A stretch of 64,000 nt of DNA, taken from positions 47,758 through 111,757 of the forward strand of contig CANSAF010000003.1 of assembly GCA_947644645.1 (NCBI GenBank), in the 5' to 3' direction. The stretch is from an uncultured Sporosarcina sp. Its GTDB lineage: Bacteria; Bacillota; Bacilli; Bacillales_A; Planococcaceae. Positions 1-64,000 of the stretch are shown piece by piece; within the stretch, counting starts at the first letter, position 1; each line of letters begins with the position of its first letter. Below the pieces are notes generated by a model that ran no database searches, had not been told where the DNA came from, and saw nothing but the letters and a program-made list of their open reading frames with translations. Both the position numbers and the translations under genes were made by a program.

Positions 1-252
1 AATTTCATTAAGCGCATTCAGGAATTAGGTTTTACTTTAAATGAAATTGATAAGCTTTTAGGCGTGGTAGATCGTGATGAAGCGAAATGCCGTGATATGT
101 ATGATTTTACTGTTTATAAGATTGAAGACATTCAACAGAAAATTCAAGGTCTCAAAAGAATCGAACAAATGCTTATCGACCTAAAAGAAAGATGTCCCGC
201 AAACAAAGATATTTATGAATGCCCTATTATTGAAACTTTACTAGAAGTTTAA
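1..252 (+). CDS. merR: Mercury-responsive MerR regulator, C-terminal part (5' end outside window)
   Basis: The open frame runs from the first base of the window, so only the last 83 residues are present. They contain the end of the DNA-binding region, the long dimerisation helix and the metal-binding segment. Three cysteines are arranged as in Hg(II)-MerR: one in AKCRDMYDF and two in [13 protein letters not shown]. MerR binds the mer promoter and twists it open when Hg(II) is coordinated by these cysteines. merA starts 17 bases downstream on the same strand. The promoter and operator must lie upstream of merR, outside the window. Confidence 0.93.
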
Positions 253-268
253 GGACGGAGGAATAGTA

Positions 269-1909
269 TTGAAAAGATATCGGATTAGCGTTCAAGGAAT
301 GACATGTAAGGGTTGTGAAGAGCATTTGGCTGTTGCGCTTCAAAATATAGGTGCAAAGCGTATTGAAGTTGATTTTCGCCGTGGGGAAGCTGTATTTGAA
401 CTTCAAAATGACGTAGAAGTTGAAATAGTTAAAAATGCGATTGCTGAAGCCAAATATCATCCAGGTGGAATTGAAGATTTACAAACACAAGTAAAAGTTG
501 ATTTAGGTTGCGAAGATGATTATGACTATATCATTATTGGTTCTGGTGCAGCAGCCTTTTCATCTGCCATTGAAGCTGTGGGTTACGGTGCTAAAGTTGC
601 AATGATTGAACGTGGAACGGTGGGAGGAACTTGCGTTAATATCGGATGTGTTCCGTCTAAGACCTTGTTAAGGGCAGGAGAAATCAATCATTCAGCAAAA
701 AATAATCCATTTACAGGATTACACACTACAACACAAAATGTTGATTTAGCCTTATTAGTACAACAAAAAAATGATTTAGTAAGTACACTTCGAAATGAAA
801 AATATGTGAATTTAATTGAAGATTACGATTTTGATTTAATAAAGGGTGACGCGAAATTTGTAAATGAAAGTACAGTTGAAGTGAATGGCAACCAAATAAC
901 TGCGAAACGATTTTTAATAGCTACAGGGGCATCACCATCCATTCCTAATATTCCCGGATTAGACGAAGTAGAGTATTTAACAAGCACTACGTTACTTGAA
1001 TTAAAGAAGGTTCCAAAGCGTCTCACGGTGCTTGGTTCTGGATATATCGGATTGGAATTAGGACAACTATTTCATAATTTAGGCGCAGAAGTAACTTTGA
1101 TACAAAGAAGCGAGCGTCTATTAAAAAAATACGAACCTGAAATTTCAGAAGCTATTACTCAGGTCTTAACAGAACAGGGAATTAATTTAGTTTCAGGAGC
1201 AGCCTATGAACGCGTAGAACAAGATGGAGACATTAAAAAAGTTCATGTAGAGATAAATGGTGAAAAGCGAATCATTGAAGCAGAACAATTGCTTGTAGCA
1301 ACAGGAAGAAAACCAAATACAGAATCTTTGAACTTACATGCAGCAGGTGTTGACGTTGGGTCTCGTAGTGAAATCGTCATTGATGAATATTCTAAAACTT
1401 CCAATTCCCAAATTTACGCAGCCGGAGATGTAACGCTTGGTCCCCAATTTGTTTATGTAGCTGCTTATCAAGGTGGACTTGCTGCGCGTAATGCAATCGG
1501 AGGACTAAATCAAAAGGTGAATTTAGAAGTTGTTCCAGGTGTTACGTTTACTAATCCTTCGATTGCAACTGTTGGTTTAACTGAACAGAAAGCAAAAGAA
1601 AAAGGTCTTGAGGTTAAAACGTCTGTCTTGCCGTTAGATGCCGTACCAAGGGCCCTTGTTAATCGGGAAACGACGGGTATTTTTAAATTAGTAGCAGATG
1701 CAAAAACATTAAAAGTGTTAGGGGTTCATATAGTTGCGGAAAACGCAGGAGAGGTTATCTATGCGGCAACATTAGCTGTAAAATTCGGATTGACAATAGA
1801 AGATCTACGAGAAACTCTTACTCCCTATTTAACAATGGCAGAAGGATTGAAATTAGCAGCCCTTACGTTTGATAAAGATGTATCCAAATTATCTTGTTGT
1901 GCTGGATAA
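269..1909 (+). CDS. merA: Mercuric reductase MerA
   Basis: Cytosolic flavoenzyme that reduces Hg(II) to volatile Hg(0) with NADPH. The 546-aa protein has one N-terminal heavy-metal domain (GMTCKGC, C13/C16), then an FAD/NAD disulfide oxidoreductase body with redox pair GTCVNIGC (C122/C127), and ends in the vicinal Cys pair C543/C544 that hands Hg(II) to the active site. A single metal domain is as in Tn501 MerA; several Bacillus MerA proteins carry two. The start is TTG at 269 behind GGACGGAGG. It follows merR directly. No merT, merP or merB is seen in the window. Confidence 0.97.
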
Positions 1910-1927
1910 CAATATTAATTTAAAAGT

Positions 1928-1964
1928 AGCCGGAATTCCTTAGAGAAAGGAATTCCGGCTTTTA
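1928..1964. terminator. Terminator between convergent merA and the arsenite permease gene
   Basis: A 14-bp perfect stem (arms 1928-1941 and 1947-1960) with a 5-base loop is followed by a short T run. Read on the minus strand it also ends in a T-rich stretch, so it probably serves both converging genes. Confidence 0.85.
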
Positions 1965-2086
1965 AAATCAATCTAAACCATTGATCTGTATATCACATCT
2001 CAGGATTTTACAAAGTGTATAAAATCCAAAGATATAGTTTCAAGAAAGGTATTGTCTGCTTTTTCTCGTATAGGAACCTAGGTCGT

Positions 2087-3049
2087 TCAGTCACGCAAAA
2101 CTAAATTAGGTATTAAACGTATATAAATAAGTGAACCTATAAGCTCCACGATTGTTTGGGTCACAATGATGGCCGCTACTAAAGTGTTCACTCCGTCAGG
2201 CAGAGCCAATGCAAGAGGAAGAACTACGAGCGAATTACGTATTGCTCCTCCAAATATAAGCGAGCGTCCAGTTTTAATATCAAGATTAAACAACCTAGCA
2301 AAGAATCGCGAAATTATGGGCATAATGATCATAAAGGCGATATATATAGGAATTACTTTTATTATTAAATTAATGTGGCCAGATAATTTCCCTATTTGAG
2401 ATGCTACAACAACAAAAAGTGTAAGAGCCATGAATGGAACAGGAAGCCATGCAGAACTATTTAATATTTTATCTACAGTAGATGCTTTTTTTGCGAATAA
2501 TTGTACGATGATAGCAATGCCCATTGGAATAACGATTAGCCCGAGAAATGCTTCGAAAAATGGACCGGCTTCCACTATTCCTATAGCTTCCCTTCCCATA
2601 AACAACCATAAGTACAAAGGTAACAAGAGCATCTGCGTTACGAAAAGAACAGGGGTTGCCATAAGTAAAAGCTTTTCATTTCCACGACCAAGAGATGTGA
2701 ACACAATGACATAATCAATACAAGGGGTCAGCAATACTAAATAAACCCCGAGTAATAATGGTGGATATTCTGGTAATAGCTTTGATAGAAGCCATACAAC
2801 AATGGGTACGGCTATATAGTTAACCGTTAATAAAGCTCCGAGAAAACGACGATTTCCGAACGATTTTTTCAAGGCTGCAAATGGAATCTGAGAAAACATA
2901 CTGTACATTAATATAGCAATAACTAAAGAAATCGTCACATCTAATCGTCCGGCGAAATCAGGCACGAATAATCCAAATCCAGCTGCTATCACTAGCACAA
3001 TAACATACAGTGATATTTGTTTTTCTTCTAATTGTTCTCTAGTCCACAT
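2087..3049 (-). CDS. ACR3/BASS-type arsenite permease
   Basis: Membrane protein of 320 aa with about ten hydrophobic segments, of the bile acid:sodium symporter superfamily to which ACR3 arsenite effluxers belong. Two features fit ACR3-like members: a Cys in the middle membrane helix (LLTPC, C110) and a membrane-embedded Glu near the C terminus (IVELIG, E302). It would extrude As(III) or Sb(III). It faces away from the arsR operon and converges on merA. The product is distinct from ArsB encoded next door, so the locus has two unrelated arsenite exporters. Substrate is inferred from family and context; other BASS transporters carry organic anions. Confidence 0.75.
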   Translation of the reverse strand: MWTREQLEEKQISLYVIVLVIAAGFGLFVPDFAGRLDVTISLVIAILMYSMFSQIPFAALKKSFGNRRFLGALLTVNYIAVPIVVWLLSKLLPEYPPLLLGVYLVLLTPCIDYVIVFTSLGRGNEKLLLMATPVLFVTQMLLLPLYLWLFMGREAIGIVEAGPFFEAFLGLIVIPMGIAIIVQLFAKKASTVDKILNSSAWLPVPFMALTLFVVVASQIGKLSGHINLIIKVIPIYIAFMIIMPIISRFFARLFNLDIKTGRSLIFGGAIRNSLVVLPLALALPDGVNTLVAAIIVTQTIVELIGSLIYIRLIPNLVLRD

Positions 3050-3402
3050 TAAAAATTATTCTCCTTTTGTTTTATAAATATCCCCAAGATAACTTAGTCG
3101 ATTTCATATAATTAGAGAGTGGGGATTAAATGTAGAGTTGAAGTGGAAGTATCTCTCCAACATTTCGAAATAAGTAAGTGATGCAACTGTGAGGCTGGAT
3201 GAGGAACCCTAATGTCTACTATACCTCAACATTGCCTTTTTGACATGCAAGTATTATACGACAATACGACTTCCAACTATTCAAAAGGACTGTCATTAAG
3301 CAGCGCTATAATTTTTGAAAAAGAATTTCATAGGAAATGATAAACACACTTGCATATATAAGCATATGATTATATACTGATGATGAAGTGGAGGGATGAT
3401 AC
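3050..3402. other. Divergent intergenic region between arsenite permease and arsR
   Basis: This 353-base gap holds the arsR promoter/operator (annotated separately) and a probable promoter for the leftward permease gene, with a TATAAT on the minus strand at 3253-3258. That implies a leader of about 200 bases before the permease start. I see no gene and no riboswitch I recognise. An imperfect palindrome, AAGT..ACTT, surrounds the minus-strand -10 (about 3249-3272) and may be a further ArsR site. Confidence 0.5.
3350..3378 (+). promoter_or_regulatory. arsR promoter with overlapping ArsR operator
   Basis: A TTGCAT -35 (3350-3355), 17-base spacer and TATACT -10 (3373-3378) are covered by the AT-rich sequence at 3355-3376 (core TATAAGCATATGATTATA). 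Nearly the same 22 bases recur before arsD at 5553-5574 with two substitutions. That recurrence is the main evidence that this is the ArsR binding site. Confidence 0.75.
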
Positions 3403-3750
3403 ATGAATACAACAGCAACAATTGATCTGCAACGAGCATCACAACTATTAAAATTGCTCGGAGATCCGACACGTTTGACGATGATGAAGTTACTCAAGTC
3501 ACATGAATGCTGTGTGTGTGAATTTGTTGAGATTTTTAAAATGAGTCAGCCGGCGATTAGCCAGCATTTGCGTAAACTTAGAGATATTGAGTTGGTTAAA
3601 GAAGAACGCAGAGGTCAATGGATTTTCTTTTCGATTAATGAAAATCATGAAGATTATCCGTTTATTAAAAGCATCCTTGAACATCTTCCTGAACAGAATG
3701 AATCAATCGCTGAACTGGAGGCACAAGGACTTCGAGTTTGTTGTCAATAA
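3403..3750 (+). CDS. arsR: Arsenical resistance repressor ArsR
   Basis: A 115-aa winged-helix repressor of the ArsR/SmtB family. It leaves DNA when As(III) or Sb(III) binds. The metalloid site is the cluster HECCVCE (C36, C37, C39) in the first recognition-domain helix, followed by the helix-turn-helix MSQPAISQHLRKLR. A second Cys pair sits at the very C terminus (C113/C114). It is the first gene of the arsR-arsB-arsC unit and probably autoregulates through the operator just upstream; the same operator before arsD suggests it also controls the second ars unit. Confidence 0.95.
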   Translation: MNTTATIDLQRASQLLKLLGDPTRLTMMKLLKSHECCVCEFVEIFKMSQPAISQHLRKLRDIELVKEERRGQWIFFSINENHEDYPFIKSILEHLPEQNESIAELEAQGLRVCCQ

Positions 3751-3765
3751 GGAGGAGAAAGTACG

Positions 3766-5064
3766 TTGGTTTCAGTTATCACCGCATCATTAATTTTCAT
3801 AATTACACTTATTTTTGTCATTTGGCAACCTAGAAACTTATCAATTGGATGGTCTGCATGTATTGGTGCCGTAATCGCTTTGATAGTAGGCGTAGTTAAT
3901 TTTCAGGATGTCATAGATGTAACGGGGATTGTATGGAATGCAACGCTTGCTTTTGTTGCAATCATTATTATTTCATTAATCTTAGACGAAATTGGATTTT
4001 TCGAATGGTCTGCCCTTCATATGGCTAGATTGGCTAAAGGCAGTGGGATTCGGATGTTCGTTTATGTCAGTCTTTTAGGTGCAGTCGTTGCTGCTTTATT
4101 TGCAAACGATGGTGCTGCCTTAATCCTAACGCCAATTGTTTTGGCAATGGTACGAAATTTGAATTTCAGTGAAAAGATGATTTTTCCATTCATCATTGCC
4201 AGTGGTTTTATTGCAGATACGACTTCGTTGCCATTAGTTGTGAGTAACTTGGTCAATATTGTATCAGCAGACTTTTTCGGCATCGGATTTGTTGAGTATG
4301 CATCTCGGATGATAGTTCCCAATTTATTTGCTTTAGTTGCGAGTATTTTAGTACTGTTTTTATTCTTCCGTAAGGATATCCCGAAAGACTATAAAGTATC
4401 AGATCTAAAAGAACCGAAGGATGCTATTAAAGATATAAAGTTGTTTCGACTAGCTTGGGTAATTTTAGGCGTGTTACTCGTGGGCTATTTCTCTAGTGAA
4501 TTTACAGGATTGCCTGTATCTATTATTGCTGGGATTACAGCCATCTTCTTTATGCTTATGGCACAAAGAAGTCCCGCTGTTCACACGAAGCAAGTAATTA
4601 AAGGTGCACCTTGGGCTATTGTTTTCTTCTCTGTCGGCATGTATGTAGTCGTTTATGGCTTGCGCAATGCGGGTTTGACAAGTGTGTTGGCAGATGTCAT
4701 TCAAATGGCAGCCAATCAAGGGCTCTTTGTAGCGACGATTTCGATGGGCTTTATCGCGGCAATCTTATCATCCATTATGAATAATATGCCTACTGTTATG
4801 ATTAACGCTTTAGCCATATCAGAAACAACTACAACAGGACCGATTCGCGAAGCTCTAATTTATGCAAATGTCATTGGGTCGGATTTAGGTCCAAAAATCA
4901 CACCAATCGGTTCCTTGGCCACTTTATTGTGGTTGCATGTACTGTCTCAAAAAGATGTGAAAATCTCATGGGGTAGCTATTTTAAAATCGGTATCATCTT
5001 AACAGTTCCTACACTCCTGATTACACTAATCGGGCTGTATGTATGGCTGTCATTCATACAATAA
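3766..5064 (+). CDS. arsB: Arsenite efflux pump ArsB
   Basis: Integral membrane protein of 432 aa in the ArsB/NhaD family, the usual length of ArsB, with about 12 membrane segments. It exports As(III)/Sb(III) alone or energised by ArsA. Family landmarks include the [17 protein letters not shown] stretch near residue 110 and the [16 protein letters not shown] stretch near residue 340. The start is TTG at 3766 behind GGAGGAG, 15 bases after arsR. Because arsA and arsD are present, an ATP-driven ArsAB pump is likely. Confidence 0.95.
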
Positions 5065-5087
5065 AACACAAAAAGGAGATTTTTACT

Positions 5088-5507
5088 ATGTCGAAAAAAA
5101 CACTCTATTTCTTATGTACAGGTAACTCATGTCGCAGTCAAATGGCTGAAGGCTGGGGTAAAAAGTATCTCGGAGAAGAATGGCAAGTTCTTAGTGCGGG
5201 AATTGAAGCACACGGCGTCAATCCAAGTGCTGTTAAAGCGATGAATGAGGCTGGAGTCGATATTTCGAATCAAACTTCGGATATTATTGATCCACAAATC
5301 TTAAATAATGCAGATTTTGTTGTCACGCTTTGTGGAGATGCTGCTGACAAGTGTCCGATGACACCACCTCATGTCAAACGTGATCATTGGGGATTTGATG
5401 ATCCTGCTAAGGCAGAAGGAACAGATGAAGAGAAATGGGCGTTTTTCCAGCGTGTACGCGATGAAATCGGATCAAGGATTGAACGCTTCGCTAAAACTGG
5501 TGAATAA
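5088..5507 (+). CDS. arsC: Thioredoxin-coupled arsenate reductase ArsC
   Basis: Reduces As(V) to As(III) for export. The 139-aa protein has the low-molecular-weight phosphatase P-loop CTGNSCRS (C10, C15, R16) and the downstream pair C82/C89 in LCGDAADKC. This triple-Cys relay (10, 82, 89) is that of the staphylococcal/Bacillus thioredoxin-dependent class. The ATG at 5088 behind AAAAGGAGA is preferred over an upstream GTG at 5043 that overlaps arsB. A dedicated thioredoxin reductase gene lies downstream. Confidence 0.96.
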
Positions 5508-5516
5508 ATAAATTAG

Positions 5517-5543
5517 GCCGTGGATTCATCCCACGGCTATTCT
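5517..5543 (+). terminator. Hairpin between arsC and arsD
   Basis: GCCGTGG (5517-5523) pairs with CCACGGC (5531-5537) across a 7-base loop, followed by a broken T-rich tail. It is a moderate terminator separating arsRBC from the arsD promoter. Confidence 0.65.
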
Positions 5544-5552
5544 TATATTAAG

Positions 5553-5574
5553 TATATAAGGATATGATTATGTA
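5553..5574 (+). promoter_or_regulatory. Second ArsR operator, upstream of arsD
   Basis: It matches the arsR operator at 20 of 22 positions (core TATAAGGATATGATTATG). It lies 22 bases before the arsD start and just downstream of the arsC terminator. This supports a second arsenic-regulated promoter driving arsD-arsA and the genes that follow. Confidence 0.7.
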
Positions 5575-5595
5575 TTAATGAAGGAGATGTTGATA

Positions 5596-5955
5596 ATGAA
5601 AAAGATCGAAATATTTGATCCTGCAATGTGTTGTTCAACTGGTGTCTGCGGACCAGGTGTTGATCCAGAATTAACGCGTGTCGCATCGGCTGTTTATTCA
5701 CTTGAACAAAAGAAATTTGATATTACTCGCTATAATCTTGGGAATGATCCAGGGGCATTTGTAGACAATGAAGTAGTAAATAAAGTACTTCTTGAAAAAG
5801 GTCCAGATGCTCTTCCTTTGATACTTGTTAATAATGAGGTTGTAAAGGTGGGTGCCTATCCGACAAACGAAGAGTTAGCAGAATGGCTTAATGTAAAGAC
5901 AGCTGAACTTCAGGAAAAACCACGCGTACGTGTTTCAGTCAAGTTTGATAAATAA
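5596..5955 (+). CDS. arsD: Arsenic metallochaperone ArsD
   Basis: A 119-aa cytosolic chaperone that hands As(III) to ArsA and raises its affinity. The essential As(III) site C12-C13-C18 (MCCSTGVC) is intact. The extra C-terminal Cys pairs of the E. coli R773 protein are missing, as in many ArsD proteins. The ATG at 5596 is chosen because AAGGAGATG lies at the right distance; an in-frame ATG at 5578 falls upstream of that site. arsA follows after 12 bases. Confidence 0.95.
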   Translation: MKKIEIFDPAMCCSTGVCGPGVDPELTRVASAVYSLEQKKFDITRYNLGNDPGAFVDNEVVNKVLLEKGPDALPLILVNNEVVKVGAYPTNEELAEWLNVKTAELQEKPRVRVSVKFDK

Positions 5956-5967
5956 GGGGGAATAACC

Positions 5968-7740
5968 ATGTATCCATTATTCAATCCAAACAAAACCGTA
6001 CTAACTCCATTTTTGTTTTTTACCGGAAAAGGTGGTGTTGGTAAGACATCAACGGCCTGTGCGACAGCGGTTTCTCTTGCCGATCAAGGAAAAAAAGTAC
6101 TTTTAGTAAGTACCGATCCTGCTTCAAATTTACAAGATGTTCTCGATGTAGAATTGACGAATGATCCAATAGCTATTCCAAGTGTAAAAAATTTATTTGC
6201 TTGCAATATTGACCCGGAAGCATCAGCGAAAACATACCGTGAAAAGGTTGTCGGTCCTTATCGGGGTAAGTTGCCGGATGCTGTTCTCACAACTATGGAA
6301 GAACAGTTATCTGGTGCTTGCACAGTTGAAATTGCTGCATTTGATGAGTTTTCTCATCTGTTAACCGATGAAGATGTGTTAAATCAATATGATCATGTAT
6401 TGTTTGACACTGCGCCGACTGGGCACACACTACGTTTGTTACAATTACCAACAGCGTGGACCGGATTTTTAGAAGAAAGTACACACGGTGCTTCCTGTTT
6501 AGGTCCATTGTCAGGTCTTGGAGAGAAAAAAGAGTTGTATGCGAAAGCAGTCGAGTCACTATCTAATCCAGAAAAAACGACGTTAATTTTGGTTTCCCGT
6601 CCGGATATATCTTCTTTAGTTGAAGCGAATCGGGCCTACTCTGAGCTGAAAGATATCGGTATTAAAAATCAGCTACTTATTATAAACGGGCTTCTTCAAA
6701 CTCATCGGCCTGATGATGACGTGTCAAAAGCGTTTTATGAGCGACAACGCAACGCACTGAAAGAAACGCCTGAAGCTTTAAAGCAGGTTGTGACGTTCTC
6801 TCTTCCATTCGTTTCATATTCATTAACGGGAGTTGATAACCTCCGGCACTTATTTAGTTCTTACACGATTACTGAATTTGTAAATGACAGCCTCGGAAAA
6901 GAAGCTATTCAGCTTCCAGGCTTAAACAAAGTAATTGATGATTTTTCATCGAAAAACATACGTGTAATCTTCACAATGGGTAAAGGTGGGGTTGGTAAAA
7001 CATCCATTGCATCTGCAATTGCGGTTGGCCTTTCTGAGAAAGGTCATCGCGTTCATTTGACTACAACAGACCCAGCAGCTCATCTTGCGTACACATTTGA
7101 AGATAGTGCTTTGAAAGAGAATCTGACGATTAGCAGTATTAATCCAGAGGTTGAAGTCGAAAAGTACCAGCAGGAGGTGCTTTCTACGGCAGGGGAAGGG
7201 CTGGATGAAGAAGGTCTAGCGTATTTGAAAGAAGATCTAGAATCACCATGTACAGAAGAAATTGCTTTGTTCAGAGCCTTTGCAGAAGTAGTTGAGAAGT
7301 CGGAAAATGAAATTGTTGTAATTGATACAGCACCGACCGGCCACACATTGTTATTGCTTGATTCAACGGAAGCGTATCACAAAGAAATGAGCCGTTCGAC
7401 TGGTGATGTACCAGAAAGTGTGAAGAAGCTTCTTCCACGTTTGCGAAATCCAGAAGAAACTGGAGTGGTTATTGTTGCATTGGCTGAGGCCACACCGGTT
7501 TTAGAAGCCGCTCGATTACAGGAAGACCTCAAACGTGCAAAGATTGATCCGAAATGGTGGGTCATCAATCAAAGCCTGTACGCAACGGATACTACAGATC
7601 CCATTTTGAAAGGGCGTGCAGTTTCTGAAATAGAGTGGATTAAAAAAGTGAAAGAAGACTTAGCACCACAGTGTGCAGTAATCCCATGGTTGCATGAAGA
7701 GAAAATTGGTTACGACAAATTGAAAGAATTTATTCTATAA
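5968..7740 (+). CDS. arsA: Arsenite-stimulated ATPase ArsA
   Basis: Soluble ATPase that drives ArsB. The 590-aa protein is the classic tandem duplication. The first half has Walker A GKGGVGKT at about residue 20 and DTAPTGHTLR near 148; the second half has GKGGVGKT from about residue 339 and a second DTAPTGHT. Cysteines that bind As(III) in ArsA are present: C118 (GACTVE), C177 (GASCLGP) and C428 (SPCTEE). It stands between arsD and the thioredoxin reductase gene, and the five genes from arsD to 9462 are closely spaced in one direction. Confidence 0.96.
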   Translation: MYPLFNPNKTVLTPFLFFTGKGGVGKTSTACATAVSLADQGKKVLLVSTDPASNLQDVLDVELTNDPIAIPSVKNLFACNIDPEASAKTYREKVVGPYRGKLPDAVLTTMEEQLSGACTVEIAAFDEFSHLLTDEDVLNQYDHVLFDTAPTGHTLRLLQLPTAWTGFLEESTHGASCLGPLSGLGEKKELYAKAVESLSNPEKTTLILVSRPDISSLVEANRAYSELKDIGIKNQLLIINGLLQTHRPDDDVSKAFYERQRNALKETPEALKQVVTFSLPFVSYSLTGVDNLRHLFSSYTITEFVNDSLGKEAIQLPGLNKVIDDFSSKNIRVIFTMGKGGVGKTSIASAIAVGLSEKGHRVHLTTTDPAAHLAYTFEDSALKENLTISSINPEVEVEKYQQEVLSTAGEGLDEEGLAYLKEDLESPCTEEIALFRAFAEVVEKSENEIVVIDTAPTGHTLLLLDSTEAYHKEMSRSTGDVPESVKKLLPRLRNPEETGVVIVALAEATPVLEAARLQEDLKRAKIDPKWWVINQSLYATDTTDPILKGRAVSEIEWIKKVKEDLAPQCAVIPWLHEEKIGYDKLKEFIL

Positions 7741-7758
7741 AAATTTGGAGGTAAACTC

Positions 7759-8703
7759 ATGCATAAAGTAGTAATTTTAGGAACTGGACCTGCGGGTTTA
7801 ACGGCAGCAATTTATCTTGCAAGAGCTAATATGAACCCTATTGTAATTGAAGGTGACCAACCTGGAGGACAGTTAACATTAACAACAGAAGTTGAAAACT
7901 TTCCAGGCTTTATAGATGGTATTACGGGACCTGAACTAATGGATAATATGAGAAAGCAAGCAGAGCGCTTTGGAGCTGAATTTATAAGAGGATGGGTAAC
8001 GGATGTAGATTTATCTCAAAAGCCAATCAAGCTTCAAATTAATGGTATTGGAGAAATTGCCACAGAATCACTGATCCTTTCAACCGGAGCAGCAGCAAAA
8101 CTTCTTCAAATTCCAGGTGAAAAAAAATACATTGGTTCAGGTGTAAGTACTTGTGCAACTTGTGATGGATTTTTCTACCGAGGTAAAAAAGTGATCGTTA
8201 TTGGAGGTGGAGACTCCGCGATGGAAGAGGCAAATTTCCTCACTAAATTTGCTTCTGAGGTAGTGATCGTCCATCGTCGTGACGAATTACGGGCTTCAAA
8301 GATTATGCAAGACCGAGCTAGACAAAATCCGAAAATTACTTGGGCATTAAATAAGACTCCTGTTGAAGTAATCGGGGACGGTATAAAAATAAATGGTTTG
8401 AAAGTGAAAGATAATGATACTGGTGAAGAAGAGATGATTGAGGCAGATGGGATTTTTGTAGCAATCGGACATACACCAAATACGGATTTCTTAAAAGGAC
8501 AAATCGAAACAGATGAGGTTGGTTATATTCAAGTAAAGCCTGGAAAAACAGAAACTACTATACCAGGTGTCTACGCATGTGGTGATGTCCAAGATAATAA
8601 ATATCGCCAAGCAATTACTGCAGCGGGTACAGGATGTATGGCAGCTCTAGATGTAGAAAGATACTTAGAAGGTTCTGCAAGTCACGATTGGAGCCAAAAC
8701 TAA
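7759..8703 (+). CDS. Thioredoxin reductase-like flavoprotein of the ars operon
   Basis: A 314-aa NADPH-dependent FAD protein with [10 protein letters not shown] at the N terminus, the redox pair CATC (C132/C135), an NADPH Rossmann motif GGGDSAMEEA and the C-terminal CGDVQD flavin motif. It is a full-length TrxB-type enzyme, separate from the housekeeping TrxB at 52471-53421. Its position suggests it regenerates thioredoxin for the thioredoxin-dependent ArsC. No thioredoxin gene accompanies it, so it must use a chromosomal one or reduce another partner. Confidence 0.9.
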   Translation: MHKVVILGTGPAGLTAAIYLARANMNPIVIEGDQPGGQLTLTTEVENFPGFIDGITGPELMDNMRKQAERFGAEFIRGWVTDVDLSQKPIKLQINGIGEIATESLILSTGAAAKLLQIPGEKKYIGSGVSTCATCDGFFYRGKKVIVIGGGDSAMEEANFLTKFASEVVIVHRRDELRASKIMQDRARQNPKITWALNKTPVEVIGDGIKINGLKVKDNDTGEEEMIEADGIFVAIGHTPNTDFLKGQIETDEVGYIQVKPGKTETTIPGVYACGDVQDNKYRQAITAAGTGCMAALDVERYLEGSASHDWSQN

Positions 8704-8723
8704 CCATGAAAGGCGGAAAAAAT

Positions 8724-9152
8724 GTGAGCGAAAATTATCAGGAATTAGTAAAAAATAAGATTTTTATTGGCGGTGCGGGCGAAGTAAAAGAAGCTATAGA
8801 AAACGAAGGTATTGAAGTGGTTATTGATCTGCGAGCAGAAATACTGGAAGGCAACTTTGATTTTCACCGTGTTCACAGTCCGATTGTTGATGATTCCGAT
8901 GAACATCAGGACGATTCTGTAAAGAACGCGATTGACCGAGTAGTGGAGGCATACAATGCGGACCGAAAAGTTTATTTTCATTGTGCGGGGGGAAGTAACC
9001 GAACCGGTACAGTGGCGATTGGTACACTCTTAGCTTTGGGTGCAGCCAAAACGATTGAAGAGGCTGAGAACAAAGCCATGACGGTTCGTCCTAAAATAAA
9101 CGTGAAACCCCAATTAAAAGAATCATTAAAAAGAATATTCCCAGATGCCTAG
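8724..9152 (+). CDS. CX5R dual-specificity-type phosphatase in the ars operon
   Basis: A 142-aa cysteine phosphatase of the protein tyrosine/dual-specificity fold. The P-loop HCAGGSNRTG gives C87 and R93, and a candidate general-acid region is the Asp-rich VDDSDEHQDD upstream. The start is probably GTG at 8724, seven bases after AGGCGG; an ATG at 8706 is in frame but has no ribosome site. It is the fourth gene of the arsD unit. Its role is unknown: it may reduce arsenate as eukaryotic CX5R arsenate reductases do, or dephosphorylate a protein. Family assignment is firm, function is not. Confidence 0.8.
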   Translation: MSENYQELVKNKIFIGGAGEVKEAIENEGIEVVIDLRAEILEGNFDFHRVHSPIVDDSDEHQDDSVKNAIDRVVEAYNADRKVYFHCAGGSNRTGTVAIGTLLALGAAKTIEEAENKAMTVRPKINVKPQLKESLKRIFPDA

Positions 9153-9183
9153 GCATTTGATTGGAAAAGAAGGAGAGAACATT

Positions 9184-9462
9184 ATGGACATTACAAAAGA
9201 AGCTAAAGCATATATTCAATCACTCTTGAAAGAACAACAAGCAGAAGGTCTTCGGATTTATGCCCTTGAGGGTTGTTGTGGACCGCAAATCGGCTTATCT
9301 CTTGATATGCCTGAAGAGTCAGATACTGTTTCTTTGATTAATGACATTCAAGTTGCTATTTCTACGCTAGCTTTAGGGCTATTGGATAATTTAACATTGG
9401 ATTTTGAAACTGAAGGCGAACAATCTGGGCTCGTCATGATTGGTGCGCCGAATAATTGTTAA
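9184..9462 (+). CDS. HesB/IscA-like small cysteine protein
   Basis: A 92-aa protein resembling the HesB/IscA/ErpA fold of iron-sulfur carriers: N-terminal KEAKAYIQSLL, a central ALEGCCGPQIGLSLD strand-turn (C31/C32) and a terminal Cys (C92). The usual C-terminal CGC motif is absent and only one terminal Cys remains, so a normal Fe-S role is doubtful. The vicinal CC could bind a trivalent metalloid. The ATG at 9184 sits behind AAGGAGAG. It is the last gene before a strong terminator in the arsD transcript. Confidence 0.65.
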   Translation: MDITKEAKAYIQSLLKEQQAEGLRIYALEGCCGPQIGLSLDMPEESDTVSLINDIQVAISTLALGLLDNLTLDFETEGEQSGLVMIGAPNNC

Positions 9463-9498
9463 ATAAAGAGCTCACTTAGGTGAGCTCTTTATTCTTTT
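9462..9498 (+). terminator. Terminator after the arsD-arsA unit
   Basis: A 14-bp perfect stem (arms 9462-9475 and 9480-9493) with a TTAG tetraloop precedes CTTTTTG. It begins inside the stop codon of the HesB-like gene. Confidence 0.88.
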
Positions 9499-9514
9499 TG
9501 AGGAGGAATAAAAG

Positions 9515-10903
9515 ATGGAAAAACAAGTTAACCTTAAAATAGGTAGTGGAAATTGTTGTTCTTCAATAAATACTGTTCCTATACATTTAGATTTTAATGA
9601 AAAAGAATCAAGTTCATTGCCTGTTGTCATCATTGGTGCTGGACCAGTCGGCTTAGCTGCAGCGGCCCATTTGGCTAAGTTAGGTGAAAGGTTTCTAGTA
9701 TTGGAATCTGGTACACACGTTGGAAACCATATACTTCAGTGGGGGCATGTTCGATTATTTTCTCCATGGCAATACAATATTGACAAAGATGCAAGAGAGC
9801 TACTTGAAAAACATGGTTGGGATGCACCACCCCCTGATGAACTACCAACAGGAAAAGAATTGGTGGAGGATTACTTAGAGAAGATAGCAAATCTACCTGA
9901 GATCAAGCCATACATTATTGTGAATTCTAAAGTGCTATCCGTTAGTAAAAAAGGATTGGATAAAATGAAGTCAGCCAATCGCGAAAATGTCCCGTTCATT
10001 CTTTATGTTGATCGAAATGGTATGACTGAACAAATTGAAGCGAAAGCAGTCATTGATGCGACAGGAACATGGGGACAACCAAACCCTGCAAATGTTGATG
10101 GTGTATGGACGAAGGAAGAAATTTCATTACAAAATAATATCCATTATGGGATACCCGACATTAATTGTAAAGACCGTGAGAGATATATAGGTAAACGTGT
10201 AGCTGTAATTGGTGGTGGTCACTCTGCAATCAATACAATTTTAGAATTGACTAAACTAAATGAAAGTAGTTCCGATCAAATCATTTGGATACTCCGCAAA
10301 AATAATGTTGAGGAGGCTTACGGAGGTGAAGAGAATGATGCTCTCCAAGCAAGAGGAGAACTTGGCTCGAAAATTCATCAATTAGTGAATTCCGGACGTA
10401 TAAAAGTATATACACCTTTTTATATCCAGAATATTTTGATGGAAGTGGGTTCTTTAAAAATTTTCGGTGAGTTTAAGGGAGAGAGCTATTCAATTGATGG
10501 AGTGGATGAGTTGATTGTTAATACTGGAAGCCGTCCTGATTTTACATTCTTAAATGAAATTAGATTACAAATCGACTCTGCTACTGAAAGTGTTGAAGTA
10601 TTGGCCCCCTTAATTGATCCTAATCTTCATAGTTGCGGAACCGTCCGTCCACATGGTGAGAAAGAATTAAGACAACCAGAGAAAAACTTTTATATCGCGG
10701 GGATGAAGAGTTATGGACGGGCTCCAACGTTTCTAATGGCGACTGGCTATGAACAAGTGCGTTCAATTGTAGCCTATTTAACGGGCGACTACGAGTCGGC
10801 CAAAAAAGTGGAACTGGATTTACCGGAAACAGGAGTATGTAGTGTGAACGTAACACCAGAAAAGCAAGAACAATCTTGTTGTAGTACTTCATCAAATTGT
10901 TAA
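9515..10903 (+). CDS. FAD/NAD(P)-dependent flavoprotein (ArsO-like) with Cys-rich ends
   Basis: A 462-aa two-dinucleotide-domain flavoprotein: FAD motif GAGPVGLAAAAHLA from G41, NAD(P) motif GGGHSAINT from G233, and an ATG-like DATGTWGQPN segment between them, typical of flavin monooxygenases. Cysteines cluster outside the fold: C14/C15 near the N terminus and a tail with C455/C456 and C462. ArsO-type flavoproteins are found in other ars operons, but I cannot show this is an orthologue. AGGAGG precedes the ATG. It lies beyond the terminator at 9462-9498, so it depends on read-through or an unseen promoter. Confidence 0.75.
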   Translation: MEKQVNLKIGSGNCCSSINTVPIHLDFNEKESSSLPVVIIGAGPVGLAAAAHLAKLGERFLVLESGTHVGNHILQWGHVRLFSPWQYNIDKDARELLEKHGWDAPPPDELPTGKELVEDYLEKIANLPEIKPYIIVNSKVLSVSKKGLDKMKSANRENVPFILYVDRNGMTEQIEAKAVIDATGTWGQPNPANVDGVWTKEEISLQNNIHYGIPDINCKDRERYIGKRVAVIGGGHSAINTILELTKLNESSSDQIIWILRKNNVEEAYGGEENDALQARGELGSKIHQLVNSGRIKVYTPFYIQNILMEVGSLKIFGEFKGESYSIDGVDELIVNTGSRPDFTFLNEIRLQIDSATESVEVLAPLIDPNLHSCGTVRPHGEKELRQPEKNFYIAGMKSYGRAPTFLMATGYEQVRSIVAYLTGDYESAKKVELDLPETGVCSVNVTPEKQEQSCCSTSSNC

Positions 10904-11163
10904 AGAAGTAGTTCCGAAAATTTCAATGATGTTGTGTTTAGCCATGGATTTTGTTAAAGTGAATGTATATATTTTATGTTATTAAGTCACTGATCTAATG
11001 GTGAAAGTCGTTACACTTTTTGCATATGCAGAAAGAGATTCGGCACAAATTTTCAGCCTTTGGATTCCTTATTCACAGGAGAAGTTAGGCAGACGTATTC
11101 GACGTCCATAAATTGCTTTTGCATATCAGAAGAGATACTTACGCATTTTGCGTGAACTATATT

Positions 11164-11202
11164 AAAACCGATTTTTCCTATTCAGGAAAGGTCGGTTTTT
11201 TG
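11164..11202 (+). terminator. Rho-independent terminator
   Basis: AAAACCGA pairs with TCGGTTTT, extended by TTTTTCCT/AGGAAAGG with G-U pairs, and ends in a run of six T. No gene ends just upstream; the nearest is 260 bases away. Confidence 0.8.
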
Positions 11203-11215
11203 CTTTCAAAAAGAT

Positions 11216-11272
11216 ATTGAAAGGAGATGGAAGCGGATTTATTGAAAGGAGATGGAAGCGGATTTATTGAAA
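11216..11272 (+). repeat. 25-bp tandem duplication carrying a Shine-Dalgarno-like core
   Basis: Two exact 25-base copies at 11216-11240 and 11241-11265 each begin ATTGAAAGGAGATGG, and the first seven bases recur a third time. Each copy contains AAGGAGATGG, but no open frame follows. Confidence 0.9.
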
Positions 11273-11294
11273 TCGAACAAATTGGGTTATTTTA

Positions 11295-11338
11295 AAATGC
11301 ATTTACTTAGCAATCGCTAGGTACAAATGCGTTTTTTT
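11295..11338 (+). promoter_or_regulatory. Leader hairpin before the 297-aa gene
   Basis: AAATGCATTT (11295-11304) pairs with AAATGCGTTT (11325-11334), and the inner arms ACTTAGC/GCTAGGT extend the stem. It ends in a seven-T run, so it is terminator-shaped. It stands 40 bases before the first gene of the MoxR-VWA cassette and could be an attenuator or the end of an upstream transcript. Confidence 0.6.
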
Positions 11339-11376
11339 ATTTATCTAAAATACAAAACTAGAAAGGGTTGTTAGGT

Positions 11377-12270
11377 ATGTCAATTAATCTTGATAATATG
11401 ACGGCTGTTCAAAACCAACAGCAAGACGGTATTTTAGGTCACTTGATGTGGTTCTCTGTAGGCAAGCAATTAGTCAAAATGGATGATTTAGAACGGGGAC
11501 TTGTTCAATCAGGATTACCTGTTGAGTGGATGCCAAATGCAATTCGTCCAGCAGATGCTTTCCGAAGAAGTACGAAGGAGATTGAGACTAGAAAATCTAC
11601 TGGACACGCTGGTGTATTCGAGAACTTCCTTATACGTGAAGTGTTCTCTGACAAGAGCCACGTGCAAAGAAACATTGTGGTAGAAAAAGTGGATCAGGCC
11701 GGTAAACGACTTGATTACAACAGTAAAGCGGGAGTAATCACGCTAGATAAGCAGAATAGTTCTTTAACGTTTATAACAGAGAACGAAATTGCAAAAGAGT
11801 TGTGTTATGAAGCAGAGCGAAATTTCAATATTTATAAAGACCATTATTCAGCCCAGCAAGTAAGAGTAATGGTGAGTAAAATACTTCAATCGCTAGCACC
11901 CACACCTGTGCGTCCTAATGGCGGTGTTTATTTTGTTCCAGATTCACATACGGAAGGGTTGAATCAACTTGTAAACTTTACGTCCTCTCTTGAGAACAGT
12001 GAAGGGTTCAAGATACCCGTCGTTAATACATTCGACAACCGACAAATGGTGAACACGAAGCTAAATGATCATTTGGAATCCATTTTACAGGATTGTAAGT
12101 CGAGTGATGGGCTGAAAAAGGGACAAGTGAAAGAGATTATTGAAAATGCGAAGTCTGTTATTTCCAACTATCGTAATTACAAAGGCATTGTCGCCAATGA
12201 AGCAGATACGCTAGAGAATAAAATCATGACGATTCGTGCTGCTGTTTCGAAAATGGTAGCGGATCTTTAA
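11377..12270 (+). CDS. Protein of unknown function, first gene of the MoxR-VWA cassette
   Basis: A 297-aa soluble protein with no signal peptide or membrane segment. I do not recognise a catalytic motif; it may belong to the family listed as DUF6744, which I cannot confirm. The N-terminal half is mixed and hydrophilic (WFSVGKQLVKMDDLERGL, WMPNAIRPADAFRRST). The last 80 residues look helical (LNDHLESILQDCKS, LENKIMTIRAAVSKMV). The ATG at 11377 sits nine bases after GAAAGGG. Three codirectional genes follow with short gaps, so it is likely a partner or client of the AAA+/VWA pair. Confidence 0.8.
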   Translation: MSINLDNMTAVQNQQQDGILGHLMWFSVGKQLVKMDDLERGLVQSGLPVEWMPNAIRPADAFRRSTKEIETRKSTGHAGVFENFLIREVFSDKSHVQRNIVVEKVDQAGKRLDYNSKAGVITLDKQNSSLTFITENEIAKELCYEAERNFNIYKDHYSAQQVRVMVSKILQSLAPTPVRPNGGVYFVPDSHTEGLNQLVNFTSSLENSEGFKIPVVNTFDNRQMVNTKLNDHLESILQDCKSSDGLKKGQVKEIIENAKSVISNYRNYKGIVANEADTLENKIMTIRAAVSKMVADL

Positions 12271-12295
12271 AAAGTAACGGAATGGAGAGATTAAA

Positions 12296-12490
12296 ATGAC
12301 AGAATTTTATCAAACGATAATGGGAAGAAAATTCTATGAAAGAGATGTTGTTGATTGTGTGCAACACGTTAAGATGATTGCTCAAGAACTCGAACGTTCA
12401 AATGAATTGAAAGAACAGGAGTTGCAGATGAAGATGCGTGAGTTATCGATAAAAGAACAAGAATTATTTATTCTTTCAGCGAAAAACTAA
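12296..12490 (+). CDS. 64-aa coiled-coil protein of the MoxR-VWA cassette
   Basis: A small charged protein. The N terminus reads FYQTIMGRKFYERDVVDCVQH, followed by a Glu/Lys-rich helix (residues 26-60) with heptad spacing that should form a coiled coil. GGAGAG lies ahead of the ATG at 12296. It is 25 bases from the preceding gene and 82 from the ATPase gene. It has no enzymatic motif and could be an adaptor. The function is unknown. Confidence 0.7.
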   Translation: MTEFYQTIMGRKFYERDVVDCVQHVKMIAQELERSNELKEQELQMKMRELSIKEQELFILSAKN

Positions 12491-12500
12491 AATGATTCTT

Positions 12501-12547
12501 GAAAGGGGGAGTAGGGTTTCATTAGAAGCCTGCTTCCCTTTTCTATC
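12501..12547 (+). promoter_or_regulatory. Hairpin between the 64-aa gene and moxR
   Basis: GAAAGGGGGAGTAGGGTTTC (12501-12520) can pair with the segment ending TGCTTCCCTTTTC (to 12543), with several G-U pairs, and is followed by a pyrimidine-rich stretch. It may be an attenuator or processing site inside the operon. Confidence 0.5.
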
Positions 12548-12572
12548 TAAACTAAAAAAGGGGTTAATCAAA

Positions 12573-13739
12573 ATGACAAACACTAATTTTACCAAGTTAG
12601 AGGAAATTAAAAAGGCGCTCAATGCGAAGTTTTTTGAACGCAAGGATGAAGTTGAGGGGATTCTTGTTGCTCTACTTTCTAGGCAGCATATGTTGATGAT
12701 TGGACCTGCCGGAACCGCGAAATCGGCATTGTCTGTAGAGTTAGCCAAGATTGTACAGGGAACAAATTATTTTCAATGGTTGCTAACAAGGTTCAGTACA
12801 CCCGAAGAAGTTTTTGGTCCTTTGTCGTTAAAAGATCTTGAACAGGGCGTGTACAAGAGGAATACAGCAACTAAAATGCCGGAAGCCAATCTCGTATTTT
12901 TAGATGAGATATTTAAAGCAAATTCAGCAATCCTAAATAGTTTGCTAACGCTTATAAACGAAAGGCTATTCTATAATAACGGGACACCTGTAAAGGTTCC
13001 TTTGATGTCAGTCATTGGAGCCTCAAATGAATACCCGGAAGAAGGAGAAGGGCTTGAAGCTCTTTTCGACAGATTCTTACTTCGATTCGAACTAGATTAT
13101 ATTGCAGATGAAACGAATTTTGTTTCGATGATGAAGGGCACCGGTCAAAATTTTGTTATGCCTTCTATGACAATGGATGAGTTGGTTCAACTTCAGTTTT
13201 TTACTGACATGGTTACAATTCCTGATGAAGTCTATGACACGCTTTCAAAAATCCGTAATGAATTACGTGATGAAGGAATCCGTCCATCTGACAGAAGATT
13301 TAAACAGTCGCTCTCAGTGCTTCAGGCGAAGGCTTTGATAAACCAAAGACAAGTTGTGAAAGTTGATGATATTGTCATTCTTGAAAATGCACTATGGGAA
13401 ACAGTTGATCAAAAGGATAACGTTTCTTTGATTGTTCGTAGCCACGCACAAGATGTGGTTACTCAAAAACTAGATAGGGTTCAGGAAGAGGCGAGTGAAA
13501 TATATTCACTTATTCAGAAGGATGCCTCTACTGATGCTGGTATGGAAGCGACTCAAAAACTGAAATCGTTGGTTGCAGATTTAAATAAGTTGAAAAAGCA
13601 TAATCAAAGTAGGGATGGGGATATAGATCCGCTGCTCGATAAAGTGAAGGCGATTCAGCAAGAGGTTCTTGATAGTATTTTAGAGCCAATGGATATTGAT
13701 ACTTCAAGTACAAAATCTGCTGTTGAAATGCCGTTTTAA
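12573..13739 (+). CDS. MoxR/RavA-type AAA+ ATPase
   Basis: A 388-aa ATPase with Walker A GPAGTAKS (G44-S51), Walker B LVFLDEIF (D111/E112), a sensor-1 region around SVIGASNEYPEEGEG, an arginine-finger stretch FDRFLLRFEL and a C-terminal lid followed by a long helical tail. MoxR proteins remodel partner complexes, usually with a VWA protein encoded next door, as here. The ATG at 12573 behind AAAAAGGGG is preferred to an in-frame ATG at 12492 with no ribosome site. The 110-residue tail is predicted helical and could contact the VWA partner. Confidence 0.92.
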   Translation: MTNTNFTKLEEIKKALNAKFFERKDEVEGILVALLSRQHMLMIGPAGTAKSALSVELAKIVQGTNYFQWLLTRFSTPEEVFGPLSLKDLEQGVYKRNTATKMPEANLVFLDEIFKANSAILNSLLTLINERLFYNNGTPVKVPLMSVIGASNEYPEEGEGLEALFDRFLLRFELDYIADETNFVSMMKGTGQNFVMPSMTMDELVQLQFFTDMVTIPDEVYDTLSKIRNELRDEGIRPSDRRFKQSLSVLQAKALINQRQVVKVDDIVILENALWETVDQKDNVSLIVRSHAQDVVTQKLDRVQEEASEIYSLIQKDASTDAGMEATQKLKSLVADLNKLKKHNQSRDGDIDPLLDKVKAIQQEVLDSILEPMDIDTSSTKSAVEMPF

Positions 13740-13758
13740 GCGTAAAAATCGGAAGTTG

Positions 13759-13790
13759 AAAGCCACGGAATTAATCCTTGGCTTTTTATT
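13759..13790 (+). terminator. Intra-operon terminator-like hairpin between moxR and the VWA gene
   Basis: AAAGCCA (13759-13765) pairs with TGGCTTT (13779-13785), extended by GGA/TCC after one mismatch, and ends in five T. It would lower expression of the VWA gene relative to the ATPase. Confidence 0.6.
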
Positions 13791-13816
13791 CATTCAAATG
13801 AAGGGAAGTGTTTCTT

Positions 13817-15265
13817 TTGAAACCAGCAAAAGCTAAAGTGAAAAGTGGAAATCAATCTGTGTTGAATACAGATGCATTTGATAAAAGGCGTTTTAACGAA
13901 ATTTATTCTATGTCGCAAAGTCTTCAAAAGCTAAAAGTTGATGGAGAATTACCTACATTTGAGCCGTTGCTCGCTGATATTTGGGCATCGTTATACAAAA
14001 TGAAGCCTGAATTGAGTGAAGATGATATTCCCGATGATTTGCAAGTGAACAAATCATTTATGGAAAAAATCATGAATGATGACTCGTTTGAAAGTTACCG
14101 GAAATATACCCGACTGGATGATTTATCATCAGCCATAGGAACTGTTAAATTTGGAGAGAAAACAAAAGAATGGTTAGCTGAACAAAAAGGCAGAGATGAA
14201 GACCTAGAAAAGAAAATGCAGGAAATTCAGGCAATGCAAAGGCAACTTCAAAAGCAGGACCGACAAAATAGGGCTGGTAAAGGTAGTGAGGAGTTACAAG
14301 AAGACTTAAAAGATGCAATGTCAGACTTAGGAAGTCAGCTTCATCAGACATTGCAAAACAACAGTCATAGCTTTTCAGAAGCGATGTCACAAGCTATGCA
14401 GGAAACGAAACAGGCGAAGGATAGCTTGAAATCATTAGTTGGAGGCACGAGTGCAGGTAGTGGTGACGCAGAACTGAAAAAAGTTCCTTTACGAGATCAA
14501 ATTTCATTAGTTGAAAAAATTGCATCAGATAAACAGATGAAAGAAATTGCGGATTGGGCTGGTCGATTCAAACAGATAGCCCGTAAAAAGCAAAAATCTA
14601 AACATAGTGATTCAATGGAAAGAAGTGGGGTTACGCTTGGCAACGATATTGAGCGATTGTTACCGATGGAGTTAGGTCTGTATACACATCCAATAACGAA
14701 GAACGATTTCCTACGTCGCTTTGTGGAAGGCCAAACGATGCAATATGAACAGAAAGGACATGAGGTACTAGGGAAAGGTCCAATTGTGCTTTGTCTGGAT
14801 CAATCAGGTAGTATGCACAAGCTCGATACCAAATCAAAAGGATTTACGTTAGCACTCATGTCGATTGCAAGAAAACAGAAAAGGGATTTTTGTTTAATCC
14901 TGTTTTCTACTCGTACACAAATCTTTAAATATGAAAGAGGGAAAATAAAAAGTTCAGATATGATCAATTTAGCTCAAACTTTCCTAGGTGGAGGTACGGA
15001 CTTTACACTTCCTCTTGAAAGAGCGATGAATGTAATAAACGAAAGTCGTTTTAAACAAGCTGATTTAGTTTTTATTACAGATGGGGAGGACAAAGTACAA
15101 GATTCGTTTCTTGAGTCGTTCAATAAAAAGAAAAAAGAAAAGAACTGTAATGTATTATCCCTTACGATAGGAAGTAATATAAAAACAGTTAACCAGTTTT
15201 CAGACAAGGTCGTACAAGTTAAAGATTTTGATGACGTAGGAAGTTTTACTGCGTTTGAAATATAA
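13817..15265 (+). CDS. VWA-domain protein with intact MIDAS (ViaA/CoxE-like)
   Basis: A 482-aa partner for the MoxR ATPase. The N-terminal 300 residues are helical with a Gln/Lys-rich coiled coil near 120-155 (KKMQEIQAMQRQLQKQDRQN). The C-terminal von Willebrand A domain has a complete metal site: D328-S330-S332 in DQSGSM, T394 in GGGTDF and D422 in FITDGED. It probably binds Mg2+ and a target protein under control of the ATPase. Start TTG at 13817, about eight bases after GGGAAGTG. Order and domains recall RavA-ViaA and CoxD-CoxE pairs, but the first two genes of this cassette do not occur in those. Confidence 0.9.
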   Translation: MKPAKAKVKSGNQSVLNTDAFDKRRFNEIYSMSQSLQKLKVDGELPTFEPLLADIWASLYKMKPELSEDDIPDDLQVNKSFMEKIMNDDSFESYRKYTRLDDLSSAIGTVKFGEKTKEWLAEQKGRDEDLEKKMQEIQAMQRQLQKQDRQNRAGKGSEELQEDLKDAMSDLGSQLHQTLQNNSHSFSEAMSQAMQETKQAKDSLKSLVGGTSAGSGDAELKKVPLRDQISLVEKIASDKQMKEIADWAGRFKQIARKKQKSKHSDSMERSGVTLGNDIERLLPMELGLYTHPITKNDFLRRFVEGQTMQYEQKGHEVLGKGPIVLCLDQSGSMHKLDTKSKGFTLALMSIARKQKRDFCLILFSTRTQIFKYERGKIKSSDMINLAQTFLGGGTDFTLPLERAMNVINESRFKQADLVFITDGEDKVQDSFLESFNKKKKEKNCNVLSLTIGSNIKTVNQFSDKVVQVKDFDDVGSFTAFEI

Positions 15266-15386
15266 AGTAAAAACTAGAGGCTTACATTTACAGCAACGAG
15301 TTCGGCTTTGGTATCCGGTGAGAATATACCACTAAGAATTTAAATGTTTTATTTTTCAATAACTAATCAAAAAATAAATAGCATAC

Positions 15387-15419
15387 AAAAAGCTCAGACT
15401 TAAATCTGAGCTTTTTTTT
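15387..15419 (+). terminator. Terminator after the MoxR-VWA cassette
   Basis: A 12-bp stem (15387-15398 with 15405-15416) holding AGCTCAGA/TCTGAGCT precedes a long T run. It marks the end of the cassette transcript. Confidence 0.9.
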
Positions 15420-15494
15420 AGATTATAGAATTTTTTTGTTACACAATCGCGCCCGATTGCGTCAGACAACATCAACTATTATTTTTAAGTGAGA

Positions 15495-16013
15495 CTAGGA
15501 TTTTAATTCTACGTCGGCATATTGTTCTACGTATTCTTCATAATCAAGAACCTCAATGACGTTCGACCAATTAAGCACTGAACCTACAAAATCACGGATG
15601 TCTAAACCTGGAAATTCATAGGTACTATCATCATTAACTGTAGCCGTTGCATCTTCAATAAACGTAACCTGGTATCCTCTGTCGTACGCAGCAATTGCAG
15701 TAAATTGGGGACAATACTCTGTATTGAACCCAGTCATAAAAATATGATTAACACCGAGCGATTGTAGTATTTCCTGCAGATTAGTCTTGAGAAATGCACT
15801 TGGAGTACTCTTTTCAATAATATTATCTGCATACTTTACTAAATCCGAATCAATATTTCCTCCTTCAGAACCATCAGCTATTGGACTTTCACTATTTCCA
15901 TCCTTGTGACGTATAAAAATAACAGGTTGTTTATTACGCTTAAAATCTTTTATAAGGTTTTTGACCTTCTTTTTCTCTAGACTGAAATCACAGAAATACA
16001 TAATTCTATTCAC
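15495..16013 (-). CDS. Isochorismatase-family cysteine hydrolase, shortened N terminus
   Basis: A 172-aa protein of the cysteine hydrolase (isochorismatase-like) fold. The Lys of the triad is in EKSTPSAF and the nucleophile in NTEYCPQFTA (Cys aligned with the family). The usual N-terminal strand carrying the Asp in a DxQ motif, followed by a loop of about 20 residues, is reduced to MYFCDFSLEKK, which runs straight into the first helix. D9 could still serve. It is either a compact variant or a gene with a small internal deletion. The substrate is unknown. It is a single leftward gene in accessory DNA. Confidence 0.75.
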   Translation of the reverse strand: MNRIMYFCDFSLEKKKVKNLIKDFKRNKQPVIFIRHKDGNSESPIADGSEGGNIDSDLVKYADNIIEKSTPSAFLKTNLQEILQSLGVNHIFMTGFNTEYCPQFTAIAAYDRGYQVTFIEDATATVNDDSTYEFPGLDIRDFVGSVLNWSNVIEVLDYEEYVEQYADVELKS

Positions 16014-16051
16014 TCTCGAAAAAAATGTACTATTCTATTGTTAATGCTTTT

Positions 16052-16080
16052 TTGATTCTTTCAATTTGAGCCTATATAAT
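16052..16080 (+). promoter_or_regulatory. Sigma-A type promoter for the 65-aa gene
   Basis: TTGATT (16052-16057) and TATAAT (16075-16080) are separated by 17 bases, about 20 bases before an AGAGGTGG ribosome site. Confidence 0.75.
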
Positions 16081-16115
16081 AGAAGGAACAGATCTTATCG
16101 AAAGAGGTGGCATGT

Positions 16116-16313
16116 ATGGCGATTATAATACCTTTCAAAACTAGACACCAATTAGAAACAGAAAAAGCGGTTAAAGTTATGCGTGATTGGGAAGCACATT
16201 TAGAATGGGAAGAAGCGAATTGGCATAATGTAATTGCTAGAGAAGAAAAAGAAGATCCCTTGTCACAAGAAGAAATTAACTGGCTTAATAATTGGCTTAG
16301 TGAAGAAAAATAA
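16116..16313 (+). CDS. Small charged protein of unknown function
   Basis: A 65-aa acidic, Trp-rich polypeptide (five Trp residues, many Glu/Lys) with no signal peptide. The ATG at 16116 follows AGAGGTGG and a good promoter lies upstream, so expression is likely. I recognise no family. It stands alone between the hydrolase gene and the housekeeping block. Confidence 0.6.
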   Translation: MAIIIPFKTRHQLETEKAVKVMRDWEAHLEWEEANWHNVIAREEKEDPLSQEEINWLNNWLSEEK

Positions 16314-16725
16314 TAAACGTGGAAGTTATTAAATAGAAGCTGAACTATTTATGTGTTTTAACATGTTTTGGAAAAATTCAAAACAAAGAATGCAATTTGA
16401 AACCATATTTATTTAGCAGCTGATTGCCGAATGTTTTAGGAAGATATTAGCATAAAAAAGTGTTTACTCTGTCAAAAGAGTAAACGGCTAAAATGCACAA
16501 TAAAATGATTATGCACAAATTATACACAATCATTGCCGGAAGTATTGTACCTAAAGTATCCATAGGCGATAAAAGAAACCGGCCTCGGGTATCTAAAAAA
16601 ATTACAGCGTTGATGAATGTTTAAAACATTTATCAACGCTGTTTTAGTATGTTTACGCATCTTAACTAAAGAACGGCAAGAAAGCCTTATACAGACTATC
16701 TTGCGGGTTTCTTTCTATGAAAGAA
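16314..16725. other. Gene-free spacer with two hairpins
   Basis: This 412-base stretch has no supported gene. It contains a 9-bp hairpin (GTTTACTCT/AGAGTAAAC, 16462-16485) without a T tail and the long terminator at 16604-16645. It probably marks the join between accessory DNA and the core chromosome. Confidence 0.5.
16604..16645. terminator. Long terminator hairpin
   Basis: ACAGCGTTGATGAATGTTT (16604-16622) pairs with its near-perfect complement ending at 16642, with one G-U pair, then TTTT. Minus-strand reading also gives a T-rich tail, so it could stop either strand. Confidence 0.8.
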
Positions 16726-17427
16726 TTAAAACGGTTTATTTAACATAACTGCAGCCTGATTTTCATGCAATACATTTGAGTGGACGTTACCACCATGAAT
16801 CGTCGTAAACATTTTTCCAGCAGCTTCAAGTAATTTTGACGCCTCTTCAGTGCTCATAGAAGGACGTAAAAAGAAGAGCTGGATTGCAGTCGTTGTATTT
16901 TCTGTAACGGCTGTGCGTTTTGAATCCACATAAGGACTTCCAAAAGCACCTTGGTGATCAGAAGAGACAATGATATTTGTTAAATGATTTTGACGTCCAT
17001 TTAAGCCTTCATGCACAGTTTCTTCATTGCCAATATCAATGACGATTTCTCCCTCAATAAAAGAAAGATCATAAATCCCAATAGGAATCTCATACTGCAA
17101 AGAAAAGAAATTATTCATATCAACCGCCGAGTTAAACGGCTGTAAATAATTTTGTTTCGCGATTCGTCTCATTAATGCTTCGATGGAAGAACGGTAACGA
17201 CTAGGATTTGCACCCAATAATTTCCACACTTCGCGCCATTCTTGAACACCCGCAAAATCAGTGACAGCTTTTTCATCCAGTTCAAAAAATAATTGTTCTT
17301 GAAAAAGTTGAAGACGTCCTTTTAGCATTTGAGGAGATTCTGATACGGTAATTTTGGTATAATGGTTAATGCCCATTTTAAAGGTTGGCAAATGGTTTAA
17401 GATATTTTGGTTTAAACTTACTTTCAA
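16726..17427 (-). CDS. B3/B4-domain protein (PheT-like tRNA-binding fold)
   Basis: A 233-aa stand-alone B3/B4 domain like that of the phenylalanyl-tRNA synthetase beta chain. Diagnostic stretches are NPSRYRSSIEALMRRI and SAVDMNNFFSLQY. Such free proteins are thought to act in editing or as unknown hydrolases; the exact role is not established. The start is probably TTG at 17427, six bases from GGGTG; a GTG at 17436 overlaps that site. It is divergent from queG. Confidence 0.8.
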   Translation of the reverse strand: MKVSLNQNILNHLPTFKMGINHYTKITVSESPQMLKGRLQLFQEQLFFELDEKAVTDFAGVQEWREVWKLLGANPSRYRSSIEALMRRIAKQNYLQPFNSAVDMNNFFSLQYEIPIGIYDLSFIEGEIVIDIGNEETVHEGLNGRQNHLTNIIVSSDHQGAFGSPYVDSKRTAVTENTTTAIQLFFLRPSMSTEEASKLLEAAGKMFTTIHGGNVHSNVLHENQAAVMLNKPF

Positions 17428-17485
17428 ACGGATCACCCTTTATAGATTAGTTTAAAGATTATTTTAGCATAGGAGGTGTTAAAAA

Positions 17486-18637
17486 ATGAATATATTAGAA
17501 TTACAAGAAGAAGTGAGGGCTTATGCAAAGGAAATCGGCATTGATAAAATTGGTTTTACGACTGCTGCACCCTTTCGAGAATTAAAAAATCGATTAATTC
17601 GCCAACAGGAATTAGGGTATCAGTCGGGATTTGAAGAATCGGATGTTGAAAAGCGTACGAATCCTTCACTTTTATTGGACGAGCCAGAAAGTATTATTGC
17701 GATTGCGATTGCTTATCCATCACGCATGGAAGAGTCACCAAAAGGAAAAAAAGGTGAAAGACGAGGGATTTTTTGCAGGGCTTCTTGGGGGATAGATTAT
17801 CATATCGTTCTAAGAGAGCGCTTGAAACAATTAGAGACGTTTATCCAAGAAAGAGTACCTACAGCTAGATTTCGTTCTATGGTCGATACAGGAGAGTTGT
17901 CGGACCGTGCAGTAGCTGAACGAGCAGGGATTGGTTGGTCTGGGAAAAATAGTTCTATTATTACGCCAGAATTTGGCTCGTATGTTTATTTAGGAGAAAT
18001 GATTACAAATATTCCATTTGCGCCGGATGAGCCAATGGAAGACCAATGTGGCGATTGTACACTTTGTATGGATGCTTGCCCGACAAGTGCGTTAGTTCAA
18101 CCGGGACAATTGAATGCACAGCGTTGTATCGCTTTTTTAACGCAAGTAAAAACACCTCTTCCAGAAGAGTTTAGAACGAAGATAGGGAATCGTGTTTATG
18201 GCTGCGATACTTGTCAGACGATTTGTCCGAAAAATAAACGGATGCATAATTTACATCAAGATGCTTTTAAACCGGAACCAGAACTAGTAAAACCAGTTTT
18301 AGAGCCTTTGCTTGATTTATCTAACCGCGAATTTAAAGAGCAATTTGGACATATGTCAGGATCGTGGAGAGGGAAAAACCCGATTCAAAGGAATGCGGTA
18401 CTTGCGTTAGCACATTTTAAAGAAGAATCGGCCATTCCGAAATTGGCTGATATGTTGAAAAAAGATGCAAGACCGATGATGCGCGGGACGATTGCTTGGG
18501 CACTTGGTAGAATTGGAACGGATGAGTGCTTTGATATTCTTCTCGCTGCTTTGGAAGATGAGCAAGATGAAGAGGTCCGCCGTGAAATTGAAATGGCTTT
18601 GGGAAATTGGAAGTATTCAGCCCAATCGACAAAGTAG
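17486..18637 (+). CDS. queG: Epoxyqueuosine reductase QueG
   Basis: Cobalamin-dependent [4Fe-4S] enzyme for the last step of queuosine synthesis in the tRNA wobble base. The 383-aa protein has the ferredoxin-like cluster motifs CGDCTLCMDACPTSAL and CDTCQTICPKN, and a HEAT-like C-terminal region (AVLALAHF, IAWALGRIG, MALGNWK) that binds tRNA. AGGAGGTG precedes the ATG. It is followed after 44 bases by another gene for wobble-base modification, trmL. Confidence 0.95.
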   Translation: MNILELQEEVRAYAKEIGIDKIGFTTAAPFRELKNRLIRQQELGYQSGFEESDVEKRTNPSLLLDEPESIIAIAIAYPSRMEESPKGKKGERRGIFCRASWGIDYHIVLRERLKQLETFIQERVPTARFRSMVDTGELSDRAVAERAGIGWSGKNSSIITPEFGSYVYLGEMITNIPFAPDEPMEDQCGDCTLCMDACPTSALVQPGQLNAQRCIAFLTQVKTPLPEEFRTKIGNRVYGCDTCQTICPKNKRMHNLHQDAFKPEPELVKPVLEPLLDLSNREFKEQFGHMSGSWRGKNPIQRNAVLALAHFKEESAIPKLADMLKKDARPMMRGTIAWALGRIGTDECFDILLAALEDEQDEEVRREIEMALGNWKYSAQSTK

Positions 18638-18681
18638 CTGTTATAATAAAAGAAAGTTTAATGAATTGAGGAAGTGCTATT

Positions 18682-19158
18682 ATGCCGATACATGTTGCAT
18701 TATTTGAACCACAAATTCCGGCAAACACGGGAAATATTGCAAGAACTTGTGCAGGGACGCGAACAGATTTGCATTTAATTAAGCCATTAGGGTTTTCAAC
18801 AGATGATAAAATGTTAAAACGTGCAGGGCTGGATTATTGGGAGCATGTAAATATTACTTATCATGAAGGAATACGTGAATTTTTAGCTGCATACCCAAGT
18901 GGTAAATTTTATTTTATCACGAAGTTTGGGCAAACAACTTATACACATTTTGACTTTTCAAATGTTGAAGAAGATATTTTCTTTGTGTTTGGGAAAGAAA
19001 CAAAAGGCCTTCCAAAGGAAATTATTGATGAATATCGAGAAACTTGTTTAAGAATTCCGATGGATGACACGCATATTCGATCGCTTAACTTATCGAATAC
19101 AGCTGCAATTTTAATCTATGAAGCGTTAAGACAGCAATCTTTTGCCGAATTAACGTAA
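18682..19158 (+). CDS. trmL: tRNA (cytidine/uridine-34 2'-O)-methyltransferase TrmL
   Basis: A 158-aa minimal SPOUT methyltransferase that 2'-O-methylates the wobble nucleotide of certain leucine tRNAs. The knot motifs are visible: NTGNIARTC near residue 15, FVFGKETKGLP near 100 and LRIPM..IRSLNLSNTAAILIYE at the C terminus. Length and order match the YibK family. It is probably cotranscribed with queG. Confidence 0.94.
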   Translation: MPIHVALFEPQIPANTGNIARTCAGTRTDLHLIKPLGFSTDDKMLKRAGLDYWEHVNITYHEGIREFLAAYPSGKFYFITKFGQTTYTHFDFSNVEEDIFFVFGKETKGLPKEIIDEYRETCLRIPMDDTHIRSLNLSNTAAILIYEALRQQSFAELT

Positions 19159-19160
19159 AG

Positions 19161-19199
19161 AAAAAAGCAGATGGTGGACGAATCCACATCTGCTTTTTA
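19161..19199 (+). terminator. Terminator after trmL
   Basis: AAAAAGCAGATG..GTGGA pairs with TCCAC..ATCTGCTTTTT with a small bulge, ending in a T run. Confidence 0.85.
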
Positions 19200-19213
19200 T
19201 TATGCGAGAAAAA

Positions 19214-19333
19214 TCATGTTGGCTGATTTCCGCGTTTTTTCTTTTGGTTTGTGCCAGGCTTGTCTTCATATCCACCCGTTAAAATTGCAGAAAGGAATGC
19301 AACACAAATTCCTAGAATTAAAATAAGTTTCAT
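19214..19333 (-). CDS. 39-aa small membrane-anchored protein
   Basis: A short gene read leftward. It starts with an ATG at 19333 behind GGAGGGA and encodes MKLILILGICVAFLSAILTGG followed by a charged tail ending in KKKRGNQPT. It has one hydrophobic helix and a basic cytoplasmic end. The ribosome site is strong and well placed. The function is unknown. Confidence 0.65.
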   Translation of the reverse strand: MKLILILGICVAFLSAILTGGYEDKPGTNQKKKRGNQPT

Positions 19334-19430
19334 GACTAATCCCTCCTATGAGATTGCTGTTGTCTAATGATAAGTATACCTTATTTATTTGAAAAATGAA
19401 ATGCACCTTACATTAAAATCATGACATTTC

Positions 19431-20735
19431 TTAATGTCCTAAAAAGATTAATTGGTAAGCAAATAATAGCGCGAAAATGTATAGAAGGATTGGTACTTGC
19501 TTCCATTTACCTTTAACAATTTTTAAAATTGGATAACTGATAAATCCAAGTGCAATTCCTGTTGCGATACTTGATGTAAGTGGCATGGTTAAAATGATTA
19601 AAAACGCTGGGAAAGATTCTTCAAATGATTCCCATTCAATTTCTTTTACGACGCCAATCATTAAGCTACCGACGATAATGAGCGCAGGAGCAGTAATTGC
19701 TGATACGCCTGATAAAGCACTAACAAACGGGCCGAAGAAAGCTGCCAGCATAAATAAAATCGCAACTGTTAATGTCGTCAATCCAGAGCGTCCTCCTACA
19801 GCAACACCTGAAGAAGATTCAACATAAGCCGATGTAGGACTCGTCCCGAACATAGAACCGATTGTCGCAGCGACAGAGTCCGCTAGAAGGGCATGTCTCG
19901 CTCTAGGCATCGAACCATCCTTTTTCAGTAAACCTGCTTGTTTCGCGACCCCGATCATCGTACCTGTTGTATCAAACATCGTTACGATCAGGAAGGATAA
20001 GACAACCCCGTATAAGCCATAAGAAACGACATCTGACATTGCTTGGAGCGGGTTCCAAACGAGAATGCCTTCTGGTAATGACGGTATTTTCATAAAGCCT
20101 TCAGTAAATTCAAGTTGTTTCGTGAAAATGGCTACAATTCCCGTTAAAATCATTCCAATAAAAATTGCGCCGTAAACATTTAAAGCCATTAAAATGACTG
20201 TGACAATTAAGCCGAATAATGCGAGTAAAACAGGTGGTGAAGTTAAATCACCTAATTGGACTAAATTTGACTCGTGACTGACAACAATTTTTGAAAGCCT
20301 TAAACCGATAAAAGCAATGAATAAACCGATTCCGGCAGTAATTCCATGCTTTAAATTTTGTGGAATTGCTAAAATTAATTTTTCACGGAAAGATGTGAGT
20401 GATAAAATCACAAATAAAATTCCTGAGATAAATACAGCTGAAAATGCTGTTGTATAATCAAGTTGACCATTTGATGCGATGACAACAGATGTAAAATATG
20501 CATTTAACCCCATTCCTGGAGCAATTGCAATCGGATAATTAGCAAATAAAGCCATCCATAAAGAACCAACTGCCGCCGAAATAATTGTAGCTAAAAAGAC
20601 TTGATCAAAAGGAACACCGGCATCCGCTAAAATAATCGGGTTGACGATAATAATATAAGCCATTGTTAAAAACGTAGTCATTCCCGCTAAAATTTCAGTT
20701 TTGGGGTTTGTTTTTAACTCCTTTAATTTAAACAA
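19431..20735 (-). CDS. NCS2/AzgA-family purine permease
   Basis: Nucleobase:proton symporter of 434 aa with about 12-14 membrane segments, similar to PbuG/PbuO. Family landmarks are the N-terminal TEILAGMTTFLTMAYIIIVNP, IAPGMGLNAYFT near residue 70 and GTSPTSAYVESSSGVAVGGRSG near 300. Likely substrates are hypoxanthine, guanine or adenine, which sequence alone cannot resolve. A PurR-like inverted repeat lies just upstream. Confidence 0.92.
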   Translation of the reverse strand: MFKLKELKTNPKTEILAGMTTFLTMAYIIIVNPIILADAGVPFDQVFLATIISAAVGSLWMALFANYPIAIAPGMGLNAYFTSVVIASNGQLDYTTAFSAVFISGILFVILSLTSFREKLILAIPQNLKHGITAGIGLFIAFIGLRLSKIVVSHESNLVQLGDLTSPPVLLALFGLIVTVILMALNVYGAIFIGMILTGIVAIFTKQLEFTEGFMKIPSLPEGILVWNPLQAMSDVVSYGLYGVVLSFLIVTMFDTTGTMIGVAKQAGLLKKDGSMPRARHALLADSVAATIGSMFGTSPTSAYVESSSGVAVGGRSGLTTLTVAILFMLAAFFGPFVSALSGVSAITAPALIIVGSLMIGVVKEIEWESFEESFPAFLIILTMPLTSSIATGIALGFISYPILKIVKGKWKQVPILLYIFALLFAYQLIFLGH

Positions 20736-20751
20736 AAAAATTCTCCTCTCA

Positions 20752-20795
20752 GAAAACGAACGATTAATATTACATTAACAATAATATTCGTTTTT
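20752..20795 (-). promoter_or_regulatory. Putative PurR operator upstream of the purine permease
   Basis: Two inverted boxes, GAAAACGAACGAT (20752-20764) and AATATTCGTTTTT (20783-20795), share the CGAA core of Bacillus PurR boxes and are 18 bases apart, close to the known 16-17. They lie about 20 bases from the permease start. No guanine riboswitch is seen. Confidence 0.5.
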
Positions 20796-20986
20796 ACGTC
20801 TAATTTCAATCCTTTTCTTATGGAAATTAGAAATTACTTATTCCAATTACTTTGTTTGTAAATTGGTTTTTTTGCAATGCTTCAAGAAATAGGGCTTTTG
20901 TGGATGATGAAAGTAAAAGAAGGTTCTGATGAAGTTCATGCAACGGCTAAAGGGATTCGTCAATGATCAATGCATTAAATAAAAAT

Positions 20987-21036
20987 GGGAGACATCCAAA
21001 TACTCTTAACAATGAGTTGGATATCTCCCGTTTTTT
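20987..21036 (-). terminator. Terminator after the RluA gene
   Basis: GGGAGACATCCAA (20987-20999) pairs with TTGGATATCTCCC (21017-21029), with T runs on both sides, so it can work in both directions. Confidence 0.85.
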
Positions 21037-21886
21037 ATGCTTTCATCGTCTGGTCGATGGAAACTTTTTGTTTTGTAAATGGATGGATAAACGAACATGC
21101 AATTGCAGTCAGGCGGAATTCACCATCTGCTGTTTCACTGCCTTCGTACATCGTATCTCCTGTTACTGGATGCCCTAAATGAGCAAAATGGACACGAATT
21201 TGATGAGTACGCCCTGTTTCAAGCCTTGCTTCAACGATTGTTGTTTGATCTTTACGTTCAAGCACTTTAAAATGTGTAACGGCTTGTTGTCCGGTTGGCG
21301 ACACGCGACGTCTCGAAGGATGGTGGCGGTCTTTACCGATTGGACGGTTAATCGTGCCACGTGGTCTTCTTAAATTGCCATCAAGTTCAGCTTCGTACAC
21401 ACGTGTTAATTCATTTTCTTCAATCATTCGGTCGAAAATTGCTTTTGCGATTGGATGTTTCGCAACGAGTAAGACACCTGATGTTCCTTTATCGAGGCGA
21501 TGGATATGTTCAGCATACGTTCCGCCATTTTCCGTCACATAGGCGAAAACAATATTCATCAACGTATCTTGATCTGTTTCTTTTGTTGGGTGTGTTGCGA
21601 TCCCAGCAGGTTTCCATACACCAAGAATATGTTCATCTTCAAAAAGCACTTGCAAAGTTTCTTGTTCATTTAACAAATAAGTTGACTTTGCGTCCGGTAC
21701 TTCACATTGAATCGTTGTTCCAGCTTTAAGCGGTGTTTTCCAATCCAATGGGTTGCCATCTACATCTGTCACACTTTTGGCCATGCGCATAAGATGAATG
21801 GTTTTTTTACCAGCTTTCCATTCTTCACGCAGTAATTGTTCAATTGTTATGCCATCATCGATGATTTGATAATGAAAAGCAGTCAT
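21035..21886 (-). CDS. RluA-family 23S rRNA/tRNA pseudouridine synthase
   Basis: A 283-aa pseudouridine synthase. The catalytic loop IHRLDKGTSGVLLVAK carries the conserved Asp, and the second motif RTHQIRVHFAHLGHPVTGD is clear. No S4 domain is recognisable at the N terminus. The target uridine cannot be read from sequence. It begins 21 bases downstream of the thioredoxin-like gene on the same strand and may be cotranscribed with bdbC. Confidence 0.92.
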   Translation of the reverse strand: MTAFHYQIIDDGITIEQLLREEWKAGKKTIHLMRMAKSVTDVDGNPLDWKTPLKAGTTIQCEVPDAKSTYLLNEQETLQVLFEDEHILGVWKPAGIATHPTKETDQDTLMNIVFAYVTENGGTYAEHIHRLDKGTSGVLLVAKHPIAKAIFDRMIEENELTRVYEAELDGNLRRPRGTINRPIGKDRHHPSRRRVSPTGQQAVTHFKVLERKDQTTIVEARLETGRTHQIRVHFAHLGHPVTGDTMYEGSETADGEFRLTAIACSFIHPFTKQKVSIDQTMKA

Positions 21887-21907
21887 TTAATTACATCCTT
21901 CCGATCC

Positions 21908-22378
21908 TTATTCACCTTTTGTTTTTGAGAAGAATTCACGAATGTTTTCTGCAGGTTGTCCTCCGACCATGCGTCCGACTTCTTCACCATTTTCAAAGTA
22001 AATCATCGTTGGTGTTGCTTCGATTTGATAAGTCATCGCATCACGTTCGAATTCAAGTACATTTAATTGCTTTACATCGACATCCATTTCGTCGGCGATT
22101 GGCATCATGACAGGTGTCATTTCTTTACAATATTGACATAATGGACTAAAGAAATAAGCTGTTACAGGTTCTCCAGAGTCGATTTCTTCTTTTAATGCTT
22201 CTGGTAAAATAATATTGCCATAATTTTTATCGCCAATTAAGTCGATGGATGCTTGGTTCAATTTGTCTGTGCCGTATGGATTATCTTTTAATTTACTTTT
22301 ATTCGATTGGTTATTCAGAACAAGAATTAGTACGAATAAAGCAACGATAATACCACCGATTGCTAATAGTTTTTTCAA
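21908..22378 (-). CDS. Membrane-anchored thioredoxin-like protein
   Basis: A 156-aa extracytoplasmic thiol-disulfide protein: an N-terminal membrane anchor (residues 4-22), then a thioredoxin fold with PLCQYCKEM (C81/C84) and the cis-Pro loop EATPTMIYF. It begins with TTG immediately after the bdbC stop, one base apart, so translation is coupled. It is likely the thiol oxidase partner of BdbC, in the role of BdbA/BdbD. Confidence 0.88.
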   Translation of the reverse strand: MKKLLAIGGIIVALFVLILVLNNQSNKSKLKDNPYGTDKLNQASIDLIGDKNYGNIILPEALKEEIDSGEPVTAYFFSPLCQYCKEMTPVMMPIADEMDVDVKQLNVLEFERDAMTYQIEATPTMIYFENGEEVGRMVGGQPAENIREFFSKTKGE

Positions 22379-22379
22379 G

Positions 22380-22805
22380 TTATTTCGTCTCCTTTTGCCA
22401 TTTCAACATAAGCATGCTCGTGATGGCGATTAATAAAAATGCGGTGAAAGCTAAAAATGGAATCGTAATGAATCCCAAATAATTCACATAGGCGCCCGTA
22501 CAAGAAACAGTTCCACAAGACGGGGCACTTGCTTGTAAAAAGCTTAGCTTTTGAATGCCATAATGATATAAAGATAGCATGCCGCCTAAACTAGCAAAAG
22601 CGCCAGTTGTTAAAGCGATTTTTGCATTTTTTTGGAATAAACCAATGCCTGCGATTAATAAAATTGGATACATGAAGATGCGCTGATACCAACAAAGTGT
22701 ACAAGGGATAAATCCTTTTACTTCGGAATAATATAAGGACCCAAACGTTGCAAGTAAGGCGGTAACAGCTATGAAGATCAAGGCGTTTTCCTGTCGTTTA
22801 TTCAT
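22380..22805 (-). CDS. bdbC: Disulfide oxidoreductase BdbC (DsbB family)
   Basis: A 141-aa membrane protein with four helices. It passes electrons from extracytoplasmic thiol oxidases to quinone. Both loops carry Cys pairs: CTLCWYQR (C35/C38) and CGTVSC. AGGAG precedes the ATG. The paired thioredoxin-like gene is coupled downstream. In Bacillus, BdbC supports secreted disulfide proteins and competence. Confidence 0.92.
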   Translation of the reverse strand: MNKRQENALIFIAVTALLATFGSLYYSEVKGFIPCTLCWYQRIFMYPILLIAGIGLFQKNAKIALTTGAFASLGGMLSLYHYGIQKLSFLQASAPSCGTVSCTGAYVNYLGFITIPFLAFTAFLLIAITSMLMLKWQKETK

Positions 22806-22873
22806 TTAACCAACTCCTATGTGACAGTTTACATATTGATTATAAAGTGAAACGGAAAGCAAGTAAACGAAAA

Positions 22874-22918
22874 GAGGCTGTCTAGAAAGCAACCGGGCTT
22901 CCTAGACGCCTCCTATTT
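22874..22918 (-). terminator. GAGGC/GCCTC-family hairpin terminator after the CNNM gene
   Basis: GAGGCTGTCTAGAA pairs with TTCCTAGACGCCTC around an inner GC..GGGC loop. On the minus strand it ends in CTCTTTTCGTTT. It is one of a family of similar hairpins in the window. Confidence 0.75.
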
Positions 22919-22975
22919 GTGTTTTCGTTTATTTGATATGCTTGTTTGGCAATTTCGAGTTGAATTTTGTCAATA

Positions 22976-24310
22976 TTATATAGATGCTTCTGTCAGTTGC
23001 TCAGCATTTTCTGGTTCATGCTTTGTAACTTCTAAATAAAGAATATGTTGTCCATCCACATCTTTCACCGTAAATTCATAACCTTGCTCGATAATTGATT
23101 CGCCAGCCATCATGTCAAAACGCTCTGTCATAAACCATCCACCAATTGTATCGATATCTTCTTCTTCAATTGCAATGCCGAGAATATCATTGACATTATC
23201 AATGAGTAATTTGGCATCAAAAATATAATGATTTTCACCAAGTTTTTGCACTTCAGGTACTTCATCGGTATCGAACTCATCTTGAATATCGCCGACGATT
23301 TCTTCAAGAATATCTTCGATGGTTACAAGGCCAGACGTCCCACCGTACTCATCCATCAGCACTGTCATATGAATACGTTCACGTTGGATTTTTAATAATA
23401 AATCACCAATCGGAATCGTTTCAATGACTTGGATAATGGGTTGCATATAATGCGTGACCAATTCATCTCCAGTAGATGGATTTTTAATATACTCGGTTAA
23501 TAAATTTTTCATATTAATTAAACCGATAATATGATCTTTATCTCCGTTTGTTACGGGGTAACGTGTGTATTGTTCAATACCTTCTGTTGTAAAGACTTCT
23601 TGAATTGTCATATCTTTATCAATAGTCATCATTTCCGTACGTGGCATCATAATTTCTTTTGCAATTCGGTCGTCGAATTCAAAGATTTTATTGACATATT
23701 TATATTCAGATTGGTTAATTTCACCGCTCTTTAAACTGTCAGATAAAATCATTCGTAACTCCTCTTCAGAATGGGCGACATCAGAATCGGAAAGTGTTTT
23801 AAATCCGAAGAGTCCAATGAGCAATCGCGCTGAACCGTTCATTCCTTTAATAATTGGGTACATTAATTTGTAAAAGAGAATAAGCGGTTTTGCAGACATC
23901 AGTGTAACTGCTTCTGCTTTTTGAATCGCAATTGTTTTTGGCGCCAGTTCACCAACTACAACATGTAAAAAAGTGACGATTGTAAAAGCAATTAGGAATG
24001 AAAGAATCGTCGCAGTACTTGCAGCAATATTGAATTGCACGAAAAGCGGGTCCAACATTAATTTGACAGTCGGTTCCCCGAGCATTCCGAGTCCTAGTGC
24101 TGTAATCGTAATGCCAAGTTGACATGCGGATAAATATTCATCCAAATTGTTTACGATTTTCTTTGCATTAATGGCACGTTTATTGCCTTCAGCCACGAGC
24201 TGATTAATGCGTGTCGTTCTAATTTTAACAATTGCAAACTCACTCGCAACGAAAAATGCAGTGAGGGCGATCAAGACAGCTAATGCTGTCAAGCGTATGG
24301 CAATTTCCAA
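22976..24310 (-). CDS. CNNM/CorC (hemolysin C-type) ion transporter
   Basis: A 444-aa membrane protein: a CNNM (DUF21) transmembrane domain (residues 1-185), a CBS pair (about 200-330, with MPRTEMMTID and MDEYGGTSGLVTIEDILEEIVG) and a C-terminal CorC/HlyC domain (about 345-430). Homologues such as B. subtilis MpfA export Mg2+. The hemolysin label in databases is historical. The gene is monocistronic between two hairpins. Confidence 0.9.
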   Translation of the reverse strand: MEIAIRLTALAVLIALTAFFVASEFAIVKIRTTRINQLVAEGNKRAINAKKIVNNLDEYLSACQLGITITALGLGMLGEPTVKLMLDPLFVQFNIAASTATILSFLIAFTIVTFLHVVVGELAPKTIAIQKAEAVTLMSAKPLILFYKLMYPIIKGMNGSARLLIGLFGFKTLSDSDVAHSEEELRMILSDSLKSGEINQSEYKYVNKIFEFDDRIAKEIMMPRTEMMTIDKDMTIQEVFTTEGIEQYTRYPVTNGDKDHIIGLINMKNLLTEYIKNPSTGDELVTHYMQPIIQVIETIPIGDLLLKIQRERIHMTVLMDEYGGTSGLVTIEDILEEIVGDIQDEFDTDEVPEVQKLGENHYIFDAKLLIDNVNDILGIAIEEEDIDTIGGWFMTERFDMMAGESIIEQGYEFTVKDVDGQHILYLEVTKHEPENAEQLTEASI

Positions 24311-24605
24311 ATAATTACTTTGTTCCGTGCCCGAATGAGGGAAGAAACAAAGTGTACACCTCCTGTAATGGTAAAATAGTTAATTACTTCTATACTAATT
24401 TATTTTAAGTTGGAATTCAATTATAACGTCCGGATTTTTTGAAAAAAATGATGGAGAAAAAGAAAAATAGCGTTGTCAAAATGAGAAGGATGTTGTAAAA
24501 TTGGTACGAAATTTGAAATAGAAATGAAGGTATCGATGATGAACAAAGATAAGCACACCCAGGAACTTAATACATTCAACATCTATCCCCGATTTCTACA
24601 AAAAC

Positions 24606-24650
24606 GGGCTGTCTAGAAATTTTACATAAAATTCTCTAGACAGCTTTTTT
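24606..24650 (+). terminator. Terminator with TCTAGA stem
   Basis: GGCTGTCTAGAAATTTTA pairs with TAAAATTCTCTAGACAGC and is followed by six T. It ends no recognised rightward gene. Confidence 0.8.
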
Positions 24651-24855
24651 ATCCCGCATTAGATAGGCAGGCCGACTAAAACCGCCATGTCCTGTGGCAT
24701 CGTCGGCATTAGTATATCCTGTACGTCATAAGACTCCCACTTCAAAATTTAAGCAAAAGCAGTAAAGATAACTGGGAGATCAATGGCCTGTAAAAGCCCG
24801 ATTGGTTTAACTAATAATTAGTGGGGGCAAGCCCCACTAATTGAAGTTTCACTTT
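24646..24855. repeat. 210-bp structured repeat element
   Basis: Read on the minus strand it begins AAAGTGAAACTTCAAT and ends TAATGCGGGATAAAAA. Both ends recur, in the same order, in a 54-bp segment at 30651-30704. It carries several internal hairpins, including the terminator at 24816-24842. Confidence 0.7.
24816..24842 (-). terminator. Hairpin terminator after yheE
   Basis: AATTAGTGGGG (24816-24826) pairs perfectly with CCCCACTAATT (24832-24842) around a 5-base loop. It lies 12 bases beyond the yheE stop codon. Confidence 0.7.
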
Positions 24856-25057
24856 AATCATAGACGTGAAAAGTCATTAGTTCATGAATCATTTTTTTCG
24901 CTTGCGCTTCTTCAGGGGGTGTTTGTCCATTCCAGTTGATGGTCCCATCTGATAAATATTCTCCAGTATAGCGTTCATTTTTTAAGAAGAACGAAAAAGT
25001 CCATCCGGGAATTTCTGTGTTTTCAAACATCGATTTGTATTTGAAATGTTGCAGCAT
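24854..25057 (-). CDS. yheE: YheE-like DUF5342 protein
   Basis: A 67-aa soluble protein, close in size and motif (FKYKSMFENTEIPGWTFSFFLKN) to B. subtilis YheE. The function is unknown. Its proximity to yheB and yheA is conserved with B. subtilis and supports the assignment. GGAG precedes the start. Confidence 0.8.
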   Translation of the reverse strand: MLQHFKYKSMFENTEIPGWTFSFFLKNERYTGEYLSDGTINWNGQTPPEEAQAKKMIHELMTFHVYD

Positions 25058-25129
25058 TCAAAAAACTCCTCTCATAATATTGACCCTGTTCGCATAAAAT
25101 TGTCATAAAGAAATCGAAAGGGTGTTCAA

Positions 25130-25522
25130 TTGTTTACTCAGCAATTAAAACAATCCATTGAAGACGAGTACCAAGCGTTTCATTATTATAAAACGATGTA
25201 CAAATTAACTGACGATCCGCTTTGGAAAGCATTTATCGAACATGCTTATGAAGACGAAAAAAGTCATTATGAAATGTTTCAACAACTCTATTATATGCTG
25301 ACTGGAGAGTTTGTTCAAAACCCCCGAAAAAAATTACCTTGTTATGTGCTAAAAGACGGCGCAAAAGAAGCACTTTTAAATACATTGGAATCGATTGAGA
25401 CTTATAAAATTATGCTATTAACAGTTCCTTTTCAACAAGCGTACCAGCCAATTTTCATCGCGATGCATGATGAGATGGAGCACGCCATTCGTTTTTCAAC
25501 GATTTATAGTGCGCTAAAATAA
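25130..25522 (+). CDS. Ferritin-like helical protein
   Basis: A 130-aa all-helical protein resembling rubrerythrin/ferritin-like domains. Candidate di-iron ligands are in EDEYQAFHYY, HAYEDEKSHYEMF and HDEMEHAIRF, which give Glu and His at two-turn spacing. It starts with TTG at 25130 after AAAGGGTG. The role may be iron handling or spore-related. It is divergent from yheE. Confidence 0.7.
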   Translation: MFTQQLKQSIEDEYQAFHYYKTMYKLTDDPLWKAFIEHAYEDEKSHYEMFQQLYYMLTGEFVQNPRKKLPCYVLKDGAKEALLNTLESIETYKIMLLTVPFQQAYQPIFIAMHDEMEHAIRFSTIYSALK

Positions 25523-25538
25523 AAAATAGAGTCAATTC

Positions 25539-25570
25539 AAAGCCGTTCCTCGTGACGGCTTTCGCTTTTT
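25539..25570 (+). terminator. Terminator after the ferritin-like gene
   Basis: AAAGCCGT/ACGGCTTT stem with an 8-base loop, then CGCTTTTTT. Confidence 0.8.
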
Positions 25571-25614
25571 TCTGCTATACTTTGAACGTAAAGATACGGG
25601 AAAAGGTGAAGCGA

Positions 25615-26763
25615 TTGAACTTTTTATGGACATTATTATTTATGGCATTTATTGGTGCATTAATCGGTGGTTTTACGAATCATTTAGCAATCAAAATGTT
25701 GTTTAGACCGCATGAGGCTAAATATATTGGTTCATGGCGTTTGCCTTTTACACCGGGGTTAATTCCAAAAAGGCGAGATGAACTGGCCAGACAACTTGGG
25801 AAGACGGTCACGAATTATTTATTAACGCCTGAGACGTTTAAAAAGAAATTATTAACACCTGAAATGGAAAAGAAAGCAGAAGATTTTTTACAAGCGCAAT
25901 TAGAAACACATGTGTTAACGTCTGATCGCACGCTGAATGAGTGGCTTCAGTTAGCGGGTGCAACGAATTTTGCAGCACAAGCGGAACAAAAAGCGTTAAC
26001 AATGATGAATGAGCAACTGCATATTGTACGAAAAAAAGTAACAACTGGTACGGTTGAAGAAATTGTGCCGGAGAAATGGCTTATTGAAGCAGAACAAAAA
26101 ATTCCACAAATTACGACGTATATTTTGGAAAAAGCAGATGGCTATTTTCAATCGTATGAAGGAAGAGCAATGTTACAAAAACTAATTGACGATTTTTTAG
26201 CCTCGAAAGGGACGCTTGGTGGCATGGTCAATATGTTTTTCGGGGAGTCTGATACGCTTGTTAGTAAAGTGCAAAAAGAAGCATTAAAGTTTATCGCCGC
26301 GCCGGGAACATTTACGATGTTAAATACATTAATCGTTAACGAGTGGACAAAGCTTCAAAAACGTCCAGTAGAAGAATTACTTGCTGGATTTGACTGGGAC
26401 GGTTTATTCAGTTCTGTCACAACTTATGCAAAGAAAGAATTGGCGTTAGAAGATCGTTTGGATAAGCCTTTGTCTCTGTATTGGAAAGATGCTTCTAATT
26501 GGACGGCGGTTAATTTAACACCGAAAATTACGAAGTTTGCGTTCGAACAAGCAGAATTGCAGTTAGAAAAATCTTTACGAAAGCTTAAAATAGATGATAT
26601 GGTTAAGGAGCAGGTCGATTCGTTCCCGGTGGAGGTACTAGAAGATTTAGTACTCGGTATTTCAAGAAGAGAATTTAAAATGATTACCGTGCTTGGTGCA
26701 GTGCTGGGAGGGGCGATTGGAATCGTACAAGGCCTCATCGTTTTTATATTGAACTTATCTTAG
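25615..26763 (+). CDS. yheB: DUF445 membrane protein YheB
   Basis: A 382-aa protein with a membrane helix at each end (residues 1-22 and the last 20) and a long helical middle. The N-terminal GGFTNHLAIKMLFRP..PFTPGLIPKRRDELA is the DUF445 signature. The start is TTG at 25615 behind AAAAGGTGAA. The exact function is unknown; the B. subtilis homologue has been linked to sporulation/envelope processes only loosely. yheA follows after 12 bases. Confidence 0.88.
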   Translation: MNFLWTLLFMAFIGALIGGFTNHLAIKMLFRPHEAKYIGSWRLPFTPGLIPKRRDELARQLGKTVTNYLLTPETFKKKLLTPEMEKKAEDFLQAQLETHVLTSDRTLNEWLQLAGATNFAAQAEQKALTMMNEQLHIVRKKVTTGTVEEIVPEKWLIEAEQKIPQITTYILEKADGYFQSYEGRAMLQKLIDDFLASKGTLGGMVNMFFGESDTLVSKVQKEALKFIAAPGTFTMLNTLIVNEWTKLQKRPVEELLAGFDWDGLFSSVTTYAKKELALEDRLDKPLSLYWKDASNWTAVNLTPKITKFAFEQAELQLEKSLRKLKIDDMVKEQVDSFPVEVLEDLVLGISRREFKMITVLGAVLGGAIGIVQGLIVFILNLS

Positions 26764-26775
26764 GAGGAATGAGAA

Positions 26776-27123
26776 ATGGCTGTAAATATTTATGATGATG
26801 TAAATCGTTTAGAAGGAACTTTTAGACAGACAGAGGAATTCGCAGCAGTAAGAGATGCAATTGCGGCGGTTCAAGCAGATGATGAAGCGGGATTATTATT
26901 TAAAAACTTCCGTGAAGTCCAAATGAAAATGCAACAAAAACAACTTCAAGGTGAAGAAATTACACCAGAAGAATTAGAAGAAGCGCAACAAATTGCACAA
27001 ACTGCACAAAACAATGAATTGGTTATGGCAATGATGCAAGCAGAAATGAAGTTAAGCGGTGTATTAGAAGAAATTAACCGTGTACTAATGAAACCTGTTC
27101 AGGAGCTATACGAATCATTCTAA
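26776..27123 (+). CDS. yheA: YlbF/YmcA-family protein YheA
   Basis: A 115-aa helical protein of the Com_YlbF family (NIYDDVNRLEGTFRQTEEFAAVRDAI and a C-terminal LEEINRVLMKPV). Relatives YlbF and YmcA form a complex that steers RNase Y; YheA itself is less understood. It is in an operon with yheB behind TAGGAGGA. Confidence 0.9.
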   Translation: MAVNIYDDVNRLEGTFRQTEEFAAVRDAIAAVQADDEAGLLFKNFREVQMKMQQKQLQGEEITPEELEEAQQIAQTAQNNELVMAMMQAEMKLSGVLEEINRVLMKPVQELYESF

Positions 27124-27127
27124 TTGG

Positions 27128-27180
27128 AAAGCTGCCCCCAAAAGTCTAAGAGCGTGACTTTTGGGGGCGCTTTGCGTTTT
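27128..27180 (+). terminator. AAGTC/GACTT-family terminator after yheA
   Basis: GCTGCCCCCAAAAGTC pairs with GACTTTTGGGGGCGC. It is one of at least six hairpins in the window sharing the AAGTC..GACTT core. Confidence 0.85.
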
Positions 27181-27355
27181 GGAGTTTCATTGAGGTTTGG
27201 GAGTTTTTAAGGCTTTTGGGCTTTGTGGCTTTTTGGTTCGTGGATGGGATTTAGTATTTGGAAGATGGGATTTGGTTTTTACTGTGCGTTTTTAGCATCA
27301 TTTTTCAAGGAAATTTGATACAATATGTGGACTATTATATTGAAGGTTGGTTACT

Positions 27356-28864
27356 ATGCAAAAGATTAAAATAGATTCAACGTTTAAGGAAGATTGGGTT
27401 CGGATGTTTGCGCATCTTGCGAATTTGTTTTTTGAGCAATGCGAAATTATAAAAGAAGATGACGCGGAAGCGATGCGAGTAGATTTTACGATTCAGGAGT
27501 CGAATGGTGAAATCATCGGTAAAGCGAAGTTATTGGCGAATGGTCGGGAATATACCTCGGCGTTTTCAGAGCAACTTGTTGAAGGCGATGAAAAATTAAC
27601 GAGACGTCAACTGAAAAGAGTTCATTCACATTTGTTTTTAGAAGTGTTAGAACAAGCGACGGATATGATGCAGTCATGGGGAATTTTGACAGGCATTCGC
27701 CCGATGAAACTTTATCATAAATATCGCAGAGAAGGTCAAACGACTGAACAGGCGATTGAAAATATTATGGAGAATTACCGTGTCTCCCGTGAAAAAAGTG
27801 AGTTACTCGCAAAAATTGCGGATGTGCAAAAGAAAGCAGTCCCCGATTTATATGAACTAAAAAATGAAGTGAGTATTTATATCGGGATTCCATTTTGTCC
27901 GACGAAATGTGCCTATTGTACATTCCCGGCTTATGCCATTCGCCGTGCAAATGGTCGAGTTGATAATTTCTTGGCTGCGCTTCATGAAGAAATCAGGGAA
28001 ATGGGCAAATGGCTAACAGAACGAGATATGGGCATTACGACAATCTATTTTGGGGGAGGAACACCAACTTCAATCGAAGCAGATGAGATGGACGCTTTAT
28101 ATCAAACGATGTTTGATTCATTCCCAAATATGGATAAAGTACGTGAAATTACAGTTGAGGCTGGGCGTCCTGACACGATTACACCAGAAAAAATTGATGT
28201 GTTGAAAAAGTGGGGAATTGACCGTATAAGTGTCAATCCACAGTCTTATATAGATGAAACATTAAAAGCAATTGGACGACATCATACCGTTCAAGAAACA
28301 ATCGATAAGTTTTGGTTGTCTCGAAATATGGGAATGAAAAATATTAATATGGATTTAATTATTGGCTTGCCAAATGAAGGCGAAGAAGAATTTGAACATT
28401 CATTGGCAGAAACGGAAAAGATGCAGCCAGAATCTTTAACGGTTCATACATTATCGTTTAAACGTGCATCGGAAATGTCTCAAAACCGCAGTCGTTATAA
28501 AGTGGCGGATCGCAAAACGGTTGAGCGAATGATGAAGCGCGGCGAGCAGTGGAATGCAGAAAATGGCTATCTGCCGTATTATTTATATCGCCAAAAAAAT
28601 ATTTTAGGTAACTTGGAAAACGTTGGGTATTCAAAACCAGGCGAAGAAAGTATTTATAATATCGTCATTATGGAAGAAGTGCAGACGATTATCGGCATTG
28701 GTTGCGGTGCGTCCAGTAAGTTTATCGATCCAGAAACGGAGAAAATCACGCAGTTTTATAATCCAAAAGATCCTGCGGCATATGTGATGGCATATGACGA
28801 GTCGATTGAGAAAAAATTAGCTTATTTAAATGATATTTTTCCAATGGAAGAGAAAATAAAATAA
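27356..28864 (+). CDS. hemZ: Oxygen-independent coproporphyrinogen III dehydrogenase-like HemZ
   Basis: Radical SAM protein of 502 aa. The cluster motif CPTKCAYCTFPAY (CX3CX2C) lies near residue 180, after a long N-terminal extension typical of HemZ rather than HemN. YFGGGTPTS and the MDLIIGLPNEG strand follow. It is implicated in anaerobic heme synthesis in Bacillus. The ATG at 27356 follows GAAGG. The gene is monocistronic, closed by a strong terminator. Confidence 0.92.
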   Translation: MQKIKIDSTFKEDWVRMFAHLANLFFEQCEIIKEDDAEAMRVDFTIQESNGEIIGKAKLLANGREYTSAFSEQLVEGDEKLTRRQLKRVHSHLFLEVLEQATDMMQSWGILTGIRPMKLYHKYRREGQTTEQAIENIMENYRVSREKSELLAKIADVQKKAVPDLYELKNEVSIYIGIPFCPTKCAYCTFPAYAIRRANGRVDNFLAALHEEIREMGKWLTERDMGITTIYFGGGTPTSIEADEMDALYQTMFDSFPNMDKVREITVEAGRPDTITPEKIDVLKKWGIDRISVNPQSYIDETLKAIGRHHTVQETIDKFWLSRNMGMKNINMDLIIGLPNEGEEEFEHSLAETEKMQPESLTVHTLSFKRASEMSQNRSRYKVADRKTVERMMKRGEQWNAENGYLPYYLYRQKNILGNLENVGYSKPGEESIYNIVIMEEVQTIIGIGCGASSKFIDPETEKITQFYNPKDPAAYVMAYDESIEKKLAYLNDIFPMEEKIK

Positions 28865-28866
28865 TA

Positions 28867-28907
28867 AAATCCCTCTCGTGTAAAAGTTTTATATGAGAGG
28901 GATTTTT
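28867..28907 (+). terminator. Terminator after hemZ
   Basis: AAAATCCCTCTC pairs with GAGAGGGATTTTT across a 17-base loop, ending in T residues. Confidence 0.88.
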
Positions 28908-28968
28908 GTCATCCGAAAAACTTTTTTAAAATAAAGGATATTGCTTTTTAAAGTCGAATAAGACTAAA

Positions 28969-28986
28969 TGAATGAATATTCATTTT
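28969..28986 (+). promoter_or_regulatory. FadR-type operator upstream of enoyl-CoA hydratase
   Basis: TGAATGAATATTCATTTT matches the B. subtilis FadR (TetR family) consensus TGAATGANTANTCATTCA except at the last two positions. It lies 21 bases before the start codon and overlaps the likely promoter, so fatty-acid-responsive control is expected. Confidence 0.7.
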
Positions 28987-29006
28987 TATGGGAGGATGGG
29001 GAAATC

Positions 29007-29786
29007 ATGTATCAGACAGTTGAACTAAAAAAAGATGGACGTTTGGCGGAGGTTGTTTTGAATCGACCGGCTTCGATGAATGCGATGGACGATGTGATGA
29101 TGCGCGAACTTGGGGATGTATTTGAAGCATTGCAACAAGATGAAGTGACTCAAGTTGTGTTAATTCGTGGAGCTGGAGGTGCGTTTTCAGCGGGGGGCGA
29201 TATTAAGAAGATGGTCGATCCGAATAACTCGTTAGATATCGGAGAAGCGATGGTGGACGTATCTAGATTAGCGAAAGCATTATATAATTTGCCGCAAATC
29301 ACAATTGCGGCGGTGCACGGGGCAGCGGCTGGGCTTGGTTTTAGCTTAGCATTGGGTTGTGATTTTATCATTGCTGAGGAAGATAGTAAATTGGCAATGA
29401 ACTTTATTGGTATCGGATTAGTTCCTGATGGAGCAGGGCATTTCTTTATGAAAGAACGAGTTGGCACGCCGCAAGCTAAAAAGTTAATTTGGTCGGGGCA
29501 AGTGATGAAAGGAAAAGAAGCACTGAAAATCGGGTTAGCAGATGAAATCGTTGAAAGTGGACAAGCAATTGCGGCTGGAAAAGCGTATGCAGAAAAATTA
29601 CTCGCCTCACCAATCGCTTCAATGATTGCGACGAAGAAAATTTTACATAGTAGTAAGCAGTCAGAACTCGATGAAGTGCTACGTCTGGAAAGTGAAATGC
29701 AAGTCAAAATGCGCAATACAAAAGATCATTTAGAAGGCATTCAAGCATTCGTGGAAAAAAGAAGACCGAGTTTTGTTGGGGAATGA
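29007..29786 (+). CDS. Enoyl-CoA hydratase/isomerase family protein
   Basis: A 259-aa crotonase-fold enzyme. Oxyanion-hole elements are AFSAGGDIKKM and the HGAAAGLGFSLALGCDF helix; the second catalytic region reads NFIGIGLVPDGAGHFFM. One active-site Glu of true hydratases is replaced in this region (GIGLVPDGA), so isomerase or hydratase activity cannot be decided. A FadR-like site upstream points to fatty acid breakdown. GGAGGATGGGG precedes the ATG at 29007. Confidence 0.88.
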   Translation: MYQTVELKKDGRLAEVVLNRPASMNAMDDVMMRELGDVFEALQQDEVTQVVLIRGAGGAFSAGGDIKKMVDPNNSLDIGEAMVDVSRLAKALYNLPQITIAAVHGAAAGLGFSLALGCDFIIAEEDSKLAMNFIGIGLVPDGAGHFFMKERVGTPQAKKLIWSGQVMKGKEALKIGLADEIVESGQAIAAGKAYAEKLLASPIASMIATKKILHSSKQSELDEVLRLESEMQVKMRNTKDHLEGIQAFVEKRRPSFVGE

Positions 29787-29867
29787 GCTTTAACTATAAA
29801 ATGTACTAAACGGTAACAAACTAGAAAACAGAGACCAATTATCCAAACTCAACGAAAAAAAAGCGAA

Positions 29868-29912
29868 GCGTCAAGAAAGTCACACATTTAGACTTTCTTG
29901 ACGCTTCTCTAT
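29868..29912 (-). terminator. AAGTC/GACTT-family terminator at the mgsA end
   Basis: GCGTCAAGAAAGTC pairs with GACTTTCTTGACGC. It begins just past the mgsA stop codon read leftward, with T runs on both sides, so it may also stop the enoyl-CoA hydratase transcript. Confidence 0.85.
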
Positions 29913-30313
29913 TTGTCGATCAATGCGCGCCAATCGAAATCGCCATGCTCAATCGCTTTTAAAAGTAGTTCGGCAGTTGTGCCATTTGTTGCGAGTGGGA
30001 TGCGGTATACATCACAAAGACGCAGCAATGCACTAACATCTGGTTCATGTGGTTGCGCTGTTAGTGGATCACGGAAAAACAAAACTAAATCCATTTCGCC
30101 CGTCGCGATCATTGCGCCGATTTGTTGGTCGCCCCCCAATGGACCAGACATTAATCGTTCAATATTTAAATTTGTTTCTGCCATAATTCGTTTTCCAGTT
30201 GTGCCAGTTGCAAACAGTTTATGTTCTTTAAAGAAATGTTCGTAAGCAATTGTAAAATTGACCATTTCTTCTTTTTTCTCATCATGTGCGATTAACGCAA
30301 TTGTTAGCTTCAT
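29909..30313 (-). CDS. mgsA: Methylglyoxal synthase MgsA
   Basis: Converts dihydroxyacetone phosphate to methylglyoxal, an overflow route of glycolysis. The 134-aa protein has the phosphate loop ATGTTGKRI and the catalytic [14 protein letters not shown] (Asp62). MgsA in Bacillus is inhibited by the Crh phosphocarrier; crh and hprK lie in this same window. AGAGGTG precedes the ATG at 30313. Confidence 0.95.
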
Positions 30314-30412
30314 GTAAAACACCTCTTCTAATCATCTTTTGATTGTGATGCTTTCATTTCACGTGGAAAACAAAAGATTATGACTGTTTTAGCAATATTT
30401 GGACATTTTTAA

Positions 30413-30598
30413 TTAACTGTGAAATAAAATAAGTTGTCCAGTTGGAGAAGCAAGACGATGTGTCGTTTCAAGTAGATTTTTCTCCTCTAACATTGCTTGT
30501 CCTTTTTGCTTAGCCTCTTCGTCATTCGTAGCTTCCACGGATTCATCGATAATAACTTTCCCTTTTGACTCGTAAGCTGTTAGTTTATAAATTTTCAT
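30413..30598 (-). CDS. YhzD-like small protein
   Basis: A 61-aa soluble protein (MKIYKLTAYESKGKVIIDESVEA..AKQKGQAMLEEKNL) resembling the YhzD family found beside yhaO genes in Bacilli. The start is ATG at 30598 behind GGGGGAGAG. The function is unknown. Confidence 0.65.
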   Translation of the reverse strand: MKIYKLTAYESKGKVIIDESVEATNDEEAKQKGQAMLEEKNLLETTHRLASPTGQLILFHS

Positions 30599-30650
30599 CA
30601 AAAACTCTCCCCCATTCTTTGATTAATTTAAGTATACTATGAAAGTTGCT

Positions 30651-30704
30651 AAAGTGAAACTTCAATCAGTGGGAATTTTACTGCCCGTTAATGCGGGATA
30701 AAAA
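30651..30704 (+). repeat. 54-bp internally deleted copy of the 24646-24855 element
   Basis: It begins AAAGTGAAACTTCAAT and ends TAATGCGGGATAAAAA, the same two ends in the same order as the 210-bp element read on its minus strand. The first 23 bases match at 22 positions. Confidence 0.75.
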
Positions 30705-30843
30705 GAAACATGAATCTTTTTGAAGGAAGAGAAATGTCGAATCAATAGAAAAAGACTCGATGAAAAAGATGTCAAGAATGCTTTTTTTATGATAAAATAA
30801 GAACAAATATTCGTGATTTAAAGAGTGGGGAGGAGGGACGATA

Positions 30844-32061
30844 TTGACTAATATTCGCTTTTTACATACAGCTGATTTGCATTTGGATACACCTTTTAAA
30901 GGAATGGCACATTTTCCAGCGGAGCAATTTGCAATATTGAAAGAAAGCACTTTTCAAGCTTTTTCAAATTTCATCGCATATGCAGTTCGGACGAAGCCAG
31001 ATTTTATTGTCATCGTTGGTGATATTTATGATGGGGAAGAACGGAGTTTGCGTGCACAATTAAAATTTCAAGAAGGGATGAAACTTTTACAAAAGGCGGA
31101 GATCCCCGTTTATTTATCGTACGGAAATCATGATCATTTAAAAGGGAATTGGACGCGCTTTGAGCTACCCGAAAATGTGCATGTATTTAACGGAGAAGTT
31201 GAAGAAAAATCTTTACAAGTACGCGGTGAAACGGTTAATTTGTATGGATTTAGTTATCCCGAACGTCATGTACGACAAGCGATGATTGATTTATATCCTG
31301 TTGCTGAAAATGACGCATTCCATATCGGTTTATTACACGGAAGTGTTGACGGAGACGAAACGCATGCGGTGTATGCACCTTTTACGAAAGCGGCTCTCTT
31401 ATCGAAACGTTATGATTACTGGGCGTTAGGTCATATCCATAAGCGCCAACATTTGCAGACGGAACCGCCGATTGTTTATCCAGGAAATTTGCAAGGGCGT
31501 CATCGGAATGAACGAGGGGTTAAAGGGTTTTATGACGTCACTTTATCGAAAACGTCGAGCGATTTAACATTTATTCCAGCATCAGCGATTGTATTTGAAA
31601 ATGTTCCAGTTTCTTGTCAAGGGATTCGGCATGCAGGAGAATGGTTCGATCTTTGCGAAGACGTGCTGCATGCTTTTACAGAGCAAGTTGGTGCAGCGGT
31701 TGTTTCGCTTCAAATGGTGGATATTGACGCGGAGGCAGATGCCTTATTCCAACAAACTTCAGAAGAAGAGTGGTTATTCGCTTTACGCGATCGCTTTCAA
31801 CATCATTCTCCATTATTATGGATTCGAGCTATTCAGTTTGAAAGGCAAGTTATAGAAAATGACGCATCGGAAATTTTATTAAATCCTGTGATGGAAACGA
31901 TGGAGCATTGGGGAAAAGAAGATTGGGAAACATTATTAAGTGATCTGTATCAACATACACGTAGCATGAAATATTTGGAACGTTTAACTGCCGAAGAAGT
32001 TGAAGAAATTCAAATGGAAGTAGAAAAAAGTCTACGTATTGAATTGTCGGAAAGGAGGTAA
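30844..32061 (+). CDS. yhaO: SbcD/Mre11-type metallophosphoesterase YhaO
   Basis: A 405-aa putative DNA repair nuclease. The metallophosphatase motifs are in order: TADLHLDTPF, VGDIYDGEER, SYGNHDHL, LLHGSV and GHIHKR. It starts with TTG behind GGGAGGAGGG. The stop is eight bases before yhaN, its ATPase partner, as SbcD pairs with SbcC. Confidence 0.92.
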   Translation: MTNIRFLHTADLHLDTPFKGMAHFPAEQFAILKESTFQAFSNFIAYAVRTKPDFIVIVGDIYDGEERSLRAQLKFQEGMKLLQKAEIPVYLSYGNHDHLKGNWTRFELPENVHVFNGEVEEKSLQVRGETVNLYGFSYPERHVRQAMIDLYPVAENDAFHIGLLHGSVDGDETHAVYAPFTKAALLSKRYDYWALGHIHKRQHLQTEPPIVYPGNLQGRHRNERGVKGFYDVTLSKTSSDLTFIPASAIVFENVPVSCQGIRHAGEWFDLCEDVLHAFTEQVGAAVVSLQMVDIDAEADALFQQTSEEEWLFALRDRFQHHSPLLWIRAIQFERQVIENDASEILLNPVMETMEHWGKEDWETLLSDLYQHTRSMKYLERLTAEEVEEIQMEVEKSLRIELSERR

Positions 32062-32068
32062 TCGACAG

Positions 32069-34939
32069 ATGAAAATTGAAAAATTGGTTATTTATGGTTT
32101 CGGAAAGCATGAAGATGTCACTGTTGAACTGGGTTCTTCTATCAATATACTTTACGGGCATAATGAAGCGGGAAAAACGACGATTCAACAATTTATTTTG
32201 CATATTTTATTTGGCTTTCCGCCGCGAAATAGCCAGTTTTTACGTTATGAACCGAAGTCGGGGAGTAAATACGGTGGACAAGTGCATCTCCGTGATCCTT
32301 TATACGGCAAATGTATGATTGAAAGAGTGCGTGGAAAATCTGCAGGCGATGTGAAGGTTTATTTTGAAAATGGGGAACAAGGAGACGAAAAAGCTTTAAA
32401 ACGATTGTTAAGGCAATATGATCGTGCATCGTTTGAAGCAATATTCTCCTTTTCATTATTACAGTTACAAGACTTTGAGAAAATGGACGAACAGCAATTT
32501 AGTCGTACATTACTCGCTTCTGGTACAACGGGTGTGGATCATTTACTGCAGATTGAGTCCAAAATGGAAAAAGAAATGGAACGTCTTTTTAAGAAAAACG
32601 GACGAAATCCAATGCTCAACCAAAAATTAAATGAGCTTAATACTTTGGAACAGGAGCTACAAGAGCATCGGAAAAAGTTGGATCATTATGCACCAGCGAT
32701 TCGACGTTTAAAAGAAATCGATGAATCTTTATTGACTATACGAACGGAAATGAAAAGGTTAACGGATGAAGTGCGTCAATTGACAACGGCACGTCAATTA
32801 TATCCTCTTTATGTAGAAAAAGAGACAGTGACGAAAAGATTGCAGTCGATCGGCAGTCAACAGTTTCCGGCAGATGGGATTGGACGTTATGAAACGATTC
32901 GTCATAAATTGACTGAAGCGGAAGCAATAGTCTTTAGTTTACAAGATGAAATGAAAAGACTGGAACAAATCTTAGAAGAACAAGTGGAAGAAGAGAAGTT
33001 AATCGGGCTCAATCAATTGATTGCCAAAGAGTCTGACTGGCATCGTAAATTATCCACAATGACAGCATTAGAAACAGAGCAAGCGAGTCTACTCGAAAGA
33101 CAAGCGCAGTTAGGCAGTCGCCTTGGGATGCAAACGCCGGAAGAGATGGAAATCCTTATCCGGGCAGATGCTTCCATTCGAAAAGAAGAAGAAATGTATG
33201 AGCGCTTAGAAAGTTTAAAAGCTTATGATCAGGAACTAGTGCTAATTGAAAGAGAACAAAAAAGATTACAAGAAGCGCTTCAGCGAATTAGTGAAAAGGC
33301 TCAATATGTAACGCGACCGTCTGATGAAGCGATTGCGCAGGCGAAAAACTGGCCGTCGATACAAAAGCAAATGGCGGAAGCAAAGGCTTATCACGCAATA
33401 CAAGCGCAACAACAGCAACAAACGAAAAGAATCGGCATGATTTTTATTGGATTGGCGTTGTTATTAATTGGCTATAGTTTAATCAATCAACAATATGGTC
33501 TGTTATTTATTGCAAGTCTGATTCCTGCGGTGGCTTTATTTTATTTAAAAAGCAGGATGAATGATTCGAATGCGCAAGAAATGGACGAAATACTTGCGAC
33601 TTATCAAGGGCGAGAACAGGAAATGACAGATTTAGTCATTCGTGTAGAATCTTATGAACATGAACGAAAGAAATTGAAAGAAGAGAAAAGTCAACTTGAA
33701 CTGGACATGCATCGCTTACAAGAAACATACGATGGATTGCTTGTAGATATTCAGCAAACTGAACAATTACTCCAAACTTTTTTAACACATTATGGCATTG
33801 ACGGATTGCCTTCAGCAACGATTATTCCAGAATTATTTCGGATGATTCGCGAAATCCAAGAAGTGACTCGTCAATTAACAGATGTGAAAAAGAAAAGAGC
33901 GCAATTCGCGTCAGAAATCGGGCAACGAATGCTGGAAGCGGAAGCGATTTTAAAACAAGACATCCCACGAGAAGATTTATATGACTGGATTCGAAAAGAG
34001 CAGCAAAGACATTTGCAAGTGATGGAACGTCAAAAAGCACAAAAGATGCGACGCAGTGAATTGGCAAATGAGTTACAGGAAAAACAAACATATCGTCAAT
34101 TTTTGCGTGAGCAAATTCAAACATTATTCCAAGAGGCAAATGTGGATGGTGAAGAAGCTTATTATGCTGCTTATCAAATTCAGCAAGAAAAGATTGCGCT
34201 TATGGAACAACAGAGGACGATTGACTTACAATTGGCGGTTCATGGAGAATTTGAAATTGACATGTCTGAAACAGATGTTACATTAGAAAATAGCATACAA
34301 AATTTAAAAGAAGTGATAGAAGAAAAAGGGCAAGATGAGACAGTTTTGGTGGAAGAAAAGGCGAAGTTAGAAAACCAAACAACGGCTTTAATTACAGACG
34401 AAACCTATAGTCAATTGCAGCAGCAATTTGAAGTCGAAAAGGCACAGTTTACAGAACTTGCGAAAGTATGGGCAACGAAAAAAGCATTGGCTGCAGCAAT
34501 TGCACAAATGATGGATGAATTAAAAGAAAAGAAACTGCCCAATGTTTTAGCGGAAGCGTCCAGTATATTTGAGAAGTTAACGGACGGACGTTATGCGTCA
34601 TTACTCATCACAACTGAAGGAACTTTCGAGGCTGTGTCAACGTTTGGCATGCATTTCCCAATCATTGAATTGAGTCAAGCGACGAAAGAGCAAGCTTATC
34701 TTTCGCTGAGATTGGCATTGGCAGGCTCGATGATTGAAACGGCGCCATTCCCAATTATTATGGACGATCCATTTGTCCACTTTGATGAAACGAGACTTTC
34801 GCATATAATTGAAGTATTGGAACAATCCACAGCACATCAATTTATTTATTTCACTTGCCATGAAGACATGCAGTACCGTTTTAAGCGAGCGAAGACAATT
34901 AATGTTTCTGAAATTGGAAAAATAAGGAGCGATAAATGA
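32069..34939 (+). CDS. yhaN: SbcC/Rad50-like AAA ATPase YhaN
   Basis: A 956-aa protein with N-terminal Walker [10 protein letters not shown], long coiled coils, and a C-terminal head with the [17 protein letters not shown] signature and [12 protein letters not shown] Walker B. Unlike Rad50, the middle (about residues 454-494) holds two hydrophobic stretches likely to span the membrane, so it may be anchored. The ATG at 32069 is preceded by AAGGAGG at the end of yhaO. It is translationally coupled with yhaM (ATGA overlap). Confidence 0.9.
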
Positions 34940-35880
34940 TGAAAAAACTACTCGATTATCAAGTAGGCGAATCCATCGATTTATATTTAATGATTAAGCA
35001 AGCAACAACAGGTGTGACAACGAAAGGTAGCCCGTTTATGACGGTTATTTTACAGGATAAAAGTGGTGATTTGGACGCGAAATTATGGGACACGACGGAC
35101 ACGCATGTTGAAACTTATCGTGCGGGTACGATTGTACGAGTTGGCGGAGATATTCACGAATACCGCGGTAAAAACCAATTGCGCATTAAAAGCATTCGAC
35201 CCGCGAAAGAGGAAGAAGGCGTTACACTTGCTGATTTAATTCCTTCTTCTGAAAAAAGTAAGGAAGTATTATTTGAAGAATTAATGGGCTTCTTTTTTGA
35301 AATGAAAAATCCACAGATTCAACGCATTACAAGACATTTATTGAAAAAACATGAAACAGCATTTAAAACGTATCCAGCAGCAACGCGCAATCATCATGAT
35401 TATGTATCAGGTTTAATCGATCATGTCGTTTCAATGTTGAATTTAGGAAAAGCAATTGCCGATCTTTATCCGACATTGAATAAAGATTTACTCTATGCGG
35501 GCATTATTTTACATGATATTGGAAAAGTCATTGAATTATCAGGCCCAATTGGAACGCAATATACGGTAGAAGGAAATTTACTTGGCCATATTACGATTAT
35601 GGTCAATGAAATTGAAAAAGCTGCCGAAGAGTTACAAATTGAAGGCGAAGAAGTGATGTTGCTTCAGCATATGGTGTTAAGCCATCACGGGAAAGAAGAA
35701 TGGGGCAGCCCGAAGCGCCCGATGTTAAAAGAAGCGGAGATGCTTCACTATATTGACAATATCGATGCGAAGATGAATATGTTAAATCGCGCACTAAGCC
35801 AAGCAAAACCAGGAGAGTTCACAGAAAGAATTTTCCCACTTGATAACCGCGCATTTTATAAACCGACATTTGAGCAATAA
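34936..35880 (+). CDS. yhaM: 3'-5' exoribonuclease YhaM
   Basis: A 314-aa nuclease with an N-terminal OB fold (residues 15-90, [19 protein letters not shown]) and an HD phosphohydrolase domain ([31 protein letters not shown]). It trims RNA and can act on DNA. The first ATG overlaps the yhaN stop; a second ATG at 34939 is equally possible. It is the last gene of the yhaO-N-M operon. Confidence 0.93.
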
Positions 35881-35883
35881 TAA

Positions 35884-35923
35884 AAACTACTTATGAAAAG
35901 CTGAAGCTTTTTGTAAGTAGTTT
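35884..35923 (+). terminator. Hairpin after yhaM
   Basis: AAACTACTTA pairs with TAAGTAGTTT, with an inner AAAAGC/GCTTTT stem. It is followed by GGGGG rather than T, so termination is uncertain, though the inner arm carries five T. Confidence 0.55.
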
Positions 35924-35945
35924 GGGGGTAAAAAGCCTTGAAATC

Positions 35946-36050
35946 GAGGCACTGAAAAATTTGCTCGAGGCACTGAAAATCTCTTTAGAGGTCCTGAAAA
36001 ACTTGCTTAAGGCACTGAAAATTTTCACGGAAGCACTGAAAAATTATTAA
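35946..36050 (+). repeat. 21-bp tandem repeat reading as heptads
   Basis: Five units of about 21 bases begin GAGGCACTGAAAA or close variants (35946, 35967, 35988, 36009, 36030). In frame they give EALKNLL, EALKISL, EVLKNLL, KALKIFT, EALKNY then stop. An open frame from TTG at 35922 covers them, but no ribosome site is seen. Confidence 0.8.
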
Positions 36051-36167
36051 TTTGCTATAAATCCGCGATTAAATTAGCGGAATTGAAATCAAATCCTTCA
36101 CTCGGGGAATTTGCCTAGCACGTTTTCTAATAAATGCATAGGATACAAAAGAGAGGGGGTGCCTTCA

Positions 36168-36266
36168 ATGAGCGGATACCACCAAGGGTCTACTGGATCA
36201 GGTTTTGCGTTAATCGTCGTATTGTTTATTTTGCTCATTATCGTCGGTGCAGCATATTTATACTAA
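36168..36266 (+). CDS. YjcZ-family small membrane protein
   Basis: A 32-aa protein, too short for most gene callers. After MSGYHQGSTGSG comes one hydrophobic helix FALIVVLFILLIIVGAAYLY, the hallmark of the YjcZ family seen in sporulating Bacilli. GAGAGGGGGTG precedes the ATG by the normal distance. The role is unknown; family members are often sporulation-associated. Confidence 0.85.
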   Translation: MSGYHQGSTGSGFALIVVLFILLIIVGAAYLY

Positions 36267-36288
36267 TATGATTTGGTGAAAATAAAAA

Positions 36289-36332
36289 AAGAGGCTGTCC
36301 AATAGCTTTGCTATTGGACGCCTCCCAATTAT
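36289..36332 (+). terminator. GAGGC/GCCTC-family terminator after the YjcZ gene
   Basis: GAGGCTGTCCAATAGC pairs with GCTATTGGACGCCTC around TTTG. It shares the GAGGCTG..CGCCTC foot with other hairpins here, but the following T content is weak. Confidence 0.7.
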
Positions 36333-36450
36333 TTATGCGTTATTTTATTGCATTCCTTTACTTTTTGGGCATTTCTCTACCGAGCATGAAGTCTAAAAAA
36401 GTAAGGGAATGTATTATTTCCACGCACAAAAAAGGGGACAGACTCTTTTT

Positions 36451-36636
36451 TTATAGCGCAAAAAATACTTCAACGAAAAATGATAAAATTAAAATCGTTA
36501 TTAAAACATTGACAGTTGTATATATTTTGGATTGTTTTTCCTCGGGGATTTCCCTTGATTCGCATAGTGCATAGGTCATTTTGTTAATTTGGAACAGGTA
36601 AAATAATGAAAATAAAACTGTAATTACAAGGATCAA
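36451..36636 (-). CDS. Small two-helix membrane protein
   Basis: A 61-aa protein with hydrophobic helices at residues 2-16 and 40-60. It starts with TTG at 36636, eight bases after AGGGGG. I recognise no family. It lies downstream of scoC on the same strand, separated by 74 bases. Confidence 0.55.
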   Translation of the reverse strand: MILVITVLFSLFYLFQINKMTYALCESREIPEEKQSKIYTTVNVLITILILSFFVEVFFAL

Positions 36637-36710
36637 GTTTTGTTTCCCCCTTCTTTAATCATCTATTCGTTATAATAACAGAACTCGTTGCAGAATGGAA
36701 TATTGAAAGC

Positions 36711-37283
36711 TTATCCTTCATTTTCAACCAAAGGAACCGTTGTAATTTTCTTGGCATTTTGGTCAATTGTTTGTTCTAAATTATCAATGCCGCGTTCGAA
36801 AATCTCCATAAAATCGTCCCCGTAAATATTGCGCACAACGGACATGACTTCAAGGAATTCTGGGAATTTGCCATATAAATCTTTAATCGGAAGAGAACCA
36901 TCTAAAATACCGTGTTCAGTATTGTAGTAGTTATCGTTCATTTCCAAAATGAGGTTTTCTCCCTCTTCTGTAACACGAATATATGTATTTCTACGGTCAT
37001 CTTCCTTTTTATAAAATTGAAGATAGCCACGCTCTTCTAACTTTTTCGAAAAGTTAAATGCCGTTGAAACATGCATGACGCCAAACTTAGCAACATCAGA
37101 AATTGTTGCAGCTTGTAAATGATAAGAAATCCATAAAATATGATGCTCGTTAATATTTAAATTATAAGGGCGAATCCATTCTTGCCAATCCTTTTCAACA
37201 GCTTTCCATAATGCTTTTGACAATTGTGCAATGCGTTGACTGTAAATCATTGCATCTTTAAGTGAATATTTCTCTTCTGACAT
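36711..37283 (-). CDS. scoC: Transition-state regulator ScoC (Hpr), MarR family
   Basis: A 190-aa winged-helix repressor of protease and sporulation genes in Bacillus. The MarR core is seen in [45 protein letters not shown], with the wing [14 protein letters not shown]. The ATG at 37283 follows AGCAGGTG; an upstream in-frame extension is not coding-like. Neighbourhood with yhaH, hit and ecsAB matches B. subtilis. Confidence 0.92.
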
Positions 37284-37585
37284 AATCGGCACCTGCTTCC
37301 AAAAAGTTTTTCTTTTATTATAGCAAGAAAACAAAAAAGAAAGAAGTGTGAATTGAATAAATCTTTTATTTAGATAAAGCGTTTTCAAAGAAGGAAAAGT
37401 TTTCGAGAAACCAAAAACGTTGATGTGACTGGGGTTTGTAAAGGATTTAATGAAGTTCGAATCATTTAAATTATTTTTAATTTCTAAGAACTTTATGGAT
37501 AAATATTAGTTATTGTATGAGGTTTATAAGTTTTTTCAATGAAAGAAAAAGTTGCCCGGTTTATTTGGGCAACTTTTTTAGAGAA
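37284..37585. other. Intergenic region between scoC and the yhaH-like gene
   Basis: This 302-base stretch has no gene. It holds the scoC upstream region and, at its right end, the terminator of the leftward yhaH-like gene (37546-37580). Confidence 0.6.
37546..37580 (-). terminator. Terminator after the yhaH-like gene
   Basis: AAAAAGTTGCCC pairs with GGGCAACTTTTT around a 9-base loop, with T runs on both strands. Confidence 0.85.
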
Positions 37586-37939
37586 TTACTTTTCATTAGA
37601 TAAAATTGAATGCTCAAGTTTTTCCAGAGATTCTTGGATTGCAATGAGTTCTTGATGCAATCTGTCGTTCATCGGTTCGGTTGTGTTTTTCAAATTGCCA
37701 ACAGACTGCTTCACGTAGTCAACCGCATCTGGAATTTGATCTTTTGCTTCGCGTGATAAAGAAGCGAGAGAATTTTTAAGTTGAGCTAATTTTATTTTTA
37801 ATTCTTGATAATGATCTTGCCAATCTGCGCTTACAGTCGATCGAAATTCATCGCCCGATTTTGGCGTGGAATATAAAACTGTTACTGCACCTGCAATGGC
37901 TCCAGTTGTTAAACCAAGAAAAAAAGTTGACGCTTTCAT
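37586..37939 (-). CDS. yhaH: YtxH-domain protein YhaH
   Basis: A 117-aa protein: an N-terminal hydrophobic helix with the Gly/Ala-rich FFLGLTTGAIAGAVTVLYSTPKSG motif of YtxH proteins, then a long amphipathic helix. It is probably a membrane-anchored stress or envelope protein. The ATG at 37939 with AGAGGTG is preferred to an in-frame start at 37963. Synteny with scoC and hit supports the symbol. Confidence 0.82.
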   Translation of the reverse strand: MKASTFFLGLTTGAIAGAVTVLYSTPKSGDEFRSTVSADWQDHYQELKIKLAQLKNSLASLSREAKDQIPDAVDYVKQSVGNLKNTTEPMNDRLHQELIAIQESLEKLEHSILSNEK

Positions 37940-38049
37940 AGGAGAGTGCACCTCTTTCTTCACTATTTACTAATTTAATTAAACCATGCATTGATACAAG
38001 GCGCAAATAATATTCGTTCTTAATTTTAAGAAAAAAGTGGACTGATTTG

Positions 38050-38478
38050 TTATGCTTCTAAACTAGTACGAATATTCGTAGCAAGTTCTTGGATTTGGTC
38101 AGGTGTCCATTCGTTTTGCTTTGTTTGCCATGTGCTTAAATCAAATCCGTCCGTTTCATCATATCGAGGAATAAAGTGTAAATGATAGTGGAAGACGGTT
38201 TGTCCCGCCGGCGCCCCGTTATTTTGCAATAAATTCAGACCAGCTGGTTTAAAATAATCTTTTAAAGCATTGGCAACTTTTGGCGCTCGCGCAAAGAAGT
38301 TTGCCGCGTCTTCTTCTGTAAAGTCGTAAATGTTTTCAACATGCTTTTTTGGGATGAGCAGTACATGTCCTTTTGTAACGGGCATAATATCCATAAAAGC
38401 ATAAACATGTTCATCTTCATAAATTTTAGCACTTGGAATCGAACCTTCAATAATTTGACAGAAAATACAACTTGTCAT
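38050..38478 (-). CDS. hit: HIT-family nucleotide hydrolase
   Basis: A 142-aa histidine triad protein. It carries the catalytic HYHLHF motif near residue 100 and an N-terminal C..C (CIFCQII) that, with two His, can form a zinc site. It hydrolyses nucleoside phosphoramidates or dinucleotides. Divergent from ecsA, as in B. subtilis. The ATG at 38478 follows AAAGGAAGTG. Confidence 0.93.
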   Translation of the reverse strand: MTSCIFCQIIEGSIPSAKIYEDEHVYAFMDIMPVTKGHVLLIPKKHVENIYDFTEEDAANFFARAPKVANALKDYFKPAGLNLLQNNGAPAGQTVFHYHLHFIPRYDETDGFDLSTWQTKQNEWTPDQIQELATNIRTSLEA

Positions 38479-38596
38479 TTGAACACTTCCTTTCATTATT
38501 TAGCTTATTGTAGCATATTTTTTAAAATAGTATGATGGTGACAAGAGAATTTCCCTAAGTTTTTTGGTAGGATAATAAGAAGAATGGAGGATGAAT

Positions 38597-39337
38597 ATGC
38601 CAGTTTTAAAACTAAATAATGTGACAGGTGGTTATACGAGAAAACCTGTTTTGCATGATTTATCATTTGAGTTAAAAGAAGGCGAATTAGTTGGCTTAAT
38701 CGGCTTAAACGGTGCTGGAAAAAGTACAACGATTAAACATATTATCGGTTTAATGAATCCACATGAAGGAGAAATTGAAGTAAACGGCGTTACTTTCCAA
38801 CAGGATCCTGAAAAGTATCGGCAATCTTTTTCTTATATTCCTGAAACGCCAGTTCTTTATGAAGAATTAACATTAAAAGAACATTTAGAGTTAACGGCGA
38901 TGGCATATGGATTGGACAAGGCAACATTTGAAGCGCGTTCCGAAATGTTATTGAAAGAATTTATGATGGAGAAAAGATTAAGGTGGTTTCCGGCTCATTT
39001 TTCTAAAGGAATGCGTCAAAAAGTAATGATTATGTGTGCTTTTTTAGTCAATCCGTCATTATATATTATCGATGAGCCGTTTGTTGGACTAGATCCGATT
39101 GGCATTCAATCACTTCTAGAGCAAATGGAAACACGTAAAAAAGAAGGGGCATCTGTCCTGATGTCTACGCATATTTTATCGACAGCGGAAAAATATTGTG
39201 ATCGCATTATTTTACTGCATGAAGGACGTGTGCGTGCACAAGGAACGATGGACGAGTTACGAGCGGCATTTGGCAAGATGGATGCTTCGTTAGATGATCT
39301 CTATATTGCGATGACAGAGGAAATGTCCCATGAATGA
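38597..39337 (+). CDS. ecsA: ABC transporter ATPase EcsA
   Basis: A 246-aa nucleotide-binding subunit with Walker A GLNGAGKST, signature FSKGMRQKV and Walker B LYIIDEPFVGLD. In Bacillus EcsAB affects secretion, competence and intramembrane proteolysis. The ATG at 38597 fits GGAGG; an ATG at 38591 is too close to it. It overlaps ecsB by eight bases. Confidence 0.93.
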   Translation: MPVLKLNNVTGGYTRKPVLHDLSFELKEGELVGLIGLNGAGKSTTIKHIIGLMNPHEGEIEVNGVTFQQDPEKYRQSFSYIPETPVLYEELTLKEHLELTAMAYGLDKATFEARSEMLLKEFMMEKRLRWFPAHFSKGMRQKVMIMCAFLVNPSLYIIDEPFVGLDPIGIQSLLEQMETRKKEGASVLMSTHILSTAEKYCDRIILLHEGRVRAQGTMDELRAAFGKMDASLDDLYIAMTEEMSHE

Positions 39338-40535
39338 TTTTCGTGAAATGTGGGGAAAACGATTTTTCCATTATATGCGTGAATTACAACAGTATATGCA
39401 ATATATTTTTACGGGACATTTAGCCATTGTTTTAGTTTTTGCGATTGGTGCAGGCGGGTATGCGTATAGCGAATGGTTGAAGGAAGTTCCGCTTGATTTT
39501 CCGGCGGCGCTTTTAACGGCACTTGTGATCGGGGGAGCACTCGTTTATTCGCCACCTGTTACTTTGTTAAAGCCAGCGGATATTGTTTTTTTCTTGCCAC
39601 TCGAAAAACAATTACCTGACTATATGAAGAAAGCATTGAAATGGTCGAAAGTTTCTCAAATGCCTTTACCACTTATTTTATTTATCGTCGCATTACCGCT
39701 TCTATCGGCAACGGAAACAGCATCCACGAGTGTTTTACTTTGGCTTGCAGTTTTTGTCGTTATCTTGAAATGGATGTTTGTGGAAACTGAATTCTTAGTG
39801 CATTTTGCGCGAAGTGGACAAGGGATTTGGCAAGACCGATTTATTCGATTTATTATTTCTGGGCTGCTTATTTATTTTTGGCTAAGTCCTTATTTTTATA
39901 TCATCGTTATTCCAGCGATTGCACTCGCATTTTATATGGCTTATTGGCGTAAACAAACTGCAAGTAAACCATTTCCGTATGAACATTTTATTTCATTGGA
40001 ACAAAATCGAATGATGCGTTTTTATCGATTTGCAAATTATTTTACAGATGTCCCGCATTTGAAAGGGAAGATGAGTCGCAGAGCTTGGTTAGGCATGTTT
40101 ATGCGTCCGCCGGAATTCGGTAAAACGATGTCGCAGGCCTTTTTAATTCGAAGAACTTTTTTACGTACAGATGATATTTTCTGGCTTTGGGTTCGATTAA
40201 CGGCAATTTCAGTCGTTGCAACGTATTTCATTACGATTCCAGTTGCAATTTTATTATTTGTTGCTGCACTTGCTTTCGCTTCATCGATCCAATTAATTTA
40301 TGCATTGCGTTCGGGAGACGAATTTCGAATGGACAGATTATTCCCAGAACCAAAAGCATATCGAACAAATGCCATTCGTCAAACTGTGCGCGGCGTTCAG
40401 TGGTTGCAAGCGGTATTTGTACTGATCATTGGTTTCGTTTCGTTTGGTGTATCTATTACGACATGCTTACTCTTTATCGTTATAGTTGTCGTGTCTGAAA
40501 TCACGATTCGTTTTACGAAAGAAAAACAAAGTTAA
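39330..40535 (+). CDS. ecsB: ABC transporter membrane subunit EcsB
   Basis: A 401-aa membrane protein with about eight hydrophobic segments, the permease partner of EcsA. Overlapping start and stop indicate translational coupling. Size and order match B. subtilis EcsB. The transported molecule is not established. Confidence 0.92.
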   Translation: MNDFREMWGKRFFHYMRELQQYMQYIFTGHLAIVLVFAIGAGGYAYSEWLKEVPLDFPAALLTALVIGGALVYSPPVTLLKPADIVFFLPLEKQLPDYMKKALKWSKVSQMPLPLILFIVALPLLSATETASTSVLLWLAVFVVILKWMFVETEFLVHFARSGQGIWQDRFIRFIISGLLIYFWLSPYFYIIVIPAIALAFYMAYWRKQTASKPFPYEHFISLEQNRMMRFYRFANYFTDVPHLKGKMSRRAWLGMFMRPPEFGKTMSQAFLIRRTFLRTDDIFWLWVRLTAISVVATYFITIPVAILLFVAALAFASSIQLIYALRSGDEFRMDRLFPEPKAYRTNAIRQTVRGVQWLQAVFVLIIGFVSFGVSITTCLLFIVIVVVSEITIRFTKEKQS

Positions 40536-40578
40536 CCTTTCCATTTTAGAAATGTTTAGTGGAATATTCAAAAAACAC

Positions 40579-40608
40579 TTGCAACTCACCACTGTTTTTT
40601 TATATAAT
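40579..40608 (+). promoter_or_regulatory. Promoter of the IDEAL-domain gene
   Basis: TTGCAA (40579-40584), 18-base spacer, TATAAT (40603-40608), then AGGGGTGAG before the start codon. Confidence 0.7.
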
Positions 40609-40635
40609 AGTGAAAAGGCGTCAGGGGTGAGTGGA

Positions 40636-40872
40636 ATGGAAAAGAAATATTCACATGTCGACTTCATGAAAATTGTAAGAAAGAATAGCTCTACAGTACA
40701 CGCTGAGAAATTGCTGAATGATATTTACATGGACATGTTTTTAAATCGTATTCACCGAGAGCAAACGAGAAAAAGAATCATCTGCCTAATTGACGAAGCA
40801 CTAGACCAACGAGATAAAGAGAAATTTAAACTATATGCAGAACAACTATCTGAATTTGAGGAAGTCCTATAA
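40636..40872 (+). CDS. IDEAL-domain small protein
   Basis: A 78-aa helical protein ending in the IDEAL signature (LIDEALDQRDKEKFKLYAEQL). Such domains occur in small Bacillus regulatory proteins, for example at the C terminus of some competence and stress factors. The specific role is unknown. It has its own promoter and terminator. Confidence 0.85.
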   Translation: MEKKYSHVDFMKIVRKNSSTVHAEKLLNDIYMDMFLNRIHREQTRKRIICLIDEALDQRDKEKFKLYAEQLSEFEEVL

Positions 40873-40874
40873 GG

Positions 40875-40927
40875 GAGGCTGCCTTTGAAAGTCGAAATTC
40901 ATGACTTTCGTGGCGCCTCGCTTTTTT
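40875..40927 (+). terminator. GAGGC/AAGTC-family terminator after the IDEAL gene
   Basis: GAGGCTGCCTTTGAAAGTC pairs with GACTTTCGTGGCGCCTC (one bulge) and is followed by GCTTTTTTG. It shows both conserved parts of the family. Confidence 0.88.
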
Positions 40928-41017
40928 GTGTATGTACAGTTCTAGTTAATTATGTTTCACAATATGTTGCAAGGGAACCTTAAAGATAAGACAACGAGAG
41001 GGAGGAGGATTCGTGAC

Positions 41018-41032
41018 ATGAACGCCTGTTCC
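41018..41032 (+). promoter_or_regulatory. LexA (SOS) box upstream of uvrB
   Basis: GAACGCCTGTTC (41020-41031) fits the Bacillus LexA/DinR consensus GAACN4GTTC. It is 114 bases before the uvrB start. uvrBA is a known SOS operon in B. subtilis. I cannot place the -10 with confidence. Confidence 0.65.
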
Positions 41033-41145
41033 TTTTTTCTCGTGTTTTTTTCTGAAATATGATAAGGTGAAACTAATCTGTACAGGCGATTTACTGCTTG
41101 TGAATGTGGGTATAATTGAACGACTAATCAGTGGGAGGGACAATC

Positions 41146-43125
41146 TTGGAAAAATTTGAATTGCAGGCCCCATATTCTCCAGCCGGCGATCAACCGACAG
41201 CGATCGCAAAGTTAATAGAAGGCGTAAACGAGGGAGAAAGACATCAAACATTACTGGGGGCAACAGGAACTGGGAAAACATTTACAGTTTCTAATGTTGT
41301 CAAAGAAATTAATAAGCCGACTTTAGTAATGGCCCATAATAAAACATTAGCGGGTCAATTATATAGCGAATTTAAAGAGTTTTTTCCGAATAATGCAGTG
41401 GAATATTTCGTTAGTTATTATGATTATTTCCAACCAGAAGCTTATGTAGCACATACAGACACATATATTGAAAAAGATGCCAGCATTAATGATGAAATTG
41501 ATAAACTTCGACATTCAGCCACATCATCATTATTCGAGAGAAATGATGTATTAATCGTTGCATCGGTCTCTTGTATTTATGGACTTGGTTCGCCAAAAGA
41601 ATACCGGGACATGGTTGTGTCGATTCGAAAAGGAATGGAAATTGCAAGAGATGAATTGCTGCGTAAGTTTGTTGGCATTCAATATGCGCGAAATGATATT
41701 AATTTTACACGCGGAACTTTTCGAGTGCGCGGAGATGTAGTGGAAATCTTTCCTGCCTCACGTGATGAAAGATGTATGCGCATTGAATTTTTCGGTGATG
41801 AAATTGATCGAATTCGAGAAGTAGATGCATTAACAGGTGAAATTATTGGTGAACGTGAACATGTCGCGATTTTCCCTGCATCCCACTTCGTTACGGGTGA
41901 TGAGAAAATGCAGAAGGCGATTGCGAATATTGAAATCGAATTAGAAGAAAGACTGGAACAATTAAATAGTGAAAATAAATTATTAGAAGCACAGCGACTC
42001 GAACAACGTACACGTTATGACTTGGAAATGATGAAGGAAATGGGTTTTTGTTCAGGGATCGAAAACTATTCAAGACATCTAACATTAAGACCTTCGGGTG
42101 CAGCACCTTATACATTAATGGATTATTTTCCTGATGATTTTCTACTCGTCGTTGATGAAAGTCACGTGACACTCCCACAAGTACGCGGCATGTTTAATGG
42201 TGACCAAGCACGAAAGCAAGTATTGGTCGACCATGGTTTTCGTTTACCATCCGCACTTGATAACCGTCCACTTCGCTTTGAAGAATTTGAAAAACGAATT
42301 AAAGAAGCCATTTATGTTTCGGCAACACCGGGACCTTATGAAATTGAACATACACCTGAAATGATTGAACAAATTATTCGTCCAACTGGTTTACTAGATC
42401 CAATCATTGAAGTGAGACCGATAGAAGGGCAAATTGATGATTTATTGGATGAAATTCATCAGCGAATCGAACGTAATGAACGGGTATTAATTACGACTTT
42501 AACGAAGAAAATGTCTGAAGACTTAACTGATTATTTGAAAGAAATTGGCATAAAAGTGCAGTACCTTCATTCCGAAGTGAAGACATTAGAACGGATTGAA
42601 ATTATTCGTGAGCTTCGTCTTGGTACGTATGATGTCCTCGTTGGGATTAACTTGCTCCGAGAAGGAATTGATATTCCAGAAGTGTCACTTGTGGCGATTT
42701 TAGATGCAGATAAAGAAGGATTTTTACGTTCCGAACGTTCTTTAATCCAAACGATTGGACGAGCAGCGCGAAATTCCGAAGGACGCGTCATTATGTATGC
42801 AGACCGAATGACCGATTCTATGAAGCTAGCCATTAGTGAAACGAAAAGACGTCGTGAAATTCAAGAAGCATATAATGAAAAACACGGCATTACGCCAACT
42901 ACGATTCAAAAAGAAATTCACCAAGTGATCCGCGCAACAGAAGTGGCGGAAGAACAAGAAACGTATTTAGCTAAAATTACAAAAGGTAAAAAGTTAACGA
43001 AGAAAGAGAAAGCGTCTATTTTAGAAGTACTTGAAAGAGAAATGAAAGAAGCCGCAAAAGATTTGCAGTTTGAGTTGGCGGCGGAGTTAAGAGATGCGAT
43101 TTTAGAGCTCAAAGCAGAAAGGTAG
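41146..43125 (+). CDS. uvrB: Excinuclease ABC subunit B
   Basis: A 659-aa nucleotide excision repair helicase. Walker A GATGTGKT lies near residue 40, the beta-hairpin region [11 protein letters not shown] follows, then [40 protein letters not shown] and the C-terminal UVR motif ([16 protein letters not shown]) that binds UvrC. TTG at 41146 follows GGGAGGG; a GTG at 41131 lies upstream of that site. uvrA begins seven bases after the stop. Confidence 0.97.
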
Positions 43126-43132
43126 AATTTCT

Positions 43133-46006
43133 ATGAAAAATAAAGAAATCGTCATACAAGGCGCAAGAGCCCATAATTTAAAAAATATAGATGTCAATAT
43201 TCCACGGGACCAGCTCGTTGTCATAACGGGATTATCTGGTTCAGGAAAATCGTCCCTTGCTTTCGATACGATTTACGCGGAAGGGCAGCGCCGATATGTG
43301 GAGTCTTTATCGGCGTATGCACGTCAATTTTTAGGGCAGATGGATAAACCTGATGTCGATGTTATTGAAGGTTTATCGCCAGCCATTTCAATTGACCAAA
43401 AAACGACGAGCCGAAATCCGCGTTCAACTGTTGGAACGGTAACGGAAATTTACGATTATTTACGTCTTTTATATGCACGTGTCGGAAAGCCTGTTTGTCC
43501 AAAACACGGGATTGAAATCTCATCCCAAACGATTGAACAAATGGTCGATCGCTTATTAGAATTGCCGGAAAGAACAAGGCTTCAAGTGTTGGCACCAATT
43601 GTGAAAGGACGTAAAGGAACGCATGTAAAGCTATTTGAAGAAATTCGAAAAGAAGGCTACGTCCGCGTTCGTATTAACGGAGAAACGTATGATCTAGACG
43701 ATAATATTGAATTAAATAAAAATAAAAAACATAATATCGAAGTCGTCATTGACCGTATCGTGATGAAAGAAGATATTGCAGGCAGACTAAGTGATTCATT
43801 GGAATCGGCGCTACGTTTAGCAGATGGAACGGTTTTAATCGATGTGATTGATGGTGAAGAACTGTTATTTAGTGAACATCATGCTTGTCCATTATGCGGA
43901 TTTTCAATTGGAGAGTTAGAACCGCGCATGTTTTCCTTTAACAGTCCATTTGGTGCTTGCGGTGAATGTGATGGGCTCGGAACAAAATTAGAAGTAGACC
44001 CGAAGCTTGTCGTTCCAGACGATTCGCTTACTTTACTGGAGCACGCGATTGCACCGTGGGAACCGACAAGTTCACAATATTATCCCGAATTATTAAAAAC
44101 GGTCGCCAATCATTTCGGCATTCCAATGGATGTACCGGTAAATGAAATACCAGAGGAACAGTTTAATAAAATTTTATATGGTTCTGGAGATGAAAAAATT
44201 CGTTTCCGTTATACTAATGAATTTGGTGGCACACGAGATAGCGATATTCTTTTTGAAGGGGTGATGTCGAATGTGGCACGCCGTTTTAAAGATACGTCTT
44301 CAGATTATGTGCGTGACCAAATGGAAAAATATATGTCTGTTCACAATTGCCCGTCTTGTAAAGGGTATCGCTTGAAAGAAGAATCGCTCGCGGTAAAAGT
44401 GAATGATTTGCATATTGGACAAGTGACGGAGAAATCGATTGTCGAGGCGAATCAATTTTTCGAAGACTTATCTTTATCCGAAAAAGATCGTCAAATTGCG
44501 GAGTTAATTTTAAAAGAAATCGCAGAAAGACTCGGTTTCTTAATCAATGTTGGGTTAGATTATTTAACTTTAGCAAGAGCGGGAGGCACATTATCTGGTG
44601 GAGAAGCGCAAAGAATTCGCCTTGCAACGCAAATTGGTTCGCGTTTAACTGGCGTTCTTTATATTTTAGATGAACCGTCTATCGGGCTTCACCAACGCGA
44701 TAATGATCGACTCATTGCCACTTTAAAAAGTATGCGTGAAATTGGCAATACGTTAATTGTTGTGGAACATGATGAAGATACGATGATGGCTGCGGATTAT
44801 TTAATCGATATGGGACCGGGCGCTGGTGCTGCTGGTGGGACGGTCGTTTCCGCAGGTACACCTGAAGAAGTGATGAATGATGAACATTCATTGACAGGCG
44901 ATTATTTAAGCGGCAAGAAATTTATTGCACTTCCGCTTGAAAGACGTCCAGCAGATGGTCGTAAAATTACGATTAAAGGCGCCGCGGAAAATAATTTAAA
45001 AAACGTGAATGTCGAGTTTCCACTTGGACAATTTATCGCAGTGACGGGTGTTTCTGGTTCTGGAAAAAGTACTTTAGTGAATGAAGTGCTTTATAAAACA
45101 TTGGCATCAAAATTAAATCGTGCAAAATTAATTCCTGGAAAGCATAAATCGGTGACAGGTTTAGAAGAGTTGGAAAAAGTGATTGAAATTGACCAATCAC
45201 CAATCGGGCGTACACCGAGATCCAACCCCGCAACTTATACGAGTATGTTTGACGATGTACGAGATGTTTTTGCCTCGACCAATGAAGCCAAAGTACGTGG
45301 CTATAAAAAAGGACGTTTTAGTTTTAACGTCAAAGGTGGGCGCTGTGAAGCTTGTCGCGGTGATGGGATTATTAAAATTGAAATGCACTTTTTACCAGAT
45401 GTTTACGTCCCATGTGAAATTTGCCATGGTAAACGGTATAATCGCGAAACATTAGAAGTGCGCTATAAAGGGAAAAATATTTCAGACGTTTTAAATATGA
45501 CGGTTGAAGACGCGCTTGAGTTTTTTGAAAATATCCCGAAAATAAAACGTAAACTTCAAACGATTGTCGATGTTGGACTTGGCTATATTAAACTTGGGCA
45601 ACCTGCGACAACTTTATCAGGCGGGGAAGCGCAACGTGTTAAACTTGCTTCAGAACTTCATAAACGTTCAAATGGAAAGTCCATTTATATTTTGGATGAA
45701 CCGACAACGGGACTCCATGCGCATGATATTGCGAAATTATTAATCGTTCTTCAAAGACTGGTGGAAACGGGCAATACAGTCCTTGTGATTGAACATAACT
45801 TGGATGTCATTAAAACGGTCGATCATATTATTGATTTGGGTCCTGAAGGCGGCGATAAAGGTGGACAAATTATTGCGACAGGGACACCTGAAGAAGTGGC
45901 GCAAGTAACGGCATCCTATACGGGACAATATTTAAAGCCGATTCTAGAAAGAGACCGAGCGCGTATGGAAAAATTAATTCATGAAGCAGAAAACGTGAAA
46001 AAATGA
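43133..46006 (+). CDS. uvrA: Excinuclease ABC subunit A
   Basis: A 957-aa damage-recognition ATPase with two ABC modules ([10 protein letters not shown] near residue 35 and [10 protein letters not shown] near 640), two LSGGEAQR signatures, and zinc-binding Cys sets CPLC..CGEC and CEAC..CEIC. Partner of UvrB in the same operon. Confidence 0.97.
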
Positions 46007-46068
46007 AACTTTATTCGTCTGCTAACGTATAAATAATAAGATTAAATTTGAAACTAGGAGGAAGAAAA

Positions 46069-47238
46069 ATGCAAGAGAAGAGAAAGCGGATTTTAAAAAT
46101 GTTAGAAAGTGGTACAATCTCCATGGATGAGGCATTGACGTTACTTGAGAATTTGCATGAAGATCACCTAGAAGAAGATGTCAATCAAGTGGCAGACGAA
46201 AAAGAACACTCATTTGAAGTTGCGCGACCGGCTGAACGTAAAGAACAAAAACAAGAGTCGAAATCGACGGAGGATGACAAAGAAGAACCATCTGTTGATG
46301 ACTTTTTAAATGATTTGCGTAAAGATTTTACAATTGTTGGTGACCGTTTTATGCAATTTATGCAATCGGCGGTGCAGAAAGTGAAGGAGTTCGATTTTGA
46401 AGCTCCTTTTGGACAGTCAGCAACTTTCAATCATACGATGACGAAAAAAGCAGAGGGCATTGAAGAAGTTCTCGTGCAAATTGTCAATGGTAAAACGACG
46501 ATTCATAGCAGTGATGATGAAGAGATTCGTGCGGAATTTACAGTGAAAGCCCATAATCAAGAATCAGAAGAAGCCGCTAAAAAAGATTTTCTTGAGAAGA
46601 TTTTATTCGTAACGGATGAAGGAAAACTGCGTCTAATTAGCGATATGAAAATGACGCAAGTGAATGTGGATCTTTATATTCCACGTAAAATGTACAAGAA
46701 AATAGTTGTAAAATTAACGAATGGTTCGTTCAGAATAAAAGAAACTGAAGTTGGGCGTATTCATGTGAAAACAGCGAATGGTCGCATCGAAGTTTCGCAA
46801 TTAACTTTTGAAGAAGCAGATTTTGAGACAGCGAATGGCACAATTTATGTGAATGAAGTTGTCGGTAATACGATTGAAACAGAAACGCTGAACGGTCGTA
46901 TTTATATTGACGGTCGTTTGAAAGAAGTCGAGGCACAGTCGTTAAATGGACATGTTTCGGTGACGACAACGAGTGAAGCAGCGGAGAAAATTGACGCGAA
47001 AACGATGAGTGGTACTGTAGAACTGTATTTCCCGTCAACTTTACCACTTGCTGGAGAGCTTCTGTCGAGCGTTGGAAAAATCGATTTAGGATTGGATGAT
47101 GTGGAAAGAGTTACAGAGCAAGATCAACTATTCCAACGATCCGTTCGTTTTAGAAAAGAAGTACCTGGACAAACGAAGAGACTTCATTTAACGGGCGAAG
47201 CAAAAACAGGAACTGTCCTCGTTCGTTATAATATTTAA
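46069..47238 (+). CDS. DUF4097/YvlB-like protein
   Basis: A 389-aa protein: an N-terminal helical SHOCT-like segment (RKRILKMLESGTISMDEALTLLENL), an acidic linker and a C-terminal beta-solenoid of DUF4097 repeats (ANGRIEV, ANGTIYV, LNGRIYI, LNGHVSV). Adjacent to uvrA as yvlB is in B. subtilis. Members are linked to LiaRS-type envelope stress, which is not proven here. The ATG at 46069 follows AGGAGGAAG. Confidence 0.82.
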   Translation: MQEKRKRILKMLESGTISMDEALTLLENLHEDHLEEDVNQVADEKEHSFEVARPAERKEQKQESKSTEDDKEEPSVDDFLNDLRKDFTIVGDRFMQFMQSAVQKVKEFDFEAPFGQSATFNHTMTKKAEGIEEVLVQIVNGKTTIHSSDDEEIRAEFTVKAHNQESEEAAKKDFLEKILFVTDEGKLRLISDMKMTQVNVDLYIPRKMYKKIVVKLTNGSFRIKETEVGRIHVKTANGRIEVSQLTFEEADFETANGTIYVNEVVGNTIETETLNGRIYIDGRLKEVEAQSLNGHVSVTTTSEAAEKIDAKTMSGTVELYFPSTLPLAGELLSSVGKIDLGLDDVERVTEQDQLFQRSVRFRKEVPGQTKRLHLTGEAKTGTVLVRYNI

Positions 47239-47246
47239 CAACATAC

Positions 47247-47293
47247 GCGATCTGAAAAAGTCGAGCAAAAAGACTTTTTTAGATCGCTTTTTT
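47247..47293 (+). terminator. Terminator after the YvlB-like gene
   Basis: GCGATCTGAAAAAGTC pairs with GACTTTTTTAGATCGC and ends in CTTTTTTG. It also has the AAGTC..GACTT core. Confidence 0.88.
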
Positions 47294-47412
47294 GTGGATT
47301 GCCTAATGTATAATTTCTTTAAAAGGTACATGGAATAATCTGAGTTTTTGTATGAAAAATGCTCTTTTTTTGTATAGCGAAACTTGCACACAAATACCAT
47401 AAGAGAACCTAC

Positions 47413-47565
47413 ATGATTAAAGATAACGCGAATTTACCGACATCAAAAGAAATGGAAGTAGATTTATTTAGAGCACTTCAAATCACTTATTCTGAGGAAT
47501 TTAGCAATCTCTTAACAGAATTAGATCAACTATTACAATTCTTCATAAAAGAAATGATTCGTTGA
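47413..47565 (+). CDS. 50-aa hypothetical protein
   Basis: A short acidic helical frame (MIKDNANLPTSKEMEVDLFRALQITY). The ribosome site is weak (AAGAGAAC) and the stop codon falls inside the GC-rich repeat at 47561-47690, so its end may have been changed by the insertion. I recognise no family. Confidence 0.35.
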   Translation: MIKDNANLPTSKEMEVDLFRALQITYSEEFSNLLTELDQLLQFFIKEMIR

Positions 47566-47690
47566 TTGAAGTGCAGAGCGGCGACTCGGGTGGGATGAAG
47601 TGCGACAGGTAAGACCCTGGACGGAGCGCAGCGAAGGAAGCGGCTTACCGCGCACCCCACCGAACGCGTCCGCTCGGAACGGAAATCAAC
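47561..47690. repeat. 130-bp GC-rich structured repeat element
   Basis: The element begins GTTGATT and ends AATCAAC, an inverted pair, and is far richer in G+C than its surroundings. Internal pieces such as GCGACTCGGGTGGG with CCCCACCGAACGC and GGTAAG with CTTACC can pair. I recognise a dispersed intergenic element of this look from Bacillaceae genomes, from memory only. Confidence 0.7.
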
Positions 47691-47813
47691 TAGCTTTACA
47701 ATACTCACAAAAACTTAACTCAAAGTTAAGAAACAAATCAAAGCAGTCTTCTTTTAGAATTATGTTAAGATGAAGTATATTAGAAACAACAATTCGTAAA
47801 GGTGGTTATAGAT

Positions 47814-48764
47814 ATGGTAGATGTGACTGTGAAAGATGTGCAACAGGCCTTGGAGCTCGAGATTTGTACGGGGCAGGAAGGGCTTGAGCGTACGATAAAT
47901 AAAAGTGATATTTCAAGACCAGGATTGGAAATGGCTGGTTATTTTAATTTTTACCCTGCAGATCGAATTCAATTGCTTGGAAAAACGGAGTTATCATTTT
48001 TTGATACATTAAGTCCGTCGGAACGTCAAAATCGAATGGAACAACTTTGTGCAGAATGTACGCCAGCAGTAATTATTGCGCATGGGATGGAAGTGCCAGA
48101 AGAATTAATCGTCGCGGCGACAGAAGTAGAAATTCCTGTGTTAAAAACGGAAGTGCCGACGACTCGTTTTTCAGGTATGCTAACGAATTTCTTAGAAGGA
48201 CGTTTAGCGCCAATGACGACGATCCATGGGGTGCTTGTCGACGTTTATGGGATTGGTGTGTTAATTACTGGTAAAAGTGGTGTCGGTAAAAGTGAAACAG
48301 CGCTTGAGCTTGTGAAAAGAGGACATCGATTAGTTGCGGATGACTCAGTTGAAATTCGAGAAGTTTCTAAAAATGTCTTAATCGGAACGTCACCGAAACT
48401 GATTGAGCATATGCTAGAAATTCGTGGTGTCGGTATTATTGACATGATGAATTTATTTGGCGCGAGTGCGGTGCGAAGTGATAAGCGAATTGTGTTAGTG
48501 ATTGACTTGGAGCTTTGGGATGATAAGAAAGTGTATGATCGTCTAGGGATTGATGAAAATAAGATGAAAATTATGGATACAGAACTAACGAAACTTGTTG
48601 TGCCAGTACGTCCGGGACGAAACTTATCGGTCATTATTGAAGTGGCTGCAATGGATTACCGAATGAAAAGCATGGGGATTAACGCTGCGCAAGAGTTTTC
48701 GGAGCGCTTGGAATTGGCTATTAGTGAAGGGACGCCGAATAGACAAAAAGGAGCGTCGGATTAA
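47814..48764 (+). CDS. hprK: HPr kinase/phosphorylase
   Basis: A 316-aa bifunctional enzyme that phosphorylates and dephosphorylates Ser46 of HPr and Crh, the switch for carbon catabolite repression. P-loop GKSGVGKS (G153-S160), [17 protein letters not shown] signature and an N-terminal domain of about 130 residues are all present. The ATG at 47814 follows AAAGGTGG. First gene of hprK-lgt-ppaX-acyltransferase. Confidence 0.97.
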
Positions 48765-48767
48765 AAT

Positions 48768-49574
48768 ATGTTGAATTTATTAGCCATTAACCCAATTGCC
48801 TTTTCGCTTGGCGGATTAGAAATTCGATGGTACGGCATACTAATTGCAACGGGAATCGTTCTTGCATTTCTTGTCGTGCAGCGTGAAATGGTAAAGCGAG
48901 GCATGCACCAAGACTTTTTAACAGATTTACTCATTTGGGCAGTGCCAATCTCAATTATTAGTGCCAGAATTTACTATGTTGTTTTCTCATGGGATATGTA
49001 TAAAGATAATCCGATTAATGCCATTAAAATTTGGGAAGGCGGCATTGCGATACATGGTGCGTTAATTGGTGCATTTTTAACCGCTTATTTCTTTACGAAA
49101 AAACGTGGCGTGTCATTCTGGAAAACAGTGGATATTGCAGCACCGGGGATTTTAGTCGGTCAAATTATCGGTCGCTGGGGTAATTTTATGAACCAAGAAG
49201 CGCATGGCGGACCGGTTTCAGAACGATTTATGGAAACGACAATTATTCCAGATTGGATTATGAAACAAATGACGATTGATGGTGTGACGTATCATCCGAC
49301 ATTTTTATATGAGTCCATGTGGAATTTAGTGGGACTAATTATTATTCTATTATTACGTCGTGTGGCTTTAAAACGTGGGGAAATGTTTTTGTTTTACCTA
49401 ACGTGGTACTCGATTGGACGTTTTTTTATCGAAGGAATGCGTACGGATAGCTTATACGGCGGAATCCTACGTGCAGCACAAGTTGTGTCGATTGTAACGA
49501 TTATTGGCGCAATCATATTTTTCATCATGAGAAGATATGTGACAAAAGTAAAAGAAACTTATCAAGATCAGTGA
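48768..49574 (+). CDS. lgt: Prolipoprotein diacylglyceryl transferase
   Basis: A 268-aa membrane enzyme with seven helices that attaches diacylglycerol to the lipobox Cys of prelipoproteins. The Lgt signature GRWGNFMNQEAHGG and the HPTFLYESMWNL stretch are clear. It starts three bases after the hprK stop. Confidence 0.96.
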   Translation: MLNLLAINPIAFSLGGLEIRWYGILIATGIVLAFLVVQREMVKRGMHQDFLTDLLIWAVPISIISARIYYVVFSWDMYKDNPINAIKIWEGGIAIHGALIGAFLTAYFFTKKRGVSFWKTVDIAAPGILVGQIIGRWGNFMNQEAHGGPVSERFMETTIIPDWIMKQMTIDGVTYHPTFLYESMWNLVGLIIILLLRRVALKRGEMFLFYLTWYSIGRFFIEGMRTDSLYGGILRAAQVVSIVTIIGAIIFFIMRRYVTKVKETYQDQ

Positions 49575-49592
49575 TTTGGGAGGATTTTATAC

Positions 49593-50246
49593 GTGACGAA
49601 AGAAATAAAAGCATTATTATTTGACTTTGATGGAACATTAATGGATACAAATGATTTGATTATCCGAACATTTACGCATGTTTTAGAGAGACATTTTCCT
49701 GGAGAATATGACAGGGAAAGAATTTTACCTTTTTTAGGACCTACATTGGAAGATACATTTACACAAGTGGATGCGAACAATGCGCTTGAACTTGTGAAAG
49801 AATATCGCGCGTGGAATAAAGCGAATCATGATGCGCTCGTTCATGAGTTTGACGGGGTTTCAAAAGCACTTTTACAATTAAAAGAAGAAGGCTATAAACT
49901 GGCAATCGTATCGACGAAGAAAAACGATATGCTCTATAAAGGGATTCGATTATTAGAAGCGGGCGATATTTTCGATACAGTAATTGGTTTTGATGATGTC
50001 GAAAATACGAAGCCAAACCCAGAACCGATTTTACTTGCAGTAGAAAGACTTGGTGTTGACCGCGAAGAAGCGATGATGATTGGCGATAATTACCATGATA
50101 TCGTTGGGGGTCAAAATGCTGGCGTGACAACGGCGGGTGTTGCTTGGACGATTAAAGGCGAAGATTTTTTACAACAATATAAGCCGGATTATATGTTACA
50201 ACATATTAGTGATTTACATACGATATTAAAAGGTGAGAAAGATTGA
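49593..50246 (+). CDS. ppaX: Pyrophosphatase PpaX
   Basis: A 217-aa HAD-family hydrolase (DFDGTLMDTND, VSTKKND, MIGDNYHDIVGG) that removes the pyrophosphate released by HPr kinase/phosphorylase. Position right after hprK-lgt is conserved with B. subtilis. GTG start behind GGGAGG. Confidence 0.93.
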   Translation: MTKEIKALLFDFDGTLMDTNDLIIRTFTHVLERHFPGEYDRERILPFLGPTLEDTFTQVDANNALELVKEYRAWNKANHDALVHEFDGVSKALLQLKEEGYKLAIVSTKKNDMLYKGIRLLEAGDIFDTVIGFDDVENTKPNPEPILLAVERLGVDREEAMMIGDNYHDIVGGQNAGVTTAGVAWTIKGEDFLQQYKPDYMLQHISDLHTILKGEKD

Positions 50247-50761
50247 GACGGACGGAGCGGCATCCTGCCAAAGGAGGCGCGAATTCTCTTTGGCATATTT
50301 ACAAGACGGTTTCGTTTTGGAAAGTCGCTAAAAATTTTATCGTGATTCAAATTTCGCGTTATACGCCGTTCATTCCAGTGAAAAACTTTTTGTTTCGTAC
50401 ATTTTTGAAGATGAAAATTGGCGATAAAACTTCTTTTGCGTTAATGGTCATGCCAGATGTGATGTTCCCTGAGCGAATTTCGGTCGGAAATAATTCAATC
50501 ATCGGTTATAACACAACGATTCTTGCACATGAGTATTTGATTGATGAATATCGTATTGGTGATGTTGTCATTGGTGAAAATGTGTTAATTGGTGCCAATA
50601 CGACGATTTTACCAGGTGTGAAAATTGGTGACGGAGCAATTGTGTCAGCGGCAACACTTGTGAACCGAGATATTCCAGCAGGTGCATTTGTCGGCGGAAA
50701 TCCTGTGAAGATTATTTATACAAAGGAAGAAATGGCATTACGACAACAAGCGCAAAAATAG
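50243..50761 (+). CDS. Left-handed beta-helix acyltransferase (YvoF-like)
   Basis: A 172-aa hexapeptide-repeat acetyltransferase. The repeats run ISVGNNSIIGYNTTILAHEYLI, then VVIGENVLIGANTTILPGVKIGDGAIVSAATLV. An N-terminal helix precedes the repeats. The substrate is unknown. Its TTG start overlaps the ppaX stop, so it is translationally coupled. Confidence 0.88.
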   Translation: MRRTERHPAKGGANSLWHIYKTVSFWKVAKNFIVIQISRYTPFIPVKNFLFRTFLKMKIGDKTSFALMVMPDVMFPERISVGNNSIIGYNTTILAHEYLIDEYRIGDVVIGENVLIGANTTILPGVKIGDGAIVSAATLVNRDIPAGAFVGGNPVKIIYTKEEMALRQQAQK

Positions 50762-50768
50762 AAAGACG

Positions 50769-50799
50769 TTAACAGAATTTCTATCTTGTATGTTATACT
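50769..50799 (+). promoter_or_regulatory. Promoter with extended -10 before the TPR gene
   Basis: TTAACA (50769-50774) and TGTTATACT (50791-50799), an extended -10 with 19-base spacing. A hairpin follows. Confidence 0.5.
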
Positions 50800-50812
50800 A
50801 ATCGCAATGAAC

Positions 50813-50845
50813 AGAAGGATGGCCAAGATCATCCTTCTTATAATT
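50813..50845 (+). terminator. Hairpin before the TPR gene
   Basis: AGAAGGATG pairs with CATCCTTCT, then TATAATTT. It lies between the extended -10 promoter and the TPR start codon, so it is a leader hairpin/attenuator, or it ends the hprK operon transcript. Confidence 0.55.
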
Positions 50846-50859
50846 TCGGGGGAATTTGA

Positions 50860-52374
50860 TTGGATAAAAAGCGATTTTTAAAAGGTAAGAAAATGATATC
50901 ATTTATTCCAGATGGAGAATTTTATTATAAAAAAGCAATACAGGCGATGCAGCGTGAACAATTTACGCAAGCGCATAAATATTTGAAGCGCGCAACAGAA
51001 TTGAGTCCAGATGATCCGTTGATTTTAATGCAATATGGTGTGTTAGTCATGGAAGAAGGACGTTTTTTAGAAGCGCAAGAAATTTTACAAGAAGCTTATT
51101 TATTGGATGAAAATACATCTGAAATTGTCTTTTATTTAGCTGAAGTGCATGCGCATTTAAATTTATTGACGGAAGCAAAAGCGTATGCGGAAAAATATTT
51201 GCGCATGGATATAGACGGTCCCTTTAAAGACGATGCGGAAGAAATTATAGATTTTGTGGAGCAAAATAATCCTTTCGGTGAAATGGAAGATAGTGAAGTC
51301 TATTTATTGCAAGAAGAAGCACGCGGATTTATGGAGTCTGGCGACTTTAACAAAGCCATTGAATTATTAGAGGCGATTGTGACAGACTATCCAGAATACT
51401 GGGCGGCTTATAATAATTTAGCATTGGCTTATTTCTATGTCGGCAGGACGAAAGAAGCCTACGATATATTGACTGATGTTCTCGCGGATAATAAAGGGAA
51501 TTTACATGCGCTTTGTAATTTAGCTGTCTTTTATTATTACGAGAAAAAAGAGCAAGATTTAACAGCTTTACTCGAATTATTAGTGAAAATTAAACCGTAC
51601 TTAGTCGAGCATCGTTATAAACTAGGCGCGACTTTTGCGCTTGTAGGCAAACATGAAGAAGCCTTTTTGCTCTTTAGGCAATTGCAAAAAGCTGGTTATG
51701 ACGGAGATGCAGGCTTTTATTTTTGGTACGCGCATTCCGCTTATTTTACAGGACATGTGGATATTGCGAAAAAAGCTTATGCATCTTTACTGAAAATTGA
51801 TGCGACGAAAGATGGTTTTCAGCCTTGGCGAGATTTAGAACAGGATATTAAACAGGATTCTGTAGAACAAGACCGATCATTTTTACTTAATAAAATTCAA
51901 AATGCTTATCGGAGCGAAAGAATGCTTGGTTTTTTCCTGCTTGGAAAATCTGCGCATAAACAAGAGATTTTATCACATCCTGCTTATATAAAAGTGGAAT
52001 TATTAACAGAGGAAGAAAAATTATTTTTAACGCATGGCATTCGAGAAGAATTGTTTATTGAAGCTGCTTTTAGCAAGCCTTATTTACGCGCGCTAGAAAC
52101 GACGGAACGATTATACGAAGTGTATTGCCCATTAAATGACGAAGCGTCGCATCTATTTCAAATGTGGTTTACGCTTTGTGAAAAAGCAATGCATGAGTCC
52201 TATCCCTTTTTAAATCCGAATGCACTTGCCGCTGCAGTGGATTATATGTTTCAATCGGCACGTTATGGTCATGTGACGAAAACGGCAATCGCGAAAAAAT
52301 ACGGTGTTTCAACGCCAACTTTAACGAAATATATTAATGAATTAATGGCGTTTTTGCCATATTTAAACGATTAA
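50860..52374 (+). CDS. TPR-repeat protein (YvcD-like)
   Basis: A 504-aa soluble helical protein with tandem tetratricopeptide repeats (AHKYLKRATELSPDDPLILMQYGVLVMEEGRFLEA; AIELLEAIVTDYPEYWAAYNNLALAYFYVGR). The C-terminal 40 residues contain a helix-turn-helix-like AIAKKYGVSTPTLTKYINEL, unusual in a TPR protein. TTG start at 50860 behind CGGGGG. Likely a scaffold, perhaps with DNA binding. Confidence 0.85.
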   Translation: MDKKRFLKGKKMISFIPDGEFYYKKAIQAMQREQFTQAHKYLKRATELSPDDPLILMQYGVLVMEEGRFLEAQEILQEAYLLDENTSEIVFYLAEVHAHLNLLTEAKAYAEKYLRMDIDGPFKDDAEEIIDFVEQNNPFGEMEDSEVYLLQEEARGFMESGDFNKAIELLEAIVTDYPEYWAAYNNLALAYFYVGRTKEAYDILTDVLADNKGNLHALCNLAVFYYYEKKEQDLTALLELLVKIKPYLVEHRYKLGATFALVGKHEEAFLLFRQLQKAGYDGDAGFYFWYAHSAYFTGHVDIAKKAYASLLKIDATKDGFQPWRDLEQDIKQDSVEQDRSFLLNKIQNAYRSERMLGFFLLGKSAHKQEILSHPAYIKVELLTEEEKLFLTHGIREELFIEAAFSKPYLRALETTERLYEVYCPLNDEASHLFQMWFTLCEKAMHESYPFLNPNALAAAVDYMFQSARYGHVTKTAIAKKYGVSTPTLTKYINELMAFLPYLND

Positions 52375-52431
52375 TCGGGAACCCCTATAGGTATAAGCAG
52401 AAAAGTTGAATGGTATACCGAAATCTTATAA

Positions 52432-53421
<990 letters not shown>

Positions 53422-53787
53422 ACTTAATCATTTTTTAATGAAAATGTAACATGAATGCAATGTCAAAGGGGTATGCTAGTAGTAGATATCAATTGACCCC
53501 CCTTTTGATATAATAAATAACGAGGTTGCCCTAAAAGTCGAAGTTTGTGACTTTCAGGACACCTCGCTTTTTTATGTGTTTTAATTTTAAATGATGAAAG
53601 GCTAGATATTCACCGTAGAAAGCAGTGGAAAAGCTAATTGAAACGTAAATACAAACAAGAGCCGATTTAGAAAGCCAAGTGTTTAGCGCTCACTCTTCAG
53701 AATTTCTTCAGAATTCATGCTTTCAAATGACGTTTTGAGGGGGAAGCATGTATAATAGAATCTAGCGTATGATAAAAGTGGGGATGT
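53422..53787. other. Intergenic region between trxB and yvcI
   Basis: This 366-base gap contains the family terminator at 53522-53573 and, near its right end, a possible yvcI promoter (ATGACG 53727-53732, TATAAT 53751-53756, 18-base spacer). The rest shows no gene or structure I recognise. Confidence 0.5.
53522..53573 (+). terminator. GAGG/AAGTC-family terminator after trxB
   Basis: GAGGTTGCCCTAAAAGTC pairs with GACTTTCAGGACACCTC around a 9-base loop, then GCTTTTTT. Confidence 0.85.
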
Positions 53788-54264
53788 ATGATGCAGAGAA
53801 TTTCAAATTTATTAATCTTAAAAGAAAATCATGTACTTTTATTGAAAAAGCCGAGACGTGGTTGGTATGTAGCTCCTGGTGGAAAAATAGATCCAGGAGA
53901 ATCGATTTACGAAGCGGCAGTGAGGGAATTTCAAGAAGAAACAGGTGCAAATCCAATTGACCCTCATTTAAAAGGGACGTATACAATGGTCATTAAAAAT
54001 GAAGAAACTGACACTGTAATTGATGAATGGATGTTATTTACATTTATCGCGCGCGATTTAGAAGGCGAACCATTCGAGGAAACAGTAGAAGGTATTTTAG
54101 AATGGCATCCAGTGGAAAGTTTGAAAACACTTCCAATGGCTGAAGGAGATCGAACGAATTTATTGTTTGCTGTTTCTCGGCAAGGCATGCAATACGGCAC
54201 ATTTACGTACACAGAAGAATTTACTTTATTAAAAGAGACGATTCAACAATCTAAGGAAGGATGA
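53788..54264 (+). CDS. yvcI: Nudix hydrolase YvcI
   Basis: A 158-aa Nudix enzyme with the box GGKIDPGESIYEAAVREFQEETGA at residues 33-56. It hydrolyses a nucleoside diphosphate linked to another group; the substrate is unknown. First gene of yvcI-rapZ-yvcK-whiA-crh, the same order as in B. subtilis. Confidence 0.9.
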   Translation: MMQRISNLLILKENHVLLLKKPRRGWYVAPGGKIDPGESIYEAAVREFQEETGANPIDPHLKGTYTMVIKNEETDTVIDEWMLFTFIARDLEGEPFEETVEGILEWHPVESLKTLPMAEGDRTNLLFAVSRQGMQYGTFTYTEEFTLLKETIQQSKEG

Positions 54265-54270
54265 TTGTAC

Positions 54271-55161
54271 ATGGTTGAAGAACAAAAATATCAAGACGAT
54301 GTAGAATTGGTCATTATTACAGGAATGTCAGGAGCTGGGAAAACAGTTGCGATGCAAAGCTTCGAGGATCTCGGGTTTTACTGTATCGATAATTTACCCC
54401 CTGAATTGCTCGTTACTTTTTTAGATTTAATGATGAAATCGGAAAATAAAATGCGTCGAATTGCGGCAGTAATGGATACACGCGGTGGGGATTTATTTGA
54501 TTCGCTATTAGGCGCATTGGATGAATTAAGTCAGAAAAAAGAAGTGACATGGAAAATTTTATTTTTAGATGCAGATGATGAAACGCTTGTGAGACGATAT
54601 AAGGAAAGTAGACGCTCACATCCGCTTGCTGAAGGTGGGTTACCGCTAGAGGGCATCCAAAAAGAACGTGAATTATTAACGAAATTACGCGGACGCGCGC
54701 GTTCAATTTATAACACATCGCAGTTATTGCCACGAAAATTACGTGAAAAAATTGTAGATGAATTTTCAACGAAACAAGAAGCATTATTTACAGTGAATTT
54801 TGTATCATTCGGTTTTAAACATGGTATGCCGATTGATGCGGATGTCGTGTTTGATATACGATTTTTACCAAATCCATTCTATATTGAAGAATTACGCCCA
54901 AAAACAGGATTAGACGCTGAAGTTTATAATTATGTTTTAAAATGGGGAGAAACAAATCAACTCATTGAAAAATTAACCGATTTATTTAAGTTTTTAATAC
55001 CACAATATAAGAATGAAGGAAAATCACAAGTTGTTATTGCATTTGGTTGTACGGGAGGTCAGCATAGATCAGTAACATTAGCCGAATATTTTGGGGAACA
55101 TTTTAAAGATGGGTATCGCACGTTAATTACGCATCGAGATGTTCATTTGAGAAAGCATTAA
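54271..55161 (+). CDS. rapZ: RNase adaptor/nucleotide-binding protein RapZ (YvcJ)
   Basis: A 296-aa P-loop protein ([11 protein letters not shown]) with the C-terminal [14 protein letters not shown] motif of RapZ. In Proteobacteria it governs GlmS via sRNA decay; in Bacillus YvcJ binds GTP and affects competence. The ATG at 54271 follows GGAAGG at normal spacing. Confidence 0.94.
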
Positions 55162-55165
55162 TGGT

Positions 55166-56140
55166 ATGAATGCGATTCATAAACAAAAAAAGGTTATTAT
55201 CTTCGGTGGTGGAACAGGTTTATCAACATTAGTTCGCGGTTTAAAGAAATTTCCAATTGATATTACCGCGGTTGTAACCGTTGCCGATGACGGAGGTAGT
55301 TCCGGAAAGCTTTTAGATGAATACGATATCCCGCCTCCCGGAGATGTTCGTAATGTCATGGCGGCTTTATCAGATGTAGAGCCGCTAATTGAAAAAATGT
55401 TTCAATATCGTTTTCAAAGTTCGAAAGGTTTGGAAGGGCATTCACTCGGCAATTTAATGTTGGCAGCGCTGACAAATATTACGGGTGATTTTGCGAGAGC
55501 TGTTGAACAAATGAGTCATATTTTAAATATTCAAGGAAAAGTCCTTCCAGCAGCAAATGAAAGAATAACATTGCATGCGGAATTAGAAGATGGCACAATT
55601 GTAACGGGCGAATCTAAAATACCTGTTTACGGTCGTAAAATTCGACGTGTTTATTTAACACCTGAAGAAGTGCGCACGCTTCCAGAAACGGTCGAAGCCA
55701 TTCGTCAAGCGGATTTAATTGTATTTGGACCGGGAAGTTTATATACGAGTATCTTACCGACAATTCTTGTTCAAGAAATTCGTCAAACAGTACTTTCGAC
55801 TTCTGCTAAAAAGGTGTATATTTGTAATTTGACGACACAAGCTGGTGAAACATTAGAATATACTGCTTCAGAGCATGTTCAAGCGCTATATGATCATGCG
55901 GGAGAAGCATTTATAGATACAGTCTTATTAAATACAGCGGATTTCACTTCATTATTAGCTCATGGCGCATACGAAGGGGCACCTTTGCCAGTGGAACATG
56001 ATTTGGAAGCGTTAAAAAAATTAGTGCCCGATGTCGTTCAAAAAGATATTGCGGTCATAATCGATGGATATATTCGCCATCAGTCGGAAAAAGTTGCGGC
56101 GTGGCTCATCGATTATATGGAAAAAAGCAACAAAGAATAG
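55166..56140 (+). CDS. yvcK: Gluconeogenesis factor YvcK (GlmR, CofD-like)
   Basis: A 324-aa UPF0052/CofD-like protein that controls carbon flow into wall precursors by binding UDP-GlcNAc and stimulating GlmS. Landmarks: FGGGTGLSTLVRGLKKFP and VADDGGSSGKLLDE near the N terminus, FGPGSLYTSILP near residue 190. It is four bases after rapZ. Confidence 0.95.
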   Translation: MNAIHKQKKVIIFGGGTGLSTLVRGLKKFPIDITAVVTVADDGGSSGKLLDEYDIPPPGDVRNVMAALSDVEPLIEKMFQYRFQSSKGLEGHSLGNLMLAALTNITGDFARAVEQMSHILNIQGKVLPAANERITLHAELEDGTIVTGESKIPVYGRKIRRVYLTPEEVRTLPETVEAIRQADLIVFGPGSLYTSILPTILVQEIRQTVLSTSAKKVYICNLTTQAGETLEYTASEHVQALYDHAGEAFIDTVLLNTADFTSLLAHGAYEGAPLPVEHDLEALKKLVPDVVQKDIAVIIDGYIRHQSEKVAAWLIDYMEKSNKE

Positions 56141-56158
56141 GTGAAAGGAGGAAAATAT

Positions 56159-57106
56159 ATGTCATTTGCATCAAGAACTAAAAAAGAATTAACGCAAATT
56201 GAAGCAGATGACTGCTGCGTACGTGCTGAAACGGCAGCATTTATTCGGATGAATGGTGCGCTTTCTTTTTCAAATAAAAAATTAAGTTTAGATGCGCAAA
56301 CTGAAAATGCTGCGATTGCTAGACGCCTTTATTCGAATTTAAAACGTCTTTATCCGTATAAAATCGAATTATTGGTACGTAAGAAAATGCAGTTAAAGAA
56401 AAATAATGTGTATATTTGTCGAATTCGTGAAGGCGTTCAACCACTTTTAGAAGATTTAGTGATTTTAACCGGGACTTTTGAGTTTAAAAATGATATACCA
56501 GAAGTATTGGTTGAAAAAGATTGTTGTAAGCGAGCTTATTTACGCGGTGCATTTTTAGCTGGCGGTTCTGTTAATAACCCAGAAACATCAACCTATCATC
56601 TTGAAATCTTTTCAATTTATAAAGAGCATAGCGAATCGCTCGTTGAATTAATGAATACGTATCGTTTGAATGCAAAGTCTATCGAACGAAAAAGTGGCTA
56701 TATTGCTTATTTAAAAGAAGCCGAAAAAATATCTGATTTTCTCGGCGTTGTCGGTGCGCATGTTGGCTTGATGAAATTTGAAGATGTGCGTATTATACGT
56801 GATATGAGAAACAGTGTGAATCGACTTGTAAATTGTGAAACAGCGAATTTAAATAAAACAATTGGTGCAGCACAGCGTCAAGTGAATAATATTAAATTTA
56901 TTCAAGAAACGATTGGATTGGATCAATTGCCTGAACGATTGCAAGAAATTGCTTGGTTACGATTAGAACATCAAGATATTACATTAAAAGAGCTTGGCGA
57001 TCTCGTATCAGGCGTCAAAGTGAGTAAATCAGGTGTTAATCATAGATTAAGAAAAATAGAAGAAATTGCGGAAAACCTCCGAACTGGAGGACTAGGCATT
57101 ACATAA
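56159..57106 (+). CDS. whiA: DNA-binding protein WhiA
   Basis: A 315-aa fusion of a LAGLIDADG-like domain ([18 protein letters not shown]) and a C-terminal helix-turn-helix ([25 protein letters not shown]). In Bacillus it affects cell division and growth. The ATG at 56159 follows AAAGGAGG. Operon with yvcK and crh. Confidence 0.95.
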
Positions 57107-57134
57107 TTCCGCAAAATGAAGGAGTGTGTATGAA

Positions 57135-57392
57135 ATGGTCGAAAGAATGGTTACAGTGAATTTGAAGCCAGGCCTACAAGCGAGGCAAGCGGCATTATTT
57201 GTGCAAGAAGCCAACCGATTTGGTGCAGATATTTTCTTGAAAAAAGATGAGAGCCAAGTCAATGCGAAAAGTATTATGGGCGTGATGAGTTTGGCGATTG
57301 CCAAAGGGACAGATATTACATTAGCTGCAGATGGCAATGATGAAGAGCAAGCATTGGATTCCCTTGCTGCGTTAATTGAGACTGAAAATTAA
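57135..57392 (+). CDS. crh: Catabolite repression HPr-like protein Crh
   Basis: An 85-aa HPr-fold protein. The catalytic His15 of HPr is Gln (LQARQAALF), so it cannot pass phosphate to sugars, while Ser46 (NAKSIMG), target of HPr kinase, is kept. Phospho-Crh acts with CcpA; unphosphorylated Crh inhibits methylglyoxal synthase. All three partners hprK, crh and mgsA are in this window. The ATG at 57135 follows GAAGGAGTG. Confidence 0.95.
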   Translation: MVERMVTVNLKPGLQARQAALFVQEANRFGADIFLKKDESQVNAKSIMGVMSLAIAKGTDITLAADGNDEEQALDSLAALIETEN

Positions 57393-57438
57393 GAGGCGGG
57401 TTGGAAAAGTCGTACAGACATTTCCAACAGCCTTTTTT
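57391..57438 (+). terminator. Terminator after crh
   Basis: GGTTGGAAA pairs with TTTCCAAC, with GAGGC/GCCT at the base and a run of eight T. It resembles the hairpin family at its foot. Confidence 0.85.
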
Positions 57439-57501
57439 TTACGAAGTTTGACAAACCGCAACAAACGCTCAAAAAGAGAAGAATGACATAATCTCAACGT
57501 A

Positions 57502-57557
57502 AACAAAAAAGCGAGGCGTCGCCAAAGTCCGCTCTTAGACTTTGGCAACAGCCTCAG
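57502..57557 (-). terminator. GAGGC/AAGTC-family terminator after the cytochrome gene
   Basis: GAGGCGTCGCCAAAGTC pairs with GACTTTGGCAACAGCCTC. On the minus strand it ends in GCTTTTTTG, directly past the stop codon of the cytochrome gene. Confidence 0.85.
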
Positions 57558-58537
57558 TTATTTCCGAGCACTTCATCCCAATCAATTGTGCCATCTTTTA
57601 CTTGGTCACGACGTTCTTTCGTCATAATATCAGATGGACTTTCCATACCTGGCCAGTCTTTATCGTGATTTGCCCATTCCGGACGATCTTGCGATAAAAT
57701 ATACGCTGCGATATCACTTGCTTCCTGGTCTGTTAGCGTATTTTCAGCTCCGACTGGCATATTTCTTTGAATATATCCTGCCATTTTTGTCATACGTGCA
57801 ATTCCAGCACCGTCATTAAAGGAATCGTCTCCCCATAATGCAGGTCCTGTGTTCGAACCTGTTCCAGATCCATCTCCTGCGTGACAAGCGATACAAGATT
57901 TTTGATATAATGCTTCGCCGTCATCGACATTTGGTGTCGGTGGATTATCCATATTGTTTAAATGACGCCATGGTAAATCAGCGTTCATCTCAGATGGAAT
58001 GCCTTCTGAAATATATGTTAAATAAGCAACCATCGCTTTTAAGTCCTCGCTACCTTCTGGGAATTTCTCCCCGTTCATACTACGAATCATACATCCATTA
58101 ATACGATCTTCTAATGTAACGATTTTTCCAGAACGTGGAATGTACATCGGATAAACAGATGAAACACCTACCATCGAAGAAGAATTTTCATCCATTCCAG
58201 CACCCGCGTGACAGCTTGTGCATGACAGTCCATTGACAACACGTTCACCATCTTCTACGGATGCAGCTTCTGCGCGAAGTACTTCAGACGTATTATTTGT
58301 TAGTTCATAACCTCTTAAAATTGCTTCCCCTAAAGGACCGTCTGGCACATCATCCAATGATGGCGGGTTATGTGCGATCTCTCCTGAACTTGGTTGTTCG
58401 GTTTCTGGTTGTTCAGTTGCTTCAGGTGTTTCTGCAGTTTCATTTTTGTCTCCAGTCAGTTGTAAGCCGAAAGAGACAATTGCAATTAGGCCAAAAATCA
58501 TTAATAAAACGGGTGTCATGAAAGACTTTTTCTTCAT
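57554..58537 (-). CDS. Diheme cytochrome c of the TsdA (thiosulfate dehydrogenase) type
   Basis: A 327-aa exported protein: an N-terminal hydrophobic helix (residues 9-27), an acidic Glu/Pro/Thr linker to about 65, and two c-type heme domains with CTSCH (106-110) and CIACH (215-219). Between them lies RINGCMIRSMNG (C149), a motif of the TsdA family in which a Cys serves as axial ligand of the first heme. Suggested activity is thiosulfate/tetrathionate interconversion. The substrate is inferred only. It probably sits outside the membrane, tethered by its helix. No partner cytochrome gene is adjacent. Confidence 0.8.
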   Translation of the reverse strand: MKKKSFMTPVLLMIFGLIAIVSFGLQLTGDKNETAETPEATEQPETEQPSSGEIAHNPPSLDDVPDGPLGEAILRGYELTNNTSEVLRAEAASVEDGERVVNGLSCTSCHAGAGMDENSSSMVGVSSVYPMYIPRSGKIVTLEDRINGCMIRSMNGEKFPEGSEDLKAMVAYLTYISEGIPSEMNADLPWRHLNNMDNPPTPNVDDGEALYQKSCIACHAGDGSGTGSNTGPALWGDDSFNDGAGIARMTKMAGYIQRNMPVGAENTLTDQEASDIAAYILSQDRPEWANHDKDWPGMESPSDIMTKERRDQVKDGTIDWDEVLGNN

Positions 58538-58696
58538 ACCAATCCCTCCTTATATACCTATATATTAGCAGAAAATGAAATTGAAAAGACGGAAATTTGG
58601 AATGTTTTGTATTTTGTGAAAGGAGTTCGACAAAATTCGCACATTTCAGATAGATATGTAATTATAATTTGATAGGACTTTTACAGAAGGAAATAA

Positions 58697-58738
58697 AAAA
58701 CGACCATTCATTAATTTAGAATGACCGTTTTGTATAAA
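58697..58738 (-). terminator. Terminator after tRNA-Arg
   Basis: Read leftward, AAAACGGTCATTC pairs with GAATGGTCGTTTT (two G-U pairs) and is followed by TTTATTT. Confidence 0.7.
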
Positions 58739-58767
58739 ATTTATAGTACATCGTTGTGATTAACTAA

Positions 58768-58839
58768 CGCCCTCGAGAGGAATCGAACCCCTATCGTAAG
58801 AACCGGAATCTTATGTGTTATCCGTTACACCACGAGGGC
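58768..58839 (-). tRNA. tRNA-Arg, anticodon CCG
   Basis: Read leftward the 72-base cloverleaf has acceptor arms GCCCTCG/CGAGGGC, D arm with GTGTAACGGATAACAC, anticodon stem TAAGA/TCTTA with loop TTCCGGT (anticodon CCG, reading CGG) and T arm AGGGGTTCGATTCCTCT. CCA is not encoded. Confidence 0.93.
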
Positions 58840-58927
58840 AAAATGAATGAAAAAAATCATCTTCTGAACATCATTTATTATACCATTCGGCTTTTGTTAT
58901 GCAAGTAAATTTTTGAAATGCGTTATA

Positions 58928-58958
58928 TTTGACCTTTATTGACTATACTATGTATGAT
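58928..58958 (+). promoter_or_regulatory. clpP promoter with CtsR operator
   Basis: On the minus strand, AGTCAAT-AAA-GGTCAAA (58928-58944) matches the CtsR heptad repeat. It overlaps a TTGACC -35 (58929-58934); TATGAT (58953-58958) is the likely -10. Heat and stress induction is expected. Confidence 0.82.
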
Positions 58959-59024
58959 AAAGTTAACGTTGAATTGAAAGTAGATTTCAACAAAAAGTTG
59001 ATCCACCATGAAGGAGGAAAAGAA

Positions 59025-59624
59025 ATGAATTTAATACCTACAGTTATTGAACAAACAAACCGTGGTGAGCGTGCTTATGATATTTATTCACGTTTGCTGA
59101 AAGACAGAATTATTATGCTTGGCAGCGGGATTGACGATAATGTGGCGAACTCAATCGTTGCGCAATTATTGTTCTTAGAAGCCGAAGATCCAGATAAAGA
59201 TATTTCTATCTATATTAACAGCCCAGGCGGAAGCATTACTGCAGGAATGGCAATCTTTGATACAATGCAGTTCATCAAGCCAGACATTCAAACAATTTGT
59301 ACAGGAATGGCTGCATCTATGGGTGCATTCTTACTTGCAGCAGGAACAAAAGGCAAGCGCTATGCACTACCAAACTCAGAAGTGATGATACATCAGCCTT
59401 TAGGCGGCGCGCAAGGTCAGGCGACTGAGATTGAAATCGCGGCGAAGCGTATTTTATTCTTACGTGAGAAATTAAATACGATTCTATCTGAAAGAACAGG
59501 TCAACCACTAGATGTTATTGCGGCGGATACAGAGCGTGATAATTTCATGACTGCTGAACGTGCAATGGAATACGGTTTAATTGACCATATTTTAACGCGT
59601 AATGATTTAAATGAAAAAAAATAA
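59025..59624 (+). CDS. clpP: ATP-dependent Clp protease proteolytic subunit
   Basis: A 199-aa serine peptidase with the catalytic triad Ser98 (GMAASMG), His123 (MIHQPLGG) and Asp172 (RDNFM). It forms the barrel that degrades proteins unfolded by ClpC/ClpX. ATG at 59025 behind GAAGGAGG; an upstream in-frame extension lies in the promoter region and is not coding. Controlled by CtsR. Confidence 0.98.
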
Positions 59625-59637
59625 GTTTCAATGATTG

Positions 59638-59667
59638 AGCCTAGGATGATTCCTAGGCTTTTTTTAT
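59638..59667 (+). terminator. Terminator after clpP
   Basis: AGCCTAGGA/TCCTAGGCT perfect 9-bp stem with TGAT loop and seven T. Confidence 0.92.
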
Positions 59668-59789
59668 TGCCCTAAAATTAAAATCCGCATGATTAATCGA
59701 AAACTTACATAAAATAACGAGACCATTTACCAAGTTTAAAAAATGAGTTTGGATGGGTAAAGTATAGAAAAGAAATGGGGCATGATAAC

Positions 59790-60362
59790 ATGAAAAAAAT
59801 CCTTGGACCACTCATAGGGATTATAGCAATTATTGTGATTGCGGGGCTTATGATCATTCCGAGTTATAATAAATTCGTCTCGCTGGAAGAAGATGTAAGT
59901 CAATCCTATGCGCAAGTGGAAAATCAATTACAAAGGCGGATGGATTTAATCCCCAACCTTGTGAATACGGTGAAGGGATTTACAGCACATGAAAAAGAAG
60001 TCATTGGCGAGATTTCAGATGCGCGTTCAAAATTGGCTGGCGCAAGAGGACCTGAAGAACAAGCGGCGGCGAATGATGAGTTGTCGGGTGCATTAAGTCG
60101 TCTATTGGTCGTTGTTGAAAATTATCCCGAATTAAAAGCTAATGAAAATTATCGTCAATTGATGGACGAACTAGCTGGTACTGAAAATCGAATTAGTGTA
60201 GCTAGGCAAGATTATAACGACATTGTTTCGAAGTATAATCGTCAAGTGAAGCGTTTCCCTGGAAAATTAGTGGCATCGATTTTCAATTTTGATGAACAGG
60301 AATATTTCCGAGCGGATGAAGCTGCAAAAGAACCGCCAAAAGTCGATTTTGGAGTCGATTAA
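59790..60362 (+). CDS. lemA: LemA family protein
   Basis: A 190-aa membrane-anchored helical protein: one N-terminal membrane helix (residues 4-25), then the LemA core with QLQRRMDLIPNLVNTVKG, ENYRQLMDELAGTENRI and ARQDYNDIVSKYNRQVKRFPG. The role is unclear. It is coupled to a TPM-domain gene that starts immediately after its stop codon, a common pair. ATG 59790 is chosen by its distance from GGGG. Confidence 0.9.
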   Translation: MKKILGPLIGIIAIIVIAGLMIIPSYNKFVSLEEDVSQSYAQVENQLQRRMDLIPNLVNTVKGFTAHEKEVIGEISDARSKLAGARGPEEQAAANDELSGALSRLLVVVENYPELKANENYRQLMDELAGTENRISVARQDYNDIVSKYNRQVKRFPGKLVASIFNFDEQEYFRADEAAKEPPKVDFGVD

Positions 60363-61154
60363 ATGAAAGTTCGAGCGTTGATAGGTATCGCTTTCCTATT
60401 CGTAATGCTTTTTTCGACTACGGCATCTGCAGCTGATGTTCCGAAACCGGAAGGGCATATTTATATTCAAGATTTTGCGAGTATTTTATCACGAGAGCAA
60501 AAAGAACAATTGACGAATTATTCGATTCAGTTGAACGATGCAACGACGGCTCAACTTGCGGTATTAACATTGCCAAGTATTGGAGATGAACCAATTGAAT
60601 CATTTGCGGTGAAGGCATTACGTGAATATGGTTTAGGTTCAAAAGAAGATGACAATGGGGCATTGCTTGTTGTAACAACAAAGCCAAATTCTGATGGTAA
60701 GCGGCATTTTTATTTCACAACAGGATATGGACTTGAAGGTGCATTACCCGATGGGAAAATAGGGCGTATTATCGATGAAGTCGCTTATTCTTATTTGGAT
60801 GATAAGCATAAACAACCCGATATGGCGATATTAGCAGCTTATCAAGCTTTTTATAATGAAATTGCCAAGGAATATAATTGGGACGGGCAAATGAATGAAG
60901 TCGAAGAAAGAGATGAAGGAATGGGGATTCCATTGCCCATCATTATTTTGTTTATCATTTTCATTCTAATACGTGCTTTTAGTAATCGTGGTGGACCAGG
61001 CGGCCGCGGAGGTTCAGGGGGAAGAGGTCGAGGTGGACCCATATTTTTCCCGGGTTCATTCGGCGGTGGCAGTAGCGGAGGATTTGGAGGCGGCGGTTTC
61101 CACGGCGGCGGGGGTGGCTCTGGCGGCGGTGGCGGTGCCGGAAGAAGTTGGTAA
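60363..61154 (+). CDS. TPM-domain exported protein (YgcG-like)
   Basis: A 263-aa protein with a signal peptide (residues 1-23, cleaved near ASA), an extracellular TPM domain (about 30-160, VYIQDFASIL-like start and FTTGYGLEGALPDG), one membrane helix (about 181-199) and a low-complexity Gly/Arg-then-Gly/Ser tail. Partner of the adjacent LemA protein. TPM domains may have phosphatase or chaperone-like roles; unproven here. Confidence 0.9.
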   Translation: MKVRALIGIAFLFVMLFSTTASAADVPKPEGHIYIQDFASILSREQKEQLTNYSIQLNDATTAQLAVLTLPSIGDEPIESFAVKALREYGLGSKEDDNGALLVVTTKPNSDGKRHFYFTTGYGLEGALPDGKIGRIIDEVAYSYLDDKHKQPDMAILAAYQAFYNEIAKEYNWDGQMNEVEERDEGMGIPLPIIILFIIFILIRAFSNRGGPGGRGGSGGRGRGGPIFFPGSFGGGSSGGFGGGGFHGGGGGSGGGGGAGRSW

Positions 61155-61214
61155 ATTTGCGGAGCGCTTCACCATTCTTTATACTAAATGTACGAAAGAA
61201 AAGCGTGGTGTTAA

Positions 61215-61457
61215 ATGATGCAGATTACTTTTTATCGCCAAGATGGCTGCCCGCTATGTGATGAAGCGGAGTTAATGATGAAACTCGTTCAAGAAGATTA
61301 TCCGCTTACGTGGACAACAGTGGATATTCGAGCAGACGATGAAATCCATGAAAAGTTTATGTTGATGGTTCCTGTGTTAGAAAAAGACGATGAAGTTTTA
61401 TTATACGGGAATATTGGATATGTTGATCTTGTACTATTATTTGAAGAAGGCAGCTAG
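61215..61457 (+). CDS. Glutaredoxin/thioredoxin-like small protein
   Basis: An 80-aa protein with a CPLC redox motif (residues 12-15) after an ITFYRQDG strand and a cis-Pro VPVL, as in glutaredoxin-like DUF836 proteins. A thiol reductase or carrier role is likely. Either of two ATG codons (61215, 61218) may start it; the ribosome site is weak. Confidence 0.8.
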   Translation: MMQITFYRQDGCPLCDEAELMMKLVQEDYPLTWTTVDIRADDEIHEKFMLMVPVLEKDDEVLLYGNIGYVDLVLLFEEGS

Positions 61458-61491
61458 AAAGTCTAAGAAACGACTTTTTAGCTGTTTTTTG
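61451..61491 (+). terminator. AAGTC/GACTT-family terminator
   Basis: CAGCTAGAAAGTC pairs with GACTTTTTAGCTG around an 8-base loop, then TTTTTT. It overlaps the last bases of the glutaredoxin-like gene. Confidence 0.85.
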
Positions 61492-61827
61492 GTTTGTACA
61501 AAAACTTATGTTATATGGGAAAGGGGAAAAGCGTTGATAAACGCCTCTGAACCATTGATAACGATTGGTGCAATAGGGTAAGCAGTAAATACAAGCATGA
61601 ATACGGTTACATGAAGCAGCGAAAATGATGTGTGAAAGATGATTAAATTGATTTAAAGCAAAAATCAAAGTGTTTTACTTGATTTATTTTCTGAAATGCG
61701 CAATACTAATAAGTGAGCAGGGAAAACAAACGAATTTCAGGTATGAAATATTTTTTTATTCTACGTGGGACGTTTTGTAACTACCTGGGACACTTAATGA
61801 CCAAGTTGTAATTGAGGTGATTGTTGA
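61458..61827 (+). other. Intergenic region before cggR
   Basis: After the family terminator, this stretch holds about 250 bases without a gene and then the CggR operator. A promoter must lie upstream of the operator; TTGATT at 61679-61684 is a possible -35 but no good -10 pairs with it. Confidence 0.5.
61766..61801 (+). promoter_or_regulatory. CggR operator
   Basis: Two direct half-operators, TGGGACN6TAAC (61766-61781) and TGGGACN6TGAC (61786-61801), four bases apart. Spacing is exactly that of the B. subtilis CggR operator (CGGGACN6TGTC repeated). It lies 27 bases before cggR. Confidence 0.85.
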
Positions 61828-62859
61828 TTGGATTTTTCGGTAGAGGCACATCGAAAATTAGTGCCTGAAATGGTAGGACTTTTACAAGTTAGATTTCGAA
61901 TGCTGAATTATGTCAAGATGACTGGTCCAATCGGTAGGCGCCCGTTAGGAGAAATGATCGGTTTATCAGAACGTGAAACACGGACGATGCTCGATTTTCT
62001 TCGAACAGAACAATTGGTTAAAGTTTCGAAAAATGGGGTAACGATAACTGAGGAAGGTTTGGAAGTTCTAACGGCACTTGAACCGACAATGGAAAAGTGG
62101 ACAGGGCTTTCGGATTTGAAAAGGGCGTTGCAACGACATTTAGGCATTCGCAAAGTAAAGATTGTGGCGGGGAATTGTGATGACAATGAAGCGACGAAAA
62201 ATTTACTTGGTTTAAAAACAGCGGATGAATTTACGAAACAGATTCAAAATGGGCAAGTAGTTGCTGTAACAGGCGGCAGTACGATGGCATCGATTCCGCA
62301 TTATATCGAAAAAACAACAGGTCTGAATGATTTATTGTTTATCGCTGCTAGAGGCGGTGTTGGCGAAGAAATTGGTTTACAAGCCAATGTCATTGCGGCA
62401 TCATTTGCTGAAGCATGTGGGGGGAAATATCGAACATTTTATTACCCAGAATCATTAAGTGAAGAAACGCATAAAGCATTTCAAAAAGAACCTTCCGTGC
62501 AAAAGATGATCGAACTTTATGATGAAGTGGATTGTGTCATTCACGGGGTTGGAGAAGCGCTTAAAATGGCGAGTTTGCGGGAGTCATCTGTAGAAGATAT
62601 AGAAAAATTACAAGATGCTGGCGCAAAAGGTGAAGCATTCGGTTATTATTTTGACCGAACGGGGCAAGCTGTACATCGTATTCGTACAATCGGAATACAA
62701 ACAGAACAATTGGCACGTGTACCTTTGCTTTACGCAGTAGCCGGTGGAAAAAGTAAGGCAGAAGCAATTTTAGCTTATTTATCGACTGCACCGAAACAAA
62801 CAGTACTCATTACGGATGAGGCAGCCGCGGAAGAAATGTTAAAACAAATTGAGAATTAA
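61828..62859 (+). CDS. cggR: Central glycolytic genes regulator CggR
   Basis: A 343-aa SorC-family repressor of the gap operon: an N-terminal winged helix (RRPLGEMIGLSERETRTMLDFLRTEQLV) and a C-terminal sugar-phosphate-binding domain (VVAVTGGSTMASIP, LLFIAARGGVGEEIG). Fructose-1,6-bisphosphate relieves repression in B. subtilis. TTG start behind GAGGTGA. gapA follows after 45 bases and the CggR operator lies just upstream. Confidence 0.95.
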   Translation: MDFSVEAHRKLVPEMVGLLQVRFRMLNYVKMTGPIGRRPLGEMIGLSERETRTMLDFLRTEQLVKVSKNGVTITEEGLEVLTALEPTMEKWTGLSDLKRALQRHLGIRKVKIVAGNCDDNEATKNLLGLKTADEFTKQIQNGQVVAVTGGSTMASIPHYIEKTTGLNDLLFIAARGGVGEEIGLQANVIAASFAEACGGKYRTFYYPESLSEETHKAFQKEPSVQKMIELYDEVDCVIHGVGEALKMASLRESSVEDIEKLQDAGAKGEAFGYYFDRTGQAVHRIRTIGIQTEQLARVPLLYAVAGGKSKAEAILAYLSTAPKQTVLITDEAAAEEMLKQIEN

Positions 62860-62904
62860 AGTATTACAACATAATGATTTTATACTATTTTGGAGGGATT
62901 TTTA

Positions 62905-63912
62905 ATGACATTAAAAATGGCAATTAACGGATTTGGACGTATTGGACGAGTAGTATTTCGCGAGGCAATGAAACAAGAAGATATCGAAGTTGTAGCAATT
63001 AACGACTTAACAGATGCAAACATGTTAGCACACCTTTTAAAATATGACTCAGTACACGGCGTATACGATGCTGATGTAAGTGCAGACGGCGAATACTTAG
63101 TTGTAAATGGCAAGAAAATCCGCGTTTACGAAGAAAGAGATCCAGCAGCACTTCCATGGGGAGAGCTAGGCGTTGACGTTGCAATCGAATCAACAGGAAT
63201 CTTTGCAAACGAAGAAGGCTTAAACAAGCATATCCAAGCTGGCGCGAAAAAAGTTATCCTTTCAGCACCTGCTAAAGGCGAAGTAACAACACTTGTTATG
63301 GGTGTTAACCATGAAGATTACGATCCAGCAAAAGACAACATCGTATCAAACGCTTCATGTACAACAAACTGTCTTGCACCAGTAGTAAAAGTATTAAACG
63401 ATAAATTTGGCGTAAAACGCGGTATGATGACAACTATTCACTCATACACAAACGACCAAAGAATTCTTGACACACCACATTCTGACTACCGTCGTGCACG
63501 TGCAGCAGCTGAGTCAATGATTCCAACGACAACAGGTGCAGCATCAGCAGTAACGAAAGTTATCCCAGCACTTGCGGGTAAATTAGACGGAATGGCAGTA
63601 CGTGTGCCAACACCAAACGTTTCATTAGTTGACTTTGTTGCAGAATTAGACAAAACAGTAACAATTGAAGACGTAAATGCAGCACTTAAAGAAGCAGCTG
63701 AAAACGAATTAAAAGGAATTCTTTCATATTCAGACTTACCACTTGTATCAAGAGACTTCAACGGTAACCCATCATCTTCAGCAGTAGATGGTTTATCAAC
63801 AATGGTTCTTGAAGACAATATGGTGAAAGTTCTTTCATGGTACGATAACGAAACGGCTTACTCAGCACGTTGTATCGACCTTGCACTTCACATGTACAAA
63901 AAAGGGCTATAA
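62905..63912 (+). CDS. gapA: Glycolytic glyceraldehyde-3-phosphate dehydrogenase
   Basis: A 335-aa NAD-dependent enzyme. GFGRIGR nucleotide motif, NDLTDANM with the Asp that selects NAD, catalytic Cys152 in SNASCTTNCLAP and the TATGAASAVTK-like loop. GGAGGG precedes ATG 62905. Codon use is more biased than in neighbours, as for a highly expressed gene. In Bacillus it is followed by pgk, outside this window. Confidence 0.98.
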   Translation: MTLKMAINGFGRIGRVVFREAMKQEDIEVVAINDLTDANMLAHLLKYDSVHGVYDADVSADGEYLVVNGKKIRVYEERDPAALPWGELGVDVAIESTGIFANEEGLNKHIQAGAKKVILSAPAKGEVTTLVMGVNHEDYDPAKDNIVSNASCTTNCLAPVVKVLNDKFGVKRGMMTTIHSYTNDQRILDTPHSDYRRARAAAESMIPTTTGAASAVTKVIPALAGKLDGMAVRVPTPNVSLVDFVAELDKTVTIEDVNAALKEAAENELKGILSYSDLPLVSRDFNGNPSSSAVDGLSTMVLEDNMVKVLSWYDNETAYSARCIDLALHMYKKGL

Positions 63913-63966
63913 TACGGGTAATCAATAGCCATATTAAAGTAGACCCCTTATAATAAAATTGGGTAA

Positions 63967-63996
63967 AAGGAACGGGGAAACCCGTTCCTTCTTTTA
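63967..63996 (+). terminator. Terminator/attenuator after gapA
   Basis: AAGGAACGGG/CCCGTTCCTT perfect 10-bp stem with a GAAA tetraloop, then CTTTTAACTT. It may trim expression of the next genes (pgk) relative to gapA. Confidence 0.75.
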
Positions 63997-64000
63997 ACTT

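Follow-up and report, generated by a model that had tools for sequence, protein, structure and literature searches.

Our sequence comparisons support the view that the protein family DUF6744 defines a distinct type of MoxR-VWA gene set, carried by bacteria, archaea, plasmids and phages; with its MoxR and VWA partners it seems to form a machine of mobile DNA that has not been described before. MoxR-VWA couples are widespread and their known clients are few. We tentatively favour, at somewhat less than an even chance, a remodelling machine of the AAA+ type, built of three proteins and belonging to mobile elements, in which DUF6744 would act as adaptor or substrate, with a 64-aa protein as helper in some Bacilli.

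Gene content of the cassette

The cassette lies in a 64,000-nt window, the whole stretch of DNA that was analysed, from an uncultured Sporosarcina sp. (GCA_947644645.1, contig CANSAF010000003.1, positions 47,758-111,757 of the forward strand). An earlier note on this DNA had described a codirectional four-gene MoxR-VWA set, and this was borne out: four co-directional + strand ORFs occupy window positions 11377-15265. They are real genes under purifying selection and not chance ORFs, since the median dN/dS among ten Sporosarcina copies is low in all four (DUF6744 0.056, 64-aa protein 0.082, MoxR 0.054 and VWA 0.115, with 24 of 45 comparisons usable for each gene). The features are as follows.

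10943..15306, + strand: portable cassette block, homologous across other Sporosarcina genomes, flanks mostly different (blastn)
10943..11376, + strand: conserved non-coding leader (mean column identity 79%, six sequences)
11164..11199, + strand: terminator-like hairpin T1, in the leader (terminator scan)
11294..11335, + strand: terminator-like hairpin T2, upstream of DUF6744 (-17.6 kcal/mol; end 41 nt before the DUF6744 start)
11377..12270, + strand: DUF6744 protein, 297 aa (PF20529, E 8.4e-75), proposed adaptor or substrate
12296..12490, + strand: 64-aa small protein of the FYxTxxGrkFYE family, with homologues in several Bacilli and on Listeria plasmids
12505..12539, + strand: terminator-like hairpin T3, upstream of MoxR (-20.5 kcal/mol; end 33 nt before the MoxR start)
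12573..13739, + strand: RavA-type MoxR AAA+ ATPase, 388 aa (ATG start; the mechanical ORF opens at 12492)
13760..13784, + strand: terminator-like hairpin T4, upstream of VWA (-10.4 kcal/mol; end 32 nt before the VWA start)
13817..15265, + strand: ViaA-like VWA co-chaperone (482 aa from TTG 13817; alternative GTG 13808 gives 485 aa)
15387..15416, + strand: closing intrinsic terminator (-15 kcal/mol, z -5.0)

The 297-aa protein, previously called unknown, belongs to an existing family, Pfam DUF6744 (252 bits against a cut-off of 27, residues 4-292). Sequence search found no solved relatives, and the matches of its profile to solved structures (best E 0.016), mostly helical or coiled-coil-looking, are not believed. 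A viral scan with this protein (P0001) as single query returned no relatives, and a HARE-HTH domain (E 2.6e-6) is present on one viral DUF6744, the only case among 52 proteins. Homologues of the 64-aa protein occur in Sporosarcina, Siminovitchia, Oceanobacillus, Gracilibacillus, Halobacillus and Ureibacillus; among the loci examined the gene is confined to some Bacilli, and a Listeria plasmid has a related small gene adjoining MoxR, with no DUF6744 there. We regard the 64-aa protein as a helper in some Bacilli, outside the general core. The idea that the first two genes define a distinct type thus stands for DUF6744 and needs qualifying for the 64-aa gene.

The MoxR protein carries AAA_5 (6.5e-26), AAA_lid_8 (2.3e-17) and bpMoxR (4.3e-57) in Pfam, and its best solved relative is RavA (1e-55, phmmer). 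Its Walker motifs are intact, as had been claimed (GPAGTAKS at residue 44 for Walker A, VFLDE at 108), and the VWA protein (VWA_2, 3.6e-7; no solved relatives at E 0.01) has the MIDAS residues that had been listed, D328-x-S330-x-S332, T394 and D422 in the 482-aa numbering, so that the two adjacent genes make a MoxR-VWA couple in the broad sense. The pair shares with Escherichia coli RavA-ViaA the AAA+ core and lid (bpMoxR, AAA_5 and AAA_lid_8 in both), a Walker A in which A precedes K (GPPGIAKS in RavA) and a ViaA-like VWA gene directly 3' of MoxR. It differs in lacking the LARA and RavA C-terminal domains, both present in E. coli RavA and absent here at E up to 1, in falling far below the NCBIfam equivalog cut-offs (228 of 681 bits for RavA; 82 of 500 bits for ViaA NF008230, matched at 4.7e-23), and in having DUF6744 as third partner and mobile carriage. 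The bpMoxR match, considered as a sign of a beta-propeller ternary system, was rejected, since E. coli RavA itself scores 1.5e-56.

Linkage of DUF6744 to MoxR and VWA genes

DUF6744 (D) is accompanied by same-strand genes for a RavA-type MoxR (M) and a VWA protein (V) in 61 of 88 loci. Among the 27 others, 11 lie on short contigs or are truncated where the retrieved sequence stops; the gene is thus not usually found away from the pair. The order is D-M-V in 48 linked loci, M-V-D in 11 and M-D-V in two, and the sets span Bacillota, Actinomycetota, archaea, plasmids, one phage and viral contigs. Distances among the three proteins correlate (r 0.92-0.94, 54 loci), with none of 2000 permutations as high for any pair. 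A Walker A variant is found in 60 of the 61 sets, and D.S.S and [TS]DG each in 53 of 54; stricter patterns for Walker B and the MIDAS threonine matched 40/54 and 16/54, so both motifs are established for the window proteins only.

Three unlinked loci have a different AAA-VWA pair nearby, namely an AAA gene with a DUF2201 metallopeptidase-VWA in L055 (a same-phylum genome) and L144 (a viral contig), and an AAA gene with a CobT-like VWA in L146 (a viral contig); therefore, the partner outlives a change of motor. Against the machine reading we count four loci (L024, L059, L060 and L127) with no AAA-VWA pair inside the locus; outside the locus, a VWA match turned up on the plasmid of L024 and on the contig of L059, and none was found for L127.

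Carriers of DUF6744 include Moorella phage MTATph1, 15 plasmid records and 14 viral contigs; two Brevibacillus plasmids with DUF6744 are typed as non-mobilizable, which counts against a mobile-element reading. Recurrent neighbour clusters in 90 loci, named from one Pfam-scanned representative each (DnaN from annotation), are RadC (15), DUF6094 (10), SSB (8), DnaN (7), helicase (6), integrase (6) and CHC2 primase (5). These are ordinary contents of large mobile elements and no proof of a DNA target.

A comparable arrangement is found in the AAA-DUF3150-VWA sets of pCAR1, an IncC plasmid and related plasmids, which are likewise found on large plasmids, close to recombination genes, and add a single uncharacterised protein to an AAA and a VWA protein. 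They differ in the ATPase, which is of the CbbQ/NorQ type in pCAR1, the one scanned. DUF3150 is present on 1118 of 72,556 plasmid records searched; a viral scan with a single DUF3150 protein gave no relatives, and our literature search found no paper naming the family. Homology between DUF6744 and DUF3150 was rejected (hhalign probability 0.4, 0.2 and 0.7% in three profile-profile tests); a GG-x-(Y/F)-x-V-P-like motif common to both was seen by eye and not counted. On proteobacterial plasmids DUF3150 fills a parallel role, with no homology to DUF6744 that these tests could detect.

The cassette had been described as closed by one strong terminator. This terminator is present at 15387-15416, but four further terminator-like hairpins precede DUF6744 (two), MoxR and VWA. 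Conserved U-tract hairpins, putative terminators, stand before D, M and V: in seven Sporosarcina cassettes tested, T2 and T3 occur in all and T4 in six, and 9 of 40 predicted pairs in the leader changed on both sides (11 sequences). By a stricter detector, six Sporosarcina cassettes have the hairpin at 3/4 MoxR starts and at only 1/6 VWA starts (T4). A first detector, which found 16/82 DUF6744 starts, was too strict and was replaced. With its replacement, hairpins precede DUF6744 outside Sporosarcina in 21/42 D-M-V loci and 1/11 M-V-D loci, and within D-M-V loci they precede MoxR in 23/49 cases and VWA in 12/48, against 68/571 other genes. A control matched for intergenic space leaves a smaller excess (MoxR and VWA together 26/52 vs 41/199 same-strand genes; DUF6744 12/29 vs 50/261), and M-V-D loci have a hairpin at 0/11 D, M and V starts. 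As for the first gene, its hairpin could also belong to the gene before it, as that gene's terminator. RNA family searches of 10850-15600 gave three matches, far under gathering scores. In the conjugation operon of pLS20, internal terminators are read through by antitermination (PMC8955417); in the cassette, too, hairpins resembling terminators stand between codirectional genes of a single set, where they are predicted to act as terminators.

Portability and loss of DUF6744 in Sporosarcina

Within Sporosarcina the cassette is a portable block of about 4.3 kb with changing flanks. By blastn, the window matched L042 (10940-15273), L043 (10943-15306) and L044 (10949-15281) at 84-87% identity, and L045 and L047 (about 10970-15270) and L046 (11289-15123) at about 69%. 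Matches to the leader were found in Sporosarcina cassettes, in a 49-bp remnant at L222, a locus with the pair, and weakly in Siminovitchia L085. As an explanation of this portability, end repeats and a recombinase were looked for, with nothing convincing found.

The DUF6744-linked clade also contains, in nested positions, 16 MoxR-VWA pairs from the genus that lack an intact DUF6744; on this phylogenetic evidence, DUF6744 has been lost repeatedly in Sporosarcina, with one decayed relic. The pair without DUF6744 is under purifying selection (dN/dS 0.113). DUF6744 is dispensable in these pairs, which we count against the machine reading. The 297-aa protein had been suggested as the client of the pair; because the genus repeatedly lost it while keeping MoxR-VWA intact, a role as adaptor or regulator is at least as good a fit.

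Proposed mechanism and alternatives

We propose, by analogy with NorQ-NorD and RavA-ViaA, that the MoxR protein would form an ATP-driven hexamer on which the VWA protein docks, gripping its partner via the MIDAS site, and that DUF6744 may be the dedicated adaptor or substrate that couples this motor to what it acts on. The likeliest candidate for the latter would be a nucleoprotein complex in replication, recombination or segregation of large plasmids, integrative elements and big phages. The recurrent neighbour clusters and the single HARE-HTH domain count in favour of the machine reading. Gene set, linkage, motifs, selection, the nested pairs and the portability are read directly from sequence; formation of a complex, the adaptor role and a DNA-related target are inferences. 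In Sporosarcina the machine may have become a stand-alone cassette, mostly within metal-resistance islands, and several lineages have dropped DUF6744 and kept the motor pair alone.

Could these proteins instead serve the host or its metal resistance? A metal-related role had been suggested from location, and the local link is real: mer, cop or ars genes lie near 11/12 Sporosarcina cassettes, the window cassette itself coming after an ars operon, vs 2/15 pairs of the genus without DUF6744 (nominal Fisher p 7e-5, which overstates the case, since related loci were counted and the stretches compared were unequal: 30 kb for the window, 14-19.5 kb for cassettes, 13-14 kb for pairs). None of the 22 DUF6744 loci tested outside Sporosarcina matched the mer/cop/ars queries, and L049, which is among these 22, carries a regulator of the CsoR family together with a sulfurtransferase. 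With the association frequent in the genus and unseen in the loci tested outside it, the metal genes are island context. A chaperone that matures or repairs a metalloprotein or aids metal resistance, like CoxD-CoxE or NorQ-NorD, is accordingly improbable. Those systems share the working model of a MoxR hexamer with a VWA partner; here, in contrast, the metals differ (Hg, Cu, As), Pfam scanning found no CbbQ_C in the window MoxR, and no client metalloenzyme was recognised beside the cassette or in neighbour clusters common to several genera (several representatives had no Pfam match and others were unscanned), a multicopper oxidase neighbour recurring in Sporosarcina only. A RavA-ViaA-like host stress or respiration chaperone travelling on mobile elements, with DUF6744 as regulator, is unlikely, if less so: the RavA-type MoxR and the selected pair without DUF6744 agree with it, whereas the missing RavA domains and equivalog scores disagree, and its occurrence on phages and plasmids suggests that it works for the element.

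A conflict system, with DUF6744 and MoxR-VWA in host defence or element counter-defence, is the least unlikely of these alternatives, though still rather doubtful. Patchy presence (9/200 family and 14/398 phylum genomes), the stand-alone block and plasmid and phage carriage would suit it. It would resemble the MoxR-vWA ternary conflict systems, which also join MoxR and VWA to a third conserved component, there VMAP, iSTAND, FtsH or a beta-propeller, and which have variable effector domains and highly variable sequences (Kaur et al. 2020, PMC7159879). However, a Pfam scan of the four cassette proteins matched none of these four components and recognised no effector domain, DUF6744 is strongly conserved and not hypervariable within Sporosarcina, and of the defence role once thought possible PADLOC gave only weak matches (best 2.5e-4). 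As improbable as the metal chaperone is one for virion or pilus assembly, for which part of the published record offers a precedent in the MoxR-vWA proteins of Acidianus two-tailed virus and group 2.2 jumbo phages, proposed as assembly chaperones (PMC7824862). DUF6744 sets do occur in a phage and viral contigs; yet the named neighbours in the 16.9-kb Moorella phage stretch are a ribonucleotide reductase and a Holliday junction resolvase, not structural genes, and the DUF6744 plasmid stretches read have no annotated capsid, terminase or tail gene (many genes are hypothetical and one record is unannotated).

Returning to the remodelling machine, we consider it close to an even chance that MoxR-VWA ternary machines include a fifth class, marked by DUF6744 and found on plasmids, integrative elements, large phages and in archaea, with one adaptor for at least three kinds of AAA-VWA motor and DUF3150 as its independent proteobacterial counterpart. 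A third partner conserved across bacteria and archaea, plasmids and phages offers a way to learn what purpose MoxR-VWA serves in mobile elements, and the DUF3150 parallel places a similar gene set near recombination genes on an IncC plasmid and many others. The natural losses of DUF6744 in Sporosarcina allow the motor to be compared readily in the presence and absence of this protein. If the fifth-class reading is true, a widespread remodelling step, so far undescribed, would be common to mobile elements, and some hosts may have domesticated it by dropping the adaptor.

DUF6744 as a proposed third partner of a MoxR-VWA couple

The four open frames that the earlier note had read as one cassette were found as described and in the same order, and the catalytic and MIDAS residues agree in position:

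11377-12270, forward strand, DUF6744 gene (297 aa)
12296-12490, forward strand, gene of the 64-aa protein
12573-13739, forward strand, MoxR ATPase gene
13817-15265, forward strand, VWA gene

The 297-aa protein had been taken as an unknown partner of the couple; the gene linkage stands, and a Pfam profile search identifies the protein as DUF6744 (PF20529, 252 bits against a cut-off of 27). The nearest known relative of the ATPase is RavA (228 bits with the NCBIfam RavA model, whose cut-off is 681; E = 1e-55 against the solved RavA), and it has neither the LARA nor the RavA C-terminal domain, both of which the same library shows in E. coli RavA. The VWA protein is ViaA-like, scoring below the NCBIfam ViaA cut-off. 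Purifying selection acts on all four genes in the ten Sporosarcina copies compared.

Of 200 host-family genomes, 9 have DUF6744; of 398 from the phylum, 14 do, 12 of them above the cut-off, the window's own genome being counted in both. Our sources were 61 genome loci, 14 viral loci, 15 plasmid records and one phage record, from which last two kinds eight plasmids and the phage were fetched. Among the 104 loci checked for the DUF6744, MoxR and VWA genes, one (L061) has no DUF6744 and 15 were removed as copies or close relatives, leaving 88 DUF6744 loci with some residual redundancy (L048 and L089 are one Ureibacillus locus; L059 and L060 are the same stretch). RavA-type MoxR and VWA genes accompany DUF6744 on a single strand throughout in 61 of the 88, in the order DUF6744-MoxR-VWA (48 loci), MoxR-VWA-DUF6744 (11) or MoxR-DUF6744-VWA (2), counting as linked four loci with a cut or split VWA gene (L054, L098, L100 and L113). 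Of the four genes, these three are together in most of the loci; the 64-aa gene, among the loci examined, occurs only in some Bacilli. Distances of the three proteins correlate at 0.92-0.94 (54 loci), and the sets extend to Actinomycetota plasmids and archaeal MAG contigs (L129, L133).

Eleven of the 27 unlinked loci are short contigs or are cut at the stretch edge, including L122, where a piece of VWA lies 9.5 kb away. The Ureibacillus set is broken by an insertion sequence, L116 has MoxR alone, and L128 has a split VWA gene with MoxR not close by. DUF6744 is truncated in L050, L056 and L136, with MoxR-VWA intact in L050. No AAA-VWA pair was found inside L024, L059, L060 or L127; a VWA match lies elsewhere on the same plasmid for L024 and on the same contig for L059. 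In three loci the nearby pair is not of the RavA type:

L055:11410-14732, DUF6744 with AAA and DUF2201 metallopeptidase-VWA
L144:6704-9353, DUF6744 with AAA and DUF2201 metallopeptidase-VWA
L146:4501-9218, DUF6744 with AAA and CobT-like VWA

L145 and L150 have an AAA gene of such another type alone. The DUF6744 protein of L150, a viral contig, bears a C-terminal HARE-HTH domain (9743-10858), a possible link to DNA.

The 64-aa protein seems to be a MoxR-linked helper, outside the general core. In an iterated profile search of the examined loci its homologues occur in Sporosarcina, Siminovitchia, Oceanobacillus, Gracilibacillus, Halobacillus and Ureibacillus, always encoded between DUF6744 and MoxR except at the interrupted Ureibacillus locus. 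It has matches in 5 of 151 host-family genomes and in 14 of 72,556 plasmid records, 13 of them from Listeria; a MoxR 60% identical is likewise found in 13 Listeria plasmid records. On the Listeria plasmid pCFSAN074383 (L260:7001-8134) the gene abuts a 945-bp MoxR gene near IS6 and CopY, and neither DUF6744 nor VWA is annotated in the 14-kb stretch.

A parallel arrangement is seen on many Proteobacteria plasmids, where DUF3150 is recurrent (matches in 1118 of 72,556 plasmid records, 969 typed conjugative). AAA, DUF3150 and VWA genes are consecutive on pCAR1 (L062:8203-12341), whose MoxR and VWA are mentioned, without a DUF name, in the part covered of PMC2642839. Six DUF3150 regions, including pCAR1, lie near recombination genes; an annotated AAA gene precedes DUF3150 within 5 kb in all six, and a VWA-type gene follows closely in five. 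No homology between DUF3150 and DUF6744 was found. Full-text search, covering part of the literature, returned no paper on DUF6744 or DUF3150, nor one on Sporosarcina with MoxR. In the part of the MoxR-VWA literature covered, titles and abstract openings describe no DUF6744 set, nor do the parts covered of PMC7824862 and PMC10910872.

A portable block among metal-resistance and mobile-element genes

Close relatives are Sporosarcina by name, and the identical protein occurs in a MAG contig of an uncultured Sporosarcina (L076). The window aligns to six Sporosarcina loci over about 10943-15306 (11289-15123 in L046), with mostly different flanks. Some flanking genes are shared: L042 and L043 both have the merA region, and L042 and L044 a short gene at about 16050-16340. 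A search of the block for a recombinase or end repeats found none. G598, a Sporosarcina genome in a single 3.98-Mb contig, carries the block twice; one copy is near merA, the other near arsA. Upstream of the window cassette lie the following, the small ars genes also being named by eye:

269-1909, merA, named by eye from sequence
3766-5064, ArsB, within the ars cluster
5968-7740, ArsA, within the ars cluster, named by eye from sequence

More genes follow the ars cluster up to 10903, including a pyridine nucleotide-disulphide oxidoreductase. Genes of mer, cop or ars type are near 11 of 12 Sporosarcina cassettes (two genomes give two each), 2 of 15 Sporosarcina pairs without DUF6744 and none of the 22 DUF6744 loci tested outside the genus, Fisher values being nominal only because the loci are related and the compared stretches unequal in length. 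L049, one of the 22, has a CsoR-family neighbour, and its sole match is to a sulfurtransferase query derived from L049 itself.

Recurrent neighbour clusters in 90 loci comprise RadC, DUF6094, DUF4258, SSB, DnaN, CHC2 primase, helicases, integrases and resolvases. Two Brevibacillus plasmids, both typed non-mobilizable, carry in the record parts covered ParM, DUF87 and secretion-family ATPases, CpaB-type pilus genes and a tyrosine recombinase, and one also a TraM-recognition protein. Such genes are ordinary in mobile elements; they only hint at where the machine would act. A GmrSD_N (DUF262) gene directly follows VWA in L099 (14272-15261), and this cluster also neighbours seven further loci.

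Terminator-like hairpins are found in the window at these positions:

11164-11199, terminator-like hairpin
11294-11335, terminator-like hairpin
12505-12539, terminator-like hairpin
13760-13784, terminator-like hairpin

In Sporosarcina cassettes they stand 21-42 nt upstream of DUF6744 (7/7), MoxR (7/7) and VWA (6/7), with an extra one 147-177 nt upstream of DUF6744 (7/7); a stricter detector on six cassettes retained 3/4 for MoxR and 1/6 for VWA. Across 15 pairs no such hairpin precedes VWA; for MoxR there are two weak ones at a distance of up to 60 nt, and five more lie 74-196 nt upstream. Covariation is seen in the leader (10943-11376), where both sides changed in 9 of 40 predicted base pairs. 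The window copy of the leader has a perfect 25-bp tandem duplication (11215-11264) that the ten aligned relatives lack. In DUF6744-MoxR-VWA loci of other genera, hairpins exceed those of control genes two- to four-fold; MoxR-VWA-DUF6744 loci show no excess (1/11 DUF6744 starts, 0/11 starts in a separate count). The presence of hairpins in cassettes and their near disappearance from pair gene starts hint, as a sequence pattern, at control by attenuation or antitermination; internal terminators with antitermination are known in Gram-positive conjugation operons (PMC8955417, in part).

Probable loss of DUF6744 in Sporosarcina

Some match to the cassette's MoxR protein exists in 60 of 61 genomes of the genus, many distant only, and a further pair occurs in the window's own genome (L063, 54% identical). 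DUF6744 is intact in 5, missing in 14 and a relic in 1 of 20 stretches with strong MoxR matches, proportions that are uninformative as the stretches were picked partly for its absence. In a careful maximum-likelihood tree of 87 MoxR proteins, 61 labelled DUF6744-linked (one via a truncated copy), 16 Sporosarcina pairs nest in the DUF6744-linked clade in four groups (support 100/98 and 100/96). The simplest reading is that these pairs arose by DUF6744 loss, and some lineages may have re-acquired it. The relic, a decayed DUF6744 directly upstream of an intact pair (L219:5475-6236, genome G614), is a snapshot of this loss; another pair (L222) retains 49 bp of leader. At deeper branches, clostridial-type pairs from the same phylum (L232-L238 and L240), RavA-type and without DUF6744, form their own clade and, with E. 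coli RavA, fall among the DUF6744-linked proteins on long or weak branches; the next gene after these pairs resembles, by eye, a PHP-type phosphoesterase.

The model for MoxR-VWA couples is that they hold a peptide of the substrate at the MIDAS and use ATP to remodel it (PMC7159879, in part); NorQ-NorD cryo-EM work supports a hexamer whose pore contains a VWA finger (PMC13036017 and PMC9976466, in part). We propose that DUF6744 would be an adaptor or substrate of the couple, because it is the only further protein found to stay with it across phyla and because it also occurs near other motor types. That it was lost while the pair was kept argues, weakly, for an adaptor and not the sole client. 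Purifying selection still acts on MoxR of the Sporosarcina pairs (dN/dS 0.113; of 55 comparisons, 18 were usable), and in these hosts the motor therefore seems to be functional without DUF6744.
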